Of a DNA stretch of 64,000 nucleotides, positions 1-64,000 are shown piece by piece; the first letter of the stretch is position 1, and each line of letters starts with the position of its first letter. The notes under the pieces were generated by a model, which saw only the letters and a list, made by a program, of their open reading frames with translations, did no database searches and was not told the origin of the DNA. This stretch comes from Pseudomonadota bacterium (GTDB lineage Bacteria > Desulfobacterota > Desulfobacteria > Desulfobacterales > RPRI01): assembly GCA_018817425.1 (NCBI GenBank), contig JAHITX010000033.1:1-64000 (forward strand), in the 5' to 3' direction. Position numbers and translations under genes: made by a program.

Positions 1-169
1 TGCCAACAGGGTCCCAACTGATAACTTTGCATAAATATGTCCAATTATTTTCATGTGGTTTGCTGCCCGGCGGGAACGAAAAATATTGGCCGTTGTAGCT
101 TCGAGAGCATGAAAATAATAACAACAGAATAAATAATAGGGACGATATTTGATGGACTTTATTTTTCAT
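1..169 (-). CDS. Partial lipoprotein gene of integron cassette 4 (runs off the left edge)
   Basis: Starts at ATG (complement of 167-169) and stays open for 56 codons to the window edge. The N-terminus is a textbook lipoprotein signal: MKNKVHQ, a run of Leu/Ile/Phe, then the lipobox-like LLFSC with Cys at about residue 21. The mature part begins SRSYNGQYFSFPPGSKP. The protein should be exported and lipid-anchored; its function is not recognisable from this fragment. It begins only about 10 bp beyond the attC site at 178-265, as expected of a cassette gene, and has no clear Shine-Dalgarno, so it may rely on transcription from the integron side. Confidence 0.65.
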   Translation of the reverse strand, partial: MKNKVHQISSLLFILLLLFSCSRSYNGQYFSFPPGSKPHENNWTYLCKVISWDPVG

Positions 170-177
170 TTTTATGC

Positions 178-265
178 ACAGAACGCTTGAAATAACCCAC
201 ACCGCCGCCGTTAATGGATAAAAAAACCTTACTTACTCGGTGTTGGGTTAATTGATTTGTTGTGC
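178..265 (-). repeat. attC recombination site between cassettes 3 and 4
   Basis: An 88-bp imperfect inverted repeat. The outer core sites are ACAGAAC (178-184) and GTTGTGC (259-265). The inner arms TAACCCACACCG and CGGTGTTGGGTTA pair with one bulged base. The central spacer contains CCGCCGTTAATGG. AAC at one end and GTT at the other is the attC signature. Most of the sequence is shared with the site at 808-894. Confidence 0.85.
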
Positions 266-266
266 A

Positions 267-788
267 TCAAACATTTTCTTGATGCTGAAAAATAGTTTTG
301 CCAAGTGCCTTTGGTAAAAAGTGCCATCTATCTTCTATATAAATGATAGCCTTATCAAATTCAGGAATTACAATCACATCGCTATCATCACTAGGATAAC
401 AAAAATCGTCCCAATAACTCAAAAAAAGGCCCCAATCGGTCTTCACACATGTTTCCGCGTGCCAAAAGAAATAAACTGTTGTGTTGTCGGGTAAAGGAAA
501 GGACTTTCGAAGTAACGAAGCGATTTCCTTTTCTACTACGTCATCGTCTGTCTTGAAAGTAGGACCGTCTGGCCATTTTATATTTTTCTGTACATAAAGC
601 TCAGTAAGGTGATGTTCGCGTGAATTATTGCTTGGGTAAACATACTCATTCCAGAGCTTTATACTTTCATCCGAAGGAATAGGGTGAAAACGTCTAAATT
701 CGGCTTCAGAAAGCTGAACATACTTCTCTGCATCAGAAAACCGCCAAATTAGATCAAAATCTGAATATATAGAATTTAAAGGGATCAT
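267..788 (-). CDS. DUF2947-like protein, integron cassette 3
   Basis: A 173-residue soluble acidic protein with no signal peptide or membrane segment. The N-terminal pattern MIPLNSIYSDFDLIWRF and the central NTTVYFFWHAE followed by TDWGLFLSYWDDF resemble the DUF2947 family as I recall it, a family often found in Vibrio integron cassettes. Its function is unknown. The gene fills almost the whole cassette: its start is about 20 bp from the attC at 808-894 and its stop is 2 bp from the attC at 178-265. There is little room for its own promoter or a strong ribosome site. The family call rests on recalled motifs; existence of the ORF is well supported. Confidence 0.75.
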   Translation of the reverse strand: MIPLNSIYSDFDLIWRFSDAEKYVQLSEAEFRRFHPIPSDESIKLWNEYVYPSNNSREHHLTELYVQKNIKWPDGPTFKTDDDVVEKEIASLLRKSFPLPDNTTVYFFWHAETCVKTDWGLFLSYWDDFCYPSDDSDVIVIPEFDKAIIYIEDRWHFLPKALGKTIFQHQENV

Positions 789-807
789 TTCATATCATAT
801 TCTAAAT

Positions 808-894
808 GCACAACGGTGGAAATAACCCACACCGCCACCGTTAATGGAGATAAAATCTTACTTACTCGGTGTTGGGTTGATTGATTGGTTATAA
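808..894 (-). repeat. attC recombination site between cassettes 2 and 3
   Basis: An 87-bp site with core sites GCACAAC (808-814) and GTTATAA (888-894). The arms TAACCCACACCGCC and CGGTGTTGGGTT form the stem. It is near-identical over most of its length to the attC at 178-265, so these two cassettes probably come from the same attC lineage. GCACAAC is the exact complement of GTTGTGC at 259-265, the other end of cassette 3. Confidence 0.88.
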
Positions 895-915
895 AAAATA
901 TTTAGGAGGTTTGTT

Positions 916-1029
916 ATGAGTACTTTAAAAGATAGTTTTTATTCTTTACCCTGGCCGTGTATTGATGTGGTTCTGCACGTGTTACAGCTTGCGGCCATAT
1001 GTGCTTTAGCCTATAAAACGTTATTTTAA
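916..1029 (+). CDS. 37-residue hydrophobic small protein in cassette 2, opposite to array direction
   Basis: ATG at 916 is preceded by a near-perfect Shine-Dalgarno, AGGAGGT at 904-910, with 5-nt spacing. The peptide starts MSTLKDSFYSLPWP and continues as one hydrophobic stretch (CIDVVLHVLQLAAICALAY) before KTLF, so a single membrane helix is likely. It reads toward, and overlaps by 9 bp, the end of the minus-strand gene at 1021-1182. Short hydrophobic peptides with strong ribosome sites can be toxins, but I do not recognise a family. The ribosome site is the main reason for accepting it. Confidence 0.55.
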   Translation: MSTLKDSFYSLPWPCIDVVLHVLQLAAICALAYKTLF

Positions 1030-1182
1030 TAAAGCTATAATGGCTATGATAAGGCCAATTACTGTAAGTATAATTGATATTTTATGTTCTTGAATATATT
1101 TGCGACGTGCATCTATTCTTTTACGTCGAGCACTTTGTTCAAGAACTGGATTTTCAATTCTTCCATGTTTTTGTTCAGTCAT
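1021..1182 (-). CDS. 53-residue small membrane protein, integron cassette 2
   Basis: Starts at ATG (complement of 1180-1182) with a GAAAGGA ribosome site about 7 nt upstream. The first 35 residues are charged (MTEQKHGRIENPVLEQSARRKRIDARRKYIQEHK) in sense: basic, probably helical and cytosolic. The last 18 (ISIILTVIGLIIAIIALLK) are one hydrophobic helix, a tail-anchored layout. It reads in the cassette direction. It converges with the 37-residue ORF at 916-1029, and the two stops overlap by 9 bp. No family recognised. Confidence 0.6.
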   Translation of the reverse strand: MTEQKHGRIENPVLEQSARRKRIDARRKYIQEHKISIILTVIGLIIAIIALLK

Positions 1183-1212
1183 TGATTTTTCCTTTCATTA
1201 GGAATTAGTAAT

Positions 1213-1294
1213 TTGTAACGTAAGGGTGAGCAGACTGGCCACCCAAATAGCATTTAAAAACGTGACGAATTCCAGTCTGCTCGACCCGTTTGAT
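1213..1294 (-). repeat. attC recombination site between cassettes 1 and 2 (different sequence family)
   Basis: An 82-bp inverted repeat with core sites TTGTAAC (1213-1219) and GTTTGAT (1288-1294). The perfect 11-bp arms are GAGCAGACTGG (1228-1238) and CCAGTCTGCTC (1272-1282), flanked by GGGT and ACCC-type extensions. It lacks the sequence of the other two attC sites. This suggests cassette 1 came from a different source. Confidence 0.72.
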
Positions 1295-1310
1295 ATGCTG
1301 TTTTTGTGTC

Positions 1311-1763
1311 CTATACCCACGGATAGCACTTTTCTCTGTGTTTTGCCCAATCAGAAATTCCATATTTCTGTATTCTACGTAAGTTTTCAACTATGCTGTT
1401 ACCATGGAACGGTTTTAAGAAATTGAGTTTTTCACAATTTGCAAATTCTTCGCATTCCCAACACCCTTGTATTTGCTTTTCATGAACGCAACTGATTATT
1501 ATGCATGACCCTCCGCAACCATCTCCGCCAGAACCACAGGGTGTTTCACAATTTATCTCAGAAATTGCTTTCAACAAATCAGTCAGTTTTTCAAAGTTTT
1601 CAAATGCGCTATTATGGACTTTTTTAACATTTGCGTATTCATTGAAATGATGTTTTTCAAATTCCCTTAGCAACTCAGATGATAATTCCGATGCTCTGCA
1701 GTTATAGCGAATGCAATCACCACAGTAGAGGCCACAATATCCTGTAAGATCTTTATCTTTCAT
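1311..1763 (-). CDS. DUF3795 cysteine-rich protein, first integron cassette
   Basis: 150 residues from the ATG at 1763; an upstream TTG in frame at 1781 would add six. The N-terminal GYCGLYCGDCIRYNC is the hallmark of DUF3795. A second Cys cluster follows (CETPCGSGGDGCGGSC, then CVHEKQIQGCWECEEFANC), giving more than a dozen cysteines that probably bind metal or an Fe-S cluster. The molecular role of the family is not established. As the cassette nearest the integrase it should be the most recently inserted and the best expressed. Its attC lies directly beyond the stop. Confidence 0.8.
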   Translation of the reverse strand: MKDKDLTGYCGLYCGDCIRYNCRASELSSELLREFEKHHFNEYANVKKVHNSAFENFEKLTDLLKAISEINCETPCGSGGDGCGGSCIIISCVHEKQIQGCWECEEFANCEKLNFLKPFHGNSIVENLRRIQKYGISDWAKHREKCYPWV

Positions 1764-1827
1764 TTTCTTTTTGCATATCAATTTATATACGTAGTACGTA
1801 ATTTATAGGTTTTAAGGGTTACTTTTT

Positions 1828-1927
1828 ATTAAACACTAATTCCTATAAAATATTATTTGCAAAAAATCAAATAATTATTATTGAAGAGTTACGTATAATG
1901 TGTTTATTATCATGTTATACGTAATAC
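1828..1927. other. attI-like region and intI leader
   Basis: The plus-strand ATTAAAC at 1828-1834 (GTTTAAT in cassette orientation) differs by one base from GTTTGAT, the core site at the far end of cassette 1. It is therefore the likely attI/cassette junction. The AT-rich stretch to the intI start holds a 10-bp inverted repeat (annotated separately). Assignment is by position; attI sites have little conserved sequence. Confidence 0.5.
1889..1924. promoter_or_regulatory. Inverted repeat next to the intI start
   Basis: TTACGTATAA (1889-1898) and TTATACGTAA (1915-1924) are perfect 10-bp arms separated by 16 bp, ending 3 bp before the first possible intI start. A dimeric repressor operator or a pair of integrase-binding sites in attI would both fit. 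It is not a match to the LexA boxes I know. Confidence 0.5.
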
Positions 1928-3286
1928 ATGTTATCACGAATTATCCAAAAGCAAGGCTGTTATATTAAAATAATGAATAATATTTTACCTGATTTTCAAA
2001 AATATATCCTGGACAATGAACTGGTTCCTGAAAACCAAATTCCATTTTATGCTAACTGGGTTAACAAGTTTATAAAATTTTCCAATACCCGGCAGGATAA
2101 AGCATTGGATTTAAGAGTTCAATTATTTCTTGATGCTTTAAAAAAAGACCGGGAACTTCAGGATTGGCAAATCACACAGGCTGAAAATGCCATAAAACTT
2201 TACATTAATAATTTCCTGCCTACATCCGGTGGCACTGCAATACTTTCACCAAATGCAGACACAGAGGCTGAAAACAAATTTCCGGATGATCAAAAAATAA
2301 TAAAAGAAATTCGCGAAATATTACGTATTAAGCACTATGCCTACAGCACTGAAAGAACTTATATAGACTGGTTCAAACGTTTTCATGCCTACCTGACCAA
2401 AGTAAAAAACAAAGACTGGGTAAATCAGGGAGCTGATGAAAAGGATGTCAGAGGTTTTCTCAGTCACCTGGCAATCAAGCAGCAAGTATCGTCTTCAACT
2501 CAAAATCAAGCCTTCAATGCGCTATTGTTTTTGTTTCGGGAAGTTCTCAAAATTGATTTGAAGGATTTGGGTAAAACGGTACGGGCCAAAAGAGGCCCGA
2601 AGCTTCCTGCTGTATTAACCCAGGATGAAGTTCGCAGTCTGCTTGAGCAATTAAATGACAGGGATGCTCTTGTTGTGCATCTTCTCTATGGTACCGGAAT
2701 GCGGCTGATGGAATTAGTCAGATTGCGGGTTAAAGATATTGATTTTGGAGCAAAATCTATTATTGTCCGGGCGTCAAAAGGTGATAAGGACAGAATAACA
2801 GTTCTTCCCAATGCTGTTATAAGTAAACTAAAAAAGCATCTGGACGCGGTTGAAAAAATTCATGAGCAGGATTTAGGCAAAGGCTTTGGTGAAGTATATA
2901 TGCCAGGTGCCCTTGATAGAAAATATCAAAATGCAGCAAAAGAATGGCGCTGGCAGTATGCTTTTCCTTCTGCGACTCTTTCGGTTGACCCCCGTTCCGG
3001 CAAGGTTCGCCGACATCATATAAGCCCCAGCTCCATTCAGAAAATCGTTGCTTCTGCGGTAAGAAAGGCTGGTATTGCCAAACACGCCACCGTACATACC
3101 TTGCGCCATAGTTTTGCAACACATTTACTTATGAATGGTGTAAATATCAGAGAAGTCCAGGAATTTTTAGGACACAAAAATGTTGAAACAACAATGATCT
3201 ATACTCATGTATTGCGAAATATGTCCAAAGTACCTATAAGTCCTTTGGATACACTGTTTGCCGATGAATCGTCTGAAAAGATTTGA
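1928..3286 (+). CDS. intI: Integron integrase (IntI-type tyrosine recombinase)
   Basis: Catalyses site-specific recombination between attI and attC sites. Catalytic residues are visible: Arg259 in GTGMRLMEL, His390 and Arg393 in [12 protein letters not shown], His416 in LGHKNVETT, and the nucleophile Tyr425 in MIYTHVL. The integron-specific insert lies at about 318-365 ([19 protein letters not shown], then RSGKVRRHH), which separates IntI from XerC/D. At 452 residues it is longer than the roughly 320-340 of class 1 IntI because of about 115 extra N-terminal residues resembling another SAM-like DNA-binding region. An internal ATG at 1973 (MNNILPDF) is an alternative start; neither start has a clear ribosome site. 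It reads away from the cassettes, as expected. Confidence 0.93.
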
Positions 3287-3299
3287 GCCAGTTTCAAAA
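3285..3299. repeat. Solitary end of the MITE-like palindromic repeat
   Basis: GAGCCAGTTTCAAAA overlaps the intI stop and matches the terminal inverted repeat of the elements at 41002, 45428 and 50309 (their right end, complemented). Only the terminal 15 bp are present. It may be a deletion scar or a chance match. Confidence 0.35.
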
Positions 3300-3319
3300 A
3301 CTAATATAATGAAGCGGTT

Positions 3320-4156
3320 ATGGACTTTATTACGGATATTAATAAGCTAAAAAAACATATTTATGAAACAGTTTTATCTTCTTTGGAACCGCTGACTTTT
3401 GGAATGCTTTACAAGGTATTAAAAAAGCAGTGTAAGATTGAAAGGTATGCTTTTAAAAAAGCTGTGGATGAACTTGTTGCATCAGGAGATATCTGCTACT
3501 CATATAAACATGGATGTTCATTTCTGGAAAAATCTTTGGAAAAACCCGTACAAATATCAAAACGGATTTTCCTTGTGCCTCATCAATTAAGATACTCAAA
3601 AAAAGCTGATGAGATCGTAATAAAAATGCAATCGGGAATATCTTTTGGACGTGGAGATCATCCTACTACAAGGCTTGCCCTAAAAGGTATAGAGCATGCT
3701 TTTGAATTTAACAGCCTTATTGGTAACAGCAACACTAATTCAAAAGCTCTTGATATTGGGACGGGAAACGGGATTCTCGCAATTGCCTGTGTTTTGCTTG
3801 GAGTACAGAAGGCCCTGGGTATCGATATTGATAAATGTGCAATAAATGAGGCACGGGAACATGTAATAATTAACGGACTTGTAAACAGGATAGAAATATC
3901 GGATATGCCTGTTGAAAAAATAACCGGGCATTTTTCAATTATTACAGCAAATCTGCGCTATCCCACATTAAAAAGTCTACATCCGTTAATAGCAAAACTA
4001 ACCGGAACAAATTCCATGCTCGTATTTTCAGGCATAAAAGTTTCCGAATGTGATGAACTTTCTAAATTATATACAAATAATCTTTTTACATACTGCTGGG
4101 AAGATAGAGAAAAAGATTGGAGCGCTATGGTATTTAAAAGATCAAAAATTGCATAA
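3320..4156 (+). CDS. prmA: PrmA-like protein methyltransferase (ribosomal L11 methyltransferase family)
   Basis: SAM-dependent methyltransferase. SAM motif I is ALDIGTGNGILAIA at about residues 142-155, followed by the acidic GIDIDKCAINEA. Upstream, ISFGRGDHPTTRLAL matches the PrmA substrate-channel segment (usually AFGTGxHxTT). The post-I motif reads ITANLRYPTL where PrmA usually has ANIL, so it is a divergent member. The first 90 residues are not the usual PrmA N-terminal domain and look like a small helical, winged-helix-like module. Target could be L11 or another protein. It follows intI by 33 bp but is unlikely to be functionally linked. Confidence 0.72.
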   Translation: MDFITDINKLKKHIYETVLSSLEPLTFGMLYKVLKKQCKIERYAFKKAVDELVASGDICYSYKHGCSFLEKSLEKPVQISKRIFLVPHQLRYSKKADEIVIKMQSGISFGRGDHPTTRLALKGIEHAFEFNSLIGNSNTNSKALDIGTGNGILAIACVLLGVQKALGIDIDKCAINEAREHVIINGLVNRIEISDMPVEKITGHFSIITANLRYPTLKSLHPLIAKLTGTNSMLVFSGIKVSECDELSKLYTNNLFTYCWEDREKDWSAMVFKRSKIA

Positions 4157-4286
4157 GTCACAAATGAAATTATTTGAATCCAAAAGAGATGAAAACACTT
4201 TACAAAGAGCGAACCATGATTTATAGATATTTTTTTAGTTTAAATAATCGATTCATTCATTTATTTATAAATTTAAAACATACATT

Positions 4287-4964
4287 ATGAACAATTTAAT
4301 TACTCTCGTTATAGCTACCAGAAATAACGGCAAAACCGCAGAAATTGCAGATATCTTCAAAGATCATCCTGTTAAAATTAAAAATCTTACTGATTTTGGT
4401 CCCATACCTGTCATTGAAGAAGATGGAAAAACCTTTGACGAAAATGCATACAAAAAAGCAAGTTTTGCAGCAAGAATACTTGGGTTGCCGGCTCTTGCAG
4501 ATGACTCAGGTCTTTTAGTTGAAGCTCTTTGTGGAGCACCCGGTGTTTTTTCCGCCCGCTATGGTGGGGAAAATGCTACCGACGAAAAACGATGCTTGAA
4601 GCTGCTTTCTGAAATGAAAGGGAAAAAAAACAGAAATGCCGCTTTTGAGTGTGTAATATCTATTGCCATGCCGACTGGTAGCGCCCTCACATATGAGGGC
4701 CGTTGCGAGGGTATTATTACAGAAGAACCTTCCGGAACGAACGGATTTGGCTATGATCCCATATTTTACTATCCTCCTTTTAAAAAAACTTTTGCCGAAA
4801 TGAGTATGGAGGAAAAGAGCTCGGTTAGCCATAGAGGAAAAGCACTAAACGAACTGAAAAACGAATTCGATAAAGTGCTTTTATGGATACACCAGAATTT
4901 GCTTAAACAGGATAAGTTTAAGGTTATGCCCGGATGTGAAAAAATTGATATTGATATCCGATAG
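4287..4964 (+). CDS. rdgB: XTP/dITP diphosphatase (Ham1/RdgB family)
   Basis: Hydrolyses non-canonical purine triphosphates (dITP, XTP) to monophosphates and so keeps damaged bases out of DNA and RNA. Family motifs are all present: ATRNNGKTAEI at the N-terminus, DENAYKKA, ALADDSGLLVEAL, GAPGVFSARYGG, GTNGFGYDPIF and the C-terminal SHRGKAL. At 225 residues it is about 25 longer than usual because of an unconserved C-terminal tail. It ends 9 bp before pckG and may be co-transcribed with it. No strong ribosome site is seen before the ATG. Confidence 0.92.
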   Translation: MNNLITLVIATRNNGKTAEIADIFKDHPVKIKNLTDFGPIPVIEEDGKTFDENAYKKASFAARILGLPALADDSGLLVEALCGAPGVFSARYGGENATDEKRCLKLLSEMKGKKNRNAAFECVISIAMPTGSALTYEGRCEGIITEEPSGTNGFGYDPIFYYPPFKKTFAEMSMEEKSSVSHRGKALNELKNEFDKVLLWIHQNLLKQDKFKVMPGCEKIDIDIR

Positions 4965-4973
4965 GAGACTCAC

Positions 4974-6944
4974 ATGCTTTTAAAAAATAAGGGGGCTGAT
5001 ATTATACTCGAAACAGGCGGGATAGAATCTTTTGATTCTGCTTGTGAAATTTTTGAAAAAATAATTGATCGTGATAATCTTTCAAAGCTCCTTAAAATAA
5101 AACAAAAAGACGTGCTTTTAAAAATTGCAAATTCTATTGCAATGTGTCAGCCGAATAGTGTTTTCGTATGTACCGGTTCTGAAAAAGACCATCAATATAT
5201 AAGAGAGCTTGCCCTTATAAATCGTGAAGAAGCAAAGCTTTCATTGAAGGGGCATACTATACATTTTGATTTAAAAGAAGAGCAAGGGCGTATAACAGAT
5301 AGAACTTTTTATATAGTAAATGAGGGGGAAGAAGTAAATTCCCTTGCAAAAAAAATATTAAGAACCGATGCGCTTAATGATATTAAAAACAAAATGAGCG
5401 GCATTATGCGTGGCAAGGTAATGTTAATAGGATTTTATATGCGTGGGCCTTTAGGATCTCCTATGTCCAATCCGGCTATAGAGATTACAAGTTCCGCCTA
5501 TGTCATGCACAGCGCCGAAATACTTTACAGAAATGCATATCTTCATTTTGATAAAGAAGTGGAAAGGCTGGGACATTTCTATACTAATCTCCACAGTCAG
5601 GGTCAAAACAGGCCGGAAGACCTTCCGGATGCTCGTATTTACATGGATAGAAGTTATCAAACAACATACAGCATTAATTGTACTTATGCCGGAAATACCC
5701 TTTTGTTGAAGAAAGGAAACCATAGATTTTCCGTTGATAAGGCTGTTTACAAAAACCGTGGGAATGAACTTTCGGAGCATATGTTCATAACATGTATTGA
5801 AGGACCACAGGGCCGTTTAACCTGGTTTGCAGGAGCTGCTCCAAGCGGATGCGGAAAAACAACCACGGCCATGGCAGGGCACTATTTTATAGGTGACGAT
5901 CTTGCCCAGATGTGGATCGACGAAAACGGCACCATAAGATCTGTTAATCCGGAATGTGGAATATTCGGCATTGTTGAAAATCTGAACTGGGAAGGTGATC
6001 CGTTGTTGATGGATCTTTTGAGAAAAGAAGGAACAGAAGTCATATGGTCTAATGTTCTTGTTGACGATAACGCAATTCCCCATTGGGCAGGAAACGGAGA
6101 AGAACCGCCTGAAAAAGGGTTCAATTTTCAGGGTTTCTGGAAAAAAGGCATGACGGATAAAAGCGGGAAGCCTGTCCCTATATCACACTCCAATGCACGG
6201 GTTACTCTGACATCAAAAGATATCGCAAACTATTCACCTAGTAGCGAAGATCCTGAAGGCGTTATTACAAGAATAATCACATACAGCGGGCGTGACAGCG
6301 ATACAATGCCTCCTATCCGCGTGGCAAAGAATTCAGATCACGGCGTAGTAATAGGCGCATCAATAGTATCTGCCGCAACCTCTACAGAAGTTGGTGCAAC
6401 AGGAGTAAACAGAGCTCCCTGGGCTAATGCACCTTTTATACCCGGGCCTATGGCCGATTATATGGATGCCCAATTCCGGTTTTTTGGAAATAAAATAATA
6501 GCAGAAAACTATAAGCCTGTTATGGCAGGACTGAATTATTTCCTTTCCGACAAGGCCAGAGGCGGGACTTCAGATAAACTCTTGGGTGAAAAACGTGATG
6601 TAAAGGTGTGGCTGTCATGGCTGGAGAGAAAAGCCTATGATGAAGTCGGTGTAATAGAAACGCCTATCGGCGGGATACCCAAATATGATGAGCTTAAAAA
6701 TTTATTTTGGACAATTATAAAAAAAGAATATCCGGAATCGCTTTATATAAAGCAATTTTCTCTATACATTGACAATATTGTTGCAAGAGTTGATCTGCAA
6801 ATCCAAGCTTACGGAAAAGAAACAGGTGTGCCGGACAAATTATTTGAAGTGTTAAATGAGCAGAAGGAAGGACTTCTTAATCTCAAAAAAGCATTCGGTG
6901 CTATTGTAACTCCTGCCGATCTTCTTAAACTTAGCGAAAAATGA
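4974..6944 (+). CDS. pckG: Phosphoenolpyruvate carboxykinase (GTP)
   Basis: Interconverts oxaloacetate plus GTP with PEP plus CO2, linking the C4 pool to gluconeogenesis. 656 residues, longer than the usual 590-620. The P-loop (kinase-1a) reads GAAPSGCGKTTTAMAG at about 287-302, with SGCGKTTTA where the classical enzyme has SACGKTNLA; the kinase-2 Asp pair follows in IGDDLAQMW. Also conserved are NPECGIFGIVENLN and the C-terminal AENYKPVMAGLNYF region. The variant P-loop marks the divergent PEPCK subgroup I associate with sulfate reducers. A good ribosome site (TAGGAGA) precedes the ATG. With acnA at 15.5 kb it supports a TCA-linked metabolism. Confidence 0.88.
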   Translation: MLLKNKGADIILETGGIESFDSACEIFEKIIDRDNLSKLLKIKQKDVLLKIANSIAMCQPNSVFVCTGSEKDHQYIRELALINREEAKLSLKGHTIHFDLKEEQGRITDRTFYIVNEGEEVNSLAKKILRTDALNDIKNKMSGIMRGKVMLIGFYMRGPLGSPMSNPAIEITSSAYVMHSAEILYRNAYLHFDKEVERLGHFYTNLHSQGQNRPEDLPDARIYMDRSYQTTYSINCTYAGNTLLLKKGNHRFSVDKAVYKNRGNELSEHMFITCIEGPQGRLTWFAGAAPSGCGKTTTAMAGHYFIGDDLAQMWIDENGTIRSVNPECGIFGIVENLNWEGDPLLMDLLRKEGTEVIWSNVLVDDNAIPHWAGNGEEPPEKGFNFQGFWKKGMTDKSGKPVPISHSNARVTLTSKDIANYSPSSEDPEGVITRIITYSGRDSDTMPPIRVAKNSDHGVVIGASIVSAATSTEVGATGVNRAPWANAPFIPGPMADYMDAQFRFFGNKIIAENYKPVMAGLNYFLSDKARGGTSDKLLGEKRDVKVWLSWLERKAYDEVGVIETPIGGIPKYDELKNLFWTIIKKEYPESLYIKQFSLYIDNIVARVDLQIQAYGKETGVPDKLFEVLNEQKEGLLNLKKAFGAIVTPADLLKLSEK

Positions 6945-6958
6945 AAGGCAGCCTAACT

Positions 6959-8230
6959 TTATATCTGTTTGGGTTTGATGTCCTGAGCACCAAGAGCCTC
7001 CGGATTTTCATTCCATGGCGCTACTTTAAATAATAACAGCATGCCGGGGATAGCAATTATAGTGCAGAAGATAAAGAACTTAGTCCAGCCAACGGCATCT
7101 ACAATAAAACCTACGGATGCATTGGCAAAGGTTCGGGGTACAGCCATAAAGGCTGTAAAAAGTGCAAATTGGGTTGCAGTATATTTTGGATGAGTAGATC
7201 GCGCAATAAAGGCAGTAAATGCAGCCGAGCCCAAACCAACACCCAGATATTCCATACTGATTACAACAGCCAGCGCAATTATGTCATTACCCAGCTGTGA
7301 AAGAATTGCAAAACCTATTATGGTAACCAGCTGCACGATTCCAAATAACCAAAGGGCGCGGTTTATACCGATTTTAAGCATCAGCAAACCACCTATCATG
7401 CCACCGATAATCATCGGCCACAATGCAGCATTTTTGGCAATCCATCCAATTTGAGTCATGGTAAAACCCATATCGAGATAAAAAGGCGTGGCTAATGCCG
7501 TAGCCATATTATCACCGATTTTATAAAGAAACATAAACGCCATTATCAATAGTGCACTGGCAATACCTTTACGGCCAATAAATTCCTTAAACGGCTCCAC
7601 AATAGCAGCTTTTAGCGTACGCGGCGCCACATTGAGGCTTGATTCTTTAATCGCCAGTGTCATGCCTATTCCAACTATCATAAACAATCCGGTTATCTTA
7701 AATACCGTATCCCAGGGCAAATGATCCGCCAATATCAAAGATAGTGATCCGGGAATCAAACCTGATATTCGATAGGCATTAACATGAATTGAGTTACCAA
7801 GCCCTAGTTCATTGTCGGGCAATAGTTCCCGCCGGTAAGCATCAACAACAATGTCCTGACTGGCACTAAAGAAAGCGACTGTAGCACTTAAGATCGCGAT
7901 TACCCAGATTGATTGCCTGGGATTAAACATACCGAATGAAACAATAACCAGTAACAGGGCAACTTGCGTTATAAGTAGCCAGCCACGCCGCCTGCCCAAA
8001 AAAGGCGGCACGTATCGATCCATAAACGGGGACCAGACAAATTTCCAGGTATAGGGGAACTGGATAATTGAAAACAGCCCGATAGTAGACAAATCGACAC
8101 CTTCAGTTCTTAACCAGGCGGGTATCAATGAAATCAGGATATAAAGAGGCAAACCGGAAGTAAAACCGGTAAAGATACAAATGAACATTCTTCTGTTAAA
8201 AACAGATTTCCAGAAACTGCTATTTATCAT
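6959..8230 (-). CDS. ampG: AmpG-type muropeptide MFS transporter
   Basis: Inner-membrane permease of the major facilitator superfamily, expected to import GlcNAc-anhydroMurNAc muropeptides for cell-wall recycling. AmpG signatures are clear: SGLPLYILISLIPAWL and GVDLSTIGLF near the N-terminus, FVWSPFMDRYVPPFLGRRR between helices 2 and 3, and FSASQDIVVDAYRREL. About 12 membrane segments. I start at ATG 8230 (MINSSFW), preceded by GGAAAAG; an in-frame ATG at 8305 would add 25 polar residues lacking a ribosome site. The D,D-carboxypeptidase at 21.6 kb and the MurU-AmgK fusion at 29 kb are further cell-wall genes nearby. Confidence 0.88.
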   Translation of the reverse strand: MINSSFWKSVFNRRMFICIFTGFTSGLPLYILISLIPAWLRTEGVDLSTIGLFSIIQFPYTWKFVWSPFMDRYVPPFLGRRRGWLLITQVALLLVIVSFGMFNPRQSIWVIAILSATVAFFSASQDIVVDAYRRELLPDNELGLGNSIHVNAYRISGLIPGSLSLILADHLPWDTVFKITGLFMIVGIGMTLAIKESSLNVAPRTLKAAIVEPFKEFIGRKGIASALLIMAFMFLYKIGDNMATALATPFYLDMGFTMTQIGWIAKNAALWPMIIGGMIGGLLMLKIGINRALWLFGIVQLVTIIGFAILSQLGNDIIALAVVISMEYLGVGLGSAAFTAFIARSTHPKYTATQFALFTAFMAVPRTFANASVGFIVDAVGWTKFFIFCTIIAIPGMLLLFKVAPWNENPEALGAQDIKPKQI

Positions 8231-8474
8231 TAATGGTCTTTTCCAATTGTTGGTTTTGCAATCTGCAATTACTTTATGGCATAAGAATCGCGGTGCAAGA
8301 AGCATGTGTAAGATATTTTACTGTCGGGAAAGCGTTTTGAATGACCTTATTATATTTTATATTTTTCTGCAATTATAAAACCGCTTGTTAAGCAAACAGC
8401 GTTATGGTTATAATGTAGCATATATATATGTTTAATTTTCTTTTAAAAGTCATTCCACGGAATCATAAAAAGTC

Positions 8475-10220
8475 ATGAATAATGAATATAGCATAGCAGA
8501 CAAACGGGCAGCCGATCTCAATTTTCAAAAAAAAGAGATTATAACAATGCCTCCCGAAAAGGCCATAGACAGTATTTTGGAAGCAAAGCATCCGGCAGCT
8601 CTTGTACATTCCTTTTCGGAAGAAGATTTTTATTTTCTTATTAACGATATAGGTATTTATGATGCTTTTGAGCTGCTTAATTTAGCTTCCGACAAACAAT
8701 GGGAATATATACTTGATATTGAACTCTGGAAAAAAGACAGGATTGAAACAAATTCTTTAACAAGGTGGTTTGATATTCTCTTTCAGGTTGATTCGGCACG
8801 CTTTGCCAAATGGGTAGTTGAGAAGAAAACAGATCTTGTAGAATTTTATCTCTATAAAAACATAAGAGTCGCTGTAAGGGAACATGATCAGGACCCATCA
8901 GAGCTTGGCAATGATTTTATGACAATAGACGATATTTTTTATTTTAAGGTTATCGATAATTACGAAGATAAACCATATGATCCGGATATTGAACCGGAAG
9001 AAGAAACCTATAAAGAACATAAAAAAGACTTTATCTCAAATATGCTGGAAAAAATTGCAGAATACGATCATATAAAATACCAGAATATACTACTAGAAAC
9101 AATGGCCGTGCTTCCGGCTGAGATGGAAGAAGAATTTTACCGTTTAAAAAATGTAAGACTTTCAGAAAAGGGCTTTCTGCCTTTTGATGAAGCTGCAGGG
9201 ATTTACTCTTCTTTAAAACCGGAAACTATTACAGGCAGAAAAAAAGCTCTTAAAAGAAGTAACAAAAACATACCTTTGCTACCCCTGCCCCTTTATCCCA
9301 TAAAAATGTTAAAAGATGACAATCTGTTTTCGATGGCGCTCAAAAGAATTGATATAAATGAAACACTCATAAAGCTTCAGGCAGAATTTGCCACCCTTTG
9401 TAACCAGATTATCTCTGCAGATCAAAAAGCAATTAAAAACAAAGATGAACTAAAAGATATTGTCAAAAAGGCATGTGGATATTTAAGCATTGGAATCGAA
9501 TGCTTGATAACTGAAAATCAAAAGCCGGATACTGTTAACGCTACAGCCATTATAAGTGAGTATCAGCTTGAGCGCATTTTCAGAACCGGTTTTAGCCTTG
9601 CGTTGGGACTTAAAGAACGCGCAAAAAAATGGCTGAACAAAGCATGGTTTACCAAACAAGGGCTTGGCTTACATTTCTGGGATGAGGAATGGATGGGAGT
9701 ATTGGGCGGACTATTAATCAAAAAACCTCTCTATTATGAAAAACAAAAAGGCAGTTATATATTCCGGGAATTTCTTTCTGCTTCAGATATTATTGAAAGT
9801 CGTAAAATACTGGAAGAAGCAATTTCTTTCGATGATCTTCTTTCTTTAATAAATGTCGATATCAAACAGATAAAAAGCAGTAACTTGAACTATAAAAAAC
9901 TCATTCTTACTCTTTTTGCAAGAAATAGCCTCGGCCTGCCTGAAGAGCCGTTACCAATATTTCTTGATGAATTCAAACGCTTTTATAAAACTCTCTGGAA
10001 AGGAAAAGGAAAAAACCGCAAAATAGATATTTTAGTCAAAGAATCATTTTTAAGCTGGATTTCCAAAAGGACAGGTCTTAAAGAAATTGAGATTACTGAA
10101 CAGTTAGGTAGGGTTTTCGAAAGTATTTTTAATGAAATTGAAAATGAATATGGAAGAGTTGCAATTTCCGATCTTGATACAAGGTATATCAATCTTTTTC
10201 TTGTGCAAAAGAAGAAGTAA
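8475..10220 (+). CDS. DUF6178-like protein
   Basis: 581-residue, mostly helical, cytosolic protein without signal peptide or membrane segment. The N-terminal part (FSEEDFYFLINDIG, then AFELLNLASDKQWEYILDIELW) and the pattern of repeated acidic helices match my memory of DUF6178, a family largely confined to Desulfobacterota. The N-terminal layout recalls magnesium-transporter MgtE-N-like helical repeats, but no catalytic motif is visible. Function unknown. It is a stand-alone gene after a 170-bp AT-rich leader, and its 3' end abuts the broken TOTE-type gene on the other strand. Confidence 0.65.
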   Translation: MNNEYSIADKRAADLNFQKKEIITMPPEKAIDSILEAKHPAALVHSFSEEDFYFLINDIGIYDAFELLNLASDKQWEYILDIELWKKDRIETNSLTRWFDILFQVDSARFAKWVVEKKTDLVEFYLYKNIRVAVREHDQDPSELGNDFMTIDDIFYFKVIDNYEDKPYDPDIEPEEETYKEHKKDFISNMLEKIAEYDHIKYQNILLETMAVLPAEMEEEFYRLKNVRLSEKGFLPFDEAAGIYSSLKPETITGRKKALKRSNKNIPLLPLPLYPIKMLKDDNLFSMALKRIDINETLIKLQAEFATLCNQIISADQKAIKNKDELKDIVKKACGYLSIGIECLITENQKPDTVNATAIISEYQLERIFRTGFSLALGLKERAKKWLNKAWFTKQGLGLHFWDEEWMGVLGGLLIKKPLYYEKQKGSYIFREFLSASDIIESRKILEEAISFDDLLSLINVDIKQIKSSNLNYKKLILTLFARNSLGLPEEPLPIFLDEFKRFYKTLWKGKGKNRKIDILVKESFLSWISKRTGLKEIEITEQLGRVFESIFNEIENEYGRVAISDLDTRYINLFLVQKKK

Positions 10221-10227
10221 CCTCAAT

Positions 10228-10608
10228 TTATCGTATGAAACTTTTTGGCTTGCCGCATAACCCTGCCTGCCATTGATTCAGGCAAACCGGTGAATATCCC
10301 GATGTTGCTTTCTTTTTGTTCTCCCACCGTGTTGCATAAACATCGTTGCGCCCTTTAAAAAGCGACATAAATAATTTTATTTTTGAAATGGAATCAGATG
10401 TATTGTTTATATTAAAGAATGAGGTTTCGTCATGTGATTTGTCGTCGGGTATGGTATTTTCTTTTAAGACATATTTTGTAATATTTTCTTTAGCGTGCTC
10501 GAAATCGGTTATCCCGAGCTGTGCTTTTAATCTGCTGTTTTCTTCTGTTAAACGATTCTTTTCGTTTAATAAAAGATTATACTTTTCAAACAACTCATCG
10601 TAATTCAT
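10228..10608 (-). pseudogene. N-terminal remnant of a TOTE-system primase/helicase gene
   Basis: 126 codons remain. An N-terminal coiled coil (YDELFEKYNLLLNEKNRL) is followed by IKLFMSLFKGRNDVYATRW, then KATSGYSPVCLNQW and GLCGKPK. This is the zinc-finger-like start of the archaeo-eukaryotic primase found in TOTE conflict-system proteins, which normally continue for many hundreds of residues through primase and helicase domains. Here similarity stops right after GLCGKPK; four unrelated codons and a stop follow, 7 bp from the end of the DUF6178-like gene. The reading frame is intact up to the break, so the truncation looks fairly recent or the fragment is retained. Confidence 0.75.
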
Positions 10609-11091
10609 ATTATTCCTGAACCATATAATGTGTTTGAAATCATTTTATTTATCCCGCTATTTTTATAATTTAAGTGCCGCTATTTTACAAGATTTATTGC
10701 CACTATATTTATAAAATTACTGCTCATACGGATGTGCAGGAAAGTTGATCAAGATAATATAGGAGCAAAGAAAGTGTTATAGGCTAGAAATTTATTTTTA
10801 CCCAATGGGTTAAATAGATGTAGTTTGAAGATACAGCGCTAAAGGCTATGCAATACTATGTAACCAGGAAGTTGCTTCCTGAAAGCAGTATATCGGATAT
10901 TTTCATTCAAATACAGGGTAACCGCATTTAGAAATCAACCTGCCAGGACTTTCATAAGATAATCATTATCCCAACCAGCCCTAAATCGTTTTGATTTTAT
11001 GCTCTTTTTCGGTGTTGCTTCTTTTTTAATCATATTCATACTTCGTGCAAAAAACATCAGATTTTATTGCATTTAAGCGATTATTAAAAGA
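10609..11091. other. Intergenic stretch without a recognised gene
   Basis: Low-complexity AT-rich DNA. It contains a small perfect hairpin, CAGGAAG-TTG-CTTCCTG (10865-10881), and the core CAGGGTAACCGCATTTA (10914-10930), which recurs in similar form at 40297 and 45296. Very short ORFs exist (for example 27 codons from 10849) but have no ribosome site. No antitoxin gene for the following mazF was found. Confidence 0.5.
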
Positions 11092-11126
11092 GGGATGAGA
11101 TAAATTTATTTAGTTTATCTCATCCC
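11092..11126. promoter_or_regulatory. Palindromic operator-like site before mazF
   Basis: GGGATGAGATAAA (11092-11104) and TTTATCTCATCCC (11114-11126) are perfect 13-bp inverted arms around a 9-bp centre, ending 26 bp before the mazF start. An autoregulatory operator fits the position. No T-run follows, so a terminator is less likely. Confidence 0.5.
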
Positions 11127-11152
11127 CTAATAAGAAAAGCGGAGATGGAAAT

Positions 11153-11491
11153 ATGGCCGGAATATTAAGAGGTAATATCTATTGGGCGGATTTAAATCCG
11201 GTCATTGGTAGTGAGAAGGGCGGTTTACGCCCTGTTCTCATTTTAAGCCAAAACGTTTTCAATGAGCGATCCGGCACGGTAATAGCCGTTGCGATCTCAA
11301 GCCAACCTCAAAAAGCTGGGTTTCCGCTTACTTTGGAGCTTTCCGAACTAAAACTCCCAAAACAATCATGGGTAAAGATTAGCCAGATTCGTACATTGTC
11401 CGTAAAACACATAGGCCGTAAAATAGCCAAAGCATCTGATGAAGAATTGACTCTCATAATTGAAGGCTTGAATGAAATAATTGGTGCTTAA
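11153..11491 (+). CDS. mazF: MazF/PemK-family endoribonuclease toxin
   Basis: 112 residues, full length for the family. N-terminal RGNIYWADLNPVIGSEKGGLRPVLILS holds the conserved RG.IYWADL and GSE..G.RPVL motifs; the Arg of RPVL and the Ser/Thr near ISSQ belong to the active site. The C-terminal LPKQSWVKISQIRTLSVKHI completes the fold. MazF toxins cut single-stranded mRNA at short motifs and are normally held by an antitoxin encoded just upstream. Here the 540 bp upstream and 100 bp downstream contain no convincing antitoxin ORF. The ribosome site (GGAGATGGAAAT before ATG) is good. It may be a solitary toxin, or its antitoxin may be elsewhere. Confidence 0.9.
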   Translation: MAGILRGNIYWADLNPVIGSEKGGLRPVLILSQNVFNERSGTVIAVAISSQPQKAGFPLTLELSELKLPKQSWVKISQIRTLSVKHIGRKIAKASDEELTLIIEGLNEIIGA

Positions 11492-11591
11492 CCATAGCAT
11501 GCAGGTGATAGCAATTTGAAATTGCCAACTGAATGGAGAAGTAATTTATTTCGCTAAATTTCAATTAAAGCTTTTACAAATCCATTTGGCT

Positions 11592-12902
11592 TCAAAAATG
11601 CCCTTTCAGTATTTCGGCATATACTTCTATAGTATGTTTTACTTCGATTCTGTCTTTTGATTTTGAGAGCATATCGGATATCTGAATCATGCAGGCAGGG
11701 CAGGATGTTGCAACTATCGAACATCCGGATGCCTTAATGTTATTGCGTTTCCTCTCCCCTATTACAGTTGAAATATCATAATGCTCTATATTAAAGCTTC
11801 CTCCCATTCCGCAGCACCAGTCTGCTTCAGGCATTTCTTTAAAAGTATAATGGCTGTTTGCTTTTATAACTTTTCTTGGCTCTTCAAATACTCCAAGAGA
11901 TTTTTTAAGATGGCAGGGATCGTGATAAGTAATGATTTTACTGTCTCCGGCATTTTCATATTTTTCTTTTTTAATTCCTATCTTTGAAACTATAAACTGG
12001 TTTATATCAAGTACTTTTTTAGAAATTATCTCAACTTTTTTTATTATATCATTCCCCAGACTCTCTCGTGCCATAAGAGGCCAGATATTTTTAATAGTTG
12101 CAGTACATGTTGCACATGAAGTAATAAGATAATCAAAATCAAAAGGCTCAAATTGATTGATATTGTAAAGGAGAAGTTTTTCAAACGACTTGGTATCTCC
12201 CGCAGATATCGCCGGAATACCGCAGCATCCCTGCCCTTGAGGCATAAAAACCCCGACTTCATGAAAAGAAAAAACATCCATTGCAGCTTGTGCCACATTC
12301 GGGAAAAATTTATCTATTAAGCACCCCGTAAAATATGCGATTTTCATTCCCGATCTTCCGGGAAAAGTATTTACAGAAGGTGTACTCCGGTGAAAAGGAA
12401 CCGGGGCAAGCGGCACAAAATGCCGCTGTTTAAGAGCAGGTGAAGAAACCCGGGAACATGATGTTCCAACAATATCGCTTGCGGTTTTTGTGAAAAATCC
12501 CTGAAATTTTGTTCCAAACTCAAGAAGTCTGTCAAACGTTTTCGGATTTGACAGCATCTTTCTTAAAATAAGTTTTTTACCTGTTGATAATCCCATAAAA
12601 GCGGTTAGAATAGCCCTTGCTTTAATGAAAATATCAAGAACCTTTACCCCGCTTGGGCAGTTTGCAGCACATGATCCGCACAAAAGGCATCTATTTAAAT
12701 GCTCAAATACCCCATCGGGATTTTCAAACATATTATTCAAAAGCCCGTTTAAAATGGCAAGCTTTCCTCGCGCAACATCCGATTCTTTTCTTGTTACCGA
12801 AAAAAGGGGACACACAGCCTGACACGTACCACATCTCATGCAAACGGCAAGCATCTTGTCAAGTTCTTCCATAAGCCGTGCAAGCCTTATCATATCGGAC
12901 AT
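11592..12902 (-). CDS. GlcF-like (Fe-S)-binding oxidoreductase subunit
   Basis: 436-residue cytosolic electron-transfer protein. Two [4Fe-4S] ferredoxin motifs lie at the N-terminus (CMRCGTCQAVCP and CLLCGSCAANCP). Two cysteine-rich CCG domains follow: GCCGIPAISAGD with SCATCTATIK, then WCCGMGGSFNIEH with SCPACMIQI. This is the layout of GlcF and LldE-type subunits and of HdrD-like proteins, which pass electrons from a flavin dehydrogenase. No FAD-binding partner (GlcD) is adjacent, so the substrate (glycolate, lactate or other) cannot be assigned. A clear GGGGAGAAAATAAAT ribosome site supports the start. Confidence 0.85.
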   Translation of the reverse strand: MSDMIRLARLMEELDKMLAVCMRCGTCQAVCPLFSVTRKESDVARGKLAILNGLLNNMFENPDGVFEHLNRCLLCGSCAANCPSGVKVLDIFIKARAILTAFMGLSTGKKLILRKMLSNPKTFDRLLEFGTKFQGFFTKTASDIVGTSCSRVSSPALKQRHFVPLAPVPFHRSTPSVNTFPGRSGMKIAYFTGCLIDKFFPNVAQAAMDVFSFHEVGVFMPQGQGCCGIPAISAGDTKSFEKLLLYNINQFEPFDFDYLITSCATCTATIKNIWPLMARESLGNDIIKKVEIISKKVLDINQFIVSKIGIKKEKYENAGDSKIITYHDPCHLKKSLGVFEEPRKVIKANSHYTFKEMPEADWCCGMGGSFNIEHYDISTVIGERKRNNIKASGCSIVATSCPACMIQISDMLSKSKDRIEVKHTIEVYAEILKGHF

Positions 12903-13245
12903 ATTTATTTTCTCCCCATATTCACTGCCTAACCAATAATAATTGTAATAATAAATTTATCAATGCTTCTAAAATAAAGAAGGCCTAATATAAAGTCACA
13001 AAACAGTTTGTTAACCAGGAAAAAGCTTGTTTCAACATCCCGATTTTTCAGCTGATTTATAGCATAATTCTTCTTGACAATACATTTATCATTCAGTAAC
13101 CTTTTTTAAGGTAGTTGAATATTTAACGATTTTGCACCGGTTAATACCGGTTGCAATCGATATTAAGATTTTACTTATTATTACACAACTTTTAATTTGT
13201 CTTGCTTTAATCTTTAGAGCAAATTTAATATTAAGGCGGTACTTC
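12903..13245. promoter_or_regulatory. Divergent intergenic region
   Basis: Separates the leftward GlcF-like gene from the rightward macro-domain gene. TTGACA at 13074-13079 is a consensus -35 box for rightward transcription, but the expected -10 (TAACCT-like) is poor. Nothing else is recognised. Confidence 0.3.
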
Positions 13246-13773
13246 ATGAAAAAACAAGTCCTTGGTAAAATTGAAATTAAACAGGAAGATATAACAAAAC
13301 TCCATGTTGATGCCATTGTTAATGCCGCAAACCGCTCTCTTCTCGGCGGAGGAGGAGTTGACGGCGCAATACATCGTGCTGCAGGCCCTATGCTTCTGGA
13401 AGAATGCAAAACACTGGGAGGATGCGATACAGGAGAAGCAAAAATAACAAAAGGATATAACCTGCCGGCTTCATATGTAATTCATACTGTTGGTCCTGTG
13501 TACAGCGGGAAACCTGCTGACAGCAGCCTTTTGGCTCAATGCTATACAAACAGCCTGCAACTTGCCTTAGAAAAAAAATTAAACTCTATCGCATTTCCTG
13601 CAATCAGCTGCGGGGTTTACGGCTATCCTATTAAAGATGCCTGTAAGATTGCCATAGACACTACTTGCAGTTTTTTAGAAAGCCAGGAAAGCTCTTTATC
13701 AAAGGTTATTTTTATTCTTTTTTCATCCAAGCATCTTGATATTTATCATAAATACCTAAAAGTAATTTCCTGA
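13246..13773 (+). CDS. Macro-domain ADP-ribose hydrolase (YmdB/MacroD type)
   Basis: 175 residues from the ATG at 13246, chosen because AAGGCGG lies 6-7 nt upstream and the family begins here; an in-frame extension to 13132 is hydrophobic and unlike the family. Binding and catalytic motifs are present: VDAIVNAANRSLLGGGGVDG (NAAN and the GGGGVDGAI loop), GEAKITKGYNLP, VIHTVGPVY and the phosphate loop FPAISCGVYGYP. MacroD/YmdB enzymes remove ADP-ribose from proteins and hydrolyse O-acetyl-ADP-ribose. No toxin or PARP partner is adjacent. Confidence 0.9.
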   Translation: MKKQVLGKIEIKQEDITKLHVDAIVNAANRSLLGGGGVDGAIHRAAGPMLLEECKTLGGCDTGEAKITKGYNLPASYVIHTVGPVYSGKPADSSLLAQCYTNSLQLALEKKLNSIAFPAISCGVYGYPIKDACKIAIDTTCSFLESQESSLSKVIFILFSSKHLDIYHKYLKVIS

Positions 13774-14026
13774 ATTTGACAAACATGTTTATATTTTGAT
13801 CATAAATTTTTCAAAACAAAGTTTACCTTCCATTTGCTTGTAATATGTATGAGATAGGATAGCAAATTCACATAGAGATAATCTATTTTGAATCCTGAAT
13901 AATATTGACAAACACTATTTCAGTAATTAGTTTAGAAATCATAGGAAAGGCAAAAAATGATTGCCGATATACCTTAAAAAAACCGATTAAAGGTTAATAT
14001 GCATATTTAGCAGAAGGAGGGTTAAC

Positions 14027-14353
14027 ATGGTTGAAGTAACACCAATGGCTAGCAAACAGATAGCCGAATATTTTGAAGGGAAAGAAGCTTCACCGATCAG
14101 GATTTTTTTAAATCAAGGTGGCTGAGGCGGGCCGTCTCTGGCATTGGCTCTGGATGAGCCTAATGAATCTGACAAAATATATGAAGTTGACGGATTTAAG
14201 TATATAATTAATCAGGAATTTTTGGAGAAAGCAAAACCGGTTAAAGTAGATTATGGCCAAATCGGTTTTAAAATTACATCGGGATTCGATATGGGTGCTC
14301 CTTCTGCATGCTCAAGTTGCGGCACAGGTGGTTCTTGCAGCACCGAATCATAA
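14027..14353 (+). CDS. HesB/IscA-like selenoprotein (in-frame TGA read as Sec33)
   Basis: ATG 14027 has a strong AGAAGGAGGG ribosome site. Translation meets TGA at 14123-14125 (codon 33) inside FLNQGG-U-GGPSLALALDEP, where relatives have a conserved Cys (GGCGGP). The same frame then runs on with clear homology (EVDGFKYIINQEFL, then GFKITSGFDMG) to a Cys-rich tail ACSSCGTGGSC and stop, giving 108 residues. HesB-like selenoproteins are a known bacterial class. A stem-loop suited to be the SECIS lies 16 nt downstream. Family members are small, IscA-like proteins thought to bind iron or Fe-S clusters. A pseudogene is unlikely because the rest of the frame is intact. Confidence 0.88.
14142..14165 (+). 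promoter_or_regulatory. Bacterial SECIS-like stem-loop of the HesB-like gene
   Basis: CATT-GGCTC (14142-14150) pairs with GAGCC-(T)-AATG (14156-14165), leaving loop TGGAT and one bulged U on the 3' side. It begins 16 nt after the TGA and carries guanines in the apical loop, as SelB-binding bacterial SECIS elements do. A bulged U is also a feature of the E. coli fdhF element. Drawn by hand; energies not calculated. Confidence 0.65.
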
Positions 14354-14377
14354 TATACTCATAGTTTATATATATTA

Positions 14378-14419
14378 ACAGGGTAACATCAGATGATATT
14401 TTTGTGTTGCCCTGTTTTT
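14378..14419 (+). terminator. Rho-independent terminator after the HesB-like gene
   Basis: ACAGGGTAACA (14378-14388) pairs with TGTTGCCCTGT (14405-14415) apart from one G-T pair, followed by TTTT. It starts 24 bp after the stop codon and isolates this gene from yfcH. Confidence 0.75.
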
Positions 14420-14577
14420 ATAATCATTTCAGCTTCAATTTTCCACATTTTTTATTGTGCGCTCAATACAAATTTTACTTTTTTGGATAATAGCGTTTAA
14501 CACTCATCGATTTTTGCTATTTCATATTCGCTATTCTCGATATAAATTTGCTTTTATCGGAGGTGGAAATATTAGAT

Positions 14578-15486
14578 ATGAAGATATTAATTACCGGTGG
14601 AACAGGTTTTGTAGGATCATATCTTTCCGATACCTTTATCAAAAAAGGTTATCATGTTATATCTATTGGCGGACCTCCGCCAGGCAATGCATTAAAACAT
14701 CCAAATTTAAAATATGTCCTGGCAGATACAACCCAAAAAGGCTCCTGGCAAGAGGAATTAAACAATATTGATGCTGTTATAAATCTTGCAGGAAGATCGA
14801 TTTTCAGCCGCTGGAACGATGATTATAAAAAATCGATTTATGATAGCAGGATACTTACAACACGTAATCTTGTCGAAGCTCTTCCTTCAAATAAAAATAT
14901 TACTCTTTGCAGTACATCCGCTGCCGGTTATTATGGCGACAGGAAAGATGATATTTTGACTGAAAACGAGTCTCCCGGTAATGATTTTCTTGCTAAAGTA
15001 TGCAAAGATTGGGAAAATGAAGCGTTCAAGGCTGAAAAGAAAGGGGTAAGAGTTACCATAACCCGATTCGGCATTGTTTTAGGAAAAGGCGGCGGAGCTT
15101 TAAAACAAATGATACCGCCGATACGTTTTTTTGTCGGAGGCCCTCTTGGAAACGGACAGCAGTGGTTTCCATGGATTCATATCGAAGACCTTATCTCGGC
15201 TATGCTTTTTATTTTTGAAAACGAATCTGTAAGCGGAGCATTAAATTTCACTTCCCCGGAACCTATAAGAAACATTGAACTTGTTAAAACCATTGCCGGA
15301 ATTCTTCACAGACCGGCTATCATGCCTGCTCCGGCTTTTTTCATAAAACTGTTTCTGGGAGAATTCGGATCATCCATTCTGGCCAGTCAGCGAGTAACTC
15401 CTGAAAAGCTTCTACAATATGGTTTCAAGTTTAAATATCCTGATATAAAAAGCGCGCTGAAAAATATTATAGAAAAAGGTTCATAA
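14578..15486 (+). CDS. yfcH: TIGR01777-family NAD(P)-dependent epimerase-like protein
   Basis: 302 residues from ATG 14578, with GGAGGTGG upstream and the Rossmann motif ITGGTGFVGSYL directly after the start; a TTG at 14548 would add ten residues. Family features: VINLAGRSIFSRW, the CSTSAAGYYGD active-site region (Tyr but with a shifted Lys), ITRFGIVLGKGGGAL and the C-terminal DUF1731 segment SQRVTPEKLLQYGFKF. This extended short-chain dehydrogenase family has no firmly assigned substrate. Its last six bases overlap the end of acnA on the other strand. Confidence 0.88.
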   Translation: MKILITGGTGFVGSYLSDTFIKKGYHVISIGGPPPGNALKHPNLKYVLADTTQKGSWQEELNNIDAVINLAGRSIFSRWNDDYKKSIYDSRILTTRNLVEALPSNKNITLCSTSAAGYYGDRKDDILTENESPGNDFLAKVCKDWENEAFKAEKKGVRVTITRFGIVLGKGGGALKQMIPPIRFFVGGPLGNGQQWFPWIHIEDLISAMLFIFENESVSGALNFTSPEPIRNIELVKTIAGILHRPAIMPAPAFFIKLFLGEFGSSILASQRVTPEKLLQYGFKFKYPDIKSALKNIIEKGS

Positions 15487-18162
15487 CTTAGATATATTCC
15501 TTAACACATAGGAAAGTATCCCACCGTGAATAAAATAGTTTAACTCTGATTTTGAATCGATTCTTGCAGTAACATTAAACTCAATTTTGCTTTTATCTTT
15601 CCGGCAGGCTGATATTTTAAGCATTTTTTTAGGATAAAAATCTGTTTCAATTCCTTCGATATCGTATAGTTCAGTTCCATCCAGTTCCAGCACTTCATAA
15701 TTTATTCCTTCATCAAATTGTAAAGGAAGTACCCCCATGCATACAAGATTGCTTCGGTGAATTCTTTCAAAGCTTTGGGCTATCACGGCTTTAACTCCCA
15801 AAAGAAAAGTTCCTTTGGCAGCCCAATCACGCGAACTTCCGGTTCCATACTCCCTGCCTGCTATTACTATAAGTGGAATACCCGATTTTTTATACGCCAT
15901 CGCTGCATCATAAATAGTTGCAGTTTTTTCTTCAGGAAGTATGGTTGTCCACCCACCGGTCGTTTCGGGGGCAAGTTTATTTTTTAAACGAATATTACCG
16001 AATGTGCCGCGCATCATTATTTCATGATTGCCGCGATATGATCCAAAGGAGTTAAATTCATCCGGAGGTATTTTTTTACTTATAAGATATTTTCCGGCCG
16101 GACTTTCAACAGGAATTGAGCCGGCAGGTGATATATGATCGGTTGTTACCGAATCACCTAAAAGAGCAAGCACTCTTGCTTTTTTGATATCTTGAAGCTC
16201 CGGTGTTGTTTTGGTTATATCGGTAAAAAAAGGCGGATTTTTAATGTATATTGAATCAGGCTCCCATTTAAAAATTGACCCTTCAGGAACCGATAGCAAT
16301 TGCCATTGTTTTGATCCCTCAAATATAGTGGAATATTCTTTAATAAACATATCCGGAGTTAAAAGAGTTTCTACTATTTGACTGATTTCTTTTGCTGATG
16401 GCCATATATCTTGAAGAAAAACAGACTTGCCTTCATTGTTTGTCCCTATTGGCTCGGTTTCAAAATTAATATCAATTTTGCCGGCTATCGCATAAGCTAC
16501 GACAAGCGCAGGCGAAGCAAGAAAGTTAGCACGTATGAGTGGAGAAATTCTTCCCTCAAAATTTCGGTTCCCGCTTAATACTGAAGCCACCACAAGATTT
16601 TTCGCAGATATTGCTTTTACAACAGAATCATGAAGTGGGCCGCTGTTTCCTATACAAGTGGTGCATCCGTAAGCAACAATATTAAATTTAAGCTCTTCAA
16701 GATATGACAACAACCCTGATTTTTCAAGGTAAGCGGCAACTACTTTGGAACCGGGCGCAAGACTGGTTTTTACCCATGGTTTAACCATAAGCCCCAGTGA
16801 GAGTGCTTTTTTTGCAAGAAGCCCCGCACCTATCAGAGCTGAAGGATTGGAAGTATTTGTACAACTTGTTATAGCAGCTATAACAATTGAACCATGATCA
16901 AGATTGGCCGAAACATCATCTATCTTTATATTTTCAGGTTTTTCTTTTCTGTTATTATCTTTTTGTATTAATTCTTTAAATACTTCTTTAACCTGAAAAA
17001 GCGGTATGCGTTCCTGAGGCTTTTTAGGCCCGGCAATACAAGGTTGAACCTTACTCATATCAAATTCAACAGTATCATGATAGATGATATTACTTTTGTC
17101 ATCTTGTCTGAAAAGGCCCTGTTCTTTAGTATATGTTTCTATCAAAGATATGATATGGTCAGAGCGGCCGGTTAATCTAAGGTATTTTAATGTAATATCA
17201 TCCACCGGGAAAAACCCCATTGTAGCTCCGTATTCAGGGGCCATGTTTGCAATGGTCGCACGATCCTCCAAGCTTATGTTTGAAACTCCGGGCCCGTAAA
17301 ATTCAACAAATTTTCCTACAACACCTTTTTTTCTTAAAAGCTCGGTAATATGTAAAACAAGATCTGTTGCAGTTGTACGATCTGAAAGTTTTCCTGTAAG
17401 CTTAAAACCAAGCACCTGGGGAGTAAGAAGATAATATGGATTTCCAAGCATAACAGCTTCAGCCTCTATTCCGCCCACACCCCAACCAAGCACTCCAATT
17501 CCATTTATCATTGTTGTATGTGAATCAAAGCCAAACACACTATCAGGAAAAACAGTGTTGGTATTTGAAAACTCTTTTATGAAAACTACTCTTGCAAGGT
17601 ATTCAAGGTTAACCTGATGGCATATACCGGTAGCAGGAGGCACTACTTTAAAATTATCAAAATTCTTCTGCCCCCATTTTAAAAAAGTATAACGTTCGGA
17701 ATTGCGTTTAAACTCATTATTAATATTTTCTTCAAGAGAAGTAGTTTTGCCGAAAGAATCTACCTGAACAGAATGATCGATGACCAGCTCTGAAGGTACA
17801 CAAGGATTGATTTTCATAGGATCTTTGTAAAGACGATTTGCAGCATCGCGCATTGCAGCCAAATCAACTATTGCCGGAACCCCTGTAAAGTCCTGCATAA
17901 GCAATCTGGCAGGCATAAAAGGTATTTCAATACTTTCTTTTTCTATATTCCATAAAGCCAGATTATTTATATCTTTATCTGTAAATAAAACCCCATCTTC
18001 GTTTCTGATAAGATTTTCCAGAAGTATTTTAATGCAAACAGGCAGTTTTGATATATCTTTAAAGCCTGCATCGGCAAGTTTATTCAAGCTGAAATATGTA
18101 TAATTCTTGCTGCCTATCTTAAGTATTTCTTTTGTGTCAAAACTGTTTTTACTGCCTGTCAT
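15481..18162 (-). CDS. acnA: Aconitate hydratase, AcnA/IRP1 type
   Basis: 893 residues, normal for AcnA. Converts citrate to isocitrate through cis-aconitate with a [4Fe-4S] cluster. Cluster ligands are Cys434 (AAITSCTNTSNPS) and Cys500/Cys503 (AYGCTTCIGNSGPL). Other conserved stretches are GVLGWGVGGIEAEAVMLG, FGFDSHTTMINGIGV and, in the swivelling C-terminal domain, GSSRDWAAKGTFLLGVKAVIAQSFERIHRSNLV (in part). TTAGGAG precedes the ATG. It stands alone, converging on yfcH. Together with pckG and the 2-oxoacid oxidoreductase it fits an oxidative or reductive TCA route. Confidence 0.95.
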   Translation of the reverse strand: MTGSKNSFDTKEILKIGSKNYTYFSLNKLADAGFKDISKLPVCIKILLENLIRNEDGVLFTDKDINNLALWNIEKESIEIPFMPARLLMQDFTGVPAIVDLAAMRDAANRLYKDPMKINPCVPSELVIDHSVQVDSFGKTTSLEENINNEFKRNSERYTFLKWGQKNFDNFKVVPPATGICHQVNLEYLARVVFIKEFSNTNTVFPDSVFGFDSHTTMINGIGVLGWGVGGIEAEAVMLGNPYYLLTPQVLGFKLTGKLSDRTTATDLVLHITELLRKKGVVGKFVEFYGPGVSNISLEDRATIANMAPEYGATMGFFPVDDITLKYLRLTGRSDHIISLIETYTKEQGLFRQDDKSNIIYHDTVEFDMSKVQPCIAGPKKPQERIPLFQVKEVFKELIQKDNNRKEKPENIKIDDVSANLDHGSIVIAAITSCTNTSNPSALIGAGLLAKKALSLGLMVKPWVKTSLAPGSKVVAAYLEKSGLLSYLEELKFNIVAYGCTTCIGNSGPLHDSVVKAISAKNLVVASVLSGNRNFEGRISPLIRANFLASPALVVAYAIAGKIDINFETEPIGTNNEGKSVFLQDIWPSAKEISQIVETLLTPDMFIKEYSTIFEGSKQWQLLSVPEGSIFKWEPDSIYIKNPPFFTDITKTTPELQDIKKARVLALLGDSVTTDHISPAGSIPVESPAGKYLISKKIPPDEFNSFGSYRGNHEIMMRGTFGNIRLKNKLAPETTGGWTTILPEEKTATIYDAAMAYKKSGIPLIVIAGREYGTGSSRDWAAKGTFLLGVKAVIAQSFERIHRSNLVCMGVLPLQFDEGINYEVLELDGTELYDIEGIETDFYPKKMLKISACRKDKSKIEFNVTARIDSKSELNYFIHGGILSYVLRNISKL

Positions 18163-18189
18163 ATTTACTCCTAAAAAATGTCAGATATA

Positions 18190-18382
18190 AAAGGATTCAA
18201 GGGTTCGAGGGTTCAAGCGATGGCAATTTTCCCCTTTGAGTTATAATCCTCTCCCTCTTTGAACTTAATCAAAATTGGGCATTCTTTAAAGAACTCAAAA
18301 CTTTTACCAAACCTATAATACTACTTTATAATTTATCAACATTACACTTGGCTCCTGGAACCCTTGACCCCTTGAATCCTTG
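18190..18382. repeat. Intergenic element with terminal inverted repeats (about 193 bp)
   Basis: The left end reads AAGGATTCAAGGGTTCGAG and continues GGTTC. The right end, complemented, reads AAGGATTCAAGGGGTCAAG and continues GGTTC. The arms match over about 24 bp with three differences. The inside (about 140 bp) has no ORF. Size and ends suggest a small non-autonomous mobile element or a family of intergenic repeats. Only one copy is in this window. Confidence 0.6.
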
Positions 18383-18422
18383 ATCAGCAAGTCTTTTATA
18401 GATGTTTCGATTGTATATATAA

Positions 18423-20648
18423 TCATAGAAGTATCTTATTGATTTTTTCACAAAGATCAAAAGAGCTATTAATATTTATGCCATCTAACCCGATAGCCGG
18501 CACAGCTCCCATAAGAGAATTTGTGAGAATCACACCATCAGCAGAAAACAATTCATTGGAAAAAATTAATTTATCCTCAAATTCATAACCCCATTCCAAA
18601 AGCAACTTTCTGACTGCTTTGCTCATTATACCGGGTAGTACATGAGGCGATAACGGTCTTATAATTTTTTTACCATAAACAACCATAATATTTGCCGTAT
18701 TTGTTTCCGATAAACTTCCATCCGGATTTACTATCAGTGCTTCATCAGCACCATTTTCTTTCGCCCATTGACCTGCAAGATAATAGTATAAATAATTCAG
18801 GGTCTTATAGGAAGCAAGAGGACTCTGCCTTGGTTCGTCATAAAAAGCAAGATATAAGCCTTTATTGGTTTTCAGCTGAATTCTTCCCGGATAATCTTTT
18901 GCTATAACCAGCAGATCATAATTTGTTATTAAACAGCCCCCTCCGCCTTTAGCTGCAATAATCTTGATGGAAGCCGTTTTATTTGATAGTCCGTTTTCAG
19001 TAATTACCTGTCTGATTATATCTTCCCATGTTAAATCAGGAGCCGTATCTTTGAAAAAATATTTCCATGCATCATTAAACCTTAAAATATGTTCATCAAG
19101 AAAAGCTGGGTTGCCTTTATTTATTCGTATTGTTTCAAAAAAACCGTATCCATACATAAAGCCTTCGCCGCATGCAGAAACATTTGCATCATCAGAAGAC
19201 TTTAACATGCCGTTATGCCATATGACTGAATTTATGTTTGAAGTTTCTTTTGTGCTTTTAAATGCATCCATTATAGTACGGCCTTTATGCAATGTTTCAT
19301 CAAATTCATCCTGCGGATTCGAATCCAATACTATCCCTCCGCCTACGGAATAAACGATCTTGCCGCTTAAAATACTGATAGTACGGATTGCTATCGATAA
19401 ATCCATCGTGTCATGGAAACTTATATATCCGATAGCTCCTGTATAGATATGCCGGCGGCATGGTTCAAGTTCATCTATTATTTCCATTGCTCTTATCTTA
19501 GGACACCCTGTAATTGAGCCTCCGGGAAAAACCGCTTTTATCAAATCCACCTGATCCTTGTCATCTTTCAGTATTCCTTCAACAACAGATACAAGATGGT
19601 ATACATTCTGGTATGCTTCTATTCTTTTGTGCTCTGATACTTCAACTGATCCGGCCCTGCAAACTTTACCCAGATCATTTCGAAGAAGATCAACTATCAT
19701 TGATAATTCAGCATCATCTTTACTGCTTTTTAAAAGTTCGCTTTTTAGCTTTTCATCTTCTGCGATGGTTATTCCTCTTGGTCTTGTTCCTTTTATCGGT
19801 CTTGTTTCAACCTGAGTTTCCTGTTGCAGTATAAAACGTTCTGGAGAAGTAGAAATGATCTGAAGATTTTTTCCTCCATTAATAAATGAAAAAAATGGGG
19901 CGGGATTTTTTTCATAAAGCATCGCAAAAAGAGCAAAAGCGTCTCCTGTAAAATCGGCTATAAAACGCTGCGAAAGGTTGACCTGATAAACATCACCTGC
20001 TTTGATATATTCTTTTATTTTATTTACTGCTTCAACATATAAATCTTTACTGAAACAAGATGTTAAATTTCCGGCATATATTGCATTATGCTTTCTTAAA
20101 ACTCCGCCTTCAAATATTTGCATAAATGACTTTAGGGCATTGTCTTTATCTTTGTTTTGTTCAGAAACAATCAGATCCGTTTCATTTGTTGATTTGTCAT
20201 GAACAAATACTATTGAATGAGCATAAAACAAAACATCCGGCATTTGTATATCATTGATACTTGTTCTGGGTAATTTTTCAAGCGAGTCTTTAAGATCATA
20301 GGATAAATACCCCATAAGTCCGGATATGAAAGGGATATCTTTTACTGTAACATCTATTTTATATTTGTCTAATATAAAACGAAGCACATCGAAAGGGTTT
20401 AAATCATATTGAATGGTTCCTTCAACAGTAGTTACGGAAAGATTTTGATTATAACCTGAAACAGTCAGCCAGGGAAGTATACCCATTACATGATATCTGG
20501 CACAATCATAGTCTCCGCCACTCATCAAAACAACAGTTCCTTCAAGATGGGCAAACCTTGAGGCAAAATCTTTAAACGGTTCATCCAATTCAATTTTTTG
20601 CCTGTAATTATTATTTAATTTTATCTCAAAGTCCTTTCTTGCTGACAT
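18423..20648 (-). CDS. pabBC: Fused aminodeoxychorismate synthase (PabB) and aminodeoxychorismate lyase (PabC)
   Basis: Makes 4-aminobenzoate for folate. Residues ~1-465 are the chorismate-binding PabB part: INGGKNLQIISTSPERFI, RPIKGTRPRG, DLLRNDLGKVC and the catalytic GGSITGCPKIRAMEII. Residues ~475-741 are a class-IV PLP fold (PabC): GEGFMYGYGFFETIRI, KTLNYLYYYLAGQWA with the PLP lysine, GADEALIVNPDGSLSETNTANIM and LTNSLMGAVPAIGLDG. With the glutaminase PabA encoded 12 bp upstream the pair covers both steps. PabB-PabC fusions are known. No strong ribosome site is visible. Confidence 0.92.
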   Translation of the reverse strand: MSARKDFEIKLNNNYRQKIELDEPFKDFASRFAHLEGTVVLMSGGDYDCARYHVMGILPWLTVSGYNQNLSVTTVEGTIQYDLNPFDVLRFILDKYKIDVTVKDIPFISGLMGYLSYDLKDSLEKLPRTSINDIQMPDVLFYAHSIVFVHDKSTNETDLIVSEQNKDKDNALKSFMQIFEGGVLRKHNAIYAGNLTSCFSKDLYVEAVNKIKEYIKAGDVYQVNLSQRFIADFTGDAFALFAMLYEKNPAPFFSFINGGKNLQIISTSPERFILQQETQVETRPIKGTRPRGITIAEDEKLKSELLKSSKDDAELSMIVDLLRNDLGKVCRAGSVEVSEHKRIEAYQNVYHLVSVVEGILKDDKDQVDLIKAVFPGGSITGCPKIRAMEIIDELEPCRRHIYTGAIGYISFHDTMDLSIAIRTISILSGKIVYSVGGGIVLDSNPQDEFDETLHKGRTIMDAFKSTKETSNINSVIWHNGMLKSSDDANVSACGEGFMYGYGFFETIRINKGNPAFLDEHILRFNDAWKYFFKDTAPDLTWEDIIRQVITENGLSNKTASIKIIAAKGGGGCLITNYDLLVIAKDYPGRIQLKTNKGLYLAFYDEPRQSPLASYKTLNYLYYYLAGQWAKENGADEALIVNPDGSLSETNTANIMVVYGKKIIRPLSPHVLPGIMSKAVRKLLLEWGYEFEDKLIFSNELFSADGVILTNSLMGAVPAIGLDGININSSFDLCEKINKILL

Positions 20649-20660
20649 AATATTCAGATC

Positions 20661-21233
20661 TTAAGGCTTATTAATTTTTAAAAAATTATCCACCAGGATT
20701 CGCCCGTTCTCAGTTAAAAAACTTTCCGGATGGAATTGAACACCATGAAGCGGATAAACATTATGAGAAAGTCCCATGATAGTTTCATCATGGGTTTTGG
20801 CTGTAACATCAAGCATGCTACCGTTTAATTTAACCATAAGCGAATGATATCGCGCTGCCCTGAAAGGAGACGGCATTCCTTTGAAAATTCCACTTTCATT
20901 ATGTTCAATAATAGATGTTTTTCCATGCATAGGCTGAAAAGCTCTAACCGTAATACCCCCAAAAACCTCGTTGATGCATTGCATTCCAAGGCAAACACCA
21001 AGAATTGGAGTTTCTTTATAAAAAGTTTTTATAATGAGTGTAGATATACCCGCATTTGCAGGATCTTTCGGGCCCGGACTAATTAAAATATAGTCCGGGT
21101 TCATCACCTTAATTTGCCTGATAGTAATCATATCATTTCTGCAAACATCTATTAAAAGATCATAGTGCATAAACATCTGAGCAAGATTAAATGTAAATGA
21201 ATCATAATTATCTATTATTAAGAGCTTTTTCAA
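20661..21233 (-). CDS. pabA: PabA/TrpG glutamine amidotransferase subunit
   Basis: 190 residues. Class-I glutaminase supplying ammonia to the PabB part of the next gene. Visible motifs are IDNYDSFTFNLAQMF, ISPGPKDPANAG, the nucleophile in GVCLGMQCINEVFGG, and the His-Glu pair in HGVQFHPESFLTENG. Start is TTG with AGGA 9 nt upstream. The gene lies directly before pabBC (12-bp gap), with no other trp genes nearby, so the folate role is preferred over anthranilate synthesis. Confidence 0.92.
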   Translation of the reverse strand: MKKLLIIDNYDSFTFNLAQMFMHYDLLIDVCRNDMITIRQIKVMNPDYILISPGPKDPANAGISTLIIKTFYKETPILGVCLGMQCINEVFGGITVRAFQPMHGKTSIIEHNESGIFKGMPSPFRAARYHSLMVKLNGSMLDVTAKTHDETIMGLSHNVYPLHGVQFHPESFLTENGRILVDNFLKINKP

Positions 21234-21415
21234 ATTGAAATTCCTGATAAAACCAAAAAATATAAAAGTTTAAGTATTAAAAATGTTTAATATGTCCATC
21301 AAATATTAAAAATCAATTAAAGGCAATTTTTTTTTACTGATTATTAAATAATAATTTGCGCAAACATTTCGACAAAGAATACTTATATAATAATTTGCAA
21401 TTAAAATATAATTGC

Positions 21416-21444
21416 TTGACGCATAACACTTAATAATTTATAGA
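21416..21444 (+). promoter_or_regulatory. Sigma-70-type promoter upstream of the D,D-carboxypeptidase gene
   Basis: TTGACG (21416-21421), 17-bp spacer, TATAGA (21439-21444). The start point would be near 21451, leaving a 150-nt leader that contains the small ORF at 21507. It is the best -35/-10 pair seen in the window by eye. Confidence 0.5.
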
Positions 21445-21506
21445 GATACAATTGTTTATTTTATATTTGAAGGTAAATTGCACTATATTTAAGGGAGAAC
21501 AAAATA

Positions 21507-21623
21507 ATGCAAATAATCTGTAAAGAATTTAGCAAAATATTTTATGTAGTACCGTATATAGAAAAAGTGTTATTAACTGGGCTGAAACCAAAGGGAATAT
21601 GCGTTGATAAACTCTATCTGTAA
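21507..21623 (+). CDS. Possible 38-codon leader ORF overlapping the carboxypeptidase start
   Basis: ATG 21507 follows AAGGGAG at a 10-nt spacing, a better ribosome site than that of the next gene. The peptide (MQIICKEFSKIFYVV, then a basic stretch) is unlike any family I know. Its stop lies 20 bp inside the downstream gene, whose TTG start is in another frame. It could be a translated leader that couples or attenuates dacA-type expression, or simply a chance ORF. Confidence 0.35.
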   Translation: MQIICKEFSKIFYVVPYIEKVLLTGLKPKGICVDKLYL

Positions 21624-22569
21624 AAAGCAATACTACCCTACCCTGATCTATCTTTTTATTTTTATATCCTTTTTATTTAATTCGGATTTAGTTTTAGCTT
21701 CAGACAACTTGCCAAAGCCTCGTAATAAAACCAACTATAAAAACAAATCCAATATAACTGCAAAAACCAGGGCTGCCGTGGCTATGGATGTATCATCAGG
21801 GAAGATACTTTATGCTAAAAATCCTGATCTCAGGTGTCTTCCTGCAAGCACTGCAAAACTGATGACTGCTATTGTATCCATTGAAAATGCCGACCTAAAT
21901 AATGTTATCACTGTGAGCAAGAAAGCTTCAAACGTATCGCCCCATAAAGCGGGTTTTAAAACAGGAGACAGGGTAACTGTGGAAAAGCTTCTTTATGCAG
22001 CATTGATTAGCTCATCAAACGATGCTGCTGTTGCCCTTGCAGAAGGAATCTCAGGATCTGTATCCGGGTTTGTCAAGCTGATGAATATAAAGGCCGCTGA
22101 AATAGGAGCAAATAACACCAGATTTATTAATCCAAACGGTCTTCCTGGCCCAGGACAATACATAACCGCTTCAGATCTGTCAAAAATAATGAAATATGCA
22201 CTCAACTATCCAAAATTAAGAGAGATTATAGGCACACGTTTTACTGAAATTTCAACTCTTAACGGCACATCGATGCATTTAAAAAATACAAATAAGCTAT
22301 TATGGTCTGATGGAGATATGATAGGAGGAAAAACAGGATATACACGAAGGGCAGGCCACTGTTTTGTGGGAGCTGCGGAGAGGGAAAATAATACGATAAT
22401 AGTTGCACTTCTCGGAAGTTCGAGCAGAAAGACTCTCTGGAAACATTCGGAAACAATTATCAACAAGGGGTTTGAGGTAAAAGAAAATGATAAGAACCAT
22501 GTTGTTTATTGCACACAAACAAAATCCTTCTTAAACAAACCATCGCTTAAAAGAGGTAAAAGATTATGA
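21604..22569 (+). CDS. D-alanyl-D-alanine carboxypeptidase (PBP5/DacA family, short form)
   Basis: 321 residues. Trims the terminal D-Ala from peptidoglycan pentapeptides in the periplasm. An N-terminal hydrophobic signal (LIYLFIFISFLFN) ends near LASDN. The three penicillin-binding motifs are in order: the SxxK serine in LPASTAKLMTA, SSN in ALISSSNDAAVALAE, and KTG in MIGGKTGYTRRAGHC. The usual C-terminal beta domain of PBP5 is absent, making it shorter than the ~400-residue enzymes. Start is TTG, since the nearby ATG at 21599 runs into TGA. Sporulation-type DacF or endopeptidase PbpG relatives are alternatives within the family. Confidence 0.88.
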   Translation: MINSICKKQYYPTLIYLFIFISFLFNSDLVLASDNLPKPRNKTNYKNKSNITAKTRAAVAMDVSSGKILYAKNPDLRCLPASTAKLMTAIVSIENADLNNVITVSKKASNVSPHKAGFKTGDRVTVEKLLYAALISSSNDAAVALAEGISGSVSGFVKLMNIKAAEIGANNTRFINPNGLPGPGQYITASDLSKIMKYALNYPKLREIIGTRFTEISTLNGTSMHLKNTNKLLWSDGDMIGGKTGYTRRAGHCFVGAAERENNTIIVALLGSSSRKTLWKHSETIINKGFEVKENDKNHVVYCTQTKSFLNKPSLKRGKRL

Positions 22570-22595
22570 TTAGTTTTGAATTGAGCGAAGAACAG

Positions 22596-23759
22596 CTATT
22601 TCTTTAACCTCTGTATCAAATTAAGAACAAAAACACCTATTGTCGTTCCCGATGTATTTAATACAAGATCTGAAAGCTGGGAAAATCTTGTTGGAAGATA
22701 TGCCTGGATTAGTTCAATTGACATACTGAGTGAAAAACCGGCAATAACAACGACAACACAGATCGCATTAAATCCAAATTTATTTTTCTTTGCCAAAAAA
22801 GCTGATACAAAAAATCCAAATGGGATAAAACCAATAAGATTTATTGCCACATCCTTGATATAAGAAAATTTCCATACATCTTGAGATCTCACTGGCTCTA
22901 AAAATACTCTTTGAACCGGTTTAAATATTTCAGGGATTATAAGAGGATAACCTGAATCCGCATAATTATGGATAGTACTTTCTTTTCTCTCATCAAACGG
23001 ATATAAACAGACAAGTCCGGCATTTTGTTTCAGCAATGCATAATCACCATCAATCCACGATTGATAATTTGCAGAAATCTGCTCCGGTGCTAAAGATTTA
23101 TTATATATGGCAAGGCCCATAAATTCACCTTTCCAGAAACTGTGTCCTGTTGGTGAATTGCCGATTATAATGCATAAAGGCTCATCACCATATTCTGAAA
23201 GCATAGGAAAACCGGAATAAGACTTTGCATGCATGCCATTTAAATAAACAGCGGATTCTTTTTTATCTGATACTATTGTAATAAAAACATCCCGGTTTTT
23301 TAATAGAGCATTGTTTAAGCCTCTTTCCCTATAAGGTTCCCTGCGCTTAAACAGAGCCGGGTCATTAGTACGGCATCTTACAATCAGATGCGACCTCCAT
23401 TGCCCTACAGTAATTACTCCAGGTAATTTACCATCGTAAAGATTAAAAATAGGCGGAAGATTTCCCGGTTCGTTTAGTGGTTTAACCCATAGTTCCACAC
23501 TTATTGCTCTGTCGGAAAAAAGCGATTCATTAGACTTCTGCAAGCGGTCATGGCTTATAATCAAACCCTGGCCACTAAATGATACTCCATTATTATTTTG
23601 CAACCATTTGACTTTGTTTTTTGGGAAAAAGTTAAATGGCCAAAGTCCTGCTAATATTATGGCAATAACAACAGCAAAACAGAATATTTTTAAAAGAATG
23701 GTGTCAATATTGTTAATTTTGCTGATATATAATAAAATTGATTTCATATATTCTTGCAC
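22596..23759 (-). CDS. LamG-like domain protein with C-terminal VanZ domain
   Basis: 387 residues. One N-terminal membrane helix (FCFAVVIAIILAGLWPF) is followed by an extracytoplasmic concanavalin/LamG-like domain (AISVELWVKPLNEPGN, HSFWKGEFMGLAIYNKSLAPEQI) at about 60-255. A VanZ region comes next, with several helices (DVAINLIGFIPFGFFVSAFL, then LIQAYLPTRFSQLSDLVLNTSG). VanZ domains occur in glycopeptide resistance but also in surface-polysaccharide and exosortase loci. Start is GTG; an ATG four codons later is possible. The combination suggests a sugar- or envelope-related membrane protein; the function is unknown. Confidence 0.75.
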   Translation of the reverse strand: MQEYMKSILLYISKINNIDTILLKIFCFAVVIAIILAGLWPFNFFPKNKVKWLQNNNGVSFSGQGLIISHDRLQKSNESLFSDRAISVELWVKPLNEPGNLPPIFNLYDGKLPGVITVGQWRSHLIVRCRTNDPALFKRREPYRERGLNNALLKNRDVFITIVSDKKESAVYLNGMHAKSYSGFPMLSEYGDEPLCIIIGNSPTGHSFWKGEFMGLAIYNKSLAPEQISANYQSWIDGDYALLKQNAGLVCLYPFDERKESTIHNYADSGYPLIIPEIFKPVQRVFLEPVRSQDVWKFSYIKDVAINLIGFIPFGFFVSAFLAKKNKFGFNAICVVVVIAGFSLSMSIELIQAYLPTRFSQLSDLVLNTSGTTIGVFVLNLIQRLKK

Positions 23760-23939
23760 CTGATATCTTTCTATTATCTACTTATCAACTCATGAATCTA
23801 TCAATTTCATAAGTATTCTTTCCCTTACCAGAGAAATAATTGCTTGACAAATAATTACAATACCAATACGTTAAAAACGTTTTAAACATCTGTTATTCCC
23901 ATATGTTATTCAAAAACATCAATGCACGGAGCAAAACAT

Positions 23940-25259
23940 ATGAATTCTATGCGCAAAACTAAAAAACAGCTTATTGAAGAATTGGACAGTTTAAAGGAAC
24001 GGGTTTTAGAACTTGAAGCACTTGAAAAAGCCTCGGGGCAGTCAAAAAAAGAATTTGGTGAAAAAATAGGCCGATACTTCCCGCAGGTTGAACATATGGA
24101 TGAGGCTATCTATGTCATTTTTGATAGAAAGTACGAATTCGTAAACAATCAATTCGCAAAACTCTTTGACGTAACACCTGATGAAGTATGCAGCCCGGAA
24201 TTTGATCCTATGAAACTGGTGGCTCCGGAAAGCCGAAAACTTGTTACTAACAAATATAAATTAAGCTCCAGCGGCGAATTTATGACTCAACAGTTTGAAT
24301 TTACCGCGATGAAGAATGATGGATCAAGAATAGAATGCGAAACCTTCATTCTGCTCATCCCTTACAAATGGGGAGTTGCCATTCATGGAATGCTACGCAA
24401 TATTAGTGTGCGCAAAAGGATTGACGAGGAACTGCAACGAAACCGAAGCGATCTGCAGATAGTCTTAAATTCTATACCAACAAGCATATACTATATGGAT
24501 ACAAATCATCGTTTTATACAGGCAAATAAAGCTTTTTGCAAATCCATTGGTTTTCCTATGGAAAGTATCATTGGCAAGACATTGACCGATATTTTCCCCA
24601 ATCTGCCTACAGAACAGCTCTCTCATTTCTATGAAACAAATAATGCAGTATTAAATACCGGCAATCCAAAGCGCGGATTTATTGAGGTTTTGCCATCAAT
24701 TCGCGGAAGAAGATGGATTCAGAACGATCGCATACCTTATGTAGATGAAAAAGGAAAAATCATCGGTCTTATCTGTATTGCCATTGATATAAGCGAACTA
24801 CGGGAAACGGAAGAAAAGCTCTGGTATCTTAGTTTCCATGATGTTCTTACCGGTTTATACAACCGCACCTATTTTGAAGAAGAATTGTACCGGCTTGAAA
24901 ACGGTAGGCAATTTCCAATAAGCGTTATTACTGTTAAAATAGACAACCTTCAAAAAATCAATATTCATGAGGGAATAGCAGCAGGAAACGAACTCTTGCG
25001 AAGAACAGCCAAGATCCTGAAAATATTTCGCACAGAAGATGTAACTGCCAGAATCAGCGGAGATAAATTCGCAATTCTTCTGCCAACTGCAGACAAATCA
25101 ATAGGAGAAGAGGCCATACTAAGGCTTGGAAAAACCCTTGAATCAAATAACAAACATCACAAAGTACCGTTAAATCTCTCTTTTGGAGCCGCTACTGTCA
25201 GGCAAAAAGGCCGTTCATTAATTAATGTATTGAAAGAGGCTGAAGCCGCTATTGCTTAA
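23940..25259 (+). CDS. PAS-PAS-GGDEF protein with a degenerate signature
   Basis: 439 residues from ATG 23940 (GGAG 9 nt upstream; ATG 23922 also possible). A short N-terminal coiled coil is followed by two PAS domains: about 40-160 with ESRKLVTNKY, and about 170-285 with LNSIPTSIYYMDTNHRFI. A C-terminal GGDEF domain starts at LSFHDVLTGLYNRTYFEEEL. The active-site loop reads ARISGDKFAIL, so the signature is SGDKF instead of GGDEF. Catalytic diguanylate synthesis is therefore doubtful; it may act as a binding or regulatory domain. No membrane segment, so it senses a cytosolic cue. Confidence 0.85.
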   Translation: MNSMRKTKKQLIEELDSLKERVLELEALEKASGQSKKEFGEKIGRYFPQVEHMDEAIYVIFDRKYEFVNNQFAKLFDVTPDEVCSPEFDPMKLVAPESRKLVTNKYKLSSSGEFMTQQFEFTAMKNDGSRIECETFILLIPYKWGVAIHGMLRNISVRKRIDEELQRNRSDLQIVLNSIPTSIYYMDTNHRFIQANKAFCKSIGFPMESIIGKTLTDIFPNLPTEQLSHFYETNNAVLNTGNPKRGFIEVLPSIRGRRWIQNDRIPYVDEKGKIIGLICIAIDISELRETEEKLWYLSFHDVLTGLYNRTYFEEELYRLENGRQFPISVITVKIDNLQKINIHEGIAAGNELLRRTAKILKIFRTEDVTARISGDKFAILLPTADKSIGEEAILRLGKTLESNNKHHKVPLNLSFGAATVRQKGRSLINVLKEAEAAIA

Positions 25260-25282
25260 AACATATGGCATTAGGCGCTATA

Positions 25283-25645
25283 TTATACAAAACTAATAAA
25301 GCGCCTTAAATAACCCCAGCCATAAATCCCGAAATAAACACCTATAGTATTCATTACAATATCCGCCGCAGAGAAAGTTCTTCCCGGAACATAAAGCTGG
25401 CCGATTTCTATCAATACTCCCAAAAGAATCATGCTAAAAGAAGCCGTTAAGGCAAACTTTCTGTTTGAATAGGCAATCATGGGCAAAACGGACAACCAGC
25501 TGTATGAAAAAAAATGGTAAAGTTTGTCCACCTGCCAGAAATCAACCGGAAATTTCACACTAGGCATAAGCGAAAAGTAAATAACTATTCCAATAGAACT
25601 TATCCATATTACTGAAATCAATCCGGCCCGGAATTTATCCTCCAT
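25283..25645 (-). CDS. VanZ family membrane protein
   Basis: About 120 residues from ATG 25645; a TTG at 25681 would add 12. Four predicted membrane helices with the VanZ pattern: SLMPSVKFP, DKLYHFFSYSWLSVLPM, a central helix ending IEIGQLYVPGRTFSAADIVMNTIGV. Small stand-alone VanZ proteins are frequent next to polysaccharide-export or PEP-CTERM/exosortase genes. Here it follows the TPR lipoprotein gene closely on the same strand. An inverted repeat AGGCGCT/AGCGCCT (25273-25306) spans its stop codon and the convergent GGDEF gene end and could be a bidirectional terminator. Confidence 0.8.
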   Translation of the reverse strand: MEDKFRAGLISVIWISSIGIVIYFSLMPSVKFPVDFWQVDKLYHFFSYSWLSVLPMIAYSNRKFALTASFSMILLGVLIEIGQLYVPGRTFSAADIVMNTIGVYFGIYGWGYLRRFISFV

Positions 25646-25690
25646 GAGAAACCTGTTTGCTATACCCTTTTGCCCTATCAATTTATGAAA

Positions 25691-27973
25691 CTATTTTATC
25701 GTTTTAAGTGTTGCAGAAGCTTCACCGGAACCTTCAAATTCAGGGTCAAGCTCCAGGGCTTTCTTAAGCTCAATTTTTGCAAGATCAAGATTGCCGTTTT
25801 TATAGTAGGCCATTCCAAGATGGTATTTCACAAGGGGCTGATCGGCAATATTTTCATTTGCATCTTTAAGGTATGAAACGGCTCTGCTGAAAATATTTTT
25901 TTTGTAATAAATCCATCCAAGCGTATCGGAAATATGAGGATCATCAGGAACCAGTTCTTTGGCCTTTTGTGCAAGGTTTAGCGCCTCGTCAATATTACCT
26001 CCCTTTTCTGCATAAATATAGGCCAGATTGTTTAAAGCTGGCGGAAAGTCGGGATTGATGTTTAATACCTTTTGATAGTGATCTTTAGCTTCATCATATT
26101 TCTTCTCATTTTCATAAATCATCCCTAAAGCCATATGGGCATTGAGAGAATCAGGAGCCTTTTTTATTGTCTCCTTATAAGAACTCTTTGCCTTATCCAT
26201 TGTTTTATGGCGCAAATAAAAATTGCCAAGCGCCATATGCAAAGCCGGTATTTCAGGGCTAATCTCTATGGATTTCTTTAGATTATTTTCCGCATTTGCC
26301 AGATCTTGAACAACTTCATAAAGGCTGGCAAGAATATTATAAAAAAAAGGATTCTTAGGAGAAATTTTAATTTGCTCCTCAACTCTTGCAAAACCCTTAT
26401 CATAATCCTTATTTATAATCAGAACAGCGACAATAAATCTTAAAGGATCAATGTAATTTGGTTGCAGTTTCAAAGCTTTTTCAAAATTTTCAATAGCCTC
26501 TTTTTCTTTCTTTTGTATTAGTAATAAACGACCCGTCTGAGTATATGCGACAGGGTTGTTAGGCGCAATTTTGATCAGTTCTTCAAAAGTCTTTGAAGCT
26601 TCGGGAATATTTTTCTGCATAAGGTATGAATTACCCATAATCAGATAAGATTGGGGATTTCTGGGATTTTGGTTCAATACTTCCTTTGCTTCATTAACCG
26701 CCTCATTATAAGCTCCTTCTCTCATATATATATTTGCAAGAAGAAATTTTGGTTCAGGCCATTTTGGATTTAGTTTAATTGCTTCTGCAAGAGCTGATTT
26801 TGCCTGCTGTATTTCTTTGTTTCCGTAATGAGCCATGCCAAGAAGATAATAACCTAAAGGAACTTTTGGATTGTCTTTCAAATATGACTGGAAGAAACTT
26901 TGCGCTTCGGTAAATTTATTCCTGACCAGATAGAGTCTCCCCTTTAAGAGAAGCCCCTCATAGCTTTTAGGATTAATTTTTATAATTTTTTCTGTTTCCT
27001 TCAAGCCTTCATCATACTTTTTATTATCTATGTAAAAACTTGCCAGCTGTGCTAAAACTTTAATGTTTTCGGGATTTATCTTAACAGCTTCTTTAAAGGC
27101 AGCTTCTGCCTTTTCTTTTTTGCCCCATGCAAGATAAAGCTCTCCAAGGCGCATTTGCACAGGGATATCTTTCGGTGATAATTCCATAGTTTTTAAAAAC
27201 TGCTTTTCTGCATCCTCAGGCCTTTTTGTAACAAAATAGAAATTCCCCAATGCCACATAAACTCTCGTATCCTCAGGAGCCACTTTAACTGCATCCATAT
27301 ATTCACGCTCTGCTTTATCCTTATTACCGGAACGCAAATAAAAATTTGCAAGAGCAAAACGTGCCACTATGCTCTTTTCATTTAATTTTACTGCAGAAAT
27401 CAACATTTCTTCTGCTTTGGGAAGATCTTTTTTCATAATATAAAGATTGGCAAGATGCAGATAGGCTTCAATTTTCATTTTCCCTTCTGCAGCTTTTTTT
27501 GCTTCGGCAATCGCAGCATCAAGATTTTTTTCGAAAATATACAAGCCGCTGAAAAGCATGTGCGCTAAAGAATTATTCGGATCTTTTGAAAGAACAATAT
27601 CCACATGTTCTTTTGCTTTTTCAGGTTTTCCTGATAGAAGGTATATTGTACCAAGCTGGTTATGTGCATCTATCATATCAGGATCAAGCTCTACAGTTTT
27701 CATAAATTCAGCATAGGCTTCTTTGAATAATTTTGTCTTCATATAAGCCACACCAAGTTTATAATGAGCCTTTGAATCCTTAGGATCAAGCTTCACAACA
27801 TTTCTATATTCCAGGATCGCTTCACGAAATTTGTTTTCAGAATAATATTTTTCAGCTTTAGTAAAGTGTCTTGCTTTTTTTGCCTCATTCGAGCAGCCTG
27901 GACTGATTAACAAAAAAGAACCAACAAGAAATAAAGAAATAATAAGCCACAAGCGCTTTTTACAATATTGCAT
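25691..27973 (-). CDS. TPR-repeat lipoprotein (PEP-CTERM-associated PrsT-like)
   Basis: 760 residues from the ATG at 27973, chosen for its AGGAG ribosome site (an ATG at 27988 adds five residues). A signal peptide with ISPGC at its end indicates export and lipid anchoring. The rest is some 20 tandem tetratricopeptide repeats with typical signatures (AILEYRNVVKLDPKDSKAHY; FLKTMELSPKDIPVQMRLGE). Architecture and length resemble the PrsT TPR lipoprotein of PEP-CTERM/exosortase systems. Two VanZ genes nearby fit such a setting, but no exosortase or PEP-CTERM substrate is in this window. Confidence 0.8.
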   Translation of the reverse strand: MQYCKKRLWLIISLFLVGSFLLISPGCSNEAKKARHFTKAEKYYSENKFREAILEYRNVVKLDPKDSKAHYKLGVAYMKTKLFKEAYAEFMKTVELDPDMIDAHNQLGTIYLLSGKPEKAKEHVDIVLSKDPNNSLAHMLFSGLYIFEKNLDAAIAEAKKAAEGKMKIEAYLHLANLYIMKKDLPKAEEMLISAVKLNEKSIVARFALANFYLRSGNKDKAEREYMDAVKVAPEDTRVYVALGNFYFVTKRPEDAEKQFLKTMELSPKDIPVQMRLGELYLAWGKKEKAEAAFKEAVKINPENIKVLAQLASFYIDNKKYDEGLKETEKIIKINPKSYEGLLLKGRLYLVRNKFTEAQSFFQSYLKDNPKVPLGYYLLGMAHYGNKEIQQAKSALAEAIKLNPKWPEPKFLLANIYMREGAYNEAVNEAKEVLNQNPRNPQSYLIMGNSYLMQKNIPEASKTFEELIKIAPNNPVAYTQTGRLLLIQKKEKEAIENFEKALKLQPNYIDPLRFIVAVLIINKDYDKGFARVEEQIKISPKNPFFYNILASLYEVVQDLANAENNLKKSIEISPEIPALHMALGNFYLRHKTMDKAKSSYKETIKKAPDSLNAHMALGMIYENEKKYDEAKDHYQKVLNINPDFPPALNNLAYIYAEKGGNIDEALNLAQKAKELVPDDPHISDTLGWIYYKKNIFSRAVSYLKDANENIADQPLVKYHLGMAYYKNGNLDLAKIELKKALELDPEFEGSGEASATLKTIK

Positions 27974-28086
27974 TTTCCGTCTCCTCATATTTTTTAATGG
28001 TTCAAGGAACAGGATTAAAGATCTATGTTTAAATAAAACATAATAAACAGATACCCTATGGCATTAAGCAAATAAAACTTAAAGAT

Positions 28087-28923
28087 TCAAACGCCGGTTC
28101 CTTTTAAAACATCAATCATTGAAAACACTTTTCCTTTTGCGCCTTCATTTATTCTGCTGTTCAAATAAAGTATTGCATCAAGAGTGCCTGCTACATATAC
28201 ATCACGGCCGTTTACATTATGTGTAAACTCAAATTTGACGGTTTTATCCCCGGAAGCAATTGTATAAGTATGCCAACCATGCCCCTTGATAAATTCTTCA
28301 GGTACACCCCACATGTTCTTTTGATTTTCAGGGTCTCTTTCTTTGATTACCTGCTCATCAGTAAAAGGTATTCCAAGCTTATTAAAATATCCGATCATTG
28401 CTTTTGCAGTACCACTTGTATCAGCTTTACCTTTTTGATGACTCTCTTTGAGTGTAAGAGTATATCCCTTAAACAAATCGGGAAATGTTTCTGCGCCATA
28501 TTCCATCATTGCCTGAAAACCGACTATCTGTTTTGCCATGTTAGGTGCAATTACTGCACAAATTCCTGATGACAAAACAGCATCTTCAAGCTTTCCTCTT
28601 TCACCGCCTGTTGTTCCCATTACAAAAGGAAGTAAATTATTACAGAAAAATTCTGCATTGCTATTTGCTGCTAAAGGATGGGTATAGTCCACACTTATAA
28701 AATTATTTTCTTTTGTCTTTAATTCCTTTATGGCATCAACTCTTTCACCCGGATGAATAAGGCGGATGCGAACGGAAGCAATATCATATTCTTTTTCAAT
28801 AATTTCAGGCCCGGTAAGAGATAATGGAATAAGTTGAAATCTGTCATCATTTAATACATGCTTTGCAATATTTGAAGCCATATTTCCCGGCATTCCATTT
28901 ACCATAACTTTTACTTGATCCAT
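28087..28923 (-). CDS. dapB: Dihydrodipicolinate reductase, plant-type DapB
   Basis: 278 residues. Reduces dihydrodipicolinate in the lysine/diaminopimelate pathway. The sequence follows the plant-type branch, not the usual bacterial one: VMVNGMPGNMASN at the nucleotide site, FVMGTTGGERGKLEDAV, VIAPNMAKQIVGFQAMME, LKESHQKGKADTSGTAKA (His and Lys of the active site), VPEEFIKGHGWHTY and FEFTHNVNGRDVYVAGT. A ribosome site AGGAATTT precedes the ATG. No other lys/dap gene is adjacent. Confidence 0.88.
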   Translation of the reverse strand: MDQVKVMVNGMPGNMASNIAKHVLNDDRFQLIPLSLTGPEIIEKEYDIASVRIRLIHPGERVDAIKELKTKENNFISVDYTHPLAANSNAEFFCNNLLPFVMGTTGGERGKLEDAVLSSGICAVIAPNMAKQIVGFQAMMEYGAETFPDLFKGYTLTLKESHQKGKADTSGTAKAMIGYFNKLGIPFTDEQVIKERDPENQKNMWGVPEEFIKGHGWHTYTIASGDKTVKFEFTHNVNGRDVYVAGTLDAILYLNSRINEGAKGKVFSMIDVLKGTGV

Positions 28924-29010
28924 AAATTCCTATAGCCTCCTTAACTAGGGCCTGGGATTATTCGCCCTCATACAGATAACGGGTATTAACAAACCCTTCA
29001 TTATTTTTGC

Positions 29011-30714
29011 TTATAATATATTGTCAATTAGGTACTTTATACCGGGGAATTCTTTTCCGTCAAGTAATTTAAAATTTTCTTTAAGCCCACTCAATGCAGC
29101 AGGAATGTATTTTTCAAAAAATGTTTTTTTCTTAACTTTACTAAGAAATCCAAAAGCACCAAGAATCTGTAGATTTCGTGTTATAGAGCAGTACTTATAG
29201 CAATTATAAAATTTGTTTTCATTTATTCCGGCAATTCTTAAAAGCTTTGTCATGCAGTATTCAATAAGCTCCATACGAATTTTATAAGGCAGGGCAACAT
29301 AGGGATCATTTATTAATGATGCAAGATCATACTGAAGAGGACCTATGCGACCACCCTGAAAGTCTATAAAATAAATACTGCCATCTTTAATCATAATATT
29401 TCGAGACTGCATATCCCTGTGCATAAATCCTTCGAATTGATTGTCGAGGGCCCGGAAGGCTATTTTCATAAATTCATTTTCTAACTTATCAAAGTCGATA
29501 TTTAAATTCAAATAACCTTTTAAAAAAGCATCAGTAAAATATCCGCACTCTTTTTGCATTATAAGTTCAATGCTATAATTGGAAGTTTGATATGTCCAGG
29601 AAGTATCAAAATCAAAACCACCCGAAATAGAAAGCTCGATAAGTTGATCAATGATACTTCTATACCAGTTTATGATCTCGCTTTGACTAGTGGCATTTAT
29701 TATAACTGCCTGCAAATTTACATCTCCCAGATCTTCTACAAAAACAAGCCCTGAAAAGGCATCATGAAGATATATCCTTGGAAGCGGCAAACCTTTGCTG
29801 TTAAGATGGTTGCCGATTTGTATAAAAGAGTCAACCTCCGTATTTGAAATTTCTCTTCTTATACCGTGATCTGCCATGATAAGAGAATACTGTCCGGAGA
29901 TCAGACGAAACCATTTTCTATCGGACCCATCACCCGCAAGATTAATCGTCTTGATTTCCTGCTTCCTGTAATCACCAAATGCAACCTTGAAAGCTTTTGG
30001 AGCAGTTTCTTCTATAACAGCCTCTTTGTAGGCTTCAGGTGTTCCAAGATCATTCCAGCACAGTTTATCAGGTATATAGGCATGAATTTGTTTGCCATCA
30101 GCTATTATTTGTCTATAAACATCAATGCTGTGGGAAAATTTATTCTCAGGTATTAAATCTATTATTTCAGGATCTATAACCTGTATACCTGTAAAAGCAA
30201 GCCTTGTATTATAGTCCTGCCCGCAAACCGGCTGTAGTGAATTCTCTCGTTGTTGCTGTTCAAAACCAAGAACAAGATTATCTTGACTGACAAAAACATT
30301 ATTGAACTTTTCAAAATCAATTAATACAAGAGTAACACAACCATTGTGTTCAAGATGGAAACTATATACTTCTTGCAGGTTTATATCTGTAAGTATATCG
30401 CTGTTTATTACAATAAACGGTTTATTATCCAAAAAATCCGCAACATTTTTTATTGCCCCGCCCGTTCCTAATATTAACGGCTCATAGCGTGTAAATACCG
30501 GTATCAAATATTTCTGTGAAGATATAAAATCGTCTATTTTCTGATAAAGATGGTGAATGTTTATTATGATTGCCTCACATCCTGCAGCCTCCAGCTTTCT
30601 TATGATTATATCAATCAGTGGGCGGCCTCCAACCGGGAATAGCGGTTTAGGAGTATGTTCGGTATAAGGAAGTAGCCTTGTTCCGAGGCCGGCTGCTAAA
30701 ATGAGAGCTTTCAT
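29011..30714 (-). CDS. Fusion of MurU-like nucleotidyltransferase and AmgK-like sugar kinase
   Basis: 567 residues. The N-terminal ~235 residues are a sugar-nucleotide transferase: LAAGLGTRLLPYTEHTPKP with the catalytic Arg/Lys, GTGGAIKNV and FIVINSDILTD. The C-terminal ~320 residues are an APH/AmgK-type kinase: NLAGDGSDRKWFRL, FVEDLGDVNLQ, the catalytic loop HRDMQSRNIM and metal-binding IDFQGGRIGP. AmgK phosphorylates MurNAc at the anomeric carbon and MurU makes UDP-MurNAc from it, a recycling shortcut that bypasses de novo synthesis. Having both on one chain would couple the two steps. A mannose/heptose-type pathway is a less likely alternative. Confidence 0.8.
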   Translation of the reverse strand: MKALILAAGLGTRLLPYTEHTPKPLFPVGGRPLIDIIIRKLEAAGCEAIIINIHHLYQKIDDFISSQKYLIPVFTRYEPLILGTGGAIKNVADFLDNKPFIVINSDILTDINLQEVYSFHLEHNGCVTLVLIDFEKFNNVFVSQDNLVLGFEQQQRENSLQPVCGQDYNTRLAFTGIQVIDPEIIDLIPENKFSHSIDVYRQIIADGKQIHAYIPDKLCWNDLGTPEAYKEAVIEETAPKAFKVAFGDYRKQEIKTINLAGDGSDRKWFRLISGQYSLIMADHGIRREISNTEVDSFIQIGNHLNSKGLPLPRIYLHDAFSGLVFVEDLGDVNLQAVIINATSQSEIINWYRSIIDQLIELSISGGFDFDTSWTYQTSNYSIELIMQKECGYFTDAFLKGYLNLNIDFDKLENEFMKIAFRALDNQFEGFMHRDMQSRNIMIKDGSIYFIDFQGGRIGPLQYDLASLINDPYVALPYKIRMELIEYCMTKLLRIAGINENKFYNCYKYCSITRNLQILGAFGFLSKVKKKTFFEKYIPAALSGLKENFKLLDGKEFPGIKYLIDNIL

Positions 30715-30736
30715 GTTTTAAATAATTATATTTCCA

Positions 30737-33358
30737 TTATCCGGCATATCGCAACAAACTAAGGTATTTATTAATAATATCTTCATAATATTTTATTTTA
30801 TCAGGATTTGAAGAATCTTTTATCCCCTTATTCCCAAAAAAATCCAACGCATTGGTATAGTTTACTTTAGACATGGCCTCAATTTGTTTGATCTCATTTT
30901 TTTTATACATACGGCTTCCTAAGATTTGGATTTTTTTTATGCGCTCTTTTGCATCAAGCCCTTTTTTAGGAGTTGCTCCTAAAAATTTTATCACAACGAG
31001 ATATGATTCAAAGTAGGGCTTTAAAAAATTAGAAAACATATTCAGCGTTTTTAACCCGGCTGATGTAATATTATAAGTATCGGGAAGCTTTTCATGAGGT
31101 ACAAGTACGGCATTATCTATAAATACCTTTATACTTTTACGGACAAAATACTCTGTAGTTTTATCAACATCATATGCAAATTCATATTTAAAAAAGTTTT
31201 GCAAAAAAGCATATCCGGCGTGAAGATCGGAAGCTTGGAACTGAAATGATTCTATTTTTAGAATTTCAATAGCTGAAATAGCCGCCGGAATAAAATGCGA
31301 AATGCTGTTGTTTTTGTAATATTCAATTGCAGGACGCTTATTTATGTTAACAAAAAATTCAGATGATTGAGGATCGCTCGTTTTTCCATGGTAAACCGGT
31401 TCAATAAATTTTCTCTGGATATATGATTCAAAAACCAGTTCTATGGCTCGTTTATAATCGGAAATCAGAGTATCCGAAATCTTTGTTTCCTGATAAGATA
31501 AATATTTAATATACGTTTCTATATCGGAAAGGATATTTTCATAGGTAAATCTATTTTTTGTACAGTTTAAAATAGCGCTTGCGGTAAGAGAGAAGGGCGT
31601 AACAACAGAAGCATCATTGATAGCATTTATCATTCTATATCCAAGATTCCGGCAAAAAGCATTCTGCTCTTTAGATGTCATACTTTTTAGAGGAATATCT
31701 CTATCTGCAAGAAATTCATTAAGTGAAATCGATTCATTAAATTGAATATATATCTTCCCGTACTTTTTCTTCAGTAATTTTCCGGCCTTTATTAACTGGA
31801 ATAAATTTTCCGGCTCTTTTTGCCCGCCTTCAAGCTCATCAAGATAAGAACCTTCTTCGATAACTCTGTCATAGCCTATAAATATGGGCACAAATATCAA
31901 ATCCTTGCACGCTCCCTTTTTATAAGCTTCTAATAAAATAGAAAGAAAGCCAAGCTTAGGCAGGATAAGTTTTCCGGTTCTGCTCCTTCCTCCTTCTATA
32001 AAAAATTCGATATTAAAACCTTCTTCAAGGAGCTTATATATATATTCGGAAAAAACTCTCAAATAAAGAGCAGCACCTCCTAAAGTGCGCCTGATGAAAA
32101 AAGCGCCACTCGCTCTGAACAAAGGTCCCATAGGCCAGAAAGAAAGATTTTTCCCCGCGGCTATATGGGGACTTGGCATATTATTATTATAAAGCAAATA
32201 TGAAAGTATAAGATAATCAATATGGCTTTTATGGCATGGAATTAATATCAGGGGGCCTTTCAAGGACATATTCTTTACTTTATTTAATCCATCCGTGTTA
32301 ATGGTATAACCATCAAACATGGTATTTACTATCCATCCCACTAACGCCGCTATAACCCTTATGACTGAATTATTATACTTTGCAGCAATTTCATCGAGAT
32401 ATTTTTCAACTTCCTTCCGCACTTCGTCAATGGTTGTTTTTCTGGACTTTGAATATGTTTCAAGAAATACCGTAAATCTAGGACTTGCCAGAATACTTTC
32501 TTTTAACTCCGCTGGTGACTTAAGCGCAGGCCCAATAATGGTTTGGCGATGACGATTTAGCTGAAGAAGTAAATTCCGCCTTAAAAGCAGTGACAGATAT
32601 TGTATTCCATATACTTCTTTATCCTTTGATTCCATAAATTGTTTCAAATTTATAGGCTCGGATAATTCAACAATTATTTTTTCAGGATACTTAAAAAGTG
32701 TTACAATTTTTCTAATCCGTCCGGCTTTATAAGCAGTACCAAATACAATATCAGTCAATGGATTGGTTGTTCGAATGGGGCTTTTCCCAAATGACATGAT
32801 TTGCGGAATTATATATATGGGCCGTTCGGTTGTTTTCTGCAATTCGAGAAGATACGCTATAGGATCGGTTTTATCCTTAGCAAAGCGTTTGTAAAACGGT
32901 TTATCTTTAACTAGTGACAGAAAAGCTGATTTACCCTTTAAGAGCTCTTCTTTAATATATCCGTTTTTATAAGGATCGGGAAATGATTTGTTTTGAAAAT
33001 AATAATCCAAACAGGATACTATCATCCTTAATTTTCTGGATGTTTGTTGCCATATAGATGCATTGTAGTCAAAACCGATTTCGGGAAAAGGAAGCCCCAT
33101 TTCCTTATAGCATGCATAAGCAAATAAAAATTCAAAATTACTTTTAAATTTTGATGCATAAATAACAATTGCATTTCCAGGAAGTTGTTTAAAGATATTA
33201 AGCTGATCGGAATCTATTTTTATACCGGAAAAAAACAATTTGAGAAAATGAGATAAAAAGAAATTTATATTTTCCGGCAAATAACACGAATAATAATTAT
33301 GAGTATCAAGAAGAATACCGTTAATCCACTTTCGTACTTTTTCTTTAAATTTATTCAT
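30737..33358 (-). CDS. plsB: Glycerol-3-phosphate acyltransferase PlsB
   Basis: About 873 residues from ATG 33358 (GTG 33388 would add ten). Membrane-associated enzyme making 1-acyl-glycerol-3-phosphate, the first phospholipid step. Four acyltransferase blocks are intact: I ILIPCHKSHIDYLIL with the HxxxxD catalytic pair, II RASGAFFIRRTLGG, III FFIEGGRSRTGKLILPK, and IV FVPIFIGYDRVIEE. Length is close to the ~800-residue PlsB of E. coli. It lies 22 bp upstream of the MurU-AmgK fusion on the same strand and may share a transcript. Confidence 0.92.
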   Translation of the reverse strand: MNKFKEKVRKWINGILLDTHNYYSCYLPENINFFLSHFLKLFFSGIKIDSDQLNIFKQLPGNAIVIYASKFKSNFEFLFAYACYKEMGLPFPEIGFDYNASIWQQTSRKLRMIVSCLDYYFQNKSFPDPYKNGYIKEELLKGKSAFLSLVKDKPFYKRFAKDKTDPIAYLLELQKTTERPIYIIPQIMSFGKSPIRTTNPLTDIVFGTAYKAGRIRKIVTLFKYPEKIIVELSEPINLKQFMESKDKEVYGIQYLSLLLRRNLLLQLNRHRQTIIGPALKSPAELKESILASPRFTVFLETYSKSRKTTIDEVRKEVEKYLDEIAAKYNNSVIRVIAALVGWIVNTMFDGYTINTDGLNKVKNMSLKGPLILIPCHKSHIDYLILSYLLYNNNMPSPHIAAGKNLSFWPMGPLFRASGAFFIRRTLGGAALYLRVFSEYIYKLLEEGFNIEFFIEGGRSRTGKLILPKLGFLSILLEAYKKGACKDLIFVPIFIGYDRVIEEGSYLDELEGGQKEPENLFQLIKAGKLLKKKYGKIYIQFNESISLNEFLADRDIPLKSMTSKEQNAFCRNLGYRMINAINDASVVTPFSLTASAILNCTKNRFTYENILSDIETYIKYLSYQETKISDTLISDYKRAIELVFESYIQRKFIEPVYHGKTSDPQSSEFFVNINKRPAIEYYKNNSISHFIPAAISAIEILKIESFQFQASDLHAGYAFLQNFFKYEFAYDVDKTTEYFVRKSIKVFIDNAVLVPHEKLPDTYNITSAGLKTLNMFSNFLKPYFESYLVVIKFLGATPKKGLDAKERIKKIQILGSRMYKKNEIKQIEAMSKVNYTNALDFFGNKGIKDSSNPDKIKYYEDIINKYLSLLRYAG

Positions 33359-33839
33359 GCCAGAGTATATCAATCCCGAAGGCTTCACAAATAATCTCTA
33401 TTTAGTTGCATTGATAGATATTAGTGCGCCTTGCATATAAAGGTCTTTTTATTTTGCCGCTCATATTATGACTTTTTATGGGAAAGTCAATCTTTGATGA
33501 ATATTATAAAAAAAGTTCTTCAGAGCCACTTATTAACAGACAAATGCCTGTAGATTATCAAAACTCGTTTTTTTTGCAATATTTTAATTGATATTACAAT
33601 CATAGTTGGCCAAACCATACCTATAAAAAAATTGGCACCGCTATTTTAAAACTTAGCTATTAAGCTATAAATTTAATATGTTATATAATCATATTATAAC
33701 AGCAAGATATATTATTTAAGTAAATTCATTAAAACTGCTTGATTTAGTATTTGTATTTTTATTAAACTTACAATAAGTTTACGATGAATTCATAAATTCA
33801 CAAAATGAACGATTATTTAATGCAGGATGGTGGTTGAAT
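33359..33839. other. Long AT-rich divergent intergenic region
   Basis: About 480 bp between plsB (leftward) and the small membrane protein (rightward). A 37-codon ORF from 33480 lacks a ribosome site and known homology. No clear promoter, riboswitch or terminator is visible; promoters for both neighbours are presumably here. Confidence 0.4.
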
Positions 33840-34112
33840 ATGGTAATTTTAATAGTTGGTGCTACAATATCAATAATAGGTTTAGTTTTGCTTATACTTT
33901 GGTGGAAAGAGTTTCTTATGATTCTATCCGGCACTATCCCTTGCTTGCTTCTCATAAGCGGTGCATTTATTATTTATCTTGGATTTGATAAATTGAAAGA
34001 AATATGGAGCAAGGAAACTGTCGTCTCTGATGCCGTATCTGAAGAAGTAGAAAAATATAAATATGAAGTTGACGAACTTAAAAAAGAGATTGAATCGCTA
34101 AAAAAGGGGTAA
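33840..34112 (+). CDS. Small membrane protein with C-terminal coiled coil
   Basis: 90 residues from ATG 33840; a TTG two codons earlier is possible. Two hydrophobic helices (MVILIVGATISIIGLVLLILWW and FLMILSGTIPCLLLISGAFIIYL, each given here in part) form a hairpin. They are followed by a charged helix SEEVEKYKYEVDELKKEIES with heptad spacing. No family recognised. It converges with the GAF-ANTAR gene 14 bp away. Confidence 0.7.
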   Translation: MVILIVGATISIIGLVLLILWWKEFLMILSGTIPCLLLISGAFIIYLGFDKLKEIWSKETVVSDAVSEEVEKYKYEVDELKKEIESLKKG

Positions 34113-34126
34113 AGTATAATCTTTAG

Positions 34127-34843
34127 TTACGGTTCAAGTTCTTCGGAAAGTAATATGGCTTCAGCCACACTCCTTATTGATTTTCTCGTATCCATACTTC
34201 GTTTTCGTATCCAACGATATGCTTCATCGCCGCTTTTATTCCGACGGAGCATAAGAATTTCTTTAGCTTTTTCAATAAGTTTTCTGGTTTCAAGCTCTTC
34301 CTGAATAACTTTTGTTTTAACCATCAATTCTGTATTCATTATCGCAACTGCAGCCTGGTTAGCAACTGTTCGTATAAGATTGACTTCTATTTCAGAAAAC
34401 TTTCTGGAAACAGATGTAAAACAGTTTAAAACACCTATGATATTTTCTTCTTTAACCTCAAGGGGAACACCGACCATGGAAACAAGACCCAACTTCTTTG
34501 CCATTTCCTTTTCCTTGAAATTGGGTTCTTTTAGCACATCTTCAATTATCAGCGGTTTTTTGTTTGTTGCTACAAAACCTACCACACCTTCGTTCATGTT
34601 TAATGAGCGATCTTTGACATAGTAAGGGTCCAGTGCCTGTGTTGCTTTAAGACGGATTTTAGGAGGAGATTCGTTTTCATCTATAAGCCAGAGAGAACAT
34701 ATTTCAACGCCTGTTACCTTGGCAGTTACCATTACTATAAGCTTTAGAATATCTTCAAGATATAAGTCAGATGTGATTACTCTGCTTATATCCATAAGAG
34801 CCTTTATATATTTATCGTGGGTTTCGGGAGAAGCAATTTCCAT
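34127..34843 (-). CDS. GAF-ANTAR antitermination regulator
   Basis: 238 residues. An N-terminal GAF sensor domain (about 15-175: SLWLIDENESPPKIRLKATQ, GVVGFVATNKKPLIIEDV, NQAAVAIMNTELM) is joined by a coiled coil to a three-helix ANTAR domain (about 180-235: LIEKAKEILMLRRNKSGDEA, then AYRWIRKRSMDTRKSIRSVA). ANTAR proteins bind paired RNA hairpins and prevent termination, so this one should control a target leader in response to a small ligand or redox cue. The target is not visible in the window. It follows cmk by 19 bp. Confidence 0.85.
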   Translation of the reverse strand: MEIASPETHDKYIKALMDISRVITSDLYLEDILKLIVMVTAKVTGVEICSLWLIDENESPPKIRLKATQALDPYYVKDRSLNMNEGVVGFVATNKKPLIIEDVLKEPNFKEKEMAKKLGLVSMVGVPLEVKEENIIGVLNCFTSVSRKFSEIEVNLIRTVANQAAVAIMNTELMVKTKVIQEELETRKLIEKAKEILMLRRNKSGDEAYRWIRKRSMDTRKSIRSVAEAILLSEELEP

Positions 34844-34862
34844 AGTATTTAATTTACATAAA

Positions 34863-35567
34863 CTATCTATCCGGGCAACCGGGATTATTAACGCAAGAAA
34901 GCATCTTATTCACAACCGCTTCAATATCAAGATCGGTTGAATCTAGTATAATAGCATCTTCGGCCGGTTTTAAAGGAGCGAGTTTCCTGTTTTTGTCGTT
35001 TTCATCACGAAGCTTTATATCGCTTTCAATTTCCTCTAATGTGATAGAGTCTTTTGTTCCGGATAATTCCATATATCTCCTGAGAGCTCTTGTTTTAACG
35101 GAAGCATCAAGATAGAATTTTACATCGGCCAAGGGAAAAACAACAGTGCCCATATCGCGTCCTTCAAAAACAGCCCCCTTTTCTTTACCAAGTTCTTTTT
35201 GCAGGAAAAGAAGATATTTTCTTACTACCATTCTTGCTGAAACCGCAGAAGCAAGCATAGACATCTCAGGCGTTCGGATTTCATCTGATATGTCAGTATG
35301 ATTGGATAAAAGGCGAAGCCCTTTATCATTTCTTATAAACTCAAGATTAAGAGTCGCACAAAGCTTTTCAAGCTTTAAATCATCATCAGGGCTGATATTA
35401 TGTTTTTTCGCTTCATAGGCAACACCCCTGTAAAGAGCACCTGTATCAATATATTTATACCCGAGGCGTTCAGCCAGTATCTTACTCACCGTAGTTTTGC
35501 CGGCACCGGCAGGGCCGTCTATGGTTATGAGAAGAAGTTTTGCGACAGTATCGGCATTGTTATTCAT
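34863..35567 (-). CDS. cmk: Cytidylate kinase
   Basis: 234 residues. Phosphorylates CMP and dCMP. P-loop ITIDGPAGAGKTTVSKIL near the N-terminus; YIDTGALYRGVAYEA binds the substrate; FEGRDMGTVVFPLADVKFYLDAS is the signature region; RDENDKNRKLAPLKPAEDAIILDST lies near the C-terminus. Its start overlaps the hisC stop (TAATG), so translation is probably coupled. Cmk is often followed by rpsA in related bacteria; here a GAF-ANTAR gene follows instead. Confidence 0.94.
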   Translation of the reverse strand: MNNNADTVAKLLLITIDGPAGAGKTTVSKILAERLGYKYIDTGALYRGVAYEAKKHNISPDDDLKLEKLCATLNLEFIRNDKGLRLLSNHTDISDEIRTPEMSMLASAVSARMVVRKYLLFLQKELGKEKGAVFEGRDMGTVVFPLADVKFYLDASVKTRALRRYMELSGTKDSITLEEIESDIKLRDENDKNRKLAPLKPAEDAIILDSTDLDIEAVVNKMLSCVNNPGCPDR

Positions 35568-36652
35568 TACAGCACCTTTTTGAGGGCATTTAAAAAACGT
35601 ATATTTTCTTCATGCAACCCGATGCTGACCCTAATGTATTCGGGATATCCATAGGAAGTCATCGACCTTACAATTACTCCAAGTCTTAGCATGCTTTCAA
35701 AAACATCATCTGCGCTCTTTTTAACATCAATTAAAAAAAAGTTCGACTGTGTTGGATAAAAACTGATTCCGATTTTATTTAAAGCATCATACATAAATTC
35801 AAGCTCATCATGAACGAGCTTTATTGTTTTATTAAAAAACTCCACGTCTCCAAGTGCCGCAGCAGCTCCTGCCTGAGCAAGAGAACTGGCATTAAAAGGG
35901 GGTCTGATCCTGTTTAAAATGCCAGCTATATATTCGGGCATAACACCATAACCTATCCTTAAGCCCGCCAGTCCGTATATTTTTGAAAAAGTACGAAGTG
36001 TCACTATATTAAATTCCGAACCGATATAATCCAAACCTCGCACACAATCTTTGTCACGGATAAATTCTATATACGCTTCATCCATAACAACAATTACATT
36101 ACCCGGAACTTTTCTGATAAATTTTTCAAAGTTCTTTTTTGAAATAACCGTCCCGGTTGGATTATTAGGATTACACAAAAATATCAAGCGGGTTTTGTCC
36201 GTAATCGCTTCTGCAATTGCATCAAGATCGATTGAAAGAGATTTTAAAGGAATAAACAAAAGCTTTGCGCCAGCACTCTTAGCCGATATCTCATACATCA
36301 GAAAAGAAGGCTTTGGTATTATCACTTCATCTTCCGGCATTAGAAACGCGGTTGTAAGCATTTCTATTATTTCATCGGAGCCGTTTCCTAAAACAATTTT
36401 ATTAGATGAAACCTCAAGATGCTTTGAAAGCTTGTTCACAAGTTCACAACCACTTCCGTCCGGATACCGGTTTAACCCTGACAGTACTTTCTCAATAGCA
36501 CTAAGAGCCATTGGAGAAGGCCCAAGAGGATTTTCGTTTGATGCCAGCTTTATGGAACCTGATATCCCATACTCTCTTTCAAGCTCTTCAATGGGCTTTC
36601 CCGGAACATAAGGTTTTATGGAAAGTATATGTTCAGGAGCTTTAAGTTTCAT
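35567..36652 (-). CDS. hisC: Histidinol-phosphate aminotransferase
   Basis: 361 residues. PLP-dependent transaminase of histidine synthesis. Conserved pieces: IKLASNENPLGPSP, GNGSDEII, LCNPNNPTGTV, VVMDEAYIEF, the PLP lysine in RTFSKIYGLAGLRIGYG, and the C-terminal Arg in YIRVSIGL. It sits between the oxidoreductase gamma subunit (34 bp upstream) and cmk (overlapping), not in a his operon. Some HisC paralogues act on tyrosine/phenylalanine, so aromatic transamination is an alternative. Confidence 0.9.
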   Translation of the reverse strand: MKLKAPEHILSIKPYVPGKPIEELEREYGISGSIKLASNENPLGPSPMALSAIEKVLSGLNRYPDGSGCELVNKLSKHLEVSSNKIVLGNGSDEIIEMLTTAFLMPEDEVIIPKPSFLMYEISAKSAGAKLLFIPLKSLSIDLDAIAEAITDKTRLIFLCNPNNPTGTVISKKNFEKFIRKVPGNVIVVMDEAYIEFIRDKDCVRGLDYIGSEFNIVTLRTFSKIYGLAGLRIGYGVMPEYIAGILNRIRPPFNASSLAQAGAAAALGDVEFFNKTIKLVHDELEFMYDALNKIGISFYPTQSNFFLIDVKKSADDVFESMLRLGVIVRSMTSYGYPEYIRVSIGLHEENIRFLNALKKVL

Positions 36653-36686
36653 ATCGAATATTCCTATTAATCTCCCCAGGGGGAAA

Positions 36687-37226
36687 TTACTGGTTCAAAG
36701 CCGCCAACCTGCCGCTTTCAAGGGCCTGCATATTAAGGGGTATCAGTTTTTCTTTACTTGCAAATTCAGCTTTGACACATTTTTTTAATATCTCAAAATC
36801 CACCATCTTGCTGCGGGCGACAAACGCTCCTAAAGCAACAATATTTGAAGCTTTCATACTTCCAATATCTTTTGCAATCTCTGATACTGAAACCTTGATT
36901 TCATCTATATCTTTACGACCCGAATCAATTTGTATAAGCGAACTGTTTATCATAATCACTCCGCCCGGTTTAACAGCGGGTGCAAATTTTTCAAGCGAAG
37001 GCCGGTTCATTGCCACTAAATGCAAAGGATTCGACACAATAGGAGAAGCAATCGGCCTATCACTTATCACAACCATGCAATATGCAGTACCACCTCTCAT
37101 TTCAGGACCATATGATGGAATCCAGACAACCTCATGGCCCTCTTCCAAAGCAGCTTCTGCCAGAATTTTTGCGCTAAAAAGAATCCCCTGCCCCCCGAAA
37201 CCGGCAAACATTACTTCACGTTGCAT
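36687..37226 (-). CDS. 2-oxoacid:ferredoxin oxidoreductase, gamma subunit
   Basis: 179 residues. The gamma domain opens with EVMFAGFGGQGILFSAKIL and carries the typical SYGPEMRGGTAYCMVVISD. It completes a four-gene complex (ferredoxin, alpha, beta, gamma) that oxidatively decarboxylates a 2-oxoacid to acyl-CoA with reduced ferredoxin, or runs in reverse. The start has a strong AAGGAGGAG ribosome site and overlaps the end of the beta gene by 11 bp. Confidence 0.92.
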   Translation of the reverse strand: MQREVMFAGFGGQGILFSAKILAEAALEEGHEVVWIPSYGPEMRGGTAYCMVVISDRPIASPIVSNPLHLVAMNRPSLEKFAPAVKPGGVIMINSSLIQIDSGRKDIDEIKVSVSEIAKDIGSMKASNIVALGAFVARSKMVDFEILKKCVKAEFASKEKLIPLNMQALESGRLAALNQ

Positions 37227-37980
37227 TATCTCCTCCTTTTGCCTGCAGCGGGGTTTTATATTCTCCTATAGGATAATAGGGAAGAAGTTCTTCCTCAGCC
37301 CATTTTACTGCATCAACAGGTGTAAGTCCCCAGTTTGTAGGACATGTGCTGATAAGTTCAACAAAGCTAAAACACCTGCGCTCAAGCTGGTACATAAAAG
37401 CCGTTTTAATAGCTTTTTTGGCTTTTACAATATACTTTGGCTTTATAACCGATTCTCTTGCAATATATGCAGGAGTCTGAAGGGCCGAAAGCAATTCGGC
37501 AACTTTAATCGGCATCCCAACATCTTCAATATTGCGGCCAAAAGGTGAAGTAGTTGTACGCTGACCAGGCATGGTTGTGGGAGCCATCTGCCCACCGGTC
37601 ATCCCGTAAACTGCATTGTTTATGAATATAGTAGTAAACTTCTCCCCCCTGTTTGCAGCATGAATGATTTCACCCATACCAATACTCGCAAGATCGCCAT
37701 CACCCTGATAAGTAAAAACCACAAGATCAGGACGTACCCTTTTTATCCCGGTCGCCATTGCCGGAGCACGCCCATGTGCTGCTTCCTGAAAATCAAACGT
37801 AAAATAATTATAAGCCATTACCGCACAACCAACAGGCGCAATACCTACCGTTTTTCCAGCTATGCCAAGCTCGTCAATTACTTCCGCTACAAGCCTGTGA
37901 GCAACACCATGAGTGCAGCCCGGACAATAATGAGTAACCTGATCTGCAAGGCAATCCGGTTTTTTAAATGTTTTTCCCAT
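37216..37980 (-). CDS. 2-oxoacid:ferredoxin oxidoreductase, beta (thiamine diphosphate) subunit
   Basis: 254 residues. Binds thiamine diphosphate: YCPGCTHGVAHRL at the N-terminus, GRAPAMATGIKRVRPDLVVFTYQGDGD with the GDGD motif, and FINNAVYGMTGGQMAPTT completing the ThDP/Mg site. The Cys residues near the N-terminus may touch the Fe-S relay. Lies between alpha and gamma genes. Confidence 0.93.
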   Translation of the reverse strand: MGKTFKKPDCLADQVTHYCPGCTHGVAHRLVAEVIDELGIAGKTVGIAPVGCAVMAYNYFTFDFQEAAHGRAPAMATGIKRVRPDLVVFTYQGDGDLASIGMGEIIHAANRGEKFTTIFINNAVYGMTGGQMAPTTMPGQRTTTSPFGRNIEDVGMPIKVAELLSALQTPAYIARESVIKPKYIVKAKKAIKTAFMYQLERRCFSFVELISTCPTNWGLTPVDAVKWAEEELLPYYPIGEYKTPLQAKGGDNAT

Positions 37981-37998
37981 TAGTTATTTACTACTCCT

Positions 37999-39066
37999 TT
38001 AAAGATACGACTTTACCGCATCCATTATTTCTTCAGGCGTAGGCACATCACCGCCACAACTCCCATACCATTTAACAGGGCACTTCCCTTGAACACATCT
38101 TTCAACATCTTCAACCATCTGCCCCATACTCATCTCAATGCTTAACGCCATTTTACAGCTGTTTTTAGATGCCGCTTCCAAAACGGCTTTTTCAGGAAAA
38201 GGAAACAATGTTTTGGGTCTTATCAAACCGATCTCGATTCCTTCTTCCTTCATATTATCAACAGCCGTTTTACAGACCCTGCTCATTGTTCCATAACTTA
38301 CTATAAGCAACCTGTAATCATTATCTGTATTGTATGATTCCCACATGACGTCTTCGCGTTTCATGCGGTTATACTTTTCTTTAAGGGTCAGATTATTATT
38401 ATTGAGCACAACCGGATCAAGAAAAAGGGACTTTACAATATTTTTCTTTGTACTCTTTCTTGTATCCATCCCGTTTGTGGCCCAGGAATCTTTATTGGTA
38501 GGTTCTGATTTTAAGTGTTCGGGAAATTCCACTGGTTCCATCATCTGCCCGATAAGACCATCACCTACAATCATAACAGGATTTCGGTATTTCTCCGCAA
38601 GAGGAAAAGCCATCATAACCATCTCGACCGCTTCCTGAACACTTGCTGGCGCCATAACAAGTAATCTATAATCCCCATGACCGCCGCCTTTTGTTGCCTG
38701 AAAGTAATCGGCTTGAGATGGAAGAATTCCACCCAATCCTGGGCCTCCTCTCATGATATTTACAAATACCGCAGGGCACTGGGCGCCTGCAATATAGCTT
38801 ATCGCTTCGCTCATAAGGCTAATTCCAGGACTTGATGAAGTTGTAAATACCCTTTCGCCGCAAGCAGATGCGCCAAAAACCATATATCCTACTGCGACTT
38901 CACTCTCACCTTGTAAAAATACGCCACCAACTTCAGGCATGCGATATGAAAGGTACTCCGAAACTTCAGACTGAGGAGTAATGGGATAGGCAAAGTAGTT
39001 CAAGCAACCTGCTCTGATTGCCGCTTCACCTATTGCTTCATTTCCCTTCATCAAAATCTTTCCCAT
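37999..39066 (-). CDS. vorB: 2-oxoacid:ferredoxin oxidoreductase, alpha subunit (VorB-like)
   Basis: 355 residues. N-terminal pyrimidine-binding domain: MKGNEAIGEAAIRAGCLNYF, AYPITPQSEVSEYLSYRMPE, GESEVAVGYMVFGASACGERVFTTSSSPG. It continues to a transketolase C-terminal domain (YGTMSRVCKTAVDNM, IGLIRPKTLFPFP). The segment GQMMEPVEFPE resembles VorB (3-methyl-2-oxobutanoate) more than KorA, but branched-chain versus 2-oxoglutarate specificity cannot be settled by eye. GGGAG ribosome site. Confidence 0.9.
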   Translation of the reverse strand: MGKILMKGNEAIGEAAIRAGCLNYFAYPITPQSEVSEYLSYRMPEVGGVFLQGESEVAVGYMVFGASACGERVFTTSSSPGISLMSEAISYIAGAQCPAVFVNIMRGGPGLGGILPSQADYFQATKGGGHGDYRLLVMAPASVQEAVEMVMMAFPLAEKYRNPVMIVGDGLIGQMMEPVEFPEHLKSEPTNKDSWATNGMDTRKSTKKNIVKSLFLDPVVLNNNNLTLKEKYNRMKREDVMWESYNTDNDYRLLIVSYGTMSRVCKTAVDNMKEEGIEIGLIRPKTLFPFPEKAVLEAASKNSCKMALSIEMSMGQMVEDVERCVQGKCPVKWYGSCGGDVPTPEEIMDAVKSYL

Positions 39067-39117
39067 GTTCTTTCTCCCGTTTGTTTCAAACTATATTATT
39101 ATCATCAGAAGTTTCCG

Positions 39118-39336
39118 TTATTCATCCTTTACTTCCGTTATGCTAATGGCTGCATCCGGACACATAATACAACATGTTGAACAGAAAACGCAGTTCTCAT
39201 GGCGTGCCTGGTAAGCTGAAAAATAACCTTTTTCATTCACATCTGTTGATATTTCAAGAATTTTTTTAGGACACACATCCACACACAAACCGCATCCCTT
39301 GCATATGTTTAAATCTATATAATGTTTGTAAGCCAT
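39118..39336 (-). CDS. 2-oxoacid:ferredoxin oxidoreductase, 2x[4Fe-4S] ferredoxin subunit
   Basis: 72 residues with two clusters: CKGCGLCVDVCPKKIL and CVFCSTCCIMCPDAAI. The second motif has an extra Cys (CSTCCIMC). It should relay electrons from the ThDP site to external ferredoxin. First gene of the oxidoreductase operon, with AGGGAG upstream. Confidence 0.92.
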   Translation of the reverse strand: MAYKHYIDLNICKGCGLCVDVCPKKILEISTDVNEKGYFSAYQARHENCVFCSTCCIMCPDAAISITEVKDE

Positions 39337-39435
39337 TTAAACTCCCTAACTAACTAAAAGCCATCTTTTTTAGAAAATAATTTAAAAGCAGACTGAATCC
39401 CCAAATTTACAGCGAATTAGTTTTGTCCAGATTTT

Positions 39436-39455
39436 AACCCGGTTTTAACCGGGTT
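39436..39455. terminator. Stem-loop between the P-loop NTPase gene and the oxidoreductase operon
   Basis: AACCCGGT-TTTA-ACCGGGTT is a perfect 8-bp hairpin, extended outward by CCAGA/TCTGG. A T-run follows only on the plus strand, while both neighbouring genes are leftward; on the minus strand the tail is TTAAAATC. It may be a weak terminator or a processing/attenuation hairpin. Confidence 0.5.
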
Positions 39456-39456
39456 T

Positions 39457-40143
39457 TTATTCTGGTTTTATCCAGGGCGGAACAAGCTGCCTTTTTAATG
39501 TCAAAACAGGGCACAAAAATTGTTTCATATCCACTTTGCCGGAAAGCGAAGAAGGAATTGTTATAAATTCCAGCGGCAGGCCGGTATTATCTGCAACTAT
39601 GGAAACAAATTCATAACCCTCATATATTGTATCAGTGCCGGTCTCATTAATAAGATTTGCATTGCCTATGATACCGCTAATGCGCATCCCGGAAACATTT
39701 TCTATCCCTTCTTTTGCTTTAATACAACCTTTTAAGGTATCGGTAAAAGGCCTGTAAGGATTTATAACCTGCAAAAGGCGATATTTCCTGCCTTTAAAAG
39801 CATCTCCAAGAGCAGCAAGCACCCTGCCCCCTGGCTTATCTCCACCAACATCCAATATCGTAAGCTGTCGCGGATTTCTTATTAGTCCTGAAACAGCCGG
39901 ATCTAATATGGCAAGATCGGCATGAAGATATTTTTCCGGTGGCAAAACAACTTCTATACCAAGCTTAATAAGCTGCTTTCTTGCCTCACGCGTTCTAAAA
40001 TAAGGATTTATAAGATCAAGATCCGCAATGCTTACATCCACCCCGGCAAGTTTTCTCTCAACTGCATAATTTACTGAAATTTCGGTTTTACCGCTACCGT
40101 AATTTCCAACTATTACAACAATTCCCTCAAGCAAAATATCCAT
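39457..40143 (-). CDS. P-loop NTPase, MinD/CobQ-like, linked to the oxidoreductase operon
   Basis: 228 residues from ATG 40143; a TTG at 40170 adds nine. Walker A is VIVGNYGSGKTEISVNYA. Then come DVSIADLDLINPYFRTREAR (the Asp pair of deviant-Walker proteins) and LTILDVGGDKPGGRVLAALG as Walker B region. This resembles SIMIBI-class ATPases that use ATP to load metals or cofactors. Position just upstream of the ferredoxin/alpha/beta/gamma genes suggests a part in maturation of that complex, which is an inference. Substrate unknown. Confidence 0.75.
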   Translation of the reverse strand: MDILLEGIVVIVGNYGSGKTEISVNYAVERKLAGVDVSIADLDLINPYFRTREARKQLIKLGIEVVLPPEKYLHADLAILDPAVSGLIRNPRQLTILDVGGDKPGGRVLAALGDAFKGRKYRLLQVINPYRPFTDTLKGCIKAKEGIENVSGMRISGIIGNANLINETGTDTIYEGYEFVSIVADNTGLPLEFITIPSSLSGKVDMKQFLCPVLTLKRQLVPPWIKPE

Positions 40144-40478
40144 ATTCACCAAATGCCGTAAAAAAACCAAGGGTGACCAAAATAATAATCTATTTTAAAT
40201 CAAACTATTATATGTTTAGTTTTCCAAATATTTAAAACGTAAACTTATTAAATATTTTTTAATTATATTTATGTCAAGCAATTTTCAAAATACCGGCAGG
40301 GTAACCACATTTGGATTTAATTTGTTCTTTTACAAGCCTTTAAACTCATAAGCTTATAAACTGTCTTTTTCTTAGAACTTAATTGATTTTATATAAATAC
40401 CGGTGTAAAAATATTATTATGTGTTTTATGAATGTTATGGTCAATTCCCCTATTTCAAATCAAACAACGGAGGATTCG
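40144..40478. other. Intergenic region upstream of sodN
   Basis: AT-rich divergent spacer. Contains CAGGGTAACCACATTT at 40297-40312, a near-copy of segments at 10914 and 45296. An in-frame ORF extension from 40383 was not accepted because the ribosome site lies at 40469. No firm promoter boxes. Confidence 0.35.
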
Positions 40479-40949
40479 ATGATGAAAACCTTTAAAAAAG
40501 TAATGTTGTTAATCACCTTTATTACAGTCAGTTATAGTATGATTGTACCCCAAACAGGGTATGCTCACTGTCAGATTCCATGTGGAATTTACAATGATTA
40601 TGCCAGGGTTCAATCGATGCTTGAAGATACCGATACCATAGAGAAATCAGCCAAATTAATTGCTGAATTGGCAGGAAAACCTGATGCGCAATCTCAAAAC
40701 CAATTGGTTCGCTGGGTAATGAACAAGGAAAAACACGCCCAAAACATCATCTCTACAATCAGTGATTACTTTTTAACCCAAAGGATTAAGCCGGATCAAA
40801 AAGATTATTCCGAACGTTTAATAAAACATCATACGGTAATCATTGCTGCAATGAAAGCTAAACAAAATGCTGATGTCAAATATGCAAAAGCCTTAAGGGA
40901 AAGCATCCAAGCTCTCTTATCTTACTATCCTGAACACACGCATAATTAA
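40479..40949 (+). CDS. sodN: Nickel superoxide dismutase with Sec-type signal peptide
   Basis: 156 residues. Start ATG 40479 (or the adjacent ATG 40482) follows GGAGG at 5 nt. The signal peptide MMKTFKKVMLLITFITVSYS ends in TGYA, and the next residue is His30 of the nickel hook HCQIPCGIY (His30, Cys31, Pro34, Cys35, Tyr38). NiSOD needs a free N-terminal His as ligand. In actinobacteria a dedicated protease (SodX) exposes it; here signal peptidase cleavage after YA would do so on export. The rest is the four-helix NiSOD fold (LVRWVMNKEKHAQNI). Protects an anaerobe's periplasm from superoxide. No sodX is adjacent. Confidence 0.92.
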   Translation: MMKTFKKVMLLITFITVSYSMIVPQTGYAHCQIPCGIYNDYARVQSMLEDTDTIEKSAKLIAELAGKPDAQSQNQLVRWVMNKEKHAQNIISTISDYFLTQRIKPDQKDYSERLIKHHTVIIAAMKAKQNADVKYAKALRESIQALLSYYPEHTHN

Positions 40950-41001
40950 CGTATAAGCATAACATGCCGGATGGATTATAAAATATAGAGCTTTTATCAT
41001 A

Positions 41002-41189
41002 GAGCCAGTATAAAAACGTTTCAGTTTGGTCAAGCTCAAGGCGGGAGAAAATTTCAACAACAGGAATACATTATGTATTTCGAGGATAGCACTAAAGGTT
41101 AGCGCTTATGCTTCACTACGTGTCACTTCCTGCGAAATTTGAGCCCAACGCTTAAGATCGGCCGAAATGGGGCGTTTTGAAACTGGCTC
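41002..41189. repeat. MITE-like palindromic repeat, copy A (188 bp)
   Basis: Ends GAGCCAGTATAAAAACG and CGTTTTGAAACTGGCTC are inverted. The whole unit is an imperfect palindrome, with GTTTCAGTTTGGTCAAGCTC on the left and GCCCAACGCTTAAGATCGGC on the right. Copies B (45428) and C (50309) share both halves and differ by deletions in the centre. Copy A supplies the last codons and stop of the MaoC gene. Confidence 0.85.
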
Positions 41190-41636
41190 ATTTCTATTAC
41201 TCTTTGCTATAAGCATAATGTCAATATACGTAAGCACAATTTCATTCCTTTGATTTTTAATGATTATCCTGTTTTTTATAATTCCACGATCCTTTTGATT
41301 TTCCGATTCCCGTTTATAAATACATTTATGTGTTAATGAAAGCACATCTCCGGGACACACGGCACGTTTAAACTTTACTTCATCCATACCAAGCATGGCA
41401 ATTGCCTTAACTTTGTATTCCCAACGGTTTATGATTAAAATTGAAATCGCAAAGATATGAGATCCGGCTGCAATAAGACCTTTAAAATCCGAATTTTTTG
41501 CTTTTTCTTCATCAATGTGAATCGGCTGCGGGTCCCATTTTATTGCGTAATCAATAATTTCCTGTTTATCCACAACATGACTTCCAACAGCCTCTTCAAC
41601 ACCTATAGTGAAATCTTCATAATATTTTACCATCAT
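41106..41636 (-). CDS. MaoC-like hydratase with a repeat-encoded C-terminal tail
   Basis: 176 residues in total. The first ~147 form a hot-dog (R)-hydratase domain: YYEDFTIGVEEAVGSHVVDK, the catalytic Asp/His in KWDPQPIHIDEEKA, and GLIAAGSHIFAISILIINRW. Such enzymes hydrate 2-enoyl-CoA. The last ~27 residues (PVSKRPISADLKRWAQISQE) are not part of the fold: they are translated from the palindromic repeat copy A, whose insertion replaced the natural stop. The same peptide can be read from copy C at 50.4 kb. Substrate and pathway unassigned; no beta-oxidation genes adjoin. Confidence 0.85.
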   Translation of the reverse strand: MMVKYYEDFTIGVEEAVGSHVVDKQEIIDYAIKWDPQPIHIDEEKAKNSDFKGLIAAGSHIFAISILIINRWEYKVKAIAMLGMDEVKFKRAVCPGDVLSLTHKCIYKRESENQKDRGIIKNRIIIKNQRNEIVLTYIDIMLIAKSNRNEPVSKRPISADLKRWAQISQEVTRSEA

Positions 41637-41944
41637 AAATATTATCTCTACCCATCTAAATATTTTAAAATGTAAAAGTCTTTACTTCTGACTTATCCGA
41701 AACTGATTATTTCTGCTTTATCCTCATTATAAATAAAGAACTACCAGCCGCCTTGATATTTTCAATCGAATCCCTTATATTTGATTATAAAAATAATTCT
41801 TACTATTCATTCTATTTCTCAGCAATAGAAAGTTTAACCTATGGACACAACATCTATTTGGCTGAAACAGTAAAATCAGAGGTCTGCTTGTTAATTTTTG
41901 AGCAAACAGGCCGGTTTTGGCTCAGCATAGAAAAGGAGAGCAAA
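41637..41944. other. Intergenic region between the MaoC and SYLF genes
   Basis: About 308 bp, AT-rich, divergent. An in-frame extension of the SYLF ORF reaches 41753 but has no ribosome site and no homology. Nothing else recognised. Confidence 0.4.
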
Positions 41945-42541
41945 ATGAAGGAAAAAGGGAGAAATATTAAATTTTGTGTTTTAATTATCGTGGCTATTTT
42001 TGCATTGAATTTTAATGGTTTTGCGCATGCCGAAAACTATTCAGGCACGATCAAATTATTCAAAAAATCCAAAGCAGTTCAACCGTTTTTCAAAAGTGCA
42101 TATGGCTATGCCGTTTTTCCGGTAATCGGAAAAGGTGGTTTTTTTGTGGGCGGGGCTTACGGCAATGGGAAGGTATATAAAGGCGGTAAAGTAACCGGAG
42201 CAGCATCCCTGGTAAAAATGTCGGTAGGCTGGCAGGCCGGTGGCCAGGCTTTTAGTGAAATAATATTTTTCCAGGATAAACGGGCTTACGATGAATTTAC
42301 CAGCGGTGAGTTTGCCTTAAATGCCCAGGCATCAGCCGTTGCCGTAACCGCAGGAGCTCAAATGCAAACAGGTTCCCAGGGTGCATCTATCGGCGCAAGT
42401 GCAGGTCCGCGTAACGGAGTACAGGCAAAAACCAAATATATAAAGGGTATGGCTGTATTCGTTCACGCCAAAGGTGGATTAATGTATGAAGCAACCATTG
42501 GCGGACAAAAGTTTAATTTTACACCAGTTTGGGGTAAATAA
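41945..42541 (+). CDS. Secreted SYLF-domain (Ysc84-like) lipid-binding protein
   Basis: 198 residues from ATG 41945, fixed by AAAAGGAGAG upstream. The signal peptide (FCVLIIVAIFALNFNGF) ends at AHA-EN. The SYLF domain follows: SAYGYAVFPVIGKGGFFVGGAYGNGKVY, AASLVKMSVGWQAGGQAFSEIIFFQDK, then a Gly/Ala/Gln-rich stretch and YIKGMAVFVHAKGGLMYEATIGGQKF. SYLF proteins bind phosphoinositides in eukaryotes; the bacterial periplasmic ones are of unknown role. 64 bp upstream of hgcA, same strand. Confidence 0.88.
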   Translation: MKEKGRNIKFCVLIIVAIFALNFNGFAHAENYSGTIKLFKKSKAVQPFFKSAYGYAVFPVIGKGGFFVGGAYGNGKVYKGGKVTGAASLVKMSVGWQAGGQAFSEIIFFQDKRAYDEFTSGEFALNAQASAVAVTAGAQMQTGSQGASIGASAGPRNGVQAKTKYIKGMAVFVHAKGGLMYEATIGGQKFNFTPVWGK

Positions 42542-42605
42542 TAGCAAGTGTTCATTCAAAACTGTGTTATGGGAATAAGATATAAAAGAAATATTGGATT
42601 TAAGT

Positions 42606-43772
42606 ATGCCTCTTGAAAAAAATAACAGATTTTCTCTGCAAAATCATGATAATACACAGTTTAAGCTGACACCGGTAATTGAATCAACCAAAGGGGCTTC
42701 AGTCGATAAACCTACCTGCTGAGGGCCGCCAACCTCTGCCGGTGGCGGAGAAATAAACGAGAAAGTTCCCGGTTTTATCAAATGGCTATCTACAGGAGCT
42801 GGATATGTGCCTCAAGTTTCCACAAAGCTTACCTTTGCCGATCATCTCGGCACCTGGAAAGCCCGCTGGGGTGTTGGTCGTATGAATTATATGGTACCAC
42901 CCGGCCTTTATGCAATCGGAACACCGACAGAAGATGATCCGGTAATAGTAACCGCTAACTATAAAATGACCTATGACATCGTCCGCAGTGTTCTGACAGG
43001 ATATAATGTCTGGCTTCTCGTCCTTGAAACCTATGGCATCAATGTTTGGTGTGCTGCCGGAAAAGGATCTTTCAGCACACAAGAACTGGTGCAGCGTATA
43101 GCTTTATCCAATCTGGCCAGAATTGTATCTCACCGCCGTCTTATTCTACCGATTTTGGGTGCGCCGGGAGTAGCGGCTCACGAAGTAAAAAGGCAAACCG
43201 GCTTTAACATCAGATATGCGGCAATACGGGCCGGAGATATTGTGCAATATCTGGAAAACAACATGAAAACTACCGCTCAAATGCAGAAACAAACATTCAC
43301 GTTCCGGGAGCGAGCAGTACTCATCCCTGTTGAATTGTTACTGGAAATGAAAGTAACTGTCATTGCAGTGACGACACTGTTTATTATAGCAACAGTGTTG
43401 AATGGGATTCACTGTGGTCTCATGGCAGTTTACGCATATCTTGGCGCTGTGTTTTCCGGTATCGCGGTTGCGCCTCTGCTTCTTCCATGGCTTCCCGGAA
43501 AGAGCTTTGCCTTCAAGGGATTTCTAACAGGATTAGCATGGATTGCTGCCTTTTATTTTCTTGCCGACGGACAAGACTGGAATGTATTAATCATTGCTGC
43601 TGCTTTTCTGGCTATCCCTGCTGTAAGCGCCTTTTACACGCTGAATTTTACCGGATGCACTCCCTTTACTTCACGTTCGGGTGTAAAAAAGGAGATACGG
43701 TTCGCAGTACCTGCTATGGCAATTGCAGTTATACTGAGTGTATTCTTTGTATTTTCGGGAAAATTTCTGTGA
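42606..43772 (+). CDS. hgcA: HgcA, mercury-methylating corrinoid protein, with in-frame TGA (putative Sec39)
   Basis: 388 codons from ATG 42606. The corrinoid domain has the diagnostic cap helix GINVWCAAGKGSF, with Cys149 as the expected lower ligand to cobalt, plus WKARWGVGRMNYMVPPGLYAIG and LILPILGAPGVAAHEVKRQTGF. The C-terminal ~170 residues form about five membrane helices. HgcA passes a methyl group from the corrinoid to Hg(II). TGA at 42720-42722 falls in KPTC-U-GPPTSAGGG, where many relatives have CCGPP; the frame and homology continue through it. No start codon exists between the TGA and GTG 42807, which has AGGAG 8 nt upstream and is the non-Sec alternative start. Such a start would drop conserved residues before VPQVST. 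hgcB follows by 16 bp. Confidence 0.87.
42726..42748 (+). promoter_or_regulatory. SECIS-like stem-loop following the hgcA TGA
   Basis: CCGCC (42726-42730) pairs with GGCGG (42744-42748); after a bulged A, ACC pairs with GGT, leaving loop TCTGCC. That is eight G-C-rich pairs starting 3 nt after the TGA, with a loop G 16 nt downstream. It stands out in this AT-rich DNA. Spacing is at the short end for bacterial SECIS elements. Confidence 0.55.
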
Positions 43773-43788
43773 AAAATCCGGAGGATCT

Positions 43789-44076
43789 GTGAAAGGTTTT
43801 AGCTATCTGAGTAATGTGTCAACACTTAAGCTTGATACAAACAAATGTATTGGTTGCGGCAGATGTTTGGAAGTCTGTCCACACCAGGTGTTTTCATTAG
43901 AAGAAGGAAAAGCTATGATCACCTGTTTCGATGCCTGCATAGAGTGTGGTGCCTGCGCCAGGAATTGTCCTTCGACTGCTCTTTTTGTTGATGCCGGTGT
44001 CGGTTGCGCAAATGGAATAATTAAAGAATGGATTAATGAACAAAATATTTTTTGTGTACGTAATAAGTGCTGCTGA
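43789..44076 (+). CDS. hgcB: HgcB, ferredoxin partner of HgcA
   Basis: 95 residues from GTG 43789, set by GGAGG four bases upstream; an earlier in-frame ATG would read back into hgcA. Two [4Fe-4S] motifs: Cys20/23/26/30 (CIGCGRCLEVCP) and Cys50/53/56/60 (CIECGACARNCP). Cys73 follows in GVGCANG, and the protein ends in the vicinal pair Cys94-Cys95. This arrangement matches what is known of HgcB, where the ferredoxin reduces the HgcA corrinoid and the extra thiols are thought to handle Hg(II). HgcA and HgcB are both required for methylmercury formation. Confidence 0.93.
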   Translation: MKGFSYLSNVSTLKLDTNKCIGCGRCLEVCPHQVFSLEEGKAMITCFDACIECGACARNCPSTALFVDAGVGCANGIIKEWINEQNIFCVRNKCC

Positions 44077-44092
44077 TACATATGAGCAGCAC
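44067..44092 (+). terminator. Stem-loop at the end of hgcB
   Basis: GTGCTGCT (44067-44074) and AGCAGCAC (44085-44092) are perfect arms around a 10-nt loop, overlapping the stop codon. A T-rich stretch appears only about 20 nt later (ACTTTTTTAAAA), so termination strength is uncertain. Confidence 0.45.
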
Positions 44093-44124
44093 AAACTACT
44101 ACTACAAAACTTTTTTAAAATTGA

Positions 44125-44286
44125 AATGATATTTTTTTTACAATCGGGTCAGTGATGGGATTATCAGCAGGTTTTGCTCCAGGGCCGCTTTTAACACTTG
44201 TAATTACTGAAACCCTTCAACACGATATAAATCCGGTATCAAGGTTTCACTCGCTCCGGTTATCACAGATATTCCAATAATCATTT
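44125..44286 (+). pseudogene. Frameshifted remnant of a LysE/RhtB-family exporter
   Basis: Frame 1 reads IFFTIGSVMGLSAGFAPGPLLTLVITETLQHDI, a typical LysE N-terminus. After a small disruption near 44235 a second frame continues with KVSLAPVITDIPII, the next conserved piece of the same family, and then stops. Only about 50 residues of a roughly 200-residue permease remain. The downstream end is overlapped by the opposite-strand gene at 44281. Confidence 0.7.
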
Positions 44287-45093
44287 GATTACTCTAAGCT
44301 TATGGGTTTTTTGCAATATTTTCCATAATTCAAAAATAATAACTGATGAAGCTTTGTAAGTATCAATATTTTTTTCACCGGAAATAATTCGGCATGATTC
44401 CAATAGTTCTGTATTTGCTCCCCATAATCTATAGTTATTTCGTAAAAATAAACCCAGTGTAGAGTTTAAGCTGCCCAATTCCTCATCAGTCATATTCGCA
44501 AGTGTTATCTTATCTTTTAAAGGCATTATTGAAATCAAAGTATCAAGTACTTCTTCAACTGTTTTCGGTAAACCAATCCAATCTGTTCCATCACTTTTCC
44601 CGGGTTTTTTCTGAGCATTATCAAACATGTTTGTATTCATGATGTTTAAATAGATGGCTGCTTCCAAAATGTCCGAAACAATCATATAAATTGCAGGATC
44701 TTTGTTTGCACTTGGCCCTGTTACATTCAAGACCTCAATATCATTGTTTTGCACCCAAATATTAATATCATTTGCTGCTTTAAATGAATTAATTTTATTA
44801 AGGTCCATATGCAAACAAGACTTTTTTTGGTCTTTTGCGTATTTTTGTGTTAATTGAAAATCGTCGGTAAGCTTGCCATGAGAGATTATCAAAATTCCGT
44901 CCGAGTCAATTACGTTTTGTTCCGTGTATATTTTAAAACCGGGACTTTCCGTTTCTTTTAATTTATATTTTTCTGAAATAGGCCCGTCTTCATTAGAAAT
45001 CCACCCACCATGCGCTAAATCAAGCTTTATGGCAACATCCAGTGCAGCCCTTTCAACACCTGTTTGTCCTCCTGATATGATTTTATTAAGCAT
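44281..45093 (-). CDS. Putative molybdenum-carrier-like protein fused to a DUF6794-like domain
   Basis: 270 residues. The N-terminal ~155 residues are the Rossmann-like fold of the putative molybdenum carrier family (IISGGQTGVERAALDVAIKL, GGWISNEDGPISEKY, DSDGILIISHGKLTDD), related to SLOG nucleotide-binding proteins. The C-terminal ~90 residues (LPKTVEEVLDTLISIMPLKD, LGLFLRNNYRLWG) resemble DUF6794. SLOG-type domains often sense nucleotides; true molybdenum binding is not shown for this fold. A GGAAG site precedes the ATG. The fusion is uncommon in my experience; function unknown. Confidence 0.75.
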   Translation of the reverse strand: MLNKIISGGQTGVERAALDVAIKLDLAHGGWISNEDGPISEKYKLKETESPGFKIYTEQNVIDSDGILIISHGKLTDDFQLTQKYAKDQKKSCLHMDLNKINSFKAANDINIWVQNNDIEVLNVTGPSANKDPAIYMIVSDILEAAIYLNIMNTNMFDNAQKKPGKSDGTDWIGLPKTVEEVLDTLISIMPLKDKITLANMTDEELGSLNSTLGLFLRNNYRLWGANTELLESCRIISGEKNIDTYKASSVIIFELWKILQKTHKLRVIK

Positions 45094-45427
45094 TTCTTCC
45101 TTAACTATTCAATGTAGTAGTAGTTATATATCTTTTCATCAGAGCATCTCTCACCGATTTTTAAGAATAAATAAATTAAACATTTTTCAAAGGTCTCGCA
45201 ACAGCGCGCACATTTCCTGGTAGGTTCAGTGCTGATATTCTTATAAATATATTATGATTTTATAAAAAAATGTCAATTTGAATTATGCATATCCTCAGGA
45301 TAACCGCATTTATTAGATTTTGTCCTTGCACCGGTAATATTACCTGTATTATTAATTAAAAATTCAGTTTGAATCTTCCCGCTGCATTCAAACGGGAAAT
45401 GCGCTCTTTACCGGTTTGAAAATGAAA

Positions 45428-45570
45428 GAGCCACTTTCAAAACGTTTCAGTTTGGTCAAGCTCAGGGCGGGCGAAAATTTCAACCACAGGAATACATTTA
45501 GTATTTCGAGGATTGAAATTTGAGCCCAACGCTTAAGATCGGCCAAAATGGGGCGTTTTGAAACTGGCTC
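45428..45570. repeat. MITE-like palindromic repeat, copy B (143 bp)
   Basis: Ends GAGCCACTTTCAAAACG and CGTTTTGAAACTGGCTC. This is the shortest copy, in which the two palindromic halves meet at GAGGATTGAAATTTGAGCCC. It lies in the 494-bp gap between the carrier-like gene and the sulfotransferase gene; the rest of that gap holds CAGGATAACCGCATTTA (45296-45312) and nothing else recognised. It ends 18 bp before the next gene's start codon. Confidence 0.85.
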
Positions 45571-45587
45571 GAAAGGATATAATAAGC

Positions 45588-46328
45588 ATGGCCCTTCAAA
45601 TTATTGGCGCAGGATTTGGGCGTACCGGCACATTATCCATTTATTCAGCGCTTAATCAGCTTGGTTTTCCTTGTTATCATATGTACGAAGTACTGGAGAA
45701 AAAGGAAAATAAATCACATGTGGATTTTTGGTTTAAGGTAGCAAATGCTGAACCCGGAACACAGCAGGATTGGGAACAAATATTTTCAAAATATACAGCC
45801 GCGATAGATAACCCGGCGTGTTGTGTGTGGCGTGAACTGATGGCTGCCTACCCTGATGCCAAAGTATTGCTTACTGTTCACCCAGGTGGTGCCCAGGCAT
45901 GGTATGAAAGCTCCATGAACACCATCTATCCGATGGTATATATGTGGCAGTTCAAAGTACTTGAATTTGCCACTCCTCACGCGCGCAAGCTTGGCAGTAT
46001 GATTAGAAAGCTTGTCTGGCAACGCTCACATAAGGGAATCATGAATAATCGTGATAAGGCCATTGCCCACTATCACCAGCATATTGACCATGTAAAAGCA
46101 AGTGTTCCGGAAGACCGGCTTCTTCTGTTTTCAGTTGATCAAGGCTGGAAGCCACTTTGTGACTTTCTCGGTGTTGCTGTGCCTGAGTCTGAATTTCCCA
46201 GACTCAATGATCGTGAAGCATTCAAAAAGAAATTTAAGGAGCTGACTTTGGCTGCCCTCATAGTCATTGGTCTTGGTTTGATAACTTCAACAGGCCTGGT
46301 TTATGCGGCAATAAGATTTTTCTTATAG
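45588..46328 (+). CDS. Sulfotransferase-family protein with C-terminal membrane helix
   Basis: 246 residues from ATG 45588 (AAAGGAT upstream). N-terminal GAGFGRTGTLSIYSALNQLG is the PAPS 5'-phosphosulfate loop of the prokaryotic/animal sulfotransferase_4 group. Then come HMYEVLEKKENKSHVDFW, YPDAKVLLTVHPGGAQAWYES (second PAPS-binding region, with VHPGG where VR is usual) and FLGVAVPESEFPRLND. The last 20 residues are a membrane helix (ALIVIGLGLITSTGLVYAA). Acceptor unknown. The ribosome site lies directly beside repeat copy B. Confidence 0.82.
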   Translation: MALQIIGAGFGRTGTLSIYSALNQLGFPCYHMYEVLEKKENKSHVDFWFKVANAEPGTQQDWEQIFSKYTAAIDNPACCVWRELMAAYPDAKVLLTVHPGGAQAWYESSMNTIYPMVYMWQFKVLEFATPHARKLGSMIRKLVWQRSHKGIMNNRDKAIAHYHQHIDHVKASVPEDRLLLFSVDQGWKPLCDFLGVAVPESEFPRLNDREAFKKKFKELTLAALIVIGLGLITSTGLVYAAIRFFL

Positions 46329-46360
46329 GAGGAGTATGCTTTTTAAGTAAGAGGGTAATT

Positions 46361-46714
46361 TTATTTAATGATGGTAAATTTTGATTTTTGTATAGCCCTC
46401 TTCTTTTTACTTTTTTTATCAAAAAGTGTCAAAAGAGCTGCCCGGCAAATTACTTCAGGACGCTTTTCATTTTCCCATAATCCGGCTTCGGCATATCCCA
46501 TGCCGGCTATTTTTGAAATAACCAGCTGCGCCTTTGAAAGATCCTGTGAATATTGTGTTAACTTGCCAAACACGGATTCGCCGGTTTCAGTAATAAATAT
46601 CTCAGTATCGCCCATGATCGGATCAGGCACTACTTTATTTTTCATTATCTTTTCAGCTACAAAAATATTTAAAGTCCGCCCGGCTTTTAGTTCCTGAATA
46701 TCATCTCTATTCAT
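46361..46714 (-). CDS. Small protein with a phage ABA-sandwich-like domain
   Basis: 117 residues, cytosolic. TLNIFVAEKIMKNKVVPDP near the N-terminus, YSQDLSKAQLVISKIAGMG in the middle and RPEVICRAALLTL toward the end match the pattern of the Phage ABA sandwich domain (L..LVAEKVM / YS.D...A..V / A.CRAALLA). That domain occurs in phage and in stand-alone bacterial proteins of unknown role. Ends in a lysine-rich tail. Recognition is from memory, so moderate. Confidence 0.6.
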   Translation of the reverse strand: MNRDDIQELKAGRTLNIFVAEKIMKNKVVPDPIMGDTEIFITETGESVFGKLTQYSQDLSKAQLVISKIAGMGYAEAGLWENEKRPEVICRAALLTLFDKKSKKKRAIQKSKFTIIK

Positions 46715-46802
46715 ATAATGTATAATTATTTCTCTTATTGTAAATTAAAAAGGTAGACTCACTTTCGTATTATCTTTTATCAGGATTTTTAACTGAGATT
46801 TA

Positions 46803-47618
46803 TTAAAAAACATCACTTATCAAATCGCTTAAAGTGTCAATAAGCTTTTCATCATCTGTAAGCGGAAGACATATTGCAGACATACAGGCTTCTTTAACCG
46901 GAATATCAGAGCTTATAAGCTTTGCCGCATAAATTAAAAGTCGGGTGCTGGCTCCTTCTGTTAACCCGTGCTCACGCATAGTCCTGATTTTACCGGCAAG
47001 AAAGACAAGCTTTAATGCCATATCATCTGATACTCCACCTTCATGAGATACAATCTTTGCTTCTTTGTCAGCTTCCGGATAATCGAACGCCATCGCTATA
47101 AACCTTTGCCGTGTGCTTTGTTTCATATCTTTTAATACAGACTGATAGCCCGGATTATATGAAACAACCAGCATGAAATCAGGATGCGCAACAATTACTT
47201 CTCCTGTTTTATCGATTCCAAGAGTTCTGCGATAATCAGTAAGAGGATGAATAACAACAGTTGAATCTTTTCTGGCTTCAACAATTTCATCCAGATAACA
47301 AATTGCTCCCATACGAACTGCTTTTGTTAAGGGGCCGTCCATCCAGACTGTTTCATCATTTTTCAGCAAAAAACGGCCCACAAGGTCTGTTGCAAAAAGG
47401 TCTTCATGGCAGGCAACAGTTATAAGAGGCCGTTTTAAACGATACGCCATATATTCGACAAACCTTGTTTTACCGCATCCCGTAGGACCTTTCAGCATAA
47501 CAGGGAGCTTTGTAGCATAGGCCCGCTCAAATAAATCAATTTCATTCTTGCAAGGAATATAATAAGGTTCTTTTTCTATTAGATTAGAATCTCCTTCCCA
47601 TCCGTTATTATCTTTCAT
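46803..47618 (-). CDS. CbbQ/NirQ/NorQ-type MoxR AAA+ ATPase
   Basis: 271 residues from ATG 47618. Walker A is [21 protein letters not shown], with the preceding [17 protein letters not shown] typical of this group; Walker B is [15 protein letters not shown]; sensor 1 is LVVSYNPGY. These ATPases, with a VWA-domain partner (CbbO/NorD), remodel or activate metalloenzymes such as Rubisco, NO reductase or gas-vesicle assemblies. No VWA partner is present within the window near it, so the client is unknown. Confidence 0.88.
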
Positions 47619-47869
47619 CAAGTACTTTCTCCTGAAAAGGGATATTTTTATTTTCTAACTGTCAAGGGTTTGACAATATATAAATAAATTGCAGGCGTCA
47701 AAAAACAGACATTTAAGTATGGAACATATGACTCCTTTGCCATGCCTTGATATTTTTTATATCTATTATTTAATTGCAGAATTTACAACATACAAATCGG
47801 ATGTTTTATAGAAATATGACAGGAAGGCTTTTGCTTTTGATGACACTCAAATCAGTGTATGATTTTATT

Positions 47870-49423
47870 CTATTTATCGAGGATACTTCTTACTTTTTGT
47901 ATAAAGTCTTCATAATATATAGGCTTTTCAATATATTCAACTTCATGCTCTAAAAGCCCCTTATCGGCTAATATATCAGAAGAATATCCGCTCATAAACA
48001 GTATTTTTATATCTGGTTGTATCTGTTTTATACAATCGCAAACTTCTTTACCATTTTTTCGGGGCATTATCGAATCCATAACTATAAGTGAAATATCTTT
48101 GTTCTCACGGTACTTGCTGATGGCATCCGTTCCGTCTTTTGCCCCAATGGCTTTATAGCCAAATCTGTTAAGAATATCGATGATAAAATATCTTACATCA
48201 TCATCATCTTCAGCGACTAAAATTACCTCTTTTCCGGATCTTATCTGTCTAATATCCGATGGCAACATTGCATGTGTCATACTTTTGACTATAGGAAAAT
48301 ATACACTAAAGGTTGCACCCTGATCAGGTTTACTGAAGACAGTAATATATCCTTTATGCTGTTTAAGTATCCCATAAACAGTGGACAGACCAAGCCCGGT
48401 TCCTTTGCCTACTTCTTTAGTGGTAAAAAAGGGATTATATATCTTTTCAATAGTGTCTTTATTTATACCAGTTCCGGTATCAGATACCTCAATAACTGCA
48501 TATCTTCCCGGTTTGCCAAATCCGTGCGTTTTTACAAATTCTTCGTCCAGTTCACCAGTTCTGGTTGATAACTTCAAATCCCCTCCTGACGGCATTGCGT
48601 CTTTTGCATTGACTATAAGATTAAAGAGTATTTGATCAATTTGAGTGGGATCTGCCATAATAATAACGTCTTCAGGTGAAAGATCAGTTGTTAACCTGAT
48701 ATCTTCGGTTATGAGGCGTTCTAAAAGATTTTTAGTTTCATTTATTATAGTATTAATGTTTAATGGTTTTAAGGCAATAGGTTGCTGTCTGCTGAACGTT
48801 AAAAGCTTTTGAGTCAAGCTTGCCGCCTTTTGAGAAGCAAGTAGTATTTGATCCACATAATGTCTTGATGGATCAGATTTATCTATATTCAATTGAAGAA
48901 GATTGCCATAACCTGCCAGTATTGTAATAATATTGTTGAAGTCATGTGCAATTCCGCCTGCAAGATTTCCTATAGCTTCCATTTTTTGAGCCTGAAGAAG
49001 CTGGGATTCAAGATCATTTTCTTTCGAAATATCAATGATTGAACCTGAAACCATGGGTTTTTCATTGTTGATGGAAAAGTTTACTGCAATTTGCACCCTT
49101 ATAATCTGACCGTCTTTTCTTATAATATCAAGTGTTTGTTCACAATTATATTTTTCTTCATTCAGATATTTTTCAAGTGTTTTCAAAACGATTTTGTGCT
49201 CTCTTGGATGCACCAGATCTGTCGGACCCATCCGGTCTATAATCTCATCATAAGTATAACCCGATAGCTCACAAAAACTTTTATTTACAAAAGTAAACAG
49301 CCCATCCTGGATAACATAAAATGCTGCCTGAGAATTTTCCACAAGAAAACGATAGATAGCTTCCGGTGCATCAAAAGAGATTTTTGTATTATCAGTTGCA
49401 AGGTGGTTCGCTAGTAGGCTCAT
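47870..49423 (-). CDS. Hybrid histidine kinase: PAS-HisKA-HATPase-REC
   Basis: 517 residues, no membrane segment. PAS domain about 25-135 (NSQAAFYVIQDGLFTFVNKS). HisKA about 155-215 with the phospho-His in GGIAHDFNNIITILAGYGN. HATPase with N box NLIVNAKDAMPSGG and G boxes VSDTGTGINKD and GKGTGLGLSTVYGIL. C-terminal receiver about 395-515 with the phospho-Asp in LIVMDSIMPRKNG. Cytosolic sensor of the NtrB-like HDFNN group; phosphate probably passes to its own receiver. AGGA upstream of the ATG. No partner regulator adjoins. Confidence 0.92.
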   Translation of the reverse strand: MSLLANHLATDNTKISFDAPEAIYRFLVENSQAAFYVIQDGLFTFVNKSFCELSGYTYDEIIDRMGPTDLVHPREHKIVLKTLEKYLNEEKYNCEQTLDIIRKDGQIIRVQIAVNFSINNEKPMVSGSIIDISKENDLESQLLQAQKMEAIGNLAGGIAHDFNNIITILAGYGNLLQLNIDKSDPSRHYVDQILLASQKAASLTQKLLTFSRQQPIALKPLNINTIINETKNLLERLITEDIRLTTDLSPEDVIIMADPTQIDQILFNLIVNAKDAMPSGGDLKLSTRTGELDEEFVKTHGFGKPGRYAVIEVSDTGTGINKDTIEKIYNPFFTTKEVGKGTGLGLSTVYGILKQHKGYITVFSKPDQGATFSVYFPIVKSMTHAMLPSDIRQIRSGKEVILVAEDDDDVRYFIIDILNRFGYKAIGAKDGTDAISKYRENKDISLIVMDSIMPRKNGKEVCDCIKQIQPDIKILFMSGYSSDILADKGLLEHEVEYIEKPIYYEDFIQKVRSILDK

Positions 49424-49528
49424 AAAATCCTGTTCGTTTATAGTTGCATAAAGCTTTTATATGCATTATTCAGGCCAACTTATATGATTATTATTGTTTT
49501 AATCGATAAGCAGAAAAGGTTTTAAGAT

Positions 49529-49560
49529 AAGAACCCCATTTTATATTTAATGAGGTTCTT
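49529..49560 (-). terminator. Stem-loop after the EF-hand gene
   Basis: AAGAACC (49529-49535) and GGTTCTT (49554-49560) flank an AT-rich loop, about 25 bp beyond the EF-hand stop. A T-run on the minus strand is weak, so the call is tentative. Confidence 0.4.
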
Positions 49561-49582
49561 TGCCTTCAAATAATTCAGATTT

Positions 49583-50077
49583 CTATGTTGTTACATCAAG
49601 AAGCGAACTACTTACCCCGCTGTTAACATTTTCAACCAGCTTTGACAGATACGCACTTAACGAACCTGTGTCACTTGCTGATGCCGATCCATCATTTGTT
49701 GAAAGATTTTTAATAAAATCCATCAATATTGACATCTGATCGCTGCTCTGATCCGATCCATATGCTGACATGGCATTTTGCATTTGCGCAGGCGGGGGTG
49801 GAGGTGGATTATCTTTCATAAAAGTTCCAAGCTCATCACTGCTCAATGTTCCGTCACTGTCAACATCGTATGTGGAAAAAACATCATCGACATTGAAAGA
49901 ATTTCCAGTGCTCTCCGAAAGCTTCTTGGCAAAGTCCGAAAATTCGGTCTTATCGATCCCGGAATCACTATTGCTGTCTATCTTGCTAAACAGGTCATCA
50001 TTACGCTGCTGCATGGCTTGTGCATTAAACTGAGACACATAGCTGTAATTGTCTATGCCGCTTATACTACTTGACAT
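49583..50077 (-). CDS. EF-hand calcium-binding protein
   Basis: 164 residues. Two EF-hand loops are visible: DSNSDSGIDKTEF (about residues 34-46) and DVDSDGTLSSDEL (about 70-82), each with Asp/Asn at positions 1, 3 and 5 and Glu at 12. A proline run (NPPPPPPAQ) and a Ser-rich C-terminus follow. No signal peptide. Similar short EF-hand proteins with SISGIDNYSYVSQ-like N-termini occur widely in proteobacteria; their role is not known. A strong AAAGGAGG site sits before the ATG. Confidence 0.85.
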   Translation of the reverse strand: MSSSISGIDNYSYVSQFNAQAMQQRNDDLFSKIDSNSDSGIDKTEFSDFAKKLSESTGNSFNVDDVFSTYDVDSDGTLSSDELGTFMKDNPPPPPPAQMQNAMSAYGSDQSSDQMSILMDFIKNLSTNDGSASASDTGSLSAYLSKLVENVNSGVSSSLLDVTT

Positions 50078-50308
50078 ATTTTACCTCCTTTTTTTAGATT
50101 AATACTTTAAAAATATTCCTGTTCCAATTGCCTAATCCTTTATTTCAACAATTAAAATTATTACTCACCCCCTTTTAAATAATAGATTATTGGACCCATA
50201 AAAGGGGATATAGCAATAATAAGGCCATGTTAAAACATATCGGTTTCTATAAGTTACTTTTAACAACCAATTTCGGCAGCGGAATAAAAAAATATAACTT
50301 CTTCTTTA

Positions 50309-50473
50309 GAGCCACTTTCAAAACGTTTCAGTTTGGTCAAGCTCAAGGCGGGCGAAAATTTCAACCACAGGAATACATTTAGTATTTCGAGGATAGCGCT
50401 AAAGCTTCACTTCGTGCGAAATTTGAGCCCAACGCTTAAGATCGGCCAAAATGGGATGTTTTGAACCTGGCTC
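50309..50473. repeat. MITE-like palindromic repeat, copy C (165 bp)
   Basis: Ends GAGCCACTTTCAAAACG and TTTTGAACCTGGCTC, centre GAGGATAGCGCTAAAGCTTC. Same orientation as copies A and B. It lies in the ~600-bp gap between the EF-hand gene and the first OrfA-like gene; the rest of that gap shows no gene. Confidence 0.85.
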
Positions 50474-50680
50474 TTTAGTATATGACATTTCAAATGGAAT
50501 ACATTTACGGATATGCAAAAACAACCGGCAGAGAGCCGATATGCCCCGGTTCGGAATAAAATAAGTTGAGTTTACTTCAAACGGCTTAATATGAAAAACC
50601 CTTTTACGCTTTTGCAAAAAGACGGTTTTTTGTTTTTAAAAATTACCAGGATTGTAAAAATTCAAATTACGGACTTGCAA

Positions 50681-50881
50681 CTATTTATCCGGCCTTCTTG
50701 CCCGTCTCTTATCATCAAATATATTCACAGCTTTTTTTAAGAATAATGATTTCCAGTTTTTGATCTGATTGGGATGCAGTGCGTATTGTGTAGCCAAGTC
50801 GTTTAGGCTCTTCTTATTATTAATTAATTCTAAAACCACTTTAGCCTTAAAGTCACCGGTATATGTTTTGCGATTATTCAT
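50681..50881 (-). CDS. Short IS3-family OrfA-like HTH protein, copy 1
   Basis: 66 residues from ATG 50881 (AGGAAAG 8 nt upstream; an upstream ATG at 50917 adds 12). KTYTGDFKAKVVLELINNKK and LHPNQIKNWKSLFL are the helix-turn-helix of IS3/IS911 OrfA transposase subunits. It stops about 30 residues earlier than a normal OrfA, has no leucine zipper, and no OrfB follows. A second copy of exactly the same length lies at 51364. Either both are relics of one decayed element, or a short DNA-binding protein has been kept. Confidence 0.7.
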   Translation of the reverse strand: MNNRKTYTGDFKAKVVLELINNKKSLNDLATQYALHPNQIKNWKSLFLKKAVNIFDDKRRARRPDK

Positions 50882-50966
50882 TAAATAAACTTTCCTGTAG
50901 AAATATATATATTTCATAACGTAACTTAAACATAAGATAATTATTTTAAAAAAGAGAGTTACAGAC

Positions 50967-51155
50967 TTGTTTACGAAGTACGCTATAAGGAAAAATGTTC
51001 CATGTAGTGAATGTTTTTCTCTTCATAGCGATCTATATAAACAAGTAAATGAATTGGAAGTTTATTACATTAAAAATATGGAAGAAATAAGGAAATATCA
51101 GGCTAATTTTAATTCTAATGCTTATTGCTTGCATCGTGCTTCGGAAGAATCCTGA
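50967..51155 (+). CDS. Possible 62-residue hypothetical protein
   Basis: TTG start with GAGAG upstream. Contains a CSEC motif and an acidic/Tyr-rich helix (LYKQVNELEVYYIKNMEEIR). No family recognised. It lies between the two OrfA-like genes, in a region without other candidates. Evidence is weak; it may not be translated. The remaining sequence to 51363 shows no gene. Confidence 0.3.
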   Translation: MFTKYAIRKNVPCSECFSLHSDLYKQVNELEVYYIKNMEEIRKYQANFNSNAYCLHRASEES

Positions 51156-51363
51156 TAAATCAGCCTGGAACGGGACAGGTATTCCATAATGATTTGTCAG
51201 GAATTGCCTTTATATTTATAATACTTCAAATTTGTAGCCGATTCCATATACTGAATAGACAGAAACAAGTGGTATCTGATACTAATTTTCATAATTTATC
51301 TTAAAAACCGTTATCAACAGTAACTTAAAAAAAAATATTCTTATAAAATTGAGAACTCTGCTA

Positions 51364-51564
51364 TTATCCATCCGCTCTTCTTATTCGTCTTTTATCGTCA
51401 AATACATTCACTGCTTCTTTCAGAAATAAAGATTTCCAATTTTTTATTTGATTTGGATGCAGTTCATATCGCACTGCCAATTCTTTAAGATTTTTTTTGT
51501 TATTAATTAATTCCAGTACAACTTTAGCCTTAAAGTCTCCGGTATATGTTTTGCGCTTATTCAT
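51364..51564 (-). CDS. Short IS3-family OrfA-like HTH protein, copy 2
   Basis: 66 residues; AGGAAGG precedes the ATG. About 80% identical to copy 1 at 50681 (KTYTGDFKAKVVLELINNKK, LHPNQIKNWKSLFLKEAVN), ending at the equivalent codon (RIRRADG versus RARRPDK). Upstream DNA is also similar (TTCCTCTATAAAC versus TTCCTGTAGAAAT, then CATAGCGTACTT versus CATAACGTAACTT). So the two copies arose by duplication of a unit of about 280 bp. Same interpretation as copy 1. Confidence 0.7.
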   Translation of the reverse strand: MNKRKTYTGDFKAKVVLELINNKKNLKELAVRYELHPNQIKNWKSLFLKEAVNVFDDKRRIRRADG

Positions 51565-51673
51565 CAGAAAAGACCTTCCTCTATAAACATTTCTATCTCA
51601 TAGCGTACTTCAGTATAATTTGAGTTACAATATTCAGGTTTAAAATCATGACCACTTATATTTTATTGTTGGG

Positions 51674-52225
51674 TTACATTCCCGGAGGCATACCCCCACC
51701 CATACCGCCTCTACCACCCATGCCTCCGCCCATACCTCCTCTGCCGCCTGGTCTTTTTTCATCCATTTTAGGTCTCTCGTCATTCGTCGATATAGGCAGC
51801 AGTTTAACCATCATTTCCCGAAATTTCATCATCTGTTCTTCCGGCAGAAACGCGGCGAGTTGCTCCCCGGTTGAATCACCAAGGCGTTGCAATTCACATT
51901 TCATACAGCAGTTTTCTCTGTTTTTCCATTTATACTTTTCAATAATTGCCTTCTGCTTTTTGCAGTACTCTTCCATTATAGGACGAACCTTTTCTTGCTG
52001 CTCATCACTCAGGCCGAGTCTATCCGTCATAGAAGAAATAAGTTCTTCCGGTGTATACTGCGGCATGATCATTTCCCCATCAGGAGGAGGCCCTCCTCTC
52101 TCCCCCATCCTGTCATGTGAACACGCCGACAGAAAGATGAGCAGAAAAATAAGTATCATTTTCGGCAGTTGATTTAAAATACTATTTTTACAAATACAGG
52201 TTGCAGATTTGATTCTTTCATTCAT
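51674..52225 (-). CDS. Spy/CpxP-like periplasmic lipoprotein with Met/Gly-rich tail
   Basis: 183 residues. Lipoprotein signal MILIFLLIFLSAC with Cys near residue 35. The mature part has Spy/CpxP-like helices (YTPEELISSMTDRLGLSDEQ, VRPIMEEYCKKQKAIIEKY, LAAFLPEEQMMKFREMM). Cysteines in NCCMKCELQ replace a typical LTxxQ region. The end is a tandem GGRGGMGGGM repeat rich in Gly and Met. Periplasmic chaperone or metal-sensor (CnrX/ZraP-like) roles are possible; the Met and Cys residues suggest copper or similar ions. It lies downstream of the MacAB-type operon on the same strand. AAGGAAA before the ATG. Confidence 0.75.
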   Translation of the reverse strand: MNERIKSATCICKNSILNQLPKMILIFLLIFLSACSHDRMGERGGPPPDGEMIMPQYTPEELISSMTDRLGLSDEQQEKVRPIMEEYCKKQKAIIEKYKWKNRENCCMKCELQRLGDSTGEQLAAFLPEEQMMKFREMMVKLLPISTNDERPKMDEKRPGGRGGMGGGMGGRGGMGGGMPPGM

Positions 52226-52270
52226 TGTGATTTCCTTTCTTATAATTATGTTTTTGTACCCCAGGCATCA

Positions 52271-53482
52271 TCATTCGTATCGCAAGGCCTCGATTGGATC
52301 CATTTGAGCGGCCTTGCGGGCCGGGAAATATCCAAAAACAATCCCTACGGCAGCCGAAAACAAAAAGGCCAGAAACACAATGCCGGGATTGAATATAAAT
52401 GGAACACCCAGAACCCTGGCACCGATTTGAGCAGTGATCAGGCCAAATATGATTCCTGTAATTCCGCCAAAACAGGAAAGTACAACAGCCTCAACCAGAA
52501 ACTGCATGAGCACCTCCTGTTCCAAAGCACCAATGGCTAACCGGGTGCCGATTTCACGTGTACGTTCGGTAACCGATACCAGCATGATATTCATGATGCC
52601 GATGCCACCAACCAAAAGACTTACTGCAGCAACAGCCCCCAACAATGCTGTAAGCACTTGCGTAGTGCCTGTCAGCATAGTGACAATTTCCTGCATATCC
52701 ATGACATGAAAATCATCATCCTTGCCTGTCGCTATACGCCGACGTTCCCGCATCAGCCTCTCGATGTCTTCTTTAACTTTGGTAGTAGAAACACCGTTTT
52801 TTGCTGAGATTAAAATTTGCTGGATATCTTTATTCCCGGCCATCCGTCGCTGAAGTGTTCGTAACGGAATAATTACCAGATCGTCTTCGTCCGAACCAAA
52901 GCTTGACTGACCTTTGGTTTCAAGCACTCCAATAACCCGGCAGGTCAATTTTCCCATGCGAATGGCTTCACCCAGAGAATTTTGACCGCCGAAGAGTTTT
53001 TCACGAACTGTATCTCCAAGGATGCACACAGCACGACCGCTGCGCAACTCGCCGTCGGTAAATTCGCGCCCCTTTTTAAGCCGCCAGTTCCTGACCTGAA
53101 GATATGCATTGGTACTGCCGTTAATCGTGGTTGACCAGTTTAAATTACTGTAAATTGCCTGCGCCCCCTGTGATCCAACGGGAGCCACCGCAGCCAGTCC
53201 TGAAATCTCACGGCTGATGACTTCGGCATCGTCAACTTCCAGATTCTTTGCTGTTGATCGTGTGCCGCCGGGCCCACGCTGGCCCTGACCCGGTCTTACC
53301 TGCAACAGATTGCTGCCAAGGCTCGAAATATTGGCGGTTACCTGCGCGGTTGCCCCGTTTCCTAAGGTCACCATGGTGATAACAGCCGCAACACCGATAA
53401 CAATACCAAGGATAGTAAGCGATGAGCGCAGAACATTTCGACGGATTTCTCTCAATGCCAGAAAAAATGTTTCCCAAAACAT
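52271..53482 (-). CDS. MacB-type ABC transporter permease
   Basis: 403 residues. Four membrane helices with a large periplasmic domain between helices 1 and 2, the type-VII ABC layout. Conserved: LREIRRNVLRSSLTILGIVIGVAAVITMVTLG (in part), GSNLLQVRPGQGQ, LLVGGIGIMNIMLVSVTERTREIGTRLAIGA and the C-terminal PARKAAQMDPIEALRYE. ATPase is the separate upstream gene, whereas E. coli MacB is one chain. These pumps drive mechanotransmission of peptides, lipids or siderophore-like molecules to a TolC-type exit. Start overlaps the ATPase stop. Confidence 0.92.
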   Translation of the reverse strand: MFWETFFLALREIRRNVLRSSLTILGIVIGVAAVITMVTLGNGATAQVTANISSLGSNLLQVRPGQGQRGPGGTRSTAKNLEVDDAEVISREISGLAAVAPVGSQGAQAIYSNLNWSTTINGSTNAYLQVRNWRLKKGREFTDGELRSGRAVCILGDTVREKLFGGQNSLGEAIRMGKLTCRVIGVLETKGQSSFGSDEDDLVIIPLRTLQRRMAGNKDIQQILISAKNGVSTTKVKEDIERLMRERRRIATGKDDDFHVMDMQEIVTMLTGTTQVLTALLGAVAAVSLLVGGIGIMNIMLVSVTERTREIGTRLAIGALEQEVLMQFLVEAVVLSCFGGITGIIFGLITAQIGARVLGVPFIFNPGIVFLAFLFSAAVGIVFGYFPARKAAQMDPIEALRYE

Positions 53483-54210
53483 TAAGCTTCTTCTCCCTGC
53501 TGATGACCATTGTCGATATATCCGTCAATAAAATGAACCTGACGTCCGGCATATCTTGCCATATCCGTTTCATGGGTTACCATGATAATGGTAATACCTC
53601 TTTCACGGTTAAAGCGTGTCAGAAGCTCCATAACTTCTCTGCTGCGAGCCGAATCCAGATTCCCTGTCGGCTCATCTGCAAGTAATATCTGCGGCTTTGT
53701 AACAATTGCGCGGGCAATGGCAACACGCTGTTGTTGCCCTCCGGACAGCTCAGCCGGAGTATGCAATTCCCATCCCTTAAGCCCCACGGCATCAAGCGCT
53801 TCCAATGCTTGCATCCGCCGAACGGAAACCGGGATACCACGATAGATCAGCGGCAATTCCACATTTTCCCTGGCCGATGTGCGATTTAAAAGATTAAAAC
53901 CCTGAAATACAAATCCCAGATAACTGCGACGCAGTACAGCACGCTGATCACGGGTCAGCTTTTCAACCTTAATGCCTTTAAAACAATAAGTACCGGCACT
54001 CGGAAGATCCAGACAGCCCAATATATTCATACAGGTGGATTTACCTGACCCGCTTGGCCCCATCACAGCTACAAACTCTCCTGAATCAATTCGCAGAGAA
54101 ATACCCCTTAAGGCATACATTGCGGCACTGCCTGTTCCATATACCTTGGATACTGCCTGCAATTCGATCATGGACTCACTGCTTTTCGGGTTGGAATTTT
54201 CCATAATCAT
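53482..54210 (-). CDS. MacB/LolD-type ABC ATPase
   Basis: 242 residues. Walker A GPSGSGKSTCMNILGCLD, Q loop FQGFNLLNRTSARENVELPL, signature LSGGQQQRVAIARAI, Walker B ILLADEPTGNLDS, switch His in MVTHETDMARYAG. Pairs with the downstream permease. Start overlaps the MacA-type gene (4 bp) and the stop overlaps the permease start, so the three are translationally coupled. Confidence 0.94.
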   Translation of the reverse strand: MIMENSNPKSSESMIELQAVSKVYGTGSAAMYALRGISLRIDSGEFVAVMGPSGSGKSTCMNILGCLDLPSAGTYCFKGIKVEKLTRDQRAVLRRSYLGFVFQGFNLLNRTSARENVELPLIYRGIPVSVRRMQALEALDAVGLKGWELHTPAELSGGQQQRVAIARAIVTKPQILLADEPTGNLDSARSREVMELLTRFNRERGITIIMVTHETDMARYAGRQVHFIDGYIDNGHQQGEEA

Positions 54211-55532
54211 TTACTTATATTTATTGTATCAACAACAAGCACCGTTCCCGGTTCAAGATCACCTGATACCACCTGCGTCATGGTTCCATCGGTTGCGCCG
54301 ATTGTGACGGAAACGGAAACAAGACGGCTGTCATTTATCATCCAGACTTTTTGCTCTTTCCTGTTGGATTTTTGACTTGCGATCTGATTCGATGATGATT
54401 TCGGGTGTGGCGGTCTTGGAAGCAGCTTGCTGACAATCCCTCCCGAGCCGGATAATTCATCTTCACTGTTTTCAGATTCCGTTACCGGCGGAGTAAAACG
54501 CAAAGCCGCATTCGGCAACAGAATCGCATTTTCGATCTTCTTGACAGTTATATCCGCAGTAGCCGTCATACCGGGCCGTAGTAATATTTCGGAGTTATCC
54601 ACCTTCAGTACAGTCTCATAGGTTACTACGCCATCTGTGGTCGTAGCACCATAACGAACCTGACTGATAAGGGCCGGAAAAGTTTGGTCCGGGTAAGCAT
54701 CCACAGTAAACGTGGCACCCTGACCTTTTTTCACCTGGCTCACATCGGCTTCATCAACATCCACATGTAATTCCATTTGAGTCAAGTCCTCGGCCAGAGT
54801 GAAAAGCACCGGGGCCTGAAGTGATGCTGCAACGGTCTGACCCGGATCCACACTACGAGTGAGAACTATACCGTTGATCGGAGAGCGGATAACCGCTTTT
54901 GATAAGTCTGTTTGATTGGCTTCAAGCGTTGCCCTTGCCTGGGAAACCGCTGCCCTGGCACTTGCTTCATCTGCCTTGGCACGCTCGAATGCTGCCTCTC
55001 CGGCATCAAGATCAGACTGTGAAGGCACCTTTTTATTGCTCAATTGCCATGCTCTTTGAAGTTGCGAGAGTTTGCTGCCGGTTTCAGTGACAGTCGCTTT
55101 TGCCTGCATTACCTTTGCATTTGCAGATTCAAGGGCTGCTTTGTATTGCAAAACCGCAGCTTCAAGCTTGGCAGTATCAAGCCGTGCCAGTGCCTGGCCT
55201 ACTTTGACCCGATCATTATAATCGACCGCAACGGTCTTGATAATCCCGGATAACTCGCTGCCCACATCAACCTGGTTGGTCGGTTCAAGAGTCCCGGTGG
55301 CATTGACGGTAATGGTAATATCTCCGCGTTGTACTGTTTGCGTTTTATAGGATACATTTTGAGATCCATTATTTTTACTCCATTTGAACGTAACAAAAGC
55401 TATTAACAGTACTGCAAGTATCAGGATAATCCTGCGTTTCAATCGTCCGGCACTCTTCTTAGGAGAGTCCATCCCCAAAAGTTTGGAAATATCATCATTA
55501 TGTTGGGCATCTGTGTTTTCTTTTTTTTTCAT
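54207..55532 (-). CDS. MacA-type periplasmic adaptor (membrane fusion protein)
   Basis: 441 residues. A single N-terminal membrane anchor (IILILAVLLIAFVTF) is preceded by a basic cytosolic tail. Lipoyl/barrel-sandwich halves: ITVNATGTLEPTNQVDVGSE and KAVIRSPINGIVLTRSVDPGQTVA. They surround a long alpha-helical hairpin (about 125-200, KATVTETGSKLSQLQRAWQL). The C-terminal membrane-proximal domain ends VLVVDTINISK. It joins the ABC permease to the TolC-type channel. Overlaps both neighbours by four bases. Confidence 0.93.
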   Translation of the reverse strand: MKKKENTDAQHNDDISKLLGMDSPKKSAGRLKRRIILILAVLLIAFVTFKWSKNNGSQNVSYKTQTVQRGDITITVNATGTLEPTNQVDVGSELSGIIKTVAVDYNDRVKVGQALARLDTAKLEAAVLQYKAALESANAKVMQAKATVTETGSKLSQLQRAWQLSNKKVPSQSDLDAGEAAFERAKADEASARAAVSQARATLEANQTDLSKAVIRSPINGIVLTRSVDPGQTVAASLQAPVLFTLAEDLTQMELHVDVDEADVSQVKKGQGATFTVDAYPDQTFPALISQVRYGATTTDGVVTYETVLKVDNSEILLRPGMTATADITVKKIENAILLPNAALRFTPPVTESENSEDELSGSGGIVSKLLPRPPHPKSSSNQIASQKSNRKEQKVWMINDSRLVSVSVTIGATDGTMTQVVSGDLEPGTVLVVDTINISK

Positions 55533-57052
55533 TCCGGTTCTTTCTTATCTTCTTTGGTAATGCCAAGAGCGTTTGATGTCCACCCACCTCCGAGGGCTTT
55601 ATATAAACGTATTAAATCGGAGGCAACGGCATTCTCGCTTTGTGCCAACTGATCCTCAAAAGAAAGCAGGGAACGCTGAGTTTCCAATACATCGCTAAAC
55701 CCCATCAATCCGGCATTGAACTTGACCTGTGATAGATGGGCAGCCTCTCGTGCAGCTTGAGCAGCTTCTTTTAATGACTCTCTTGACACTTGCTCCTGGT
55801 CAAACGCAACAAGGGCATTTTCCACTTCTTCCAGAGCTGTGAGAATCACAGATTCGTACTGAAATAATTTTTGCTCCTGAAGCGCCGACTGAATATCTAT
55901 GTTCCGGCGGATAGCACCGGCATCAAAAATTGTCCAGGTAACTTCAGGACCGATGCTGTAAGTTCTACTGCCTTTTGAAAATAGGTTTCCGGTAGATAAG
56001 GCATCAAGGCCGATCGAGCCGGCCAAGCTGAGTTTTGGATAAAGCTCTGCCGTGGCTACGCCGATTTTAGCTGTCTGCGCAGCTAAGTTGCGCTCTGCCT
56101 GATACACGTCCGGTCTGTGGCGTAAAGCATCTGCCGGTATGCTTACAGCCACTTCAAGCGGCACAACCGGAATCGGCTTTGTAACTTCAAGTTGCTTAAG
56201 TACTGCTCCGGGTTGTTCACCCAGTAAGACGGCCAAACGATTATTTGCCTCCCTGAAACCTGTTCGCAGGGTGGGCATCTGAGAACGGGTGTTAGCCAGA
56301 TTGTACCAAGCCTGTTGCAGCTCCAGGTCATCGCTTAGGCCTGCCTGAAATCGTAATTGAACCAATTTGTAAGTTTCTTCCTGGGTTTTGATGTTGGAAT
56401 CCGTTAGCACCATTCGGGTCTGGTAGCTGCGGGCATCTACATAGTTAAGAGCAACTTCAGCCAGTAAAGAAATGATAACATTGCGCAAATCCGCATCGGT
56501 GGATTGCAGCTCAGCTTCGGCAACCTCAATTGAACGCCTGACACCGCCAAAGACATCCAACTCCCAGCCGGCATCGAAACCCAGAGCATAAAGTTCGCCC
56601 TCGGTGCCCGAGCCGCTGTTTCCGCTGCTGCGGGTTTTGGTTGCTTTGCCAGAAGAATTAATGACAGGAAAGAGGGCTGACCGGCTTATACCCCTGTTGG
56701 CACGCGCTTCGCGCACCCTTGCCCGTGCTTCCTTTAGATCAAGATTGCCCTTGACTGCGCATAAAATCAGATCCGAAAGGACAGGATCATTAAAAGTATT
56801 CCACCACTCAGCCAGTGTCCGGGTGTCTGCCTTTTTAGCAGTAAGGCCGTTTTTAAGATCCGTATGCCACTTGCCGGATACTTCCAACTCTTGCCGAACA
56901 TAATCAGGGCCCACGGATGCACACCCAAAAAGATCTGTCAGCATAAACAGCACCAATAGCAACTCAAAAAACCCGGAAAACAAATAATCTCTTGTCCTGC
57001 TGATTTTTATCCTGTTAAAAGTTTTGTTTTTATTTTTGGTAGTTTTGATCAT
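55529..57052 (-). CDS. TolC/NodT-type outer-membrane efflux lipoprotein
   Basis: 507 residues. Lipoprotein signal ending LFGC (Cys about 44), then SVGPDYVRQELEVSGKW. The two OEP repeats follow: helices with EARARVREARANRGISRSAL, LRFQAGLSDDLELQQAWYNL, then AERNLAAQTAKIGVATAELY, LSLAGSIGLD and KFNAGLMGFSDVLETQRSLL. Forms the outer-membrane exit duct for the MacA/MacB-type pump encoded directly downstream. First large gene of the operon; the 28-residue ORF at 57110 precedes it. Confidence 0.93.
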   Translation of the reverse strand: MIKTTKNKNKTFNRIKISRTRDYLFSGFFELLLVLFMLTDLFGCASVGPDYVRQELEVSGKWHTDLKNGLTAKKADTRTLAEWWNTFNDPVLSDLILCAVKGNLDLKEARARVREARANRGISRSALFPVINSSGKATKTRSSGNSGSGTEGELYALGFDAGWELDVFGGVRRSIEVAEAELQSTDADLRNVIISLLAEVALNYVDARSYQTRMVLTDSNIKTQEETYKLVQLRFQAGLSDDLELQQAWYNLANTRSQMPTLRTGFREANNRLAVLLGEQPGAVLKQLEVTKPIPVVPLEVAVSIPADALRHRPDVYQAERNLAAQTAKIGVATAELYPKLSLAGSIGLDALSTGNLFSKGSRTYSIGPEVTWTIFDAGAIRRNIDIQSALQEQKLFQYESVILTALEEVENALVAFDQEQVSRESLKEAAQAAREAAHLSQVKFNAGLMGFSDVLETQRSLLSFEDQLAQSENAVASDLIRLYKALGGGWTSNALGITKEDKKEPE

Positions 57053-57109
57053 TAAGTAAAGGTAAACCGTAATAAATATTATTGCCGTTGTTTGTTCATG
57101 TTCAGCTAA

Positions 57110-57196
57110 TTACCACCACCGTCTTCTTCCATGAAAGGTTCCATGTGATGGGGGCCTTTTCCATTTCCAGACAAATGCTATCCTTTTTAAACTCAT
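57110..57196 (-). CDS. 28-residue Trp/Arg-rich small ORF upstream of the efflux operon
   Basis: ATG (complement of 57194-57196) follows AAGGAGATGTAAA, a strong ribosome site. The peptide MSLKRIAFVWKWKRPP continues SHGTFHGRRRWW and stops: net charge strongly positive, four Trp, no acidic residue. It lies 57 bp upstream of the TolC-type gene on the same strand. It could be a leader peptide whose translation controls the operon, or a small cationic membrane-active peptide. No known family. Confidence 0.55.
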   Translation of the reverse strand: MSLKRIAFVWKWKRPPSHGTFHGRRRWW

Positions 57197-57270
57197 TTTA
57201 CATCTCCTTGTTTTGGTTTATGATTTAGGGTTTTCCGGTATTTATCCTTTTGATTTAAAATAAACATAAA

Positions 57271-57320
57271 ATGTAAAGGAATTATTTTAATTTGACATGA
57301 AATTGTAAAGATTTTGTAAA
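57271..57320 (+). promoter_or_regulatory. Direct-repeat operator and promoter of the two-component genes
   Basis: TTGTAAA occurs at 57303-57309 and 57314-57320, an 11-bp period typical of OmpR/PhoB-type tandem binding. A third half-site ATGTAAA lies at 57271-57277, three helical turns upstream. TTGACA (57292-57297) with a 17-bp spacer to TGTAAA (57315-57320) could be the rightward promoter overlapped by the sites. Autoregulation, and control of the divergent efflux operon, are inferred. Confidence 0.55.
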
Positions 57321-57423
57321 TCAGCTTGCTTCCATGATATGAATCATACTTATATTAAATTTAAACTGATCGTTTTACATTGGGGAAACAATAAAATCCG
57401 ATTTGTTTTGCTGCGAGAAAATT

Positions 57424-58164
57424 ATGATGCTTTCAGGCAATTTACCATTCAGGCTTAAGATCCTGATTGTAGATGACGACAAAAAATTGTGCCGGCTGGT
57501 CAAAGACTATCTGGAACCTATGGGCTATGATTTATCTTTGGCACATACCGGAACGGAGGGATTGACAAAAGCCCTGACCGGTAATTTTCACGTAGTGATT
57601 CTTGATGTCATGATGCCGGAGATGGACGGTTTTGAAGTATTAAAAAAACTGCGGAAGGAATCCGATATACCTGTATTAATGCTGACTGCAAGAGGGGATG
57701 AGACAGACAGGATTGTAGGTCTCGAAATAGGCGCCGATGATTATCTTCCGAAAACTTTTTCCTCAAGAGAGCTTCTGGCACGCATCCGGGCCGTAACCCG
57801 TCGGTATTATAAATCCGAACAACCGGCAATGGTCTCATCGGGCAGTAACACACTGATATCGGGCGTTCTTGTAATCAGCCAAAAATCACGCATGGTTCGG
57901 TTGGGAGCAAAGACACTGTCCCTGACTCCTATCGAATTCGATCTTCTGGTGTGCCTGGTCAAAGCATCCGGGCGAATATTAAGCCGTGATCAGCTTTTGG
58001 ACGCCGTTTCCGGCCGAAGCTACGAAGTGTTTGATCGCTCAATAGATGTACATATTTCCTCACTTAGGCATAAGTTGGGGGACAATAGCCGCAAACCCAA
58101 ATTCATTAAAACCGTTCGATCGGCCGGGTATATGTTCAGATCCCCGGATAGTCAAAAGCTATGA
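57424..58164 (+). CDS. OmpR/CpxR-type response regulator
   Basis: 246 residues from ATG 57424 (a TTG seven codons earlier is also open). Receiver domain: acidic pocket ILIVDDDKKL, phospho-Asp in VVILDVMMPEMDG, Thr in LMLTARGDETD, and Lys in DYLPKTFSSREL (normally DYLPKPF; here Thr replaces Pro). A winged-helix DNA-binding domain follows at about 150-245 (LTPIEFDLLVCLVKASGRIL, SIDVHISSLRHKLGD, IKTVRSAGYMF). Overlaps the kinase gene by 4 bp. Divergent from the efflux operon, which is its likely target. Confidence 0.93.
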   Translation: MMLSGNLPFRLKILIVDDDKKLCRLVKDYLEPMGYDLSLAHTGTEGLTKALTGNFHVVILDVMMPEMDGFEVLKKLRKESDIPVLMLTARGDETDRIVGLEIGADDYLPKTFSSRELLARIRAVTRRYYKSEQPAMVSSGSNTLISGVLVISQKSRMVRLGAKTLSLTPIEFDLLVCLVKASGRILSRDQLLDAVSGRSYEVFDRSIDVHISSLRHKLGDNSRKPKFIKTVRSAGYMFRSPDSQKL

Positions 58165-59633
58165 AACCATTTTCCTCTTTACTAACCAAAATACTTTTCT
58201 GGCTGTTTTTAAACATGGCGGTTATAGCAGGAGTTTTATTTGTGTTCTTTGCTTTCCAGTTTCAAATGGATCTTAATGCTTTTTTCGGACGGCAGACATT
58301 TGATCGGATGCATGTTGCCGGAAGGTTGATTTCATATGAGCTTAGTAAGACCAATCGGGCAAACTGGTCTGATGTACTTACCCGTCACAGTAAAATTAAT
58401 CATGTGAATTTTGCTCTTGTACTTGAAGATGGAACTCAATATCTTTCAAAAGATATGGGTATCCCCAGCTCTGTAATGAAAACAGTTGTGGATTCTCTCA
58501 AGCCGCCGCCACCGCCGGATGACTTTCAGCTTTCCACTAAATTATCCAAAAATCAAGAAATGCAAAAGCAATACAAACAGGAAGCTAAGCATGTTGAAAA
58601 GCCCCGGATAATGATGCGCACCCAAAACCCTGCACGATACTGGGCGCGTATTCTGGTTCCGATTCCGATCGAGCATCCGCACCAGCACCCGCCTGCAATG
58701 CTTATTGCCGTATCCGATTCAATAACAGGAAACGGCTTTTTCTTTGATCCGCTTCCGTGGATAATTGCTGTTGCATCAATATTATTCATTTCGATTCTGT
58801 TCTGGATACCATTAGTGAGAAATATCACCAGGCCGATTGTAAGAATGACCCACACTGCTGAAGAAATCACAAGAGGAAATTTCGATGTAAGAATCAAAGA
58901 GCCGAGAACCGATGAAATCGGACGCCTGGCAAGCGCCATAAACCACATGACATCGCGTTTGGATGCTTATATGAAGGGCCAAAAGCGGTTTTTGGGGGAT
59001 GTGGCCCACGAACTGGGGTCACCCATAGCCCGGATTCAGTTCGGATTGGGTATCCTTGAACAAAGAGCCGATGAAGATAATCTAAAGCGTGTGGCTGATG
59101 TAATCGAAGATGTTGCTCATATGTCAAATCTTGTAAATGAATTGCTTTCATTTTCAAGGGCTGAAACAAACCCGTTACGAGTTAAACCCATAGTCGTACA
59201 ATTACTTCCCATAATCGAGCGTGTAGTGCAACGTGAGAGCCTTTCAGCAACTAAGATCATTATTGATGCCGGACATCAGATTAAAGCTATTGCAGATCCT
59301 GAACTTTTAAGCAGAGCCATTGCCAATGTTGTTAGGAACTCGATAAGATATGCAGCGAACACCGGGCCGGTTCTGATCAAAACTGAAAGAAAAGAAAAGA
59401 AAATAGTAATTGAACTCAGGGATTCAGGACCCGGAGTTCCCGAAGATTTATTGGATCAGCTATTTGAGCCTTTCTACCGTATAGAGCCCTCCCGCAACCG
59501 GGATTCGGGCGGTGTCGGCCTTGGGCTGGCCATTGTAAAAACATGCATTGAAGCTTGCGGTGGTACCGTATCCGCACGAAACCTTAAGCCCAAAGGATTT
59601 GCAGTAACAATTATACTGAAAGCAAATAAATAG
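58161..59633 (+). CDS. Sensor histidine kinase, EnvZ/CpxA type
   Basis: 490 residues. Two membrane helices (about 11-33 and 197-220) bracket a ~165-residue periplasmic sensor with a Pro run (KPPPPPDDFQ) and a His/Pro-rich patch (PIEHPHQHPPAML), which might bind metal. A HAMP domain (RNITRPIVRMTHTAEEI) leads to HisKA with phospho-His in FLGDVAHELGSPIARIQ. The HATPase has NVVRNSIRYA, LRDSGPGVPEDLLD and GGVGLGLAIVKTC. Phosphorylates the regulator encoded just upstream. His, Met and Cys in this module hint at a metal signal; that is inference. Confidence 0.93.
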   Translation: MKPFSSLLTKILFWLFLNMAVIAGVLFVFFAFQFQMDLNAFFGRQTFDRMHVAGRLISYELSKTNRANWSDVLTRHSKINHVNFALVLEDGTQYLSKDMGIPSSVMKTVVDSLKPPPPPDDFQLSTKLSKNQEMQKQYKQEAKHVEKPRIMMRTQNPARYWARILVPIPIEHPHQHPPAMLIAVSDSITGNGFFFDPLPWIIAVASILFISILFWIPLVRNITRPIVRMTHTAEEITRGNFDVRIKEPRTDEIGRLASAINHMTSRLDAYMKGQKRFLGDVAHELGSPIARIQFGLGILEQRADEDNLKRVADVIEDVAHMSNLVNELLSFSRAETNPLRVKPIVVQLLPIIERVVQRESLSATKIIIDAGHQIKAIADPELLSRAIANVVRNSIRYAANTGPVLIKTERKEKKIVIELRDSGPGVPEDLLDQLFEPFYRIEPSRNRDSGGVGLGLAIVKTCIEACGGTVSARNLKPKGFAVTIILKANK

Positions 59634-59828
59634 AAAAATAATTATTATTGTACTAAATTCTTTTCTTTTGATAAATTACCAGCACATCAGATATATTCTA
59701 TTATATCAATAAACTACATACACTTCTTATAACTCATACATAAAGATATATTTATAAAACCGGGGGAAAAGCTAAAGTAAAATATTACTATGCCGATAAA
59801 ATAATCAAAGGCATTTGTCCGGATTGGA

Positions 59829-60950
59829 CTAAATAATCCCCATAGGAATTAAATCCTTAGGTTGTAGAAATTTATCTTCATTTATATCAAGGCCTTTTTC
59901 TATTAAGTTCAGAACAGTTTCTTTTTCTTCAGGGAATTTATATCCGTCATAGCTTTGTTTAAAAAGATGCACAAGCTGCCCCGATATATTATAGTATGCC
60001 GAATTTCTGTAATGATCAAAGCAAACTCTGCCGGTTACATTAAGGTCTGTTATAAGTATTTTCATCTCTTTAAGACGTTCATGAGGTGATAATAACTCGA
60101 ACTTGTTGCTTAGGTAGTCATCCAGCATAGGCGTTCCCGGGAATGGGCTGAAAGGCCTTGATCTGATAAAATCAGGATCAATTGCATTCAATACTCTTGC
60201 AGTATTTTTGGCATGCTGTACAGACATTGTTCTTCCGCCAAGACCCGGCATAATATAATCTGAAAGTTCCATTCCGGCTTTCTTTATTTTTCTTCCGGCA
60301 ATAATATGTTCTTCTGCTGTCACACCTTTTTGTACCTTTTTTAACAGCTCATCATCACCTGTCTCAAGCCCTATATGCAATCTTGTCAGCCCTGCTTTGT
60401 ACAGATCGGCAAGCTCATCGTCTTTTTTCTTGTATATGGTCTTTGCTCTTGCATAAGATGTTACTCTTTCAATAGAAGGAAATTTATTTCTTAAGTAAAG
60501 TATAATTTCGATCAGTTGCTGCGTGGGAATAACCGGAGTGTCCGCATCCTGCAAAAAGGCTGTTCTTGCACCTGATTGCAGCCAGTTTAGCACATTGAAA
60601 TAACTATGTTGAATATTATCGTTAAGAGGCAGTCTTTTAAAAACAGCTCCCGCTGACAGGGTATTTATATTGCCGGCACGGCCCGTTTCTTCTGATATTT
60701 TTCTTATTTCTTCGCAGATAAGTCCCACCGTATCTATATCGGTTTTGACATCATCTACAGATCTCAACTGAAATTTTTCATGCTCATATGCTATGCCAAA
60801 GCAAAATGTACATCGATTCCACGGGCAGTTTCTGGTAACTCTTATCAAAAGAGAATTACTGCCACCTTCGCTGGGTGGACGTATCGGACCCATCTCATAT
60901 GAGAGCCCGGCAAGTTTTTTCTTTTCTTTATTCAGCATGTGCGTATTCAT
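59829..60950 (-). CDS. Radical SAM protein
   Basis: 373 residues from ATG 60950 (GAGGTGG 9 nt upstream; longer forms to 61010 exist). The cluster motif is TRNCPWNRCTFC, a Cys-x4-Cys-x2-Cys spacing instead of the classical Cys-x3-Cys-x2-Cys. Also GARTAFLQDADTPVIPTQQL, TRLHIGLETGDDELLKKVQKG and MPGLGGRTMS, which form the rest of the radical SAM barrel. A HemN/YgiQ-like oxidoreductase of unknown substrate. No auxiliary cluster motif at the C-terminus. Stand-alone gene. Confidence 0.85.
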   Translation of the reverse strand: MNTHMLNKEKKKLAGLSYEMGPIRPPSEGGSNSLLIRVTRNCPWNRCTFCFGIAYEHEKFQLRSVDDVKTDIDTVGLICEEIRKISEETGRAGNINTLSAGAVFKRLPLNDNIQHSYFNVLNWLQSGARTAFLQDADTPVIPTQQLIEIILYLRNKFPSIERVTSYARAKTIYKKKDDELADLYKAGLTRLHIGLETGDDELLKKVQKGVTAEEHIIAGRKIKKAGMELSDYIMPGLGGRTMSVQHAKNTARVLNAIDPDFIRSRPFSPFPGTPMLDDYLSNKFELLSPHERLKEMKILITDLNVTGRVCFDHYRNSAYYNISGQLVHLFKQSYDGYKFPEEKETVLNLIEKGLDINEDKFLQPKDLIPMGII

Positions 60951-61291
60951 ATTATTTTCCACCTCAAATACATCAGTTATTATTATTCCGTCTATTATTT
61001 CTAAACTCACATTCCAATAAATGTAAAGAAAAAGTTGAATTATAATTCCATGAATCTTTAAAATCCAGATTATAGCAATTATTATAATGCATGTGATTTA
61101 TTGTTGACATAAAACGATAAACTTATTAAGTTATTAATAAATATATTTTTCCTCTTATAAGCACCCTTAGCTTTTATTTTTTTGTCTAATATACAGATCA
61201 CAATTAATTAAACCCTGCTTTTTTATTAACAGATAAATGGCAGAATTACTATGTGAACCCAATCAGTGAAGCATGATGCGCTGCATATCTT
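60951..61291. other. AT-rich divergent intergenic region
   Basis: About 340 bp. TTGACA at 61104-61109 may be a -35 box for the TPR genes but the -10 is unclear. No RNA element or ORF recognised. Confidence 0.35.
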
Positions 61292-61774
61292 ATGAATAGA
61301 TTTTATTTAATATTCATTTTGGCTGTAATAGCCATTATCACTACATTTGGATATCATCTTTCCAACTCGGACCGGGTAATATTTCGAACCGGCGAAAATC
61401 ATTTTTCTAAAAAAGAATTCAATCAGGCTATTCATTCATACGAACAATTATACCATGCAGGACAAAATGATCCAACGGTATATAGGCATCTTGGGGCATC
61501 CTATCTGGCAACCGGCAAATTCGACAAAGCCATTCCTGTTTTTGAAAAAATGATAAAACTGGGATTTACGGAGCGGGAACTGCTTATAAATTTATCTTCT
61601 CTTTATATAACAAAAAAACAGTACGATTCGGCAATAGATGTGCTGACCATGCTTCTTTCGGTAAACCATGAAGACCGCACAGCACACATCAATTTGGCCA
61701 GAATATATACATGGAAAGGCAATTTTGATAAAGCCATATTCGAATACCGGACTGCTCTTGGAGAAAACCAATGA
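61292..61774 (+). CDS. Membrane-anchored TPR protein, first of three
   Basis: 160 residues. An N-terminal signal anchor (FYLIFILAVIAIITTFGYHL) is followed by about three TPR units (AIHSYEQLYHAGQNDPTVYR, LGASYLATGKFDKAIPVFEK, AHINLARIYTWKGNFDKAIF). Its last four bases overlap the next TPR gene, so the set is translated together. Probably faces the periplasm. No strong ribosome site. Confidence 0.8.
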   Translation: MNRFYLIFILAVIAIITTFGYHLSNSDRVIFRTGENHFSKKEFNQAIHSYEQLYHAGQNDPTVYRHLGASYLATGKFDKAIPVFEKMIKLGFTERELLINLSSLYITKKQYDSAIDVLTMLLSVNHEDRTAHINLARIYTWKGNFDKAIFEYRTALGENQ

Positions 61775-62421
61775 AAAAAGCTTTAAATTATATGTTTTTT
61801 AACAAAATTATTATTTCCGTTATTGTAATACTATTTATTGGCACCATATCATGGGGCAAAAACCAGACCCCGCAGGAAATAAATAAATATTCAAACATGG
61901 ATGAAGCGCTGGAATTTATTCCTGACTGGCAGGCACGATGGGAACTGGCACGGGTACTAAGCTATGTCAAACGCTACAATGAATCCATTGCGGAATACAG
62001 AAAAGTACTTAAGGAAAAACCTGATCTTTATGAGGCCCGGTCAGAGCTCGCAAACGTTCTCGTTTGGCATGGAAAACAAGACGAAGCAATTAAAGAACTT
62101 CATCTTATTCCTATCGACAAAACTGATGACAAGACTCAGCTTCTAATCGCCGATCTGCTTGTGCAACAGAAAGATTATAAAAAGGCTGGATATCTTTATC
62201 GAAGTTATCTAAAAAAAAATCCCCATGATCATAAAGCAAGAATCAAACTTGCCAGAATACTTAGCTGGACAAAACAGTACCAGGAATCACTTGATGAATA
62301 TAAAATAATACTGGCTGACATTCCAAACGACATTCAGGTAAGAAGACAATATGCCTTTGTTCTTGTTTGGGCCGGCAAACCCGAGGATGCGGCGGACGAA
62401 CTCAGGAAAACACTTAAATGA
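61771..62421 (+). CDS. Exported TPR protein, second of three
   Basis: 216 residues. Signal segment (FNKIIISVIVILFIGTISWG), then TPR units with the recurrent pattern LARVLSYVKRYNESIAEYRK, LANVLVWHGKQDEAIKELH and LARILSWTKQYQESLDEYKI. The L(A/R)..LSW..Y..S..EY motif recurs in the next gene, so the three proteins share a repeat family and may form one scaffold. Overlaps both neighbours by four bases. Confidence 0.82.
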   Translation: MKKALNYMFFNKIIISVIVILFIGTISWGKNQTPQEINKYSNMDEALEFIPDWQARWELARVLSYVKRYNESIAEYRKVLKEKPDLYEARSELANVLVWHGKQDEAIKELHLIPIDKTDDKTQLLIADLLVQQKDYKKAGYLYRSYLKKNPHDHKARIKLARILSWTKQYQESLDEYKIILADIPNDIQVRRQYAFVLVWAGKPEDAADELRKTLK

Positions 62422-64000
62422 AATATCATTTGATCTTTCGCAATAATTCAAATTTTAAATATTCTGAAAAATTTGCCTTATCATTTCATATTTTGGTTTT
62501 TTTCACAGCAACATTTCTGTCATTGATTCCGGCTATACCGGTTATCGCTGAAACCGCAAAACCAAATCTTCGTACAACCGTTACAAACAGCATAGTATCA
62601 CCGGAAGAAATGATAAGCGATTTTGAGGCACGTCACACTCTTGCCAGAATTCTTTCATACAACAATGCAACTTTGAGAGAATCCCTCCATGAATACAATA
62701 TATTACTTGAAAGCAGCCAGGACAATATGATGCTTCATCTCGAAACGGGAGATATCTATTTTCGAATGAAGCAATACGATATGGCGTTAAAAGAGTTTAA
62801 TATGGTATTAAAGAAAGATTCCAATAATATCAGAGCACGGCTTTCTTCCGGAAAAACATATCTTCTGCAACAAAAATACAGGGAGGCAGAAATTATATTA
62901 AAACAACTTCAGCCGGATGCCTTGATATTAAGCGAACTGGGAGATATGGAAGCTTCCGTCGGACATGTTGAAAAATGCATTGATTACTATAACCGCGCAC
63001 TTGCTTTAAAACATGACAAAGATCTCAATCTGCGTTTTGCAGACCAAATGATGGGTTGGGGAGATTTTTACCGGGCGGAACGAATATATAGAAATTACAT
63101 TAAATTTCATCCTGATTCGACGGAAACCAAGCTTAAACTTGCATCACTTCTTAAAAGTTCACAACGCTTTGAGCAAGCGGAAAGCATTTACCGGATGCTT
63201 TTAACAGAAGGTAAGGAAAAAGATAAAGCTCTCTTTGGGCTTGCAGAATTAAAATACGATGAAAAGGATTTCACTAAAAGTCTTATATACCTTGACCTGC
63301 TTTTGTCTGAAAATCCAAATCATGAAAAGTCCCTATATTTAAAAGGAAAAGCGCTGGCATTTACAAAAAACTATGATGAAGCACTTAAGAACTTTGATGT
63401 CCTTTCCAGGATATCATCCAAAGAAGCAATTTCTTTTCTGGAAAAAGGCAAGATATACCTGAAACTTGGTGATGATAAAAAAGCCTGCTTATGTTTTGCG
63501 GAAGCATTCCGGATCGATGGGAACAATCCGGAAATAATTTTTTATAATAAAGGGCATCAAAAAGCCACACCAGCCCGCTTTATCAAAGATATTTTAGAAA
63601 AAAACAGAAAAAATCCACAGGCGCTGATGAACTGGGGAAACATGTTTGCATCAAACGGTTTCCGAAAAGAAGCTATTAACTGCTATCGCACCATTATAAT
63701 TGAAGACCCCGCATTTTTTCACGCAAGATTGGCTCTTGCCGAAACCCTTGCTGCAAACTCGCAATATGATGAATCCATAAAGCATTTTAAAGAACTTTCA
63801 AAAATTTTTCCCGAAAATTCAAAAATACTCATCAGCTTGGCCAGAGTACTCGGCTGGTCCAAACACTACCGGCAGTCTGTTGACCTTTATACCGAAATCA
63901 ATCGTTTGAATCCCGGCGATTTTGTATGCAGGCGCGAAAAGGCAAGGACGGCCATGTGGGGAAAAATGTATGACATTGCTATGGCAGCATATGATGAGAT
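62418..64000 (+). CDS. Exported TPR protein, third of three (runs off the right edge)
   Basis: At least 527 residues, open at the window end. A signal peptide (FALSFHILVFFTATFLSLIP) ends near VIAET. Many TPR units follow (HEYNILLESSQDNMMLHLET; FRMKQYDMALKEFNMVLKKD; LARVLGWSKHYRQSVDLYTE). Start overlaps the second gene's stop (ATGA). Long periplasmic TPR proteins of this kind serve polysaccharide export (BcsC/PgaA type) or large surface assemblies; the missing C-terminus would tell. Confidence 0.8.
   Translation, partial: MKYHLIFRNNSNFKYSEKFALSFHILVFFTATFLSLIPAIPVIAETAKPNLRTTVTNSIVSPEEMISDFEARHTLARILSYNNATLRESLHEYNILLESSQDNMMLHLETGDIYFRMKQYDMALKEFNMVLKKDSNNIRARLSSGKTYLLQQKYREAEIILKQLQPDALILSELGDMEASVGHVEKCIDYYNRALALKHDKDLNLRFADQMMGWGDFYRAERIYRNYIKFHPDSTETKLKLASLLKSSQRFEQAESIYRMLLTEGKEKDKALFGLAELKYDEKDFTKSLIYLDLLLSENPNHEKSLYLKGKALAFTKNYDEALKNFDVLSRISSKEAISFLEKGKIYLKLGDDKKACLCFAEAFRIDGNNPEIIFYNKGHQKATPARFIKDILEKNRKNPQALMNWGNMFASNGFRKEAINCYRTIIIEDPAFFHARLALAETLAANSQYDESIKHFKELSKIFPENSKILISLARVLGWSKHYRQSVDLYTEINRLNPGDFVCRREKARTAMWGKMYDIAMAAYDE

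What the first reader, a model, noticed from the sequence alone, without database searches (positions are those of the whole stretch)
42606..43772. HgcA with a putative selenocysteine in its N-terminal Cys-Cys-Gly-Pro-Pro motif
The hgcA frame contains TGA at codon 39, exactly where an N-terminal CCGPP motif would have its second Cys (C-U-G-P-P). The frame is open and HgcA-like on both sides, a G-C-rich stem-loop follows within 3 nt, and the window holds another convincing selenoprotein. A selenol next to a thiol in a mercury-methylating protein is chemically striking, because selenolates bind Hg(II) far more tightly than thiols. Seen: frame, TGA, hairpin. Known: Cys/Sec exchange in selenoproteins; HgcA function. 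Inferred: decoding and role. I cannot say whether Sec-HgcA is already described. A non-Sec start at GTG 42807 with an AGGAG site remains possible.
Basis: partly seen in the sequence, partly recalled or inferred. Interest (0 to 1): 0.95.

Follow-up and report, generated by a model that had tools for sequence, protein, structure and literature searches.

The report
Selenocysteine in mercury-methylating protein HgcA
A bacterial gene for the mercury-methylating protein HgcA contains an internal UGA that is almost certainly read as selenocysteine; such HgcA selenoproteins had already been predicted, and this case adds an RNA decoding signal and comparative support, while the role of the selenium remains untested.

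Summary
Confirmed. The hgcA frame (42606-43772) has TGA at 42720-42722 in C-U-G-P-P. The protein is HgcA (NF040863, 439.8 bits), with hgcB directly downstream. The genome holds tRNA-Sec (tca), selA, selB and selD. On a tree of 117 related HgcA rows this column is TGA in 80, TGC/TGT in 23 and neither in 14.

The probable decoding element is 42734-42750 (CTCTGCC-GGT-GGCGGAG): 11 nt after the TGA and 17 nt long, the same layout as E. coli fdhF. Six outer pairs are intact in 43 of 49 clade members, wobble bases in the stem are strongly constrained, and the hairpin is broken in 3 of 3 clade members that have Cys instead. Reinitiation at GTG 42807 is disfavoured.

The idea is in print: a 2026 review lists HgcA as a 'CU' selenoprotein, citing Haft & Gwadz 2023; PNAS 2024 repeats it. 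This is a well-supported new member. The likeliest role, inferred only, is a soft Hg(II) ligand on a disordered N-terminal tether.

The parts
42606..43772 (+). hgcA, read through the internal TGA: 388 residues, HgcA corrinoid protein with five-helix membrane domain
   Evidence: (NF040863 439.8 bits over residues 68-387)
42720..42722 (+). in-frame TGA, predicted selenocysteine codon 39 (C38-U39-G40-P41)
   Evidence: TGA in 80, TGC/TGT in 23 of 117 tree rows
42734..42750 (+). predicted bacterial SECIS hairpin, 7 bp, loop GGU, 11 nt after the TGA
42807..42809 (+). GTG, the alternative (non-Sec) start; disfavoured
43789..44076 (+). hgcB, dicluster ferredoxin; Cys (not Sec) in GVGC and a C-terminal Cys-Cys
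   Evidence: (NF040864 119.1 bits, cut-off 99)

Best explanation
hgcA of this bacterium is a selenoprotein gene. UGA at codon 39 is read as selenocysteine by SelB and tRNA-Sec, directed by a 17-nt hairpin 11 nt downstream, giving an HgcA whose disordered N-terminal tail ends in a vicinal Cys-Sec pair (C-U-G-P-P) just before the corrinoid-binding domain. Supported by computation: the TGA, the Sec machinery, Cys/Sec exchange, the hairpin. Inferred: that decoding happens in the cell; that the Cys-Sec pair captures Hg(II) (or takes CH3Hg+) and passes it to or from the corrinoid, as proposed for the Cys pair on the flexible C-terminal tail of HgcB. My odds: about 0.95 for Sec decoding, about 0.5 for the Hg-ligand role. 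The confidence below is for decoding.
For: HgcA identity 439.8 bits and HgcB next door. tRNA-Sec 75.6 bits with anticodon tca, selB 380.9, selA 601.2, selD 383.6 bits, each over its cut-off. Column 39 is TGA in 80, TGC in 17, TGT in 6 of 117 tree rows, with at least 6 Sec/Cys changes on a tree built without that column. Hairpin: pair-by-pair 46-49 of 49 for the six outer pairs and 39 of 49 for the inner one; in 38 rows with the SAGGG peptide the stem Gly codon is GGA in 34 against 17% of that residue's codons elsewhere in the same genes, the preceding one GGC/GGT in 38 against 58%, Ala GCC in 36 against 47%, whereas the loop and pre-stem codons vary. Changes on both sides of a pair occur, e.g. 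U-A to C-G in 6 rows and G-C to A-U in 2. 11-nt spacing and 17-nt hairpin equal E. coli fdhF. Three Cys-bearing members of the clade have 5, 4 and 2 of 7 pairs. The stretch between TGA and GTG 42807 evolves like coding sequence: 70% identical residues, 60% of differences in codon position 3, against 72% and 62% in the core. The codons before the TGA are conserved: Cys in 53 of 53 rows, Pro in 52 of 53 at -2 and -3. Tail: residues 1-43 pLDDT below 50.
Against: No peptide or selenium data. In isolation the window's hairpin is not unusually stable (z -0.19 to -1.34 in four folds), and for the 49-row clade the mean folding z against synonymous recoding is only -0.18, because the Gly-rich peptide already gives G-C-rich RNA; the position-specific tests carry the case. 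15 of 49 rows reach 0.05 in the per-row synonymous test, and 6 of 49 lack one or more of the six outer pairs. Rows are related, so the binomial figures overstate independence. Presence of selA does not discriminate: 31 of 31 genomes scored TGA and 27 of 30 scored without TGA have it. For the Hg role: at least four Bacteroidota HgcA (L087, L089, L091, L093) start after the motif and 10 further rows have neither Sec nor Cys-Cys there, so the pair is not indispensable to HgcA.
Confidence: 0.95

Rival explanations
1. The TGA is a true stop ending a short leader peptide; HgcA is made by (re)initiation at GTG 42807 (321 aa).
For: A GTG with an AGGAG upstream is present, the 321-aa frame is open, and the NF040863 profile starts at residue 68, that very codon.
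Against: Of 50 clade rows, 29 have a start-capable codon at that column and only 2 (window included) also have an SD-like site; residues 40-67 are as conserved, with as strong a third-position bias, as the core; Cys replaces TGA in relatives; a conserved hairpin sits where a SECIS would.
Confidence: 0.03
2. The Cys-Sec pair is a redox element (selenenylsulfide/selenolthiol), keeping the cap-helix Cys or the corrinoid reduced or sensing oxidation, rather than a mercury ligand.
For: Vicinal Cys-Sec followed by Gly resembles the C-terminal Gly-Cys-Sec-Gly of animal thioredoxin reductase (recalled, no call). The review says many selenoproteins are homologous to thiol oxidoreductases or hold redox motifs (passage).
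Against: Four of 80 Sec rows lack Cys directly before Sec, three of them (L020, L037, L123) with other residues between or around, so a strict vicinal disulfide-like pair is not always kept; HgcB already supplies electrons (PMC7305189 passages).
Confidence: 0.25
3. The tail is a binding or assembly element (for HgcB, a second protomer or a methyl donor protein) and Sec is a passenger of history.
For: Tail predicted disordered; at least four Bacteroidota HgcA lack it; some relatives have neither Sec nor Cys-Cys.
Against: C38, the residue at 39, G40 and P41 are invariant in 49 aligned rows, while much of residues 1-36 is not (that set is mostly Sec rows).
Confidence: 0.2
4. Sequencing error or pseudogene.
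For: A single in-frame stop in a draft genome of 147 contigs.
Against: The same TGA occurs in 80 of 117 tree rows from independent assemblies, cultured isolates among them.
Confidence: 0.01

Closest known systems
HgcA as a 'CU' selenoprotein (NF040863; table of the 2026 review PMC13188914, its refs 61 and 63, the latter Haft & Gwadz 2023 J Bacteriol 205:e0025922)
   Same: Same family, same predicted motif (Cys-Sec), predicted from sequence.
   Different: I saw the review's table row and reference list only; the 2023 paper is not held, so I cannot say whether this clade, its SECIS hairpin or the hairpin loss after Sec-to-Cys change are in it.
HgcB as a selenoprotein (NF040864, motif GVGU; same review)
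   Same: Partner protein of the same operon, also listed with Sec.
   Different: Here HgcB has Cys at that place: GVGC in the window, and 104 of 104 complete HgcB read in the related loci have GxGC.
Cys-Cys HgcA of relatives (CCGPP)
   Same: Same column, same core protein; 23 of 117 rows.
   Different: Cys for Sec; three such members inside the window's clade lost the hairpin.
HgcB Cys94/Cys95 tail of strain ND132
   Same: Vicinal soft-ligand pair on a disordered tail of the same complex, proposed to acquire and deliver Hg(II) (PMC7305189, passages).
   Different: On HgcB's C-terminus, two thiols, mutated and tested; here on HgcA's N-terminus with a predicted selenol, untested.
E. coli fdhF SECIS
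   Same: 11-nt spacer and 17-nt hairpin with GGU in the loop.
   Different: Window hairpin is a continuous 7-bp stem with a 3-nt loop; fdhF has a bulge and a larger loop.

Membership tests
HgcA (NF040863) | Score over the curated cut-off | tested here: met
   439.8 bits, cut-off 275
HgcA (NF040863) | Cap-helix motif N-V-W-C-A-A-G-K and membrane helices | tested here: met
   NVWCAAGK at 146-153, invariant in A1; long helices 233-266 to 360-387; best PDB match is the modelled HgcA 9a0b, E 1.3e-20
HgcA (NF040863) | hgcB adjacent | tested here: met
   43789-44076, NF040864 119.1 bits, cut-off 99
HgcA (NF040863) | Mercury methylation activity | not testable with these tools
   needs an assay
Bacterial selenoprotein gene | In-frame TGA aligned with Cys in homologues | tested here: met
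   TGA 80, TGC 17, TGT 6 of 117 rows
Bacterial selenoprotein gene | Sec machinery selA, selB, selC, selD in the genome | tested here: met
Bacterial selenoprotein gene | SECIS hairpin shortly after the TGA | tested here: met
   42734-42750; conserved pairing and wobble constraint. No trained SECIS predictor was on hand, and global fold z-scores are weak
Bacterial selenoprotein gene | Selenium in the protein | not testable with these tools
   needs 75Se labelling or mass spectrometry

The most novel reading that the evidence does not exclude
The Cys-Sec pair on HgcA's disordered N-terminal tether is the Hg(II)-loading (or CH3Hg+-accepting) ligand of the complex, a selenol counterpart of HgcB's Cys94/Cys95 tail, so that mercury methylation in these lineages depends on selenium; in addition, the RNA hairpin has shaped the adjacent peptide (GPPTSAGGG), which drifts once Sec reverts to Cys.
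Probability: 0.4. Interest if true: 0.8.

Novelty: new member of a known kind. Interest (0 to 1): 0.45.

Why it matters
Mercury methylation by HgcAB makes the neurotoxin methylmercury. If the Sec is used, methylation by these Geobacter-, Geomonas- and Syntrophus-like lineages would depend on selenium supply and on the Sec machinery, which makes a selenium link to methylmercury formation testable in cultured isolates (Geomonas, Oryzomonas, Pelotalea and Geomesophilobacter species are among the carriers). It also warns annotators: the standard model starts after the motif, so gene callers can cut the protein at the alternative start.

Tried and rejected
Fold z-scores alone: not informative, the peptide itself encodes a G-C-rich stem. 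Rfam gathering scan of the window: 0 matches. selA co-occurrence as a test: not discriminating, 31 of 31 against 27 of 30; the three without a match are genomes at most 81% complete. HgcB tail as a sign of redundancy with a Sec-HgcA: fewer than two Cys in the last nine residues in 10 of 73 Sec rows and 2 of 19 Cys rows, so no clear link; L050 and L018 have none. A window-wide scan for TGA-split frames with long halves gave seven sites, of which only the hgcA one lies in a protein-like frame by my reading; shorter frames in 27 chosen stretches between genes gave 15 segments, of which I followed the IscA/HesB one. Pfam gave no match for that one at 0.001. Row L089 was first scored Sec by my script because of an unrelated upstream TGA in a Bacteroidota locus; I rescored it as lacking the motif before the final counts.

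Full report
What is there. The frame from ATG 42606 to the TGA stop at 43770-43772 has one internal TGA, at 42720-42722, in ...DKPTC-U-GPPTSAGGG.... Read through, the protein is HgcA: NF040863 439.8 bits against a cut-off of 275, residues 68-387; Pfam CdhD 48.5 bits. The next gene, 43789-44076, is hgcB: NF040864 119.1 bits, cut-off 99. An AlphaFold2 model (mean pLDDT 85.2) best matches the published modelled HgcAB complex 9a0b and then corrinoid iron-sulfur proteins.

Machinery. The same genome (5.1 Mb, 147 contigs, 99% complete) holds tRNA-Sec (75.6 bits, anticodon tca), selB (380.9), selA (601.2) and selD (383.6 bits, itself with one in-frame TGA). The window has a second selenoprotein gene, IscA/HesB type, at 14027-14353 with TGA at 14123 (NF038090 113.6 bits, cut-off 85).

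The column across relatives. I read 121 HgcA loci from 123 fetched with the HgcA query or at the window itself and put 117 on a tree built from the core after the motif. At this column 80 have TGA, 17 TGC, 6 TGT; 14 have neither, four of which lack the N-terminal part. Among the 103 Sec or Cys rows the tree needs at least 6 changes. In 76 of 80 Sec rows Cys precedes Sec directly; in 66 Gly-Pro follows. Sec rows fall in several parts of the tree: the window's own group of 58 rows (55 Sec, 2 Cys and 1 without the N-terminus; Geobacter-like and Syntrophus-like titles), a CUGPxxELPPE group of 9, and a more mixed group with CUP and similar motifs. In a sample of 395 genomes of the phylum, 116 have an HgcA match; by my hand count of the match table, 28 of 59 matches whose alignment reaches residue 39 contain an in-frame TGA; not each of those was read at the column.

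The decoding signal. In the window the hairpin CTCTGCC-GGT-GGCGGAG at 42734-42750 starts 11 nt after the TGA. E. coli fdhF, fetched as a yardstick, has 11 nt and then a 17-nt hairpin with GGU in its loop. In 49 Sec rows with the same spacing, the six outer pairs are standard in 46, 48, 49, 48, 48 and 49 rows and the inner one in 39; all six outer pairs hold in 43 of 49. Changes on both sides occur, e.g. U-A to C-G in six rows and G-C to A-U in two. Within the 38 rows that encode SAGGG, codons in the stem are fixed beyond the genes' own usage (GGA 34 of 38 against 17%; GGC/GGT 38 of 38 against 58%; GCC 36 of 38 against 47%), while the Gly codon before the stem and the one in the loop vary. The other Sec groups encode different peptides after the Sec but also hold hairpins near this place: mean z against synonymous recoding -1.65 (9 rows) and -1.97 (8 rows), against -0.05 for 20 Cys rows. 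The window's own clade does not stand out in that test (mean z -0.18, 49 rows), nor does the window's fold by itself; its support is positional. Three clade members with Cys instead of Sec have 5, 4 and 2 of the 7 pairs (L046, L085, L119), as expected once the signal is no longer needed.

The alternative start. GTG 42807 with AGGAG exists. Of 50 clade rows, 29 have a start-capable codon there and 2 also an SD-like site. Between TGA and GTG, 70% of residues match the window on average and 60% of differences are in codon position 3, near the core's 72% and 62%; just upstream of the TGA the figures are 46% and 46%, but the residues next to it are fixed (Cys 53 of 53).

How it may work. Residues 1-43 are predicted disordered (pLDDT below 50), so C38-U39 sits on a flexible tail before the corrinoid domain. 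In the 49-row alignment, mostly Sec rows, C38, the residue at 39, G40 and P41 are invariant, like the cap-helix Cys. For HgcB of strain ND132, the double mutation of its tail Cys pair lost 95% of activity and the pair is proposed to take up and deliver Hg(II) (PMC7305189, passages). A selenol-thiol pair on the HgcA tail could do the same; this is inference from chemistry and anatomy. Against a need for it: Bacteroidota rows without the tail, and rows with neither Sec nor Cys-Cys. A redox role is the main rival.

What is known. The review PMC13188914 (2026; I saw passages and part of the reference list) lists HgcA, NF040863, motif CU, and HgcB, motif GVGU, among predicted selenoproteins, citing Haft & Gwadz 2023. 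PMC11588087 (2024; passages) says some hgcA and hgcB homologues may be selenoproteins. Searches for HgcA with selenocysteine or selenoprotein, and for mercury methylation with selenoprotein, found in the held library no paper with an experimental test in their listings; the 2023 paper is not held. So the kind is known, this gene is a new member, and the function is open.

Noticed in passing
window 14027-14353 (+), TGA at 14123: Second selenoprotein gene: IscA/HesB family with Sec (NF038090, 113.6 bits, cut-off 85), G-G-U-G-G-P motif and a G-C-rich fold after the TGA.
   Followed up: partly
own genome, L112: selD itself has one in-frame TGA in its match, so SelD is probably a selenoprotein too.
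   Followed up: no
genomes G001-G007 against G000: Of the same-genus genomes, only G006 has a close HgcA (73%, Sec); G001-G005 and G007 have a Cys-type HgcA at 43-45% identity, further than Geobacter- and Syntrophus-like HgcA. This hints at horizontal transfer of the Sec-type hgcA.
   Followed up: partly
L020, L037, L123, L136: Four Sec rows lack Cys directly before Sec (RU, GU, LU, and reversed order U-C), so Sec can stay while its neighbour changes.
   Followed up: no
window 40455-40949 (+): Ni superoxide dismutase-like protein (TIGR02753 39.7 bits, below the cut-off of 90) with HCQIPCGIY near the mature N-terminus.
   Followed up: no
window about 50658-50885 and 51347-51624: Two similar frames on the + strand opposite what looks like a short transposase-type protein on the - strand; perhaps two copies of an insertion element.
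   Followed up: no
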